Virus record (IMG/VR): IMGVR_UViG_3300021964_000493
Coordinates: 1 to 24,931 of that record
Reading direction: 5' to 3' (one strand)
Source: a virus
DNA length: 24,931 nt
Shown: in pieces, positions 1-24,931 of the stretch
Layout: every line of letters begins with the position of its first letter
Position numbering within the stretch: the stretch's first letter is position 1
Program-made: the position numbers and the translations under genes
Notes under the pieces: generated by a model
What the model was told of the DNA's origin: nothing
Database searches by the model: none
Seen by the model: the letters and a program-made list of their open reading frames with translations, nothing else

Positions 1-434
1 ATTGCTTGCTGTCCTCCGCGCCGCAGCGTTGTCTTAAACACATTCTTGCGATTAAGAAGTTGGCGTGGACGATTTGCTTTGGTCACACCACCGCGCGTGC
101 GTGTCTTCATGTCGCGTGCAGGGATAGCAATGTTAGACCCGCGTGGTGTCTTGATGCCGCCAGTCGTATGCGTAACCATATAATCTTTCTTCAGCCTGTC
201 GAATACAGCAGATTGCAGCTTACGCTTGTTAGCCTTCTCTACACGGAACATAGTCTTAGGCAGCACAGGATTACGCACAGTAAATGCGTCAGGATATGTT
301 TCTTCGACTATTTGTTTACGCACAGCAAATGCAGCATCGTTTAGTGTGTTAGCCATAGCAAATGGCATCTGCTTGCTAAAGCCCTGTATCGCCTTTTGCA
401 CTTTGCTTGCGTTAGTTGTCAGGTTGATATTCAA
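1..434 (-). CDS. Minor tail protein Z-like protein (3' end cut by the window)
   Basis: An open frame runs from a TTG at 434 off the left edge, giving 144 visible residues. The TTG overlaps the TGA of the preceding gene in the arrangement TTGA, and no other start lies between the last in-frame stop and residue 23, so TTG is the likely start. A later ATG at residue 23 is possible but would discard conserved-looking sequence. The protein is basic; its N-terminal part (about residues 5-60: helix, PFAMANTLNDAAFAVRKQI, then a YPDAFTVRNP-type segment) has the pattern of phage minor tail or virion morphogenesis proteins of the lambda gpZ kind. The family call is by eye. The position, directly after replication genes and away from the tail cluster, is unusual. 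Truncation is due to the window edge. Confidence 0.6.
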   Translation of the reverse strand, partial: MNINLTTNASKVQKAIQGFSKQMPFAMANTLNDAAFAVRKQIVEETYPDAFTVRNPVLPKTMFRVEKANKRKLQSAVFDRLKKDYMVTHTTGGIKTPRGSNIAIPARDMKTRTRGGVTKANRPRQLLNRKNVFKTTLRRGGQQA

Positions 435-1012
435 AACGGTATCTCATCATCAAAGTGGTCATCGCCCTTGATGCTGACTATCTCTGCACCGGGGAACGCA
501 GTCTTGGCAGCATGAACGTCCATCTGACTACGCCAAGCACGCACAATGCGTGCTATCTCTGTCACAGTATACACGGGCAGGTCGGTCTGCGCCAATGTCG
601 CGGCACTGTTATCTTTTGCGATAACTATTTGCATCTGTTCTTTACCGTCTTCATTAGGCGCAGTCGCATACCACAGTTCGGGTGGTGCTGGCTTATGACC
701 AGCTTCTATCGCCTCATTCTCCAATGCTTTCCAGCCAGCCATCATGTTCTTGGCACGGCGTATGACTAACGCCACATCTTTGTCAGCAATGGCGACATCC
801 AGCTTGGCTTTGGCTGCCTCAAACTTTGCAGCAGTGTCAGGGCTGACCAGACCTTGCAGTCGTTCCTTGCCCCAGCGTAGTTCGCAGTCAGACGCTACTT
901 CATCAAGCGGTTTCAGCGCGCCGTGTATCTGGTCAAGCTGCCAGTCTTGCATCGGCGCATAATCTGGCTTGCCGATGGCATCTACATCATATCTGCTTTT
1001 GCGCTCTGTCAT
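431..1012 (-). CDS. Conserved phage protein ending in an SSB-type C-terminal tip
   Basis: 193 aa from ATG at 1012, which overlaps the upstream TGA (TGATG) and has an AAGGGG Shine-Dalgarno 5 nt before it; a GTG one codon earlier is less likely. The sequence is helical and charged, with a motif near residues 20-60 (WQLDQIHGALKPLDEVASD, then VSPDTAAKFEAAKAKLD) that I associate with hypothetical proteins of alphaproteobacterial phages. The extreme C-terminus is acidic and ends DDEIPF, matching the protein-recruiting tail of bacterial single-stranded DNA-binding proteins (DDDIPF type). I see no OB-fold pattern. Sitting between nuclease and primase genes, it may recruit SSB-partner enzymes of the host or compete with host SSB for them; that role is inference. 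Confidence 0.8.
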   Translation of the reverse strand: MTERKSRYDVDAIGKPDYAPMQDWQLDQIHGALKPLDEVASDCELRWGKERLQGLVSPDTAAKFEAAKAKLDVAIADKDVALVIRRAKNMMAGWKALENEAIEAGHKPAPPELWYATAPNEDGKEQMQIVIAKDNSAATLAQTDLPVYTVTEIARIVRAWRSQMDVHAAKTAFPGAEIVSIKGDDHFDDEIPF

Positions 1013-1428
1013 CACAGCCCCTTAAACTCATCCACCGCAAAGAAAGCGTAAACGCCTGTGTCTTGCGGGTCATTCCTGTCTGCCCTGCCACCAATAGCTA
1101 GGGTGCAATCCTTATTCATCGAAATATATGCCAATTCGTCTGTCCACTGCACGAACAAAAACGACTTCACGCCGAAGTGCTGATACACCTGCCGGGCATA
1201 TAACACTTTGTCCATACCGCACATCGTTGTCGGATATTTGGCCTTCTCAAATGTGCGGCACTTAATTTCAAGAAAAAACTTGATGCCATTGTCACCCACA
1301 GCAGCATAATCCATCGCATGACGCGGTGGTAGCTTCTGCAACATTACAGGTCGCGCAGCCACAATCCGTTCTGCCACTTTCTGTTCGTTTAGCTTATCTT
1401 CGCCAGTTTCGTATATCGGTCTATTCAT
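1012..1428 (-). CDS. Small PD-(D/E)XK nuclease-like protein
   Basis: 138 aa. The central segment has the nuclease core order: an acidic helix near residues 9-20, D40 in a HAMDYAAVGDNG turn, then E54-I-K56 in FFLEIKCR, as in PD-(D/E)XK folds (VRR-NUC or Holliday-resolvase like). Metal-dependent DNA cleavage is therefore plausible, but the substrate cannot be told. It follows the primase-helicase gene after an 84-base gap with a hairpin and repeats, and is coupled to the next gene by TGATG. The start ATG at 1428 has only a weak ribosome site (GAAG/GTG-rich leader); upstream in-frame starts are blocked by stops. It could also be a nuclease-fold protein without activity, so the family call is moderate. 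Confidence 0.72.
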   Translation of the reverse strand: MNRPIYETGEDKLNEQKVAERIVAARPVMLQKLPPRHAMDYAAVGDNGIKFFLEIKCRTFEKAKYPTTMCGMDKVLYARQVYQHFGVKSFLFVQWTDELAYISMNKDCTLAIGGRADRNDPQDTGVYAFFAVDEFKGL

Positions 1429-1512
1429 TGGTTTTCACATTCTTCATGTCATACCCCTTATAGGGGGGTATGAACATGTATGAATCTACATGCCCCTACC
1501 TTCATGCCACCT
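1429..1512. repeat. Iteron-like ATGAAGGT repeats beside a hairpin
   Basis: This 84-base gap lies between primase-helicase and nuclease genes. On the minus strand ATGAAGGT occurs three times (1517-1524, 1509-1516, 1498-1505; the first two abut and include the end of the primase gene). Related GTATGAA/TTCATAC words recur at about 1467-1474 and 1478-1485 in both orientations. The spacing is irregular, unlike CRISPR. Possible uses are a replication origin recognised by the adjacent primase-helicase, or a regulator binding site. No function is proven by the sequence. Confidence 0.5.
1445..1478 (-). promoter_or_regulatory. Strong intercistronic RNA hairpin before the nuclease gene
   Basis: Minus-strand arms CATGT-T-CATACCCC and GGGGTATG-ACATG pair over 13 bp with a single bulged T; the 7-base loop is CCTATAA. 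It ends 16 bases upstream of the start at 1428. No T-tract follows, so a terminator is unlikely. It may protect or process the mRNA or limit translation of the nuclease. Confidence 0.55.
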
Positions 1513-3390
1513 TCATACCTTCATGCCTATGTTAAACAACCCATTGTTTTTGCTAAGTATTTGTTTTGAAACTAGGCGTGAAGTGAAGTCTGACCACCCA
1601 CTGTCAGAGTAGCCCTTGCCATCTGCCGCAATAGCCCGGCGCAGAACGTCAGATTTGACCCCGCGCGACCCATCTTCGTCCGTTTCTACAAATGTCCCAG
1701 CGTTTAACAGTTCAGCTAATACGTCCACGCATTGCTGCTGCCCTTCGCTTAACTTGGCCTGTTTTGATGGCTTGCCCTCAATAACGTCCAGCACCAGACT
1801 GCTTTGCTCAGACGCAAAACGGTCTTGCACAAATCGCACTTCACGCGCTTCCAGCCAGATAGGTTCGGCCTCAGATACGTCTTTTTGCTTCTGCACCACA
1901 ATTTCGACATATTCCGTGCCTGTCGTGCGTTTTATGGCGATTGATGTATCAACCGCACCTAGCAGCGCAGATGACCCACGCAAGCCCTTTTCAACGTCCT
2001 TACCGCTATGGTGAACCGCCAGCACAGAGCAATCAAACCACTCTTTCAGTAAGTCACATGACCTAATGAACATGCCCATATCTGTTGCGCTATTTTCATC
2101 TGCACCAGACCCGGCAAATGACCGCGCCAATGTATCAACCACGATAAGGTCAGGCGATACGCCACCCAGCGTGTCATCTATTGCTTGCTTTAGCTGCATG
2201 ACATCTGGCGAGTTCTCCATAGCCATACCAATCGGCGTAGTCACCGCGTAAAACGGCACATTCTCATCTGTTAACTGATGGTCACGATGCCACGCTTCTG
2301 CACGCACAGCGATGCCTGACTGCCCTTCCATAGCCAAATAGACCACTGCACCCTGCCTGGTCGGTCTGCCGTTCCAATCAACCCCGTGTGCCACTGACAA
2401 TGCCCAAGAAATAGCCACAAAACTTTTATATGACGCGGGTGCGCCAAAAAGCACAGCAAAGCTATTTTCTATGATATAATCCGCGACCATAAACGATGGC
2501 GGTGGCGTTGCACGCAGTTCGCCTAGCGTTTTGACCCTGATTTTTCGTTCAGGAATTTCTGCAATACGCCCGGCCACACTTGCCGGCGCATCTGCTTTTG
2601 CTGGCGCAACATCAATATCCGCAATCTTTCCTTCTCTTGCTCTGATAAGAGTTGCGGTGACTTTCCTTCTAAACTCATCTATTCCCCGTCCTTCAGCGTT
2701 CAAATCGCCAGTTCTGCTTTTTACTTTCGCTTCGTATGTCGGATATACGTTCTTTTCCATCCATTCAAGTGTCGGATAAGTGCCTGTGTCGCGCTTATAA
2801 TCGGCAACAGCAGCCAGAACCACCCTAGCCATAAACTTCTCGCGGCCATCAACCACATTGCCCCAAGCATCAATATCAGAACCACCCATAGGACGCTCCA
2901 AAGCGTTAGCAGCCAATCCAACAGCTTGGCTTGCCACCTTTTCTGGAAACGCTCCAAAGTCTTCGTCATTTAGCCACCTGTAACCAGTGCTTTCAGGGTG
3001 GATAACATACCCCCCATCTCCCCGGACATCCACGCAGCCATCAATACCAGCGCGATTTCGAATATCAGGAACGTGACGATAATAATAATGCCAACCGCCC
3101 GATTGCGTTTCAGCGACCCTTGTAACTCCAAGCATTTCTGCATTTTTGTCCACCCATTCTTTGCCCTGCTTGCCATCACGCACATCAATGTCAATCACTG
3201 ACACGCCGCTAACCTCTCCAGTAGGTATGCCAATCAATGCTGCACCTGATATGGCAAACAGACGTTCTATTTCGTCAGGGTCTTGTGTAGCTGCTTTGAA
3301 CCCGCCCTGACAAACTGGTCGCTTCTTGCTATCGCACGGAAAGACAGGGTAGTCCTCTGCCACTTCCAGTGCTTTGCTTATAATATCCAT
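1513..3390 (-). CDS. Primase-polymerase / RepA-like helicase fusion
   Basis: 625 aa replication protein. The N-terminal half is a bifunctional primase-polymerase (prim-pol) domain, residues about 5-150: active-site D67-I-D69 in SVIDIDV, H101 in GGWHYYY, and DVRGDGGYVIHP at 121-132. The C-terminal half is a RecA-fold ATPase like RepA hexameric helicases, residues about 295-500: Walker A GAPASYKS (316-323, K322), Walker B DLIVVD (414-419), and AVHHSGKD (458-465). Residues 540-625 look like a winged-helix tail. It should prime and unwind DNA at the fork, with the polymerase supplied by the host. Start ATG 3390 has GAGGG 6 nt upstream, inside a possible pseudoknot (3396-3460). The preceding gap of 83 bases is among the longest in the early operon. 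Confidence 0.9.
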   Translation of the reverse strand: MDIISKALEVAEDYPVFPCDSKKRPVCQGGFKAATQDPDEIERLFAISGAALIGIPTGEVSGVSVIDIDVRDGKQGKEWVDKNAEMLGVTRVAETQSGGWHYYYRHVPDIRNRAGIDGCVDVRGDGGYVIHPESTGYRWLNDEDFGAFPEKVASQAVGLAANALERPMGGSDIDAWGNVVDGREKFMARVVLAAVADYKRDTGTYPTLEWMEKNVYPTYEAKVKSRTGDLNAEGRGIDEFRRKVTATLIRAREGKIADIDVAPAKADAPASVAGRIAEIPERKIRVKTLGELRATPPPSFMVADYIIENSFAVLFGAPASYKSFVAISWALSVAHGVDWNGRPTRQGAVVYLAMEGQSGIAVRAEAWHRDHQLTDENVPFYAVTTPIGMAMENSPDVMQLKQAIDDTLGGVSPDLIVVDTLARSFAGSGADENSATDMGMFIRSCDLLKEWFDCSVLAVHHSGKDVEKGLRGSSALLGAVDTSIAIKRTTGTEYVEIVVQKQKDVSEAEPIWLEAREVRFVQDRFASEQSSLVLDVIEGKPSKQAKLSEGQQQCVDVLAELLNAGTFVETDEDGSRGVKSDVLRRAIAADGKGYSDSGWSDFTSRLVSKQILSKNNGLFNIGMKV

Positions 3391-3395
3391 TATAA

Positions 3396-3460
3396 TCCCT
3401 CAACTCCCTCGCCACCAAATTGGGGCAGCGCAGTGAGGGAGTTAAAAACCGCGCCGCCCC
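3396..3460 (-). promoter_or_regulatory. Candidate pseudoknot covering the primase ribosome site
   Basis: On the minus strand GGGGCGGCGC (3460-3451) pairs with GCGCTGCCCC (3431-3422): 10 bp with one G-U. The 19-base loop contains AACTCCCTC (3443-3435), fully complementary to GAGGGAGTT (3410-3402) downstream, giving an H-type pseudoknot with connecting loops of 7, 3 and 11 nt. The same loop also holds TCCCTCA, complementary to TGAGGGA (3402-3396), which is the Shine-Dalgarno of the primase gene. The two pairings exclude each other. There is no T-tract, so it is not a terminator. Control of primase translation is an inference from pairing. Confidence 0.55.
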
Positions 3461-3473
3461 GTCTTGTTACTGA

Positions 3474-4055
3474 TTAGATAAATTCATCATCGTCCTCAGT
3501 AGTGTCAGGCGTTGCGTCTAAGGAGGGATTTGCGTTATCGCCTGAAACCTCATTTTTGTCCAGTTCGGCTGGACGGTCAATTAGCTTCTCAATGGTAAAG
3601 CCCGGCATCTTAAAGGTCTTCATGCCCATAGATACTGGCACAGCACCGTCAAACTTCACGACAGCAGCTTTGCTGGTGTCGCCCATTTGCTCCCACTGAT
3701 TATAGACTGTCTCAATAGCCTTCTGTGCGGTGCGTGACGTATCACACCATTCGCGCAGTGGGTTAGCATCGCCAAATGCTTTCTTGCTAAACATATTGAC
3801 CAGAAAACCGCGTTCCCACTCTTTGCCATCGTCAGGCTTAGTGGTTGGCGCAGTCGTTGACGGGTCAGGTCGCCATTCTGGTCGCCCACCGTCAAATGTT
3901 TTCCAGCCAGTTTGTAGCTTTGGAAAATCAAACACGATAGGTGATGCGATAGTCGCTACACCATCGCGGTCTTTCCATTCGCCATCTGTCGGTTTCCAAC
4001 TAATATATGGCGTATATTCACTGACCTCATTTGGGTCACGAAATGATAGTGGCAT
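3474..4055 (-). CDS. Putative ssDNA-binding protein (acidic C-terminal tail)
   Basis: 193 aa from ATG 4055, with AAGGAG 7 nt upstream. The body has many aromatic and basic residues (YTPYISWKPTDGEWKDRDG near 15-33, then WERGFLVNMFSKKAFGD near 80-96, REWCDTSRTAQKAIETVYNQWE near 100-121). The last about 25 residues are low-complexity and acidic, ending EDDDEFI, reminiscent of acidic tails on phage ssDNA-binding proteins such as T7 gp2.5. It lies between a RecB-type exonuclease and the primase-helicase, where phages often encode an SSB or annealing protein. I do not recognise the family with certainty; the SSB role rests on context, tail and composition. Confidence 0.6.
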   Translation of the reverse strand: MPLSFRDPNEVSEYTPYISWKPTDGEWKDRDGVATIASPIVFDFPKLQTGWKTFDGGRPEWRPDPSTTAPTTKPDDGKEWERGFLVNMFSKKAFGDANPLREWCDTSRTAQKAIETVYNQWEQMGDTSKAAVVKFDGAVPVSMGMKTFKMPGFTIEKLIDRPAELDKNEVSGDNANPSLDATPDTTEDDDEFI

Positions 4056-4079
4056 AGTAATACTCCTTCTGTTCCACCA

Positions 4080-4844
4080 TTAAAGTCCGAAAATGCGTTT
4101 GCCTTCGGCACGCATCACGGGGTCATTCCAGTAGAAACTGGAATAGCTTGGCGCAAAGATGGTCGCCAGTTCTTTCGCGTCATTAGACAGCGCAAGTAAC
4201 TGCTGCATCCTCTTTGCCGCAATCTTAAAGTCTTCGACTAATTCTTTCGCCTCAACCGCGTTCAGTTCGTAAATCGCGTGCTTCTTCGGCGTTACATAAG
4301 CAAACATAATTTTGTGTTTTGGTCGCATCGCTTGATACAATGCGCCTTGCCGCTTGTGGTTATCTGGCATCTCAGGCGGGCAGCGCATCGTGGTCTTCAG
4401 GTCAACCGACAGCTTCGGTGTCCCGTCAAACTCAAAATCGTCAAACCCTACAATCGGCACGCCAATGCCAATGTCCAGTTCCAACGCTGTCTGCGTAGCT
4501 ATCGGCTTGCCAAAGCCGCTAAAGGCTTCGATACCTTGCCGCACATAACCGTCCAGCACTTCTATTTGCTTCTCGCGGTCTTCTTTGTCCACGACCAGCG
4601 CAGTCTCTTTATTAAATTCTTCTTTAGCCTTTTTCACCGCTTCATCTGGCGTAGCAATGCCAAACTCATCGGTCAAATACCATTCCAGCGCATGTTCGAC
4701 TGCGTTACCGCGTGCCATATTTGCATTTGTGCTGCCCCGCACACCTAGCGGATAACGCAACAGCCACGCTGCCGGGTCAGTGCGAAACATATCCACCGCA
4801 CTGTAAGACAGCCTTTTAATTCCGTGTATATCCCAAACGCTCAT
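4080..4844 (-). CDS. RecB/Cas4-type PD-(D/E)XK exonuclease
   Basis: 254 aa. It shows the RecB-nuclease motif series in order: LSYSAVDMF (12-20), the G-x4-H element RGNAVEH (45-51) with H51, D135/D136 in GFDDF, D148-L-K150 in SVDLKTT, and Q166-x3-Y170 in RQGALY. These are the metal-binding and catalytic positions of the family. No C-terminal cysteine cluster is seen, so the Cas4 iron-sulphur variant is not supported. Phage members usually process dsDNA ends for recombination or replication together with an SSB or annealase, which fits the next gene (3474-4055). Start ATG 4844 has GGAG 6 nt upstream and is preceded by a 64-base gap with a hairpin. Confidence 0.88.
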   Translation of the reverse strand: MSVWDIHGIKRLSYSAVDMFRTDPAAWLLRYPLGVRGSTNANMARGNAVEHALEWYLTDEFGIATPDEAVKKAKEEFNKETALVVDKEDREKQIEVLDGYVRQGIEAFSGFGKPIATQTALELDIGIGVPIVGFDDFEFDGTPKLSVDLKTTMRCPPEMPDNHKRQGALYQAMRPKHKIMFAYVTPKKHAIYELNAVEAKELVEDFKIAAKRMQQLLALSNDAKELATIFAPSYSSFYWNDPVMRAEGKRIFGL

Positions 4845-4867
4845 TTATAACTCCACTCATATTAGGT

Positions 4868-4904
4868 GGCGGGTGGTCATCCTTCTCCAAAAACCCCACC
4901 CGCC
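4868..4904 (-). promoter_or_regulatory. Intercistronic hairpin with a 19-base GGTTTTT loop
   Basis: On the minus strand GGCGGGTGG (4904-4896) pairs perfectly with CCACCCGCC (4876-4868). The loop is 19 bases and begins GGTTTTT, as does the 19-base loop of the hairpin at 3422-3460. It sits between RusA and the exonuclease gene, 23 bases before the start at 4844. The loop holds GGAG and an ATG opening a 7-codon reading frame (4883-4860). No U-tract follows. It may be an RNA processing or translational control element. Confidence 0.5.
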
Positions 4905-4908
4905 ATAG

Positions 4909-5268
4909 TTAATGTGCTTCGGCTCTCCAAATCGTTACCTTTGCACCTTCAAATTCATTCGTCCACATCAGCGTCATACGCTGGTTTAGACAATCATCTT
5001 TGACTATCTGGCAATGCTGCAAACAGTCTAAGATTGGCTTTGACAAATTATCTAAATCCCGCCGCCGCTTGTCAGGCCGACCCACAACAATTTCGATATT
5101 GAATGGGTAGTCGATGTTTGGCCTTTTCTCTAATTCAAGTGCCAACGCACACTCGCCCATCCATTCCAAATATTTCTTGCTGCGATACATACGCTTGCCA
5201 GATATTCGCCACAAGCGGTTCGTGCTTGGCGGGTATGGCAAATGGTATGTATAAATCGGATTAGCCAC
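4909..5268 (-). CDS. rusA: RusA-family Holliday junction resolvase
   Basis: 119 aa from a GTG at 5268, which overlaps the TAA of the HTH gene and has AAAGG 8 nt upstream; an ATG at 5319 would overlap that gene by 59 bases and add residues not found in RusA. The N-terminus (YHLPYPPSTNRLWR, 8-21) and the core RRRDLDNLSKPILDCLQ (68-84), followed by IVKDD (88-92), match RusA: catalytic aspartates D71, D73 and D91/92, with lysine K77. RusA dimers cut four-way DNA junctions symmetrically; in phages the enzyme resolves recombination or replication branches before packaging. Length matches the family's about 120 aa. It is placed between a regulator and an exonuclease gene in the early operon. Confidence 0.92.
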   Translation of the reverse strand: MANPIYTYHLPYPPSTNRLWRISGKRMYRSKKYLEWMGECALALELEKRPNIDYPFNIEIVVGRPDKRRRDLDNLSKPILDCLQHCQIVKDDCLNQRMTLMWTNEFEGAKVTIWRAEAH

Positions 5269-5461
5269 GCCGCAGCCCTTTAACAAAGTCCATAGGGCTG
5301 ACATCGTTGTTCGTAGCATCCACCAGCTTAATCAACGTGTCTGGGCGTGGCATACGCTCACCAGAGCGATAGCGCGATATAGCTGACCGACTGCAACCGA
5401 CACGCCGTGCCATCTCGCCATCGGTCATGCCGACCTTATCCATCCATTCATTCAGCCCCAT
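5261..5461 (-). CDS. Cro/XRE-like helix-turn-helix regulator
   Basis: 66 aa, start ATG 5461 with GGAG 8 nt upstream; a start at 5485 would add eight residues without a ribosome site. Residues 12-34 (MTDGEMARRVG, then SRSAISRYRSG) form a typical lambda-repressor-type HTH with the recognition helix around 23-32, followed by MPRPDTLIKLVDATNNDVSP, as in small Cro-like proteins. It has no dimerisation or cleavage domain, so it is Cro-sized rather than CI-sized. It lies fifth after the strong early promoter (6638-6666), whose region carries repeated TGTCATCA and a TGACA-TGTCA palindrome; self-regulation of the early operon is a reasonable inference. Confidence 0.88.
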   Translation of the reverse strand: MGLNEWMDKVGMTDGEMARRVGCSRSAISRYRSGERMPRPDTLIKLVDATNNDVSPMDFVKGLRRG

Positions 5462-5594
5462 TGATATTCTCCACAATGTCTTCAAGACGCCATATCAGCT
5501 TCTCTGCAAGGTCTTCGTCAGTCGTATGGCCACGCATACGTTTGGCATATGCGAGCGTCTGGCGCACCGCTTCAATAAGCTGTTCTTCATCCAT
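5448..5594 (-). CDS. Small acidic helical protein, 48 aa
   Basis: A short frame from ATG 5594 to TGA 5448, overlapping the upstream gene by 8 bases and the HTH gene by 14. The product starts MDEEQLIEAVRQTLAYAKRM and continues as a second helix (LAEKLIWRLEDIVENINGAE); it looks like a two-helix bundle with a heptad-like pattern. No transmembrane segment is present. The tight overlaps on both sides and the lack of another frame for this stretch support real translation. Function unknown; direct coupling to the regulator suggests a partner of it or another small early protein. Confidence 0.7.
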   Translation of the reverse strand: MDEEQLIEAVRQTLAYAKRMRGHTTDEDLAEKLIWRLEDIVENINGAE

Positions 5595-5850
5595 TGTAAG
5601 TGTCCTCGGGCGTGCGCCTGTCAAAGTCGCGCAAATTTTTCATCAGTGCATCAATCATATTAACCGCTTGGTTTCTATTTATTGAGAAGCGAACATAGTC
5701 GTCGCCTTCTTTGATGCACAGGTCAGCTACAAATCGTGGGTCAATGCAGGGTGATACATAACGAAGCTGCGGTGGCGGGATATCCACTGGCTTATGTGCG
5801 TCAGTCTCTATGGCCACCAACTTGTCTTTTTCGTCATAATGCTTCTTCAT
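5587..5850 (-). CDS. Hypothetical early protein, 87 aa
   Basis: 87 aa from ATG 5850 with GGAG 7 nt upstream. It overlaps the preceding gene by 17 bases and the next by 8. The middle is a proline-containing segment (VDIPPPQLRYVSPCIDPRF, 22-40), then a strand-rich part with an aromatic end (DDYVRFSINRNQAVNMIDAL) and a basic helix (MKNLRDFDRRTPED). No known motif is recognised. It is soluble by composition. It is part of the cluster of very small early genes downstream of the early promoter, a position where phages often carry host-takeover proteins; that is context only. Confidence 0.72.
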   Translation of the reverse strand: MKKHYDEKDKLVAIETDAHKPVDIPPPQLRYVSPCIDPRFVADLCIKEGDDYVRFSINRNQAVNMIDALMKNLRDFDRRTPEDTYNG

Positions 5851-6061
5851 CTACTCGCTCCAAAAGTGCCTTTTTACCACGTTCTAAAAACCAAATTGCT
5901 TGCGGCAATGTGCCAAACGTAACAGCGGTGACTTCCCGGCCTTCCTTATCCACGCCAGAAAGCACAAACCCGTCCAACCGACCCATCAGCAACAGCAGTG
6001 TCGCATCAGGGTCGGTGTCCTTGTCAACCTCACCATTAAACAGGTCAATGATGTCCGCCAT
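5834..6061 (-). CDS. Hypothetical acidic early protein, 75 aa
   Basis: 75 aa; the ATG at 6061 overlaps the TAA of the upstream gene (TAATG). It is acidic at both ends (MADIIDLFNGEVDKDTDPDA and LLERVDEEAL) with a hydrophobic middle (LLLLMGRLDGFVLSGVD, 22-38) that looks like packed strands rather than a membrane span, followed by VTAVTFGTLPQAIWFLERG. No family is recognised. Small acidic early phage proteins can be DNA mimics or inhibitors, but nothing in the sequence proves this. Confidence 0.72.
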   Translation of the reverse strand: MADIIDLFNGEVDKDTDPDATLLLLMGRLDGFVLSGVDKEGREVTAVTFGTLPQAIWFLERGKKALLERVDEEAL

Positions 6062-6252
6062 TACTGATACGGCCTTCTCTTAATCGTCGCAGTAGTAGCG
6101 GTCTCGTGGTCAACACGCGCCTCGTAAACTAGAAACTCGCGCAAATAGTCAGCCTTGCCCTGTTCTTTACCTTCAGGCGTTTCAGCGTAAATCTGCACAA
6201 CGACATAGCCGCGTTCAGGCGGCATACGATAAATGATATATGGTTTCCTCAT
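6061..6252 (-). CDS. Hypothetical early protein, 63 aa
   Basis: 63 aa beginning MRKPYIIYRMPPERGYVVVQ. The start at ATG 6252 is chosen because GGAAGGGG lies 7-8 nt upstream and the ATGA overlap with the 33-aa gene is typical here. A much longer frame from 6453 would cross two other coding genes and lacks a ribosome site. The product is basic, with strands at 4-22 and a helix around 33-45 (KADYLREFLVYEARV). Function unknown. It is fourth from the right among the tightly packed small early ORFs when the 33-aa gene is counted. Confidence 0.7.
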   Translation of the reverse strand: MRKPYIIYRMPPERGYVVVQIYAETPEGKEQGKADYLREFLVYEARVDHETATTATIKRRPYQ

Positions 6253-6350
6253 TTTACAACCCCTTCCAAAACATAGCCCCACATCAGGATTAAGTAGAGC
6301 GACAGCATCAACGCTGCCGCCCCACATATGTCTTTGACCAGCGACCACAT
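6249..6350 (-). CDS. Single-span membrane micropeptide, 33 aa
   Basis: A 33-codon frame from ATG 6350 (overlapping the upstream TAA as TAATG) to TGA 6249 (overlapping the next ATG as ATGA). After MWSLVKDICG comes one hydrophobic segment, AAALMLSLYLILMWGYVL (10-28), long enough to cross the membrane, and a short tail. It fills the only gap between two genes exactly, which argues for real coding. It is an early gene, far from the lysis cassette, so a superinfection-exclusion or host membrane-modulating role is possible but unproven. I do not recognise a family. Confidence 0.65.
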   Translation of the reverse strand: MWSLVKDICGAAALMLSLYLILMWGYVLEGVVK

Positions 6351-6604
6351 TATGCTGCGTCCCGCCAATCATAGAAACGCACGAAGTTGCGCTTGCCATT
6401 CGGCAAAATGCGATAAACAGCAACGCTTTTCGCATCGTGCTTATTAATAGCATTCAATGATAAAGTCACAGCATGACCCATATCATCAGCAATCATATCG
6501 TCAGAGCCAGTGCTAACGCCCATAGCTTCGACACGAATCACAAAACGCTTGCCGCGCTTATAAGCAGCTTGCAAGCTGTCTTTGGTTTCGAGAAAATCAG
6601 TCAT
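6350..6604 (-). CDS. First early gene, hypothetical, 84 aa
   Basis: 84 aa, directly behind the strongest promoter and the best Shine-Dalgarno in the window (AAGGAGGT, 6 nt before ATG 6604). It should be the first and most heavily made early protein. It begins MTDFLETKDSLQAAYKRGKR, then has two strands (FVIRVEAMGVSTG, then HAVTLSLNAINKHDAKSVAVYRIL) and a C-terminal FVRFYDWRDAA. It is soluble and roughly neutral. I do not recognise it. Its position makes it the best candidate for a host-takeover or anti-defence protein, which remains inference. Confidence 0.78.
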   Translation of the reverse strand: MTDFLETKDSLQAAYKRGKRFVIRVEAMGVSTGSDDMIADDMGHAVTLSLNAINKHDAKSVAVYRILPNGKRNFVRFYDWRDAA

Positions 6605-6610
6605 CGGCTC

Positions 6611-6618
6611 ACCTCCTT
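6611..6618 (-). promoter_or_regulatory. Perfect Shine-Dalgarno of the first early gene
   Basis: AAGGAGGT on the minus strand, followed by six bases and ATG 6604. It is the closest match to the anti-Shine-Dalgarno consensus seen in the window. Confidence 0.85.
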
Positions 6619-6630
6619 AGTTAGTTCCGA

Positions 6631-6665
6631 TGATGACAATATGGCACAGTGATGACAGTTTGTCA
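6631..6665 (-). promoter_or_regulatory. Operator-like repeats over the early promoter
   Basis: TGTCATCA occurs twice on the minus strand (6657-6650 and 6638-6631), 19 bases apart, about two helical turns. The upstream copy is also half of a palindrome, TGACA-AAC-TGTCA (6665-6653), that overlaps the -35 box. Such an arrangement would let a bound regulator block RNA polymerase. The Cro-like protein encoded at 5261-5461 is the only regulator seen in the window and the natural candidate. Confidence 0.5.
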
Positions 6666-6666
6666 A
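6638..6666 (-). promoter_or_regulatory. Strong sigma70-type early promoter
   Basis: TTGACA at 6666-6661, a 17-base spacer, and CATATT at 6643-6638, one mismatch in -10 and none in -35. Transcription would start near 6631 and give a leader of about 27 bases to ATG 6604. It drives the early operon leftwards. No terminator is seen between it and the late genes, so late read-through into the early genes is possible. Confidence 0.8.
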
Positions 6667-6669
6667 CAC

Positions 6670-6732
6670 CTATAAGCAAAAAAATATGACGAACAAAACC
6701 CCAGCAATTCCCCCTGCTAGGAAGTGTGCCAT
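6670..6732 (-). CDS. Hydrophobic micropeptide, 20 aa
   Basis: ATG 6732 overlaps the TGA of the 35-aa ORF (TGATG); the stop TAG is at 6670, just before the early -35 box. The product MAHFLAGGIAGVLFVIFFCL is almost wholly hydrophobic, with a glycine-containing helix pattern, and would insert in the membrane or act as a minimal toxin- or holin-like peptide. The only support is coupling, composition and the lack of another use for the stretch; at 20 codons chance cannot be excluded. Confidence 0.4.
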   Translation of the reverse strand: MAHFLAGGIAGVLFVIFFCL

Positions 6733-6839
6733 CACTTGCGCCAACGCTTGCGCCACAGCCAATCGCCAAACTTGTTATTCTTGTTGGCAATCCACGCCAT
6801 AAAGCGACTGCGCCAGAACCAGTGCTTATATCGTGCCAT
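6732..6839 (-). CDS. Trp/Arg-rich cationic micropeptide, 35 aa
   Basis: ATG 6839 overlaps the TGA of the M15 peptidase gene (TGATG) and the TGA overlaps the next ATG. The 35-aa product contains six tryptophans (7, 9, 16, 27, 29, 33), eleven Lys/Arg and one acidic residue, so the net charge is about +10, with the densest cluster at the C-terminus (LWRKRWRK). This composition is that of membrane-active cationic peptides. Being coupled to the endolysin gene in a cassette where I find no spanin pair, it could permeabilise the outer membrane, as reported for the coliphage phiKT disruptin. An alternative is a nucleic-acid-binding peptide. No database match is claimed. Confidence 0.6.
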   Translation of the reverse strand: MARYKHWFWRSRFMAWIANKNNKFGDWLWRKRWRK

Positions 6840-7240
6840 CAGTAACTCCAAACAGTCGGTCTAGGCCAGCCTTCTTTTCTAGTTAGGTCATCCAGATGGA
6901 TAAATCGGCCATCGCCTTTTTGCTGCACACCAACACCAGTGAACCCCATACGCATTGCCAGACGCAGCAGCGCATAAGCCTCGCCGCGCGACACCGCAAC
7001 ATCCACAGCGCGACCTGATGCGTGTGCGCCGGGCTTGGTCTTGCCAGCTTCAATCGGGTGGTCTGGGCAGCGGTAGCCAGACGTGATACGCATTGGCTTG
7101 CCATACGTTTCGCGCAAATCCTGTAGCCGCCACATGAAGTCGTCATCCATTTCCGCGCGACCACAATGCTGGCAAGCTAATTCGCTGCGGCCAAAGTTCG
7201 GGAAGTCATCCCATACTGGTTCAATAAAATTATCTGCCAC
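6839..7240 (-). CDS. Peptidase M15 endolysin-like protein
   Basis: 133 aa from GTG 7240, which follows the upstream stop by one base and has AAGGA 9 nt before it; the longer frame to 7357 would overlap the nuclease gene by 116 bases. It is an M15 (D-Ala-D-Ala peptidase, Hedgehog/DD-type) fold: SGYRCPDHPIEAGK (54-67), zinc ligands H73 and D80 in GAHASGRAVDV, and H115 in GRFIHLDD, with a conserved C-terminal RPTVWSY. Two cysteines in LACQHCGRAE lie at 23 and 26. It probably cleaves peptidoglycan cross-links as the phage endolysin; no signal peptide is seen, so holin-dependent release is expected. Tail-associated murein hydrolase is an alternative. Confidence 0.88.
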   Translation of the reverse strand: MADNFIEPVWDDFPNFGRSELACQHCGRAEMDDDFMWRLQDLRETYGKPMRITSGYRCPDHPIEAGKTKPGAHASGRAVDVAVSRGEAYALLRLAMRMGFTGVGVQQKGDGRFIHLDDLTRKEGWPRPTVWSY

Positions 7241-7241
7241 T

Positions 7242-7661
7242 TTAACTATTCCTTCTGGCTTTGACTGATTGGATGGCCTTGCGAAGCTGACCGGCTTCGG
7301 GCTGGTCAAATTCCCTAATGCTGACAGTAGTGCGTTTATTCCTGACTTGCATGACATCCCGAAAGATTATCATTTTTTCATCTAGTGCCACAAGCGCAAC
7401 AATATCGCAGTCGTCAGCAGACAGCAGCTTTTTCGCACCAGAGCCGCTTGCTGTCGAAAACTTATACCGCTGGTTTACCTTTGTCCGCGCCGCTTTTACT
7501 TCGACCCGGTAGGTCTCGCCATCGTCGTCAAACATGAGCAGGTCAAAGCCTTGCCCATTACAAATGGCGGTTTGATGCCCCAATAATTCCAATGCGCTGC
7601 AAACCAGAAACTCTCCGGCCTTGCCAATCTGAACTGCATTACGCACAGTCGTGTAAGCCAT
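7242..7661 (-). CDS. PD-(D/E)XK nuclease-like protein in the lysis cassette
   Basis: 139 aa; ATG 7661 overlaps the upstream TAA (TAATG). The order E17 (GKAGEFLV), D40 (GQGFDLLMFD) and E54-V-K56 (YRVEVKAART) is that of the archaeal Holliday-resolvase-like or restriction-type PD-(D/E)XK fold. The middle segment after residue 65 (KFSTASGSGAKKL) and the end (residues 109-139) are basic. DNA binding or cleavage is likely; the target is unknown. Its place between a holin candidate and the endolysin is odd and may mark a moron, or a late packaging or DNA-trimming function. It shares the D40/E54/K56 spacing with the 138-aa protein at 1012-1428 but not obvious overall sequence. Confidence 0.75.
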   Translation of the reverse strand: MAYTTVRNAVQIGKAGEFLVCSALELLGHQTAICNGQGFDLLMFDDDGETYRVEVKAARTKVNQRYKFSTASGSGAKKLLSADDCDIVALVALDEKMIIFRDVMQVRNKRTTVSIREFDQPEAGQLRKAIQSVKARRNS

Positions 7662-7978
7662 TAACTCTTGCGTCCCCTCGACACTGCGCTGCCGGTCAGC
7701 AACGCTCCAAATGACAAGTGGAATAACCCACCGCCTTTGAGAGTGAATGGTTCGTGCTGGTAAGTCAATGGCTTAACCATTTCACGAGCGATGGCTTCGC
7801 TCATGCCGTGCATGTGGATTTGATGCAAACGCTCATCAATGCTGGCGTTGCTTGGCCTGTGCAGACCAATCCATACAGGCACAACGATGAAATCAAATAT
7901 GCAAATGATGGCATAGACAAAAGCCAACATCGACTTCCAGCCATCATGCTCCCGCAGCCAATTAGCTGCGCGTGTCAT
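7661..7978 (-). CDS. Putative holin, two membrane segments
   Basis: 105 aa; ATG 7978 overlaps the upstream TGA (ATGA). A first hydrophobic span at 17-39 (MLAFVYAIICIFDFIVVPVW) is followed by a 40-residue hydrophilic part and a second, glycine-rich span at about 82-98 (GGGLFHLSFGALLTGSA), ending RGRKS with positive charge. This FDF plus GGGLFH pattern I associate with phage membrane proteins annotated as holins. Located two genes upstream of the endolysin, it probably forms the inner-membrane hole for release, perhaps together with the neighbour at 7975-8157. The family call is not certain. Confidence 0.65.
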   Translation of the reverse strand: MTRAANWLREHDGWKSMLAFVYAIICIFDFIVVPVWIGLHRPSNASIDERLHQIHMHGMSEAIAREMVKPLTYQHEPFTLKGGGLFHLSFGALLTGSAVSRGRKS

Positions 7979-8157
7979 TTCTTTATGACGATTTTATTCT
8001 TGCTGTCTTTATAGGCGACATAAACGCGCCAGATAACAAGGCAAAGGCCAATCGCAGCACCGATGAATTGCAACCATATGGTCGCACTCGACATCCAAAC
8101 TGGCGCAGTAACCACGCCAGCCCCGACGACGACATCGGTAGCTGCTTTGCTTTCCAT
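7975..8157 (-). CDS. Small class II holin-like membrane protein
   Basis: 60 aa from ATG 8157, one base after the preceding stop. A first hydrophobic stretch (VVVGAGVVTAPVWM, 8-21) leads to a strong transmembrane span at about 27-46 (IWLQFIGAAIGLCLVIWRVY) and a short basic tail (KDSKNKIVIKK). Size, two hydrophobic stretches and basic C-terminus resemble class II holins such as T7 gp17.5. It sits between the fibre gene and the larger holin candidate. Which of the three membrane proteins here is the true holin cannot be decided from sequence. Confidence 0.6.
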   Translation of the reverse strand: MESKAATDVVVGAGVVTAPVWMSSATIWLQFIGAAIGLCLVIWRVYVAYKDSKNKIVIKK

Positions 8158-8158
8158 C

Positions 8159-8344
8159 TTACTTGTTCTTCGCCCGGCCAATGTTTAGTGCCAGCACGTC
8201 GATGACTTTGTAAGCCACGCCATATGCTTTTTGCGCCTTGCCGACAAGTTCGTCGTCTTTTGGCGTTTTCGTTACCGCTGAAATAGCAGCAGCAAACGAA
8301 ATAATGTAAGGTAGGTTTTCAAAGATTGCCATAATAATCTCCAT
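8159..8344 (-). CDS. Small membrane-associated protein with two candidate starts
   Basis: 61 aa. After MEIIMAIFENLP comes one hydrophobic segment (YIISFAAAISAVT, 13-25), then an amphipathic helical C-terminal part (DELVGKAQKAYGVAYKVIDVLALNIGRAKNK). Two starts, ATG 8344 and ATG 8332, each have their own ribosome site: AGGAG (8355-8351), and GGAG just after the first ATG. The pair of starts recalls lambda S, whose two products differ at the N-terminus and set lysis time. Here the extra residues are MEII, so the second form lacks one negative charge. The ribosome site overlaps the TAG of the fibre gene. Function unknown; linked to lysis by position. Confidence 0.6.
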   Translation of the reverse strand: MEIIMAIFENLPYIISFAAAISAVTKTPKDDELVGKAQKAYGVAYKVIDVLALNIGRAKNK

Positions 8345-8353
8345 TGGTATCTC

Positions 8354-9808
8354 CTATGCGCTTTCTAACGCGGCGATGCGTGTTTCAAAATCGGTGGCTT
8401 GTGCTTCAAGTGTTTCAATCTTGGTGATTGCTTCTTGCAGTGCTGCGGTCAGCAACGGCACAAGTTTGGATTGGTCAATGCCTTGATAGACAGGCTCATT
8501 GTGACTTGCAGCCCAAGTGCTATCGCTCGGATACAAAGCATCTACAGCATTGCCATCACCATCGGTCGTTGCCAGCTTCCCAGCAGTCCAGTCGGCTTGC
8601 AAAATATCTTCAGCCAACAGTTTGCCATCGGCTGATAGAACAGCATTGGTGACGGAGCGTGTTTCGTCTTGTGTGCCTGTCACTGCCTCTGGCACAACAG
8701 ACTGCGCTTCGTGTGCAAGAAAGCCATCGACAGTCGTGTCAGCATCAGCAATGAAGTTGAAGCGTGATGGGCTGAGTTGCTTAACACGCTCAATACCGTC
8801 TGTAATACCAGTGACGTTTTCTTTCAGGCGGTAGTCTGATGAAGTGTTAAATGAGGTGGAAGACGCGCTTGATGTTATTGACCCAACTGTGGTTGAGCCG
8901 TTTACAAATATCATAGGGTAGCGCACTGCGCCAGAAGCGGGGTTTCTAATTGCGACACCTATTGTGTCACTGCTGTAAAACGTAAAACTTTCTGTAGATA
9001 TAGCACTTGTCGTCCCCGCTCTTATACCCCCCGAACTGTCGATGCGAATGCGTTCTACGCTATTAATGTTAAACAATAAAGGTTTGCTTGTTTCAGTACC
9101 GACTGTCACAGCTGATAAACCGGTGTTATAGCCTATAGAACCCTGTGTCACGTTGGATGCATTATTAAAATGTATATATGGATAATTATCAGCTAATGTT
9201 AGTTTTTGTGTTGGATTACTCGTGCCAATGCCGACCCGCTCTGATGAGTTTATTGTGACAGCAGTTTGGTTGTTAGAGCTTCTTAGCTGTAGAGTGTCTG
9301 TGTTATTATCATAAACAATGCCACCCACAATGCTGTCTGACTGGTCGCCCATATAAATACCAGCAGTGCCAGTGTCCGAGGATGTGACATTGATTACACA
9401 TTCGCTATCGTTTTTATTTACATTGAGCGATTTAGTTCCAACAGTCGTGCCAATCCCAACCCGATTATTCGTGCTGTCAACGTGCAGGGTGTTGGTGTCA
9501 ACCGTGAAGTCACCGCTATCAATCGACACATTACCCGTGCCATCAAGCGTGATGCTTGCACCAATCGTCGCCAGATGGTCATTCGCTTGGTCAAGCGTCA
9601 GGATTTCAATCCAAGCATCATTATCCTCATTTCGGATATACAGCTTGTCGGTGTCAGTTTCATACCACCACTGGTTTGCGTATGTCGTGGTCGGCGCAGT
9701 GTCGCCACTGTGCAGCGTTGTGATGTCTTCGAGAACGTCATTCAAGTCTTGCCGAAAAGCGGCAAAACCTTGGTTGGCAATCTCTACATCATTTGCGTTC
9801 TGCGTCAT
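8354..9808 (-). CDS. Tail fibre with C-terminal peptidase S74 chaperone
   Basis: 484 aa; start ATG 9808 overlaps the J gene stop (ATGA). N-terminal residues 1-75 contain ANDVEIANQGFAAFRQDLN, likely the attachment part. Residues 110-320 carry fibre repeats such as RVGIGTT (116-122) and RVGIGTSNP (191-199), common in marine phage fibres. From about 323 the S74 intramolecular chaperone begins: SSDYRLKEN with the Ser-Lys dyad S324 and K329, then DGFLAHEAQSVVPEAV (361-376), and a coiled coil at the end (LQEAITKIETLEAQATDF). The domain trimerises the fibre and then cleaves itself off before S324. It probably gives host recognition. The linker before QGIDQSKLVPLL is long. Confidence 0.92.
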   Translation of the reverse strand: MTQNANDVEIANQGFAAFRQDLNDVLEDITTLHSGDTAPTTTYANQWWYETDTDKLYIRNEDNDAWIEILTLDQANDHLATIGASITLDGTGNVSIDSGDFTVDTNTLHVDSTNNRVGIGTTVGTKSLNVNKNDSECVINVTSSDTGTAGIYMGDQSDSIVGGIVYDNNTDTLQLRSSNNQTAVTINSSERVGIGTSNPTQKLTLADNYPYIHFNNASNVTQGSIGYNTGLSAVTVGTETSKPLLFNINSVERIRIDSSGGIRAGTTSAISTESFTFYSSDTIGVAIRNPASGAVRYPMIFVNGSTTVGSITSSASSTSFNTSSDYRLKENVTGITDGIERVKQLSPSRFNFIADADTTVDGFLAHEAQSVVPEAVTGTQDETRSVTNAVLSADGKLLAEDILQADWTAGKLATTDGDGNAVDALYPSDSTWAASHNEPVYQGIDQSKLVPLLTAALQEAITKIETLEAQATDFETRIAALESA

Positions 9809-12792
9809 GTTACAAGTTCTCCATAACCTTTAGCCACATAATCAAATGTTCGGTCAACCACCGTGCCGCCGCTATTCTTGAAGCGGATAGTGAACCCTGT
9901 GGCATCTTTGCTCACTATATCATAAAAATCGCCCGTTGAAAGGTTTTGTGCGACAATCGCCAGGCCTTGCAGGTCTTTATATGCCGGGCTGAACGTGACC
10001 ACCTTGCCGCCAGCAGCAGTGCCGCTTGCGATATCGTTATCAGCACGCAGACTGTCAGGCATATCAACCTCAACAGCCAATTCGCGGATTGCTGGTGTGG
10101 CTTGCTCGTCGGTCGTCGTCAAGACAGCTTTGAACTTCAACGCACGTGCGCTGTAGTCACCGACCACAAATTCTTTCCAGTCAGACCACGTCGGTGTGCC
10201 AGCCGGGTCTTGATTGGTTGTGGCAACATACAAGTCAACATTTGTGTCGTCATAGCTTTCGGGGTCGCCATCGAACAGGCCAGAGCGAGCGTCGAAGTTA
10301 CCTTCGGCGTCATCAAACAGGTTCACATAGTCGATGCGGATAACATCCAAGTCAGCAGTCACGCGGCTTGTGTATCGGCTGCCGAGGTCAACATAGTTGT
10401 CAAACTCATACTCGCCTTCGCCATCCACGTTACCACTGCCACTATCGAACAAGCCGAGTGCGTCGTCGAAGTCGCCGGTCGCAGCGTCGAAAAGAATGGC
10501 TGTTGCCAGCTTCAAGACCGGCACTGCGTAGCTGTCATCGTCAACTACGCAGTCAGTCTTCGTGCCAGCAAATGTTGGGTGTTGTGTTGATGTGGCAACG
10601 ACGTTCAAGCCTGCGATTGACTGGATGTCCGTGCCGACACTGGTGGCGTTCTGGCTGGTGTTGCCAGACGTATCAACCGCACGCACGAAATATGTGCCAG
10701 TCCGCGCCGGGACAGTCGTGCTGGTCGCTGTAATCTTCGGAATGAGCGTAACCGCGTTTTGGAATGATGGGCTGGTCGTGTCGGTCGAATACCGAACCTG
10801 ATAGTGCGACAAATCCAAATCAGCCACAGCGTTCCAAGACAAGTGCGCTTCTGCGCCAACGACGTTAATACGCAAGCCAGTCACATCGGCTGGCGGGTCA
10901 GTCTTGCCAATTGCTTGGTGATTTACAGTCGTGAACGCGCTTTTGACGTTCAAGATACTGATGGCACGGGCGCGGATGTTATATGTCACATTATCTTCGA
11001 CATCGACAATCTCAAAGATGTTCGATGTGCCGCGACCCAGCGACTTGAACGTGCTTTCTGTGCTTTTCTTAAACTGCACTTCATATTTGTCAGCAAACGT
11101 GCCGCCGCCGGTCACAGTAACTTCGATGACCGCCACGGCTTTCTGGTTCACAATACGCAGTTCTTCGTCGATGGAGATACCGACACCGCCAACATTAAAG
11201 GCACTCGGCAGCGTTGTGTTCGGCGCAGGGTCAACGGCAATTTGCTCATCGCTTGACCAAGTGTAAACAACTGCTGCGGTTTCGCGTAACACAAGGTCAA
11301 CGCCAAGCTGCTCACCAGCGATTGCCAGTTGCCACTCGACAACCTCAAACACCTTCGATGAAAAGCCGAAGCGTTCATTGGTAATCATAACCGTGTCACC
11401 GACCTGCAACGCGAACGCAGTCAACTTCGCTGGGAAGTTAATCATCAACTGCTGGCGACCTTTTTCCAAATGTATCTTGCCAATACGCTGCGCCATTGTG
11501 GTGCTGTCAGTGAATGGCAAGTCCAGTTCGGTCGTTACCTTCTCGCCAGCATCTTCGGCCACATAGGTCGCGTTTGTGATTTCTGGGTAATCTGTCGGCT
11601 GATAACTCTCAGAAGGCGCAACATAGATGCCCTTGACTGTGTTGAAGCTGTCCCGGCGACTGGTGCGGGTCTGCACCTGTATCGCGCCACGCAAATCGTT
11701 TTCGTCAAGCGTAATGGTCGGCGTGCGATACGCACCAGCCATCACACGCCACTTGCCATCAGAATACGCGCAATGCCCGACCATAGATGTCAGCAGACGC
11801 GGCAGCACCGTTGCCGGTGGCTTGTCCGCGTCGATAATGCCGTTGCAGGTGAAGCGTGTTTCTGATGGCAAGTAAGGATAAATCCCGTCTGCAAGCGTCA
11901 CGCTTTCATCACAGATATTCGCTGCTGCGATGACACTATCGTCATCAATCTCTGAGGCTGTCGCGCCAAGACCCGTTGCACTGGTCAGGTAGTCACGCAC
12001 AACCAATGCAGGATTTTCTGAATATGCAGTGGTGCTGGTGCGCGGGTCATACAGCTTCTTGCCTTTGACTATTGCTGTCAAAGCTGGGATGCCGTTTGGG
12101 TATGCGTCAGCGTTCCATTCATAACGTGCATAAATGTAAGCGATGCCGTTGAGAACCATCGTGCTTGGCGCACTGGTTTCTGCCACCAAGTCAGCATCGG
12201 CAACGGTTTGAGTTCCATCGTAAAACTTGAACCGTGCTAGGGGATTGTTGTCATCGTCTCGAAATGGGCTGTCAAGCGCACCGCCAAATAGTGCAAAAAT
12301 TGTTTGTGGCACATGCCGAGGAACACCATTCGCGTCTGCCCCGTCAATGTCTAGGCCAATTTCCGCATCGTTCAGAAATATACCGTCTTTGTTAAAGGTG
12401 AAGAAGTAGCCCGAACCCGGCTTCCCAATCCGCTCAACTTCGTGGTCAGCTAACGCAAGAACCATATGCAGATATTTATCGTCATCAGACGTTTCCAAGA
12501 AAACAACTGTGCCGCCAACCTTTGTTTCGCCGTAAATGGTGCGTCGAGGCTGTGTCGGCAGCTTGACGTTTAATTGGCGACCCTGCACCTCATTGCCTAA
12601 AGATGATGGCGCGTCAATAGCGTCATAAGCACCGCCAGCATAAGCGACCGCAGTTTGCAGACCTGCGTAAGCTAATGCCTTACCAATACCGATTGCTGAG
12701 CCACCAAACGCGCCTGCAATCGCACCGCCTGTGTAGATAATAGCACCAATGGTGACGACATCTTTTACGAGTTCTTCTGCCTTATCGCCCAT
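9805..12792 (-). CDS. Tail tip J-like host specificity protein
   Basis: 995 aa, largest gene of the window and downstream of the three tip-assembly genes, as in lambda and GTA-like tails. A hydrophobic, glycine-rich N-terminus (residues 10-55) could assemble in or pass through the tip. Residues about 85-530 are the conserved tip body. Fibronectin-III-like domains follow at about 540-625 and 633-715 (VTGLRINVVGAEAHLSW). Beyond 765 comes an Asp-rich repeat, LFD-x3-G-x(F/V)D, at 768-790 and 826-848, then a beta-rich end. It closes the tail tube and carries receptor-binding parts. The stop TGA at 9805 couples it to the fibre gene. Confidence 0.9.
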   Translation of the reverse strand: MGDKAEELVKDVVTIGAIIYTGGAIAGAFGGSAIGIGKALAYAGLQTAVAYAGGAYDAIDAPSSLGNEVQGRQLNVKLPTQPRRTIYGETKVGGTVVFLETSDDDKYLHMVLALADHEVERIGKPGSGYFFTFNKDGIFLNDAEIGLDIDGADANGVPRHVPQTIFALFGGALDSPFRDDDNNPLARFKFYDGTQTVADADLVAETSAPSTMVLNGIAYIYARYEWNADAYPNGIPALTAIVKGKKLYDPRTSTTAYSENPALVVRDYLTSATGLGATASEIDDDSVIAAANICDESVTLADGIYPYLPSETRFTCNGIIDADKPPATVLPRLLTSMVGHCAYSDGKWRVMAGAYRTPTITLDENDLRGAIQVQTRTSRRDSFNTVKGIYVAPSESYQPTDYPEITNATYVAEDAGEKVTTELDLPFTDSTTMAQRIGKIHLEKGRQQLMINFPAKLTAFALQVGDTVMITNERFGFSSKVFEVVEWQLAIAGEQLGVDLVLRETAAVVYTWSSDEQIAVDPAPNTTLPSAFNVGGVGISIDEELRIVNQKAVAVIEVTVTGGGTFADKYEVQFKKSTESTFKSLGRGTSNIFEIVDVEDNVTYNIRARAISILNVKSAFTTVNHQAIGKTDPPADVTGLRINVVGAEAHLSWNAVADLDLSHYQVRYSTDTTSPSFQNAVTLIPKITATSTTVPARTGTYFVRAVDTSGNTSQNATSVGTDIQSIAGLNVVATSTQHPTFAGTKTDCVVDDDSYAVPVLKLATAILFDAATGDFDDALGLFDSGSGNVDGEGEYEFDNYVDLGSRYTSRVTADLDVIRIDYVNLFDDAEGNFDARSGLFDGDPESYDDTNVDLYVATTNQDPAGTPTWSDWKEFVVGDYSARALKFKAVLTTTDEQATPAIRELAVEVDMPDSLRADNDIASGTAAGGKVVTFSPAYKDLQGLAIVAQNLSTGDFYDIVSKDATGFTIRFKNSGGTVVDRTFDYVAKGYGELVT

Positions 12793-12793
12793 A

Positions 12794-13207
12794 TCACACC
12801 CGCCACGCTGCTTCGATTATTCTCATCGGCACATAAACCGCGCCCTCGTCGTGCGTAAACAGCAACGCTTGGTCGCCAGCACAGATGCCTAATGATGGCA
12901 CAACTCGGTCAATATGTCTTGCCACAATGTCGCCACGTTGCGCTTGCTGCGGCTTTATACGGCCTTCTGTTACTTGGTCAAGCCAGTCGGGGACGCCATC
13001 ATAGTCTTCGCTCTTTATCATTCGTGCGGCTTGCAGAAATGACTGATACTTGCCCCGCCACTTCTCCAGAATGTCTGTGTCCGTCATTTGTAATACAATA
13101 TCAGACGTGCCAGCGAAGCAGTCTGTTTCGCCCAGCACATATGGCTCATAAGCGACATTCTGCAACGCACCGTCCAGTTTTACTTCCCAACCGTCCTTGC
13201 GCTGCAT
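12794..13207 (-). CDS. Tail assembly protein, DUF6950/NlpC-like
   Basis: 137 aa from ATG 13207, which overlaps the upstream TAA (TAATG); a start at 13219 is possible but overlaps more. The segment GETDCFAGTSDIVLQMTD (about 26-43) has the Asp-Cys pattern of the phage NlpC/P60-like proteins that sit at this place in lambda (gpK) and gene transfer agent tails. H98 in VARHIDRVVPSLGICAG may be the partner histidine. Such proteins trim peptidoglycan or assist tail-tip assembly. Compact size agrees with DUF6950. Located between DUF2163-like and J genes. Confidence 0.75.
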   Translation of the reverse strand: MQRKDGWEVKLDGALQNVAYEPYVLGETDCFAGTSDIVLQMTDTDILEKWRGKYQSFLQAARMIKSEDYDGVPDWLDQVTEGRIKPQQAQRGDIVARHIDRVVPSLGICAGDQALLFTHDEGAVYVPMRIIEAAWRV

Positions 13208-13761
13208 TACCGACCCCACTGAATGGCTGTATCCTGAATGACCGGCACATAATCCAGCCCGGTGTCATTCGGGTGGTCAATTTTTTGGTCTTGCGGTGTA
13301 TAGCGGCGCAAGCGCGGACGCTCCAAGTCAATCATGCGGCTCTCGGCTGAGATGTTAATGGTTGCACCTTCAGCCATATCATCAATCGTCAGAACATCCA
13401 TACGACCATCAAATATCAGATACGGGTCGGCAATGATTGAGCCAGACGATAGTGCAGCAAAGCGGATTTTGACCGGCTGACCCTGATAGGCTTCTGTGAG
13501 CGCAATGCTGATAAGGCTGGCGGGTAAGCCACTCATCGACAAATTCACGCCAACAGCGCGGATGTCATTGGTTTCAACGATAGGCGAGATGTTGATAAGA
13601 TTGCCGCCGCCGATGTATTCGTTGCCGTTCCAAGTCAGTTGCTGCACGCCATTCCAGAAATACAGCTCACCGCTATCAAACTCCAAATCAATCAGAAAGA
13701 TGGGTTCGAGTTCGTCGGCATTGACTTCCGCGTTCAAGCCAGATGTAAGACCCCGCGCCAT
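13207..13761 (-). CDS. Tail tip protein, DUF2163-like hub assembly
   Basis: 184 aa. It starts MARGLTSGLNAEVNADELEP and has strand-rich FLIDLEFDSGELYFWNG, LTWNGNEYIGGGNLINISPI, and VKIRFAALSS with DPYLIFDGRMDVLTIDD, as in the DUF2163 family (gene transfer agent gp13 and lambda gpL-like tip proteins). Start ATG 13761 overlaps the stop of the preceding gene (TAATG). These proteins form or assemble the hub connecting the tail tube to the tip; some in other phages bear a peptidase-related fold. Its order, after a distal tail protein and before an NlpC-like gene, is as expected. Confidence 0.78.
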   Translation of the reverse strand: MARGLTSGLNAEVNADELEPIFLIDLEFDSGELYFWNGVQQLTWNGNEYIGGGNLINISPIVETNDIRAVGVNLSMSGLPASLISIALTEAYQGQPVKIRFAALSSGSIIADPYLIFDGRMDVLTIDDMAEGATINISAESRMIDLERPRLRRYTPQDQKIDHPNDTGLDYVPVIQDTAIQWGR

Positions 13762-14387
13762 TACAATGCCTCAACTGCTGCGAATACAATCCCAAAATGC
13801 TCAATTTCGTTGATGTCAACGCCGATTTCATTAGATGCAAGCCGGAACACGCCGACAGCGTTGCTGATAACGACTGTGCTGCCATCTGTAGGGCTGCTGC
13901 GTAGGTCAGGCCAGATGTCCAGTGTTGCTTGCCCAGAAGCGTTACTGTCCACATCGTTCAAGACCTTGTGCAACTTAGCGGTCGAACCCGCGCCAAGCTG
14001 GATATAGTCACCAGCCTTCAGGTATCCTGTGGCACTAGCTGGCAAACCATCAATCGCCAGTTCCGAGCCTGTTTGGCTTGCACCGTTTACAACTGGCGTG
14101 CCGGGCGTTGTGGCAGCAGACCCACGCGGCGCACTGTGCGGGTCGCCAAGCAAGAACGTGCCATACTGACCATTCAGCTTGACCAAGAATGAAAACCATT
14201 CCTCTGCTTGCGCGCGGTTCATAGCTGGCATCTGCACTTCAGCTTGCCATCGTTGACCCTGATGCTTGTAAACTTGCTGCGAGTAAGTGAATGGGCTTGT
14301 GCTGATGCCAACAGAGTTTTTAGCTGTCAGGCGAATAGCGCGCATATCTTTGATGGTCGGCAGTGATAGTGGATAAGTGATAGCCAT
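13761..14387 (-). CDS. Distal tail-like protein after the tape measure
   Basis: 208 aa. The N-terminal half (WQAEVQMPAMNRAQAEEWFS, 48-67, then GQYGTFLLGDPHSAPRG) and the beta-rich middle (GTPVVNGASQTGS; YLKAGDYIQLGAGSTAKLHK) match a protein common at this site in Rhizobiales and Rhodobacterales prophages. It probably acts as the first ring (Dit-like) at the tail end, to which tip proteins bind. The start is ATG 14387, overlapping the TAG of the tape measure gene by one base. Family naming differs between annotations, so I keep the general term. Confidence 0.75.
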   Translation of the reverse strand: MAITYPLSLPTIKDMRAIRLTAKNSVGISTSPFTYSQQVYKHQGQRWQAEVQMPAMNRAQAEEWFSFLVKLNGQYGTFLLGDPHSAPRGSAATTPGTPVVNGASQTGSELAIDGLPASATGYLKAGDYIQLGAGSTAKLHKVLNDVDSNASGQATLDIWPDLRSSPTDGSTVVISNAVGVFRLASNEIGVDINEIEHFGIVFAAVEAL

Positions 14388-16012
14388 TAGAACGCTGCCC
14401 CATATGCGCCGCCGCGCTTCTTAGCATCCAGCACGCCAGACTTAGCCGCGCCGACAATTTGTGGCATAAGCTGGACAATCTCAGCACGAACAGTTTGCGA
14501 AACGCCTGTGCTGATATTTATGTTTTGAACGACAGTCACGCCATCACCGCCGCCACCCAGCTTGTTGTTAGGCACGATGTTGCCTGATTGACGCGGCACA
14601 AACAGTTCCTTGCCGCGTTCACCAACAATATATGGCTGACCAGCTTGCACAGAACCCCCAGTAGCCCTTGCCCCCGGCGTAATGTTAAAGAATTTTGTAA
14701 TGCCGCCAGAGATAGACTGCACCAGCTTTTCGACAACAAAAATTTGATAAAGCTGCTTAATAATGTCTTGCGCCATTGACTTAAACGCATCTTTGGCACT
14801 CATTGTGCCTTCAGACAGTTTTGTAAATGCTTCCCCAAAACTATCGCCCACAATGTCAGCAGTTTTTTTGGCTTCGTCTTTTGTAAGCCCTAACATTTCG
14901 CGGATGCTCTCAGTGCTGGCCTGACCTGATGTCAGAATACCTTTAAGGCTTGTGTCTAAGTCTTTTATGCTGGCTGTTGCGCCGCCATCTTTTCCAGCCG
15001 CTTCAGCCATAGCCCTAAAATTTTCTGTCATTTCTGCGAGGCCAAAAATTGTTTCGCTAAAGTCAATTTTGCCAACGCCGGGCAACATTGCCAATGCGTT
15101 TGTAAATGACTGCAAAGCCATAACAGAATTGAACGCTGCTTCTGTTATTTGCGCTGCCATATTTGCAGCAAACGCTTTTATACCGCCTGAACCACTTTCC
15201 AATATACCAGTCAGCTTTTGAACAGCACCGCCAAGTTTCTTACCAATGGCTTCTGCAACATCAGGGCTATTTCGCACAATGTTAGATAAAGCACGCGCTA
15301 AATCATTGATGCTCTCATTCAACCCTGCCTTGCCAATCTGAACCTGAAAAGCATCAAAGGCATCGCCAAGATTAGAGAACGCGCCATTCAAAGTATTAGC
15401 TTGCTCTGCAATAGCACCAGCAAACTCAGTCTGCCCCAGATTGACCAGATAGCCCTCAATAGCTTCTGCGTCCTTGCGAATTTCTGTTTCAACGCCCTTA
15501 AACGTAAATACAACTTTGTCGCCTTCTGACCGCGCCTTAATACCAAATTCTTTCAGTCGTTCAAACTCACCGACAGCCGCATCAGCAGCAGCTTCCACAA
15601 ACTGCTGCAACTGCTTGCCTGTGCCACTGGCGATGTTGCCAAACGCTTCCAGTGCAGTAATTGATGGATTAAGGCCGACAGATATAAGACGATTAAAGCC
15701 GCCGACTACTTCTTGCAGACTAAATGGCGTTTTGGCAGCAAATTCTTGCAAGACGCCAAAAGCACCAGCCGCCTTTTCAGCACTGCCAAGAAATGTTTTT
15801 AGACTTGCTTCAAGAGATTGAAATTTTCTGTTCGTTTCTATCGTGCTTTTTATAAAAAGCCCAAACCCAGCTGCGCCAGCCAAACCAGTTATGGCAGTTT
15901 TGGTGTTAAGAACAGTTTTCCTAACGCCGCCCAATCCCCTACGAACAGACGCAAACGCACGCTGCGTCTTGTCGAAAGCTGTCAGGTTAATTCGTAGGTT
16001 CTGGTTCGCCAT
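14387..16012 (-). CDS. Tail tape measure protein
   Basis: 541 aa; at about 1.5 angstrom per residue this predicts a tail near 80 nm. The N-terminal part is helical (LTAFDKTQRAFASVRRGLGG) with a hydrophobic segment (TAITGLAGAAGFGLFIK, 37-53), as in lambda gpH-type tape measures. The C-terminus has the family's GERGKELFVPRQSGNIVP element (about 470-487) followed by a Gly-rich turn and a strand-rich end (VVQNINISTGVSQTV). It fills the tail tube, sets its length and enters the cell with DNA. Start ATG 16012 lies inside the T-frame extension of the upstream chaperone (15987-16142), a classic overlap. The gene is short for a siphophage. Confidence 0.93.
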   Translation of the reverse strand: MANQNLRINLTAFDKTQRAFASVRRGLGGVRKTVLNTKTAITGLAGAAGFGLFIKSTIETNRKFQSLEASLKTFLGSAEKAAGAFGVLQEFAAKTPFSLQEVVGGFNRLISVGLNPSITALEAFGNIASGTGKQLQQFVEAAADAAVGEFERLKEFGIKARSEGDKVVFTFKGVETEIRKDAEAIEGYLVNLGQTEFAGAIAEQANTLNGAFSNLGDAFDAFQVQIGKAGLNESINDLARALSNIVRNSPDVAEAIGKKLGGAVQKLTGILESGSGGIKAFAANMAAQITEAAFNSVMALQSFTNALAMLPGVGKIDFSETIFGLAEMTENFRAMAEAAGKDGGATASIKDLDTSLKGILTSGQASTESIREMLGLTKDEAKKTADIVGDSFGEAFTKLSEGTMSAKDAFKSMAQDIIKQLYQIFVVEKLVQSISGGITKFFNITPGARATGGSVQAGQPYIVGERGKELFVPRQSGNIVPNNKLGGGGDGVTVVQNINISTGVSQTVRAEIVQLMPQIVGAAKSGVLDAKKRGGAYGAAF

Positions 16013-16486
16013 CAGCTATAATTTCCAAATATGCAGCCCATTCAATCAGTTCAGTATAGGGCATTTGCTCAATTTCGCCAATGGTCTTGCCTAGTCGGTC
16101 AGCCAAAGCGATAACGCTGAAACGCGTTGCGTCATCGCTTAGTCCTTTTTTACTTCTTCGACCCCTTGCATGTCGCCCATAAGCTGCCCGGCCACGTTAC
16201 TGACTACGTTTACAGGCTGGCGCATCAATATCGGCTTATCGCCAACGTCAAATGCTTTGTCGCCATTTTCGTCCATTGCCTTCAGAAGTATAAGGTCAAC
16301 CAGACCTTCAATGGTCATATTGTTCAGGAAATCGGGATGCTTGCGCTGTAGCTTGTTAAACTCGCCACAGTTTAGTGGGGTGGCGAACAGAACCATTGGT
16401 TCGTTATCGTCACCCCATTCTTCAACTTCAACCCGCTTCGTGGTTTTATTCGTGTTTGCGCTGATGCGCTCACCAAATGCAGACAT
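15987..16486 (-). CDS. Tail assembly chaperone G-T, made by -1 frameshift
   Basis: A fusion of G (residues 1-114 from the frame of 16139-16486) with 52 residues of the -1 frame after the slippery site at 16145-16151, stopping at TAA 15987. The extension starts GLSDDATRFSVIALADRLGK and continues TIGEIEQMPYTELIEWAAYL, which is the classical T-domain of alphaproteobacterial phage tail chaperones. Without a shift this downstream frame has no start of its own near its beginning. G-T recruits tail tube subunits on the tape measure; the G to G-T ratio is critical in lambda. The product would be 166 aa. Confidence 0.85.
16107..16151 (-). promoter_or_regulatory. -1 programmed ribosomal frameshift signal
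   Basis: Slippery heptamer A AAA AAG (16151-16145, codons GTA AAA AAG in the zero frame) is followed by a 5-base spacer and an 11-bp stem AGCGATGACGC/GCGTTATCGCT (16139-16129 with 16117-16107, one G-U) around an 11-base loop. The heptamer is the one used by E. coli dnaX. It sits two codons before the TAA stop of G, as in lambda-type tail chaperones. Confidence 0.88.
16139..16486 (-). CDS. Tail assembly chaperone G (unshifted product)
   Basis: 115 aa, ATG 16486 with GGGGGTGG upstream. Acidic, soluble helical protein beginning MSAFGERISANTNKTTKRVE, with WGDDNEPMVLFATPLNCGEF (residues 24-43) and a C-terminal MGDMQGVEEVKKD that contains the slippery site. It occupies the lambda gpG position between major tail protein and tape measure. 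It should be made in excess of the G-T fusion and is absent from the finished tail. The family is named from position and from the T-extension rather than from the G sequence alone. Confidence 0.85.
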   Translation of the reverse strand: MSAFGERISANTNKTTKRVEVEEWGDDNEPMVLFATPLNCGEFNKLQRKHPDFLNNMTIEGLVDLILLKAMDENGDKAFDVGDKPILMRQPVNVVSNVAGQLMGDMQGVEEVKKD

Positions 16487-16508
16487 AGTGCCACCCCCTG
16501 TCTGTTAT

Positions 16509-16907
16509 TTACGCTTGCGACTGTGTTAGACCGCCAGAGAATTGAACCTCAAAACTCATGCTAACAACATCGTCAAACGAAGAAGAAACTTCTTTGCTGG
16601 TAACGATTGCAGTCCCAGTGTAATAGGTGTCGCCAGTGTCAGCACCTTCAGGATACAGGTTCAGCGTTACGCTGCTGCCTACGTCCAATTCGCCTTGACC
16701 AGTTGCGCCATAGACTTCATCACCGTCAAAACGAACAGTGATTGAACCAGTTGCATCCTTCAGACCAGCTTTATAGGTGCGTGCAGTGTCACCCATAGAG
16801 CTGTCTTCGATTACTTGTCCAGTTTCGGTTACGGTAAAGGCAGTAATTTCACCGACAGCATTGCTGCCGACCTTAACAGTGCCTTCAGAGCCAGTATGCG
16901 TTGCCAT
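16509..16907 (-). CDS. Major tail protein (tube)
   Basis: 132 aa; start ATG 16907, with GAGG about 10 nt upstream. The sequence is beta-rich and begins MATHTGSEGTVKVGSNAVGE with ITAFTVTETGQVIEDSSMGD, then a repeated pattern of strands (GSITVRFDGDEVYG, VTLNLYPEGADTGDTYYTG, FDDVVSMSFEVQFSG), as in short siphophage tail tube proteins. Hexameric rings of it form the tube around the tape measure. It stands between the terminator cluster and the chaperone, the usual order. It should be one of the most abundant virion proteins. Confidence 0.92.
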   Translation of the reverse strand: MATHTGSEGTVKVGSNAVGEITAFTVTETGQVIEDSSMGDTARTYKAGLKDATGSITVRFDGDEVYGATGQGELDVGSSVTLNLYPEGADTGDTYYTGTAIVTSKEVSSSFDDVVSMSFEVQFSGGLTQSQA

Positions 16908-16909
16908 CT

Positions 16910-17068
16910 TTAAGCCTCTTTCACTTCAGTTTCACGCGCTGCCGATTTGGTTTTTTTAGTAGCTTTTGGCTGTTCGGCAGACCACCCATCAGCTACAAAC
17001 TTGTCGGCGTTCTCAGACCAAACTTCTTTGACCTCATCGCCTTTATACAATGTCACACGTTTTGTCAT
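16910..17068 (-). CDS. Small lysine-rich protein before the major tail gene, 52 aa
   Basis: ATG 17068 to TAA 16910, two bases upstream of the major tail start. It begins MTKRVTLYKGDEVKEVWSEN and ends in a charged Lys/Ala/Glu tail (KATKKTKSAARETEVKEA). The first half (RVTLYKGDEVKEVWSENADK) resembles short phage proteins with a beta-hairpin and a tail of charges found near head-tail genes, but I do not recognise a family. It fills its gap exactly between two genes with few spare bases, so coding is likely. Role unknown. Confidence 0.7.
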   Translation of the reverse strand: MTKRVTLYKGDEVKEVWSENADKFVADGWSAEQPKATKKTKSAARETEVKEA

Positions 17069-17069
17069 A

Positions 17070-17513
17070 TCAAACCGCCGTTTCTATATCGTTCTCTAAA
17101 GTAGCATATAGCACTTCAAGTGTAAATCGGCCAACGCCTACAGGCTGGTCGCCATCAGCAGCATAGCTGGCTTCAAACGCTGTTATTTTAGCATCTTTGG
17201 CGTAACCGCCAAGCGTTACATCAGCAGTAATGGCTTCTTCGACTTCCACAGCAATCGTGTCCAGCGTATTGTCCACGTTGCTCGTGCCTTTTACATACGC
17301 TTCAACCATAACTTCCAGCGTGCGAAACTGCGTGCGTGGCTTAGCCATAGTGGCGTGTTCTGTGGTTTCGCTGTTCGTGTAAATGCAGAGACCCGGCAGC
17401 TTTGCTTCTGCAAGCGGATAGAAGCGCGTCTGATAGACGTTTGTGCCAGTCGTGGTAAGACCAGTCAGCGTGCTAACGACATCATCGCGGATGGATTTGC
17501 GAACATGAGCCAT
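17070..17513 (-). CDS. Tail terminator-like protein
   Basis: 147 aa. Starts MAHVRKSIRDDVVSTLTGLT, then TNVYQTRFYPLAEAKLPGLC and IYTNSETTEHATMAKPRTQF, the pattern of lambda gpU-like minor tail or terminator proteins (the RFYPL and PGLCIYT elements are typical). The end (VGVGRFTLEVLYATLEND) is a strand pair. It would cap the tail tube and join it to the head connector. The start ATG 17513 is adjacent to the stop of the upstream connector gene. The assignment rests on motif and order and is fairly firm. Confidence 0.85.
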   Translation of the reverse strand: MAHVRKSIRDDVVSTLTGLTTTGTNVYQTRFYPLAEAKLPGLCIYTNSETTEHATMAKPRTQFRTLEVMVEAYVKGTSNVDNTLDTIAVEVEEAITADVTLGGYAKDAKITAFEASYAADGDQPVGVGRFTLEVLYATLENDIETAV

Positions 17514-17810
17514 CTACTGTTCCTCTAGCACCAGCGTTGTCATGCCAGTGCCATCGTTTTGCACGACTTTGATGACATAGTTAGTCGCGTTTATGACGAT
17601 GGCATCGCCTTCTGCTGCGCTGCTGACATCCGATGTGCGACATAAAAAGCGAGGCTCATTGACTGCAAACGCAACAGTGCCGCCGCCATCTAATTCTAAA
17701 TGCTCTGTATCTAATATACCATTCACAGTGCCGCCGTTATAAGTCGCGGCATCGCCAAAATCATTGCTAGAAACAAAGATTGCGCGTTCTGTGTCGGTTT
17801 CAACAGCCAT
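17514..17810 (-). CDS. Head-tail connector (head closure) protein
   Basis: 98 aa. Starts MAVETDTERAIFVSSNDFGD with AATYNGGTVNGILDTEHLEL, followed by FLCRTSDVSSAAEGDAIVIN and a C-terminal YVIKVVQNDGTGMTTLVLEE. Such FNDFG-like, beta-rich 90-110 aa proteins form the head-closure ring (lambda FII/GTA adaptor type) next to the terminator gene. The start overlaps the stop of the upstream gene (TAATG). It should bridge the portal and tail terminator. The family call is by pattern and position. Confidence 0.8.
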   Translation of the reverse strand: MAVETDTERAIFVSSNDFGDAATYNGGTVNGILDTEHLELDGGGTVAFAVNEPRFLCRTSDVSSAAEGDAIVINATNYVIKVVQNDGTGMTTLVLEEQ

Positions 17811-18025
17811 TATTTTTTCTTGCGTGTGCGTTTAACAATAGGTTCTGCGGTGCTAGTGTCCAGACCAACAGAACGGTTAGTGGTTTTTTGTTTTTCTTCA
17901 TACGGAACGGCTCTGCGGTTCGCAATCAACTCAAGTGCGATGCCTTCAGGCACTTCAACAATGTCGCCAGCTTCGCAATGCTTCCCGGCGACCCTTACAT
18001 TCCGTGCAATTTCAATTTTAATCAT
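17810..18025 (-). CDS. Small head-region protein, 71 aa
   Basis: 71 aa from ATG 18025, with GAGGG 6 nt upstream and the capsid terminator-like hairpin before it. The first 45 residues (IEIARNVRVAGKHCEAGDIVEVPEGIALELIANRRAVPYEE) have the pattern of the small protein often found just after the major capsid gene, which may decorate or stabilise the head-tail interface; the last 25 residues are basic (KQKTTNRSV; VKRTRKKK). Function not established. Because of the hairpin its level may be below that of the capsid. Confidence 0.75.
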   Translation of the reverse strand: MIKIEIARNVRVAGKHCEAGDIVEVPEGIALELIANRRAVPYEEKQKTTNRSVGLDTSTAEPIVKRTRKKK

Positions 18026-18035
18026 AATAAACCCT

Positions 18036-18069
18036 CAAAAGAATTGGAGGGTGGCCGAAGCCACCCCCC
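18036..18069 (-). terminator. UUCG hairpin after the capsid gene, terminator-like
   Basis: On the minus strand GGGGGGTGGC (18069-18060) pairs with GCCACCCTCC (18055-18046) through a UUCG tetraloop, 10 bp with one G-U wobble. The opposite strand would have an A-C mismatch, which marks the minus strand as the used one. It starts 6 bases after the capsid stop and is followed by AATTCTTTT, a short imperfect U-tract. It may terminate part of the transcripts or protect capsid mRNA from 3' decay. Confidence 0.65.
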
Positions 18070-18075
18070 GCATCA

Positions 18076-19353
18076 TTAGGCAGTGATGTCCGTAATGGCA
18101 GCAAACGACTGTGCGTGCCTAACGGCCACATCGATTTCCTGCATAACTCGGATTCTGACCGCACCTGAAGAACCGCCAGTATACGGGTCAACAAGCACAT
18201 CGCTCGTGCTAAACAAGCCAATCATCAACTGGCTAAAGTCACCAGCGATAAGTGCTGACAAGGCAGTGCCTGTGCCTTTAGTCAAGTCAGACGGAACTTG
18301 GTTCGTTACAGCCATATTGTAGCCATAAAGCGAAGTCCACGGGTCATTCAAAATCATGACGCTATCAGTCGAAGCAACTTTGGCGGTTTGTGCCAAGTGT
18401 GATTTGACTTTGCTGTTCGTCAGGAAGTTTACTTCACCGATTGCAGCGTTGTCTTGCTCAACTTCTTTGATAAGGTCAACAACTTTGCCCCAAGTAGCGT
18501 TGCCGCCATTTGTGCCAATAGCAACTGAACCAATGCCAGTCGTTTCCAAGATGCCTGTCGGCTCGTTAGAACCAGCACCTTCGATGGCAACGTCTTCGAT
18601 TTTCTGAGCAATAGCGTTCAGCAAGTCGTCACGAACAATTTGCTCGACAGACGGGTCAGACTGAATCATCAGCAGACGAGAAACGTCAGTGAAAGCACCC
18701 AAAGACTTGGGAGACATCGTGACTTGTGCAAAAGTTGCGTTGACTTCAGCGGTCGCGCCATTTTCAGCAACAAAGCCAGCAGCTACGCCACCAGACAGTT
18801 TCGGAATGGCAACATCGCCACGCAGACCAGACATGAAACGCGTGCCAAGCTGGTTCAGAACCAGACGGTTACGCAGAGCGTCAATGAATTGGTCGCCCAA
18901 GTGGTCGGTAGGCTTCAAGAAACCACCAGCACTGTCCGTGCCTACAGTCAGGTCACGTTTGCCTGTCCAGAAGCTATCAGGTGCGTAGAAGCCACGGGCT
19001 TCACGACCTTGACGCTTGGCGATTTCGTCAGAAACTTCACGCTCCAGACCATTCAGGCCAGAACCGTTAACCAAGCCACGAACAGCTTTCATAAAGCTAT
19101 AATCGCGGGTTTCTTTTTCATTCAACTCAACTGCGCCAGCAGCTTGCTCAAGCGGCTTACCTTCGGGCAGTGCGTCCAACAATACGCCACGGAATTCGTT
19201 GATGCTCATGCCTTTGGCAATGGCTTCATCAGCAAGGTCGCGTTTGTTGTGTTTTACGGCAAGAGCAGTGATTTCTTGCGCGTTTTTGGTGAATTCGCGT
19301 TTGGCAGCTTCAGCAGCTTCCAAGCGAATTTCATCAGTGTTTACTTCAGTCAT
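18076..19353 (-). CDS. Major capsid protein from internal in-frame start
   Basis: The C-terminal 425 residues of the protease-capsid frame begin at ATG 19353 (residue 334 of the fusion), preceded by AGAGGA (19366-19361) with a 7-base spacer, better than the ribosome site of the fusion itself. The product begins MTEVNTDEIRLEAAEAAKRE: a helical scaffold-like delta region (to about 140) followed by the HK97-fold shell with SFWTGKRDLTVGTDSAGGFL near the start, NEPTGILET, and a C-terminal AVRHAQSFAAITDITA. This would give the excess of capsid over protease that assembly needs. The internal start is inference from sequence. Confidence 0.72.
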   Translation of the reverse strand: MTEVNTDEIRLEAAEAAKREFTKNAQEITALAVKHNKRDLADEAIAKGMSINEFRGVLLDALPEGKPLEQAAGAVELNEKETRDYSFMKAVRGLVNGSGLNGLEREVSDEIAKRQGREARGFYAPDSFWTGKRDLTVGTDSAGGFLKPTDHLGDQFIDALRNRLVLNQLGTRFMSGLRGDVAIPKLSGGVAAGFVAENGATAEVNATFAQVTMSPKSLGAFTDVSRLLMIQSDPSVEQIVRDDLLNAIAQKIEDVAIEGAGSNEPTGILETTGIGSVAIGTNGGNATWGKVVDLIKEVEQDNAAIGEVNFLTNSKVKSHLAQTAKVASTDSVMILNDPWTSLYGYNMAVTNQVPSDLTKGTGTALSALIAGDFSQLMIGLFSTSDVLVDPYTGGSSGAVRIRVMQEIDVAVRHAQSFAAITDITA

Positions 19354-20352
19354 TTTAATATCCTCTTTGACTTCTGTAGGTTCGACAAAATTAGCATTGC
19401 GCCCAATTCCAGCACCGACATTGTCTGCTGGCACGGCCACAATACTGGCTTCGTATGGAATCCACTGATTAACAACAACCGTCCCGTCATTGCCTCTCTG
19501 TTCCATATTTTTGATGACGTATCCGATACTCACGTTTCGAACCACACCATCTTTGACATCCTCATATACTTCTCTTGCAAGCGGGTTCTTCCCGAACCGC
19601 ACAACCGCACGCAGTTTTCTATCTGCCCGGTCAAGATAAGCTTCTTCGACAATGCCAATCTGCTTAGTCATGTCGTGGTCTTTCAGCAAGGGTGCGTTAC
19701 CACTTGCGATGCGCGACATGTCAATGGCTTCTTCGGTATGTTCCAAAACTTCCATACCAAAATTACGTTCCACGGGTTCTTCGCTTGACAGCGACATGCG
19801 AACCCTGCGGTCATCTTCGTCTGTTGCCTCTACCTCAACAGCGCGGAATGTCAAAGTTGAACGGTCAAAGCGTTCTTCTTCGACAACTTCTTCAACCTGT
19901 TCTTCTTCATGCTCTTTTGCATAAACGATAGTCACAGTTTCGTCTGTTTCTTCAACATTGACGATGTGACGTGTTTCAAGTTCTTCGCTCATAGCTTCCT
20001 CATCGGTTGCGTTAGTGTCAATGCTACGCTCATCGTCTTCTTTTTTCAAGATTTCCGTGATGCCCTTCGACCAAGTAAAACCAGCATCGCCGCCCCATAA
20101 TGCCCAAGCGATGCGACCATTCGACGGATAACCGTCTTCGCCCGGTGAAAAGCCTTCTGCCTTTTTGTCAACTTCGTGGCGGCTGAAGAAAGAATACATG
20201 CGCTTGACAGTTTCTTCGGACAAGTTCTTGCCGTTCGAGATGTCACGCGCACGAGCAATGCCAACTTCAGTTCCACCGCGTCCGTGTTCGCGTCGCCACT
20301 CAAGGCCGCGCTTGGCTTCTTCAACCATTCCGTCCGTCGGTTTATACGGCAT
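18076..20352 (-). CDS. Prohead protease fused to major capsid protein
   Basis: 758 aa from ATG 20352; a GTG at 20364 is the alternative and would add four residues. Residues about 1-95 are a conserved N-terminal domain (SFFSRHEVDKKAEGFSPGED; RIAWALWGGDAG). Residues about 160-315 are the S78/HK97-type prohead protease: H226 in LLKDHDMTKQ and S275 in VRNVSIGYVI are the catalytic His and Ser, with YEASIVAVPADN at the end. From residue 334 the HK97-fold capsid follows with its scaffold-like helical region. The fusion means one frame encodes the assembly protease and its main substrate. The start overlaps the portal stop. Some phages carry such fusions. Confidence 0.9.
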   Translation of the reverse strand: MPYKPTDGMVEEAKRGLEWRREHGRGGTEVGIARARDISNGKNLSEETVKRMYSFFSRHEVDKKAEGFSPGEDGYPSNGRIAWALWGGDAGFTWSKGITEILKKEDDERSIDTNATDEEAMSEELETRHIVNVEETDETVTIVYAKEHEEEQVEEVVEEERFDRSTLTFRAVEVEATDEDDRRVRMSLSSEEPVERNFGMEVLEHTEEAIDMSRIASGNAPLLKDHDMTKQIGIVEEAYLDRADRKLRAVVRFGKNPLAREVYEDVKDGVVRNVSIGYVIKNMEQRGNDGTVVVNQWIPYEASIVAVPADNVGAGIGRNANFVEPTEVKEDIKMTEVNTDEIRLEAAEAAKREFTKNAQEITALAVKHNKRDLADEAIAKGMSINEFRGVLLDALPEGKPLEQAAGAVELNEKETRDYSFMKAVRGLVNGSGLNGLEREVSDEIAKRQGREARGFYAPDSFWTGKRDLTVGTDSAGGFLKPTDHLGDQFIDALRNRLVLNQLGTRFMSGLRGDVAIPKLSGGVAAGFVAENGATAEVNATFAQVTMSPKSLGAFTDVSRLLMIQSDPSVEQIVRDDLLNAIAQKIEDVAIEGAGSNEPTGILETTGIGSVAIGTNGGNATWGKVVDLIKEVEQDNAAIGEVNFLTNSKVKSHLAQTAKVASTDSVMILNDPWTSLYGYNMAVTNQVPSDLTKGTGTALSALIAGDFSQLMIGLFSTSDVLVDPYTGGSSGAVRIRVMQEIDVAVRHAQSFAAITDITA

Positions 20353-21823
20353 CGTCTTCACCACTTTCTATGCTCGGTGCGGCTGGCAGCTTAGTGCCAA
20401 ACGGTTCAAAGGCAGTTTCAATATCGTAGCGGCTGGCAAGTTCTTTCTCGCGGCTGACAGCCTCAAACACTTCTTCAGTGTCCTTCCCGTATTGGCTATG
20501 AACGTCTTGCAGTGAGATGATGCCGTTATTGACCGCAGTGACCGCAGCGTTGATTTCTTTCTGCGGGTCAACCCAGCTAAAGCCACGGGGTCGATAGGTT
20601 ACTTGGTCAGCAAACATATCATACTTGGTCATTGGCAGTGTTACCGCGCCAAACGTAATGGCTTGTTCCAGCCAGTCGCGATAAACGATGTCAACAAAAC
20701 TTTCGACCATAAACTGTTGCAGCATCTTAAAGTGGTCGCGGTCTTCAATCGTGCCTTGCCTGATGCTGCTGTAGCTAACGCCTTCAAGATTATTCGACAG
20801 CGACACATAGCTAACGCCAAGACCAGATGCGATGCCGCGCAAGATAGCTTTCTCAAAGTCACCAAAAGCTGTGGTCGGATGCTGCGGGTCGAAGCTGGTA
20901 AAGTTCATGCCTTCGGGCAGTTGTGAGAACGTGCCGGGTTCAGCTTCCATAATCGGTGCTGCGCCATCATAGTCATCGCCAATAAATTCGTCACCAGACG
21001 GGCTAGTAAAGAAACCCATCTTGCTTGCGCCGATGCGTGCAGCAACCAGTTCAGCTTCTTCGTAACCGTCAAGCATCTTCAGGCGCGACAGCACGTTTGA
21101 CATCATAGGCACGCCACGGGTCTGACCGGGGCGTTCTTGAATATAGGCGTGGATGATTTCCGATGCTGGCACTTGAACGTGCTTTTTCTTCGTGCGTGAA
21201 CCAAACGCTTGTTCGTGATACGGGTGGTCTTCAAACAAGAAATATGACTGCGGCTTGCCAGCGCGGTCAATCTCAACACCCATACGCACTTCGTTGCCGT
21301 TCTCTAAGCGCGTGTTGTAATCTTCATCAATATAATCGCTTTCGATAAATTGCAGCGAGAAGCCAAATGCGTTATTGCGCTGGTTCTTAACTTTGCGAAC
21401 AACAACTTCGCCATCACGCGCCAGCGTTTCAATGAACAGGCGTTGCGCTTGCAGCCACGACAAACGACCATCGACTGTGCAAGTGCCTTTGCGACCCCAC
21501 GATGTCCAAGCGGTTTCGACAACGCGGTTGCCCGGCGTGTCCAAGCTGCCATCGGTGTTGCGTTTACGCACTTGCAGCTTTACGCCAGTTGAACCGACAA
21601 CATTCGTAGTCAGGATTTGCAGATAGCGGCGCGCATATGGATGGTTGCGGCTAATCTCGCGGCAACGGTCACGCAAGACGCGCAGTGATGGTTTAATCTC
21701 GCTGTCTGCGCTTCGGCTTGATGTTACGAAGTCTGCGAACAGCCGCCCTGTGTTCGCTCCGTGATAGGCACGCTTTTGCATACGTTTCTTCGGCTGGCGG
21801 CGCAAAAAGTCAAAAAGTGCCAT
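20342..21823 (-). CDS. Portal protein, lambda type
   Basis: 493 aa from ATG 21823, GAGG 9 nt upstream, two bases after the preceding gene. It shows the lambda-B/PF05136 portal pattern: MALFDFLRRQPKKRM, the arginine-rich LRVLRDRCREISRNHPYARR (47-66) with YLQILTTNVVGSTGVKLQV, SLQFIESDYIDED, then EIIHAYIQERPGQTRGVPMMS, GVSYVSLSNNLEGVSYSSIR and RDHFKMLQQFMV. Twelve copies form the ring at one head vertex, through which DNA is packaged and released. It is followed directly by the protease-capsid gene. No truncation. Confidence 0.95.
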   Translation of the reverse strand: MALFDFLRRQPKKRMQKRAYHGANTGRLFADFVTSSRSADSEIKPSLRVLRDRCREISRNHPYARRYLQILTTNVVGSTGVKLQVRKRNTDGSLDTPGNRVVETAWTSWGRKGTCTVDGRLSWLQAQRLFIETLARDGEVVVRKVKNQRNNAFGFSLQFIESDYIDEDYNTRLENGNEVRMGVEIDRAGKPQSYFLFEDHPYHEQAFGSRTKKKHVQVPASEIIHAYIQERPGQTRGVPMMSNVLSRLKMLDGYEEAELVAARIGASKMGFFTSPSGDEFIGDDYDGAAPIMEAEPGTFSQLPEGMNFTSFDPQHPTTAFGDFEKAILRGIASGLGVSYVSLSNNLEGVSYSSIRQGTIEDRDHFKMLQQFMVESFVDIVYRDWLEQAITFGAVTLPMTKYDMFADQVTYRPRGFSWVDPQKEINAAVTAVNNGIISLQDVHSQYGKDTEEVFEAVSREKELASRYDIETAFEPFGTKLPAAPSIESGEDDAV

Positions 21824-21825
21824 TG

Positions 21826-22410
21826 TTAAAACCTCACCTTAATGGTCTGACTGGTCGCTTCGTTGTTTAACGCCAGTTCCTTGTTCTTTTCGCGTGCAAA
21901 TTCGCTTTTGTAATAATCGCGCGCATCAATCAATTCTTCAAAAGTCATCTTGGTCAAGCTGCGGTCTTTGACACTATAGTTCGCCACATCACTGTCAGCT
22001 TTCCCCTGCAAGATACTTTCAATCTTGCCAATCATAATTTCCGCGTGACTGCGCGGGTCTGAATTATTGACATCCAAGTCAACAATCGCGGTAAACGTGC
22101 CACGGTCAACAACAATGCGATTGCCTGATGCTGTTTCAGTGACTTCAAGCTGCCAGTGGTAATAACCCGGCACAAAATCCGTGCTTGTTACACTGTCAAC
22201 TGTAAAAAGATAATATGTGCTGGTTTCAGTGCCAGTAACTTTGATTTCATTCGCACCGCCACCAGTAATACGCGCAACATATTCGGCAGAATGGGTGGCA
22301 GTCGGATAATCGTCAACAAGGTCGGTGCGTTTCCATTGGATAAAGTCACCAACGACAATTTCGTGCGGTTCTGTTGTCGGCGCATTATCGGCAGAAAATA
22401 AATTAGCCAC
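21826..22410 (-). CDS. Conserved head-region protein between terminase and portal
   Basis: 194 aa starting GTG 22410 (MANLFSADNAPTTEPHEIVV). Strands follow through WKRTDLVDDYPTATHSAEYV, and FVPGYYHWQLEVTET, then GTFTAIVDLDV, RSHAEIMIGKIESILQGKAD, and a C-terminal helical part (YSVKDRSLTKMTFEELIDAR; YYKSEFAREKNKEL) with TIKVRF at the end. The last 60 residues recall the head-completion proteins of lambda gpW type fused to a beta domain. I recognise the family as common in alphaproteobacterial phages at this place but not its function. Confidence 0.72.
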   Translation of the reverse strand: MANLFSADNAPTTEPHEIVVGDFIQWKRTDLVDDYPTATHSAEYVARITGGGANEIKVTGTETSTYYLFTVDSVTSTDFVPGYYHWQLEVTETASGNRIVVDRGTFTAIVDLDVNNSDPRSHAEIMIGKIESILQGKADSDVANYSVKDRSLTKMTFEELIDARDYYKSEFAREKNKELALNNEATSQTIKVRF

Positions 22411-22534
22411 GGCATGACCCCTTCGTAAAGAACGACTGCTTCTTATCGCGCCGCTTTGTCACCTTACTGTGCCGCCCCTTGCGCCGTATCTTTAGCTTGA
22501 CACGCGGTTCTGCGACCCCAATCTTCTTTGCCAT
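22403..22534 (-). CDS. Small basic protein after the large terminase, 43 aa
   Basis: ATG 22534, with GGAG about 9 nt upstream, 6 bases after the terminase stop; TAA 22403 overlaps the next gene by 8 bases. The product (MAKKIGVAEPRVKLKIRRKG then KVTKRRDKKQSFFTKGS) is strongly basic and rich in Lys/Arg. Positions of ribosome site and overlaps support translation, although the size is small and the composition could also be chance. It may bind DNA or the negatively charged portal lumen; no family is recognised. Confidence 0.6.
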   Translation of the reverse strand: MAKKIGVAEPRVKLKIRRKGRHSKVTKRRDKKQSFFTKGSCRG

Positions 22535-22540
22535 CTTACA

Positions 22541-24397
22541 TTATCTCCACGAATTAGCAAACCCCCCGCGCTTGGGTTGTCGGCGCAGTGGTCGCTGTTG
22601 CGGTTTAACTTCGTCTGCCACCTGTTCTGGCTCTTTGCGCTTGCGTTGACGCGCTGCCATAGCGTTGACATTCGTGTTAAGTATAGCAGAAGCCGCGATT
22701 GCATAAACCCTGCAATCAAGTGCCTCGTTCCGTGGTCGCGTTTTGCGCCATTCGCGTTTCTTGAAGCCTTTATGAAAGCGTGTCACGACTTGTTCGGCTG
22801 TTAGCATCCTAAAATACTCATCATCGCGGTTTGCAGGAAAATGGCAATAGCCAGCCCCTTCTTCTTGAATACGCAGACGCGAATAGACAATCTCTTTGGC
22901 TGTATCAACGCCAATCGGGAACAGCTTGCACTTCATGTTGTTGTTCGTGCTAGGTCTGCCGACCAGTGGCTTGGCTTCACCGCCAACACCCTTAATGGCA
23001 AAGATGCGCCGACCATAACGCGGCTTTGCGTATTTATAAACTTGCTGCGTATGATGACCGCCTGTGTCAATCGCGGCGCATTGAATGGTCATCTTCATGC
23101 CATCTTCGCGTTCATACTCTGTAGCCAGCAGCGTATCTAGGTCAGCCCATATCTGCGGCGCAGACGGGTCGCCGGGTATCTCGCGATAATCGAGGCTCCA
23201 CGTTTCTTCGTCCAATCCAATTCCGATTTGTTCAACAGCCAACCTATCGTTCTGGACATCGATGCCAGCAGTAATCATCACAACGCCTTCGGGTATCTTG
23301 TCGCCCCAATCTTCGCGTCTGTCGGCAATCATAAAGTCTTCAATCTTCTCGCCTTGTTCCTCAAAAGTCTCGCCAAGATAAGTATTGACCCAAACGCGCA
23401 AAGTCTCTGGTAGCTTCTTGGCTTCCAGAAAATCACGAACAGCGTGTTCCATAGGTGTCCACGGGCTATACAAGCCAGATAGTCGGAAACCCGCCTTGCC
23501 GACTGATGGGTTGGTGGCGACCCATCTCCCCTTGCGTATTGCTCGAAAGCGAGCCGCATCATCCCATACCGAACCGCAGTGTTCGCAAATGTAGGATGCC
23601 GTTTCTGGCTTGTCTTTGTCCCACTTCACGTTGCTCCACCGAAGCACTTGTTCTTCGCCGCAGTCGTTACACGGGACATGATATTCGCGTTTGTCTGTTT
23701 CTTCAAACGCTGCTTCGATGCGGCTGGCGTTTTTTACAGTCGGTGTGCTGACCATCACAATCTTTCTGTTCCAGAATGTAGCAGCCCTGCGTTTCGCCAG
23801 TTCAATCGGGTCGCCTTCTGTGCCAGCACTAGGCGGGAAGCGGTCAACCTCATCGCACAGCACAATACGGATGGGACGCGATGCCAGACTTGACGGGCTG
23901 TTCGCACCGCACATCGTAATATGACCGCCCGGAAACTGTTTTTTCAAAATGCTGTTGCCACTGTCTCGCGCACGCGGGTCTTTGATTTTGCCAGAAAGTG
24001 ACGGGCAGTCACGAACCATTGGCGCAAGTCGGTCTTTAGAGAACGTCTGTGCCATTTCCAGTGTTGGTTGCACGACAAGCATCGGTGACGGGTCTTGCGC
24101 TACATGATAGCCAATCAAGTTCAGCAGCATTTCTGTCTTGCCAACTTGCGCGCATGACATAATCACGACTTCTTCGATGCGCTCGTCACTGATGGCATCC
24201 ATTATGCCACGCTGATATTCGGCGCGGCTTGTTGACCACGCGCCATACTCTGCCGATGCTTCGCTTGATAGCACGCGATATTCGTCAGCCCATTGGCTGA
24301 CTGTCAGGTCAGGTGGCGGCTTAATTGCTTCAAGCGTGCGTTCAACAACTAACCTAGCTGCTGGCTTGTTTGGTATCAGTATTGGCATCTTCTTCAT
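22541..24397 (-). CDS. Terminase large subunit, GpA family
   Basis: 618 aa starting MKKMPILIP at ATG 24397; an upstream start at 24427 would add ten residues inside the small subunit gene. ATPase motifs: Walker A SCAQVGKTE (K87), Walker B VLCDEVDRF (D182, E183). Two CxxC pairs (C243/C246, C271/C274: CNDCGEEQ and CEHCGSV) form a zinc ribbon, as in the lambda GpA family. The nuclease domain begins near D380 (ITAGIDVQNDR). It translocates and cuts concatemeric DNA at the portal. The stop TAA is at 22541. The C-terminus is basic and proline-rich (PQQRPLRRQPKRGGFANSW), probably the connector- or DNA-binding tail. Confidence 0.95.
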   Translation of the reverse strand: MKKMPILIPNKPAARLVVERTLEAIKPPPDLTVSQWADEYRVLSSEASAEYGAWSTSRAEYQRGIMDAISDERIEEVVIMSCAQVGKTEMLLNLIGYHVAQDPSPMLVVQPTLEMAQTFSKDRLAPMVRDCPSLSGKIKDPRARDSGNSILKKQFPGGHITMCGANSPSSLASRPIRIVLCDEVDRFPPSAGTEGDPIELAKRRAATFWNRKIVMVSTPTVKNASRIEAAFEETDKREYHVPCNDCGEEQVLRWSNVKWDKDKPETASYICEHCGSVWDDAARFRAIRKGRWVATNPSVGKAGFRLSGLYSPWTPMEHAVRDFLEAKKLPETLRVWVNTYLGETFEEQGEKIEDFMIADRREDWGDKIPEGVVMITAGIDVQNDRLAVEQIGIGLDEETWSLDYREIPGDPSAPQIWADLDTLLATEYEREDGMKMTIQCAAIDTGGHHTQQVYKYAKPRYGRRIFAIKGVGGEAKPLVGRPSTNNNMKCKLFPIGVDTAKEIVYSRLRIQEEGAGYCHFPANRDDEYFRMLTAEQVVTRFHKGFKKREWRKTRPRNEALDCRVYAIAASAILNTNVNAMAARQRKRKEPEQVADEVKPQQRPLRRQPKRGGFANSWR

Positions 24398-24857
24398 ATG
24401 TATCCACCACGCTATTCGCCAGTTCATCTAAAGCAGCGTTGATATGTTGCTTCAGCAGCGTCTTTGCTTCGGTCAAGCTGTCTGCGCTGAATACATCTGG
24501 CGCGGCCTTCGCGGGTAGCGCAGTCATGCGCGCCCTGAACACACCAAAGATGTTTTCGTTTATCTCTGCCACCATTTCTACAGGCAGCAGCAGACCGCGC
24601 TCTTTGGCAAGTTCCATCTCTGCCATCTCTGCTTCTGCCGCCACCTTGCGCGCACGCGCTTCGTCCCAGCTAATAACTTCTGGCGATGCCGTTGACCCCA
24701 CGATTGCGCGCGCTGCTTCCTCAAGTTTGTAATACGCACCACGCTTATCACGCTTTGCCGGAGTTACATCATTAAGACGCTTGGCAACAGCGCGTCTGTC
24801 CATATCAAACTCCACCGCCAGAGCCGATATTGTCCATAGTTTCTGCGTCATACTCAT
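24354..24857 (-). CDS. Terminase small subunit, Nu1-like
   Basis: 167 aa from ATG 24857 (AAGGA about 11 nt upstream; a second ATG at 24851 is possible). Residues about 5-55 form a winged-helix DNA-binding domain (LWTISALAVEFDMDRRAVAK), followed by a long helix (DEARARKVAAEAEMAEMELA), which oligomerises, and a C-terminal helical part (LTEAKTLLKQHINAALDELA) that contacts the large subunit. This architecture is lambda Nu1-like. It recognises the packaging site and loads the large subunit, whose gene overlaps its end. The cos or pac site would be expected near or to the right of 24857, but I see no clear one. Confidence 0.86.
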   Translation of the reverse strand: MSMTQKLWTISALAVEFDMDRRAVAKRLNDVTPAKRDKRGAYYKLEEAARAIVGSTASPEVISWDEARARKVAAEAEMAEMELAKERGLLLPVEMVAEINENIFGVFRARMTALPAKAAPDVFSADSLTEAKTLLKQHINAALDELANSVVDTYEEDANTDTKQASS

Positions 24858-24931
24858 TGTCTTGTTTTTCCTTCGTGGTGGTCTGTCTTCGATTTTCTGT
24901 CGCTACAATTTATCTGCGGTCGCGCGTTACC
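24854..24931 (-). CDS. Possible 3' end of an upstream gene (partial)
   Basis: One minus-strand frame is open from the right edge to TGA 24854, overlapping the small terminase ATG as ATGA, the usual junction in this genome. The 25 visible residues (GNARPQINCSDRKSKTDHHE and KTRQ) contain one Cys and His residues and are basic; an HNH-type nuclease is often encoded here and would fit, but the fragment is too short to decide. It may also be non-coding. Confidence 0.35.
   Translation of the reverse strand, partial: GNARPQINCSDRKSKTDHHEGKTRQ

Follow-up and report, generated by a model that had tools for sequence, protein, structure and literature searches.

What is the short sequence that lies between a gene for a probable single-stranded-DNA-binding (SSB)-like protein and the primase-helicase gene that follows it in an uncultivated virus, and might its RNA influence how the second gene is translated? 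The locus belongs to a 24,931-base viral contig (the whole of which is referred to here as the window), with the genes near the element on the minus strand. The upstream gene is probably SSB-like, as judged from the acidic tail of its product, its position among replication genes and a predicted structure rich in beta strands (mean pLDDT 75). Searches of that protein against Pfam, PHROGs and PDB sequences gave no convincing match to an SSB, the PHROG nucleotidyltransferase match was weak (2.6e-4), and no DNA similarity to phage records was found. A Foldseek comparison of the predicted structure returned as its best PDB match chain I of 9teh (E 7e-3, probability 1.00), a structure of the phiC31 integrase-RDF synapse, which hints that these SSB-like proteins may be connected with phiC31 gp3. 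Elsewhere in the window, a 762-aa ORF (18076-20364) has matches to families of head maturation proteases and of major head proteins alike (phrog_80 and phrog_617), and is apparently a protease-capsid fusion.

The two genes are separated by 83 nt, within which the strands of two helices are located (Table 1). The first of these, stem 1, begins 13 nt beyond the SSB-like stop codon and comprises 10 bp including one G.U pair, with 13 bp possible in the minimum free energy (MFE) fold. The original prediction, a hairpin whose loop could pair either with 9 nt downstream or with 7 nt at the Shine-Dalgarno (SD) sequence, proved exact in the minus-strand sequence: the loop strand (3443-3435) is a perfect 9-bp complement of the distal word (3410-3402), and TCCCTCA (3440-3434) complements over 7 bp the proximal word TGAGGGA (3402-3396), which holds the SD of the primase ATG at 3390. 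The corresponding energies are -20.3 kcal/mol for the 10-bp hairpin, -14.1 for the 9-bp helix and -10.5 for the 7-bp SD helix, and the lengths of loops 1, 2 and 3 (7, 3 and 11 nt) make a pseudoknot geometrically feasible. A scan of both strands of the window for a stem of at least 9 bp plus a loop-downstream helix of at least 8 bp returned one site, namely the 3460-3402 element. Because 20 one-strand dinucleotide shuffles yielded 2 such sites, and because the MFE of the 105-nt region is ordinary relative to shuffles (z -0.96), the window sequence by itself is mildly unusual and suggestive only, a lead; it is comparison with relatives that establishes the element.

Table 1. Positions of the element, its flanking genes and related features (window coordinates unless a locus is named).
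Feature	Location	Strand	Basis or remark
Primase-helicase (Prim-Pol + AAA_25), downstream gene, ATG at 3390	1513..3390	-	Pfam PF09250, PF13481
SSB-like protein gene, upstream, acidic C-terminus DDDEFI	3474..4055	-	ORF
Stem 1, 5' arm, GGGGCGGCGC	3451..3460	-	sequence; MFE fold; compensatory change in L003-L008
Loop 1, GGTTTTT	3444..3450	-	sequence; GGTTT retained in all close relatives
Stem 2, 5' strand, AACTCCCTC, within hairpin loop, anti-SD-like	3435..3443	-	complement of 3402-3410; swap test across clusters
Stem 1, 3' arm, GCGCTGCCCC	3422..3431	-	sequence
Loop 3, 11 nt, would cross stem 1	3411..3421	-	inferred from geometry
Stem 2, 3' strand, GAGGGAGTT, distal G-rich word	3402..3410	-	9-bp loop complement
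Proximal word TGAGGGA, primase SD and alternative loop partner	3396..3402	-	7-bp complement; marginal coevolution
Genes inserted between SSB-like gene and primase, just after element (GNAT-like ORF, cytosine methyltransferase)	L005:4510-5139, L006:4952-6001, L007:2407-3315		
Plain A-tract/GC hairpin 3' of SSB gene, before primase-helicase	L267:2128-2165, L268:1725-1770		cultured Roseobacter phages CRP-406, CRP-831

Profile searches with the SSB-like protein and the primase recovered 133 distinct regions lying downstream of SSB-like genes. In 107 of these, both a hairpin and a start codon were usable, and these 107 were grouped into 43 clusters. Nearly all regions display a GC hairpin shortly after the SSB-like stop (gap 0-18 nt, median about 7). 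In about 15-18 clusters its loop complements the SD region of the next gene, through sequences that differ by cluster; many SSB-like genes are followed by a hairpin with a UUCG or unrelated loop and without stem 2. The specificity of that complementarity was examined by exchanging loops between clusters in 20,000 swaps and comparing own with swapped pairing energies, which gave -5.94 versus -4.04 (sd 0.37) for all 43 clusters, -10.19 versus -7.19 (sd 0.52) for the 20 clusters with a CUCC/UCCC loop, and -12.29 versus -8.98 (sd 0.67) for the 13 clusters with both a YUCCC loop and a downstream GGG, with 0/20,000 swaps reaching the own value in each comparison. The persistence of this difference among clusters that share YUCCC and GGG controls for a trivial anti-SD/SD match. 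The 43 clusters are not fully independent phylogenetically, and their kinship is expected to make the test conservative, since related loops pair with each other's partners as well.

Base-pair changes across the clusters bear on the RNA strand: the exceptions in stem 1 comprise 57 G.U against 2 A.C, a bias that points to stem 1 acting as an mRNA-sense RNA. Stem 2 covaries between clusters (TCCCTTGA/TCAAGGGA, TCCCTTGCCC/GGGCAAGGGA, TTTTCCCTTGT/ACAAGGGAAAA, TTGCTCCCTG/CAGGGGGCAA and ATCTCCCG/CGGGAGAT), and varies hardly at all inside single ones, so that its support comes from the between-cluster comparison. In alignment A7 every stem pair forms and five stem-1 pairs are changed on both sides, with stem 2 invariant (7/7 pairs); in alignment A9 one stem-2 pair is changed on both sides (A-U to C-G) and is broken in three of nine sequences. 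The MAFFT alignment A4 misregistered the 3' strand of stem 2 and was excluded from pair counts. When both strands of all loci (2.5 Mb) were scanned, 62 distinct matches were returned. An SSB-like 3' end lies no more than 160 nt away from 25 of these, and about ten of the others were antisense readings of the same elements.

Seven close relatives (L002-L008) were obtained by a primase search, with the element located by pattern search in L003 and L005-L008, and both helices are present in all seven. In L002, which is near-identical to the window, the stem 2 word GGGGGAG still pairs through G.U. In L003-L008, stem 1 reads GGGTCGGCGC/GCGCCGACCC, a compensatory G-C to U-A change. Stem 2 in the close relatives is shifted in register and still 8-9 bp long (CTCCCTCGT/ACGAGGGGG, CTCCCTCGT/ACGAGGGAG and TCCCTCGT/ACGAGGGA), and the proximal match at the SD spans just 5-7 bp, mostly SD core. 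Compensatory changes, the absence of which from homologues had been named in advance as the outcome that would tell against the element, were thus found, and a tertiary pairing proposed from the unaided reading of one sequence was confirmed by homologues.

The close relatives also bear on which gene the element serves. It directly precedes the primase in L004; in the five others apart from L002 (L003 and L005-L008, that is, 5/7 close relatives) another gene sits between them, which, as read off the translations, is a GNAT-like ORF in L003 and L005 and a DNA methyltransferase in L006-L008. Because the element remains behind the SSB-like gene despite such insertions, it belongs with the 3' end of the SSB-like gene and with the ribosome site that comes next, whatever gene that site serves, and the primase specificity of the original prediction was not upheld. 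In L003 (1310-1340), L004 and L007, a further small hairpin (ACAAAC-GUGGGA-GUUUGU) contains the SD in its loop, with an altered stem in the L007 version (AAACG-UGGGAG-CGUUU), and in L239 and L266 the SD is flanked by CCGCGA...TCGCGG.

Collectively, a pseudoknot-type pairing of the loop with downstream sequence at the ribosome site is well supported. Sequence and covariation agree on two helices, one of which joins the loop of the other to a downstream strand, which is the arrangement of an H-type pseudoknot. In 14 of the 15 clusters examined, the 5' strand of stem 2 lies inside the stem 1 loop or reaches no more than 2 nt beyond it into the stem, as a pseudoknot predicts. Loop lengths fit both helices in the window and in cluster L172. 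In L151, L063 and L100, loop 3 is just 1-4 nt against a stem 1 of 12-16 bp, which is too short for the full distal stem 2 to coexist with the full stem 1. Comparison shows stem 1, as an RNA of the sense strand, and a specific loop-downstream pairing, from which we infer that the two would coexist as a pseudoknot. The reading that is favoured, and that is considered reasonably probable, is that of a cis-acting mRNA element at the SSB-like 3' end, in which an H-type pseudoknot modulates translation of the next gene relative to that of the SSB. In such a mechanism a very stable GC hairpin would expose a U/C-rich loop resembling an anti-SD, the loop would pair with G-rich sequence located either at the SD of the next gene or immediately before it, and the RNA so folded against that gene's ribosome site (here that of the primase-helicase) would alter its translation.

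Whether the element also acts as a two-state switch depends on the second, SD-proximal word. With tandem words, distal pairing would leave the SD free and proximal pairing would hide it, such that the choice would set initiation; the likeliest sensors would be the level of SSB protein, or a ribosome ending at the SSB stop 13 nt upstream. The mutually exclusive pairings of the original prediction hold in part: they are physically exclusive in the window, and several relatives likewise carry G-rich words in tandem, which in L063, L087, L134, L151, L190, L199 and L213 are near-copies before the start codon that both complement the loop, as in L134 (CAACAGGGGGCAGGGGGCAAG), but coevolution between loop and SD word is weak once the SD/anti-SD core is controlled for. 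For the distal word, the own energy is reached in 0-1 of 20,000 swaps. At the best second site that does not overlap the first, the own and swapped energies are -5.09 and -3.96 among 20 clusters (60/20,000) and -7.27 and -6.32 among 13 clusters (1016/20,000). When the partner is confined to the 14, 16 or 18 nt that immediately precede the start codon, the number of swaps that equal the own pairing is 1521, 335 or 35 of 20,000, respectively, and thus depends on the choice of zone, several of which were tried. With the generic core discounted, coevolution of the loop with the SD-proximal word is thus at best marginal (p about 0.002-0.08, depending on the test). A mutually exclusive translational switch is accordingly no more than plausible. 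The fuller proposal, that the SSB-primase operon of these phages contains a translational switch of a class not described before, in which the loop would choose between tandem G-rich words upstream of and at the ribosome site according to SSB level or to ribosomes finishing SSB, with primase-helicase output following SSB, is tentative and somewhat doubtful.

An arrangement without any pseudoknot would consist of two alternative ordinary hairpins. One is stem 1; the other, a long hairpin B, would be built from the stem 1 loop and its downstream partner, enclose the 3' arm of stem 1 in its own loop and cover the SD. The choice would be made by a ribosome terminating at the SSB-like stop or by folding kinetics. 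In the window, hairpin B covers the SD words and is nearly isoenergetic with stem 1 (-24.2 versus -25.0), and the fold flips to the other state when the first 3-5 nt of stem 1 are blocked, such that a ribosome-driven exchange between the two is possible on the folding model. The start of stem 1 just 0-18 nt (median about 7) past the SSB stop would suit such an exchange, as would the incompatibility of some full-length stem 2 helices with stem 1. In most other clusters, however, stem 1 is clearly the stronger of the two, with a margin of about 2-16 kcal/mol over hairpin B, and a design of exclusive hairpins need not place the 5' strand of stem 2 in the loop, yet that is where the strand sits. 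This exchange is regarded as unlikely.

A simpler explanation would be that a highly expressed SSB gene ends in an unspecific 3' hairpin, which serves as an mRNA stabiliser or weak terminator and has a C-rich loop that matches a G-rich SD trivially. It gains from the GC hairpins found behind essentially every SSB-like gene, those with UUCG loops included, from U-tracts of 6-8 in several relatives (L043, L108 and L137), and from a stem 2 core of CUCCC/GGGAG; what renders it decidedly improbable is that own and swapped pairings still differ strongly among clusters sharing the core (0/20,000) and that covariation extends outside it. The terminator component fares no better in the window, where stem 1 is followed by CCCC AAUUUGG and not by the U-tract of an intrinsic terminator, and no terminator was called in 3000-4200. 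Across clusters, a trade-off between terminator and stem 2 was not significant (Fisher p 0.31).

A feature acting at the level of DNA (a replication origin, a primase or SSB recognition site, or an operator palindrome) would account for inverted repeats between the SSB-like and primase genes, and is very improbable given that, read as mRNA, the exceptions in the stem are nearly all G.U, a bias that disfavours the palindrome reading, that the pairing partner follows the next gene's ribosome site, and that the element persists beside inserted non-replication genes. Recoding, in which the pseudoknot would stimulate readthrough or frameshifting at the SSB stop, is suggested by a 13-nt stop-to-stem distance in the window that resembles the spacing of known stimulators, and can be set aside with similar assurance, since a second in-frame stop precedes the stem 1 loop in 11 of the 43 clusters (including the close relatives L003-L005) and no slippery site was seen before the SSB-like stop.

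The pseudoknot at the SSB-like 3' end has partial precedents. The claim that no described RNA class has this form stands insofar as Rfam returned no family at gathering score for the window and 20 relatives, with nothing meaningful at relaxed thresholds; the logic of a pseudoknot helix beside a ribosome site, by contrast, is precedented in ColIb-P9 repZ and the T4 gene 32 operator. In the former (an IncI-alpha plasmid), as summarised in PMC8383071, which cites Asano and Mizobuchi 1998, translation of a replication gene requires a pseudoknot that immediately precedes its ribosome site, and an Inc antisense RNA is involved; the position is similar here, where an effect on translation could be of either sign, and the setting differs in being a phage with an SSB-like gene upstream. 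The gene 32 translational operator of T4 and RB69 is likewise a phage mRNA pseudoknot by a ribosome site in an SSB context, where it is recognised by the SSB itself (PMC535899, PMC3014915), and might serve as a model for recognition of the present element. That operator, however, lies 5' of the SSB gene and controls it, while the present element follows the SSB-like stop at a distance of 13 nt and is turned towards the next gene; the UUAAA repeats of the operator were not seen in the element. The STAXI motif (RF01728) of Enterobacteriales also occurs near SSB genes, and comprises two or three tandem pseudoknots, often with UUCG (PMC2864571), unlike the single pseudoknot described here, and its covariance model was unmatched at gathering score in the window and 20 relatives. 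The element is therefore a member neither of the T4 gene 32 operator, by position, nor of STAXI, by model match.

In the SAM-II, preQ1 and SAM/SAH riboswitches, the second helix of an H-type pseudoknot uses the SD region. The H-type fold of the SAM/SAH riboswitch has been described (PMC7367207). Unlike such SD-sequestering riboswitches, the element displays no Rfam match and no conserved sequence resembling a ligand pocket, and outside the pyrimidine core its stems and loops vary freely between clusters. The cultured Roseobacter phages CRP-406 and CRP-831 have the same gene order, with plain hairpins and no stem 2 at the junction. Their annotated SSBs have no detectable homology to the SSB-like protein of the window, and the junction hairpin thus recurs with seemingly unrelated SSBs.

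These analyses describe a recurrent and fast-evolving RNA element, absent from Rfam, by which many uncultivated phages link an SSB-like gene to the gene behind it, in most cases one for replication. Were the mechanism of loop choice true, it would provide such phages with a compact means of balancing replication proteins from one mRNA.
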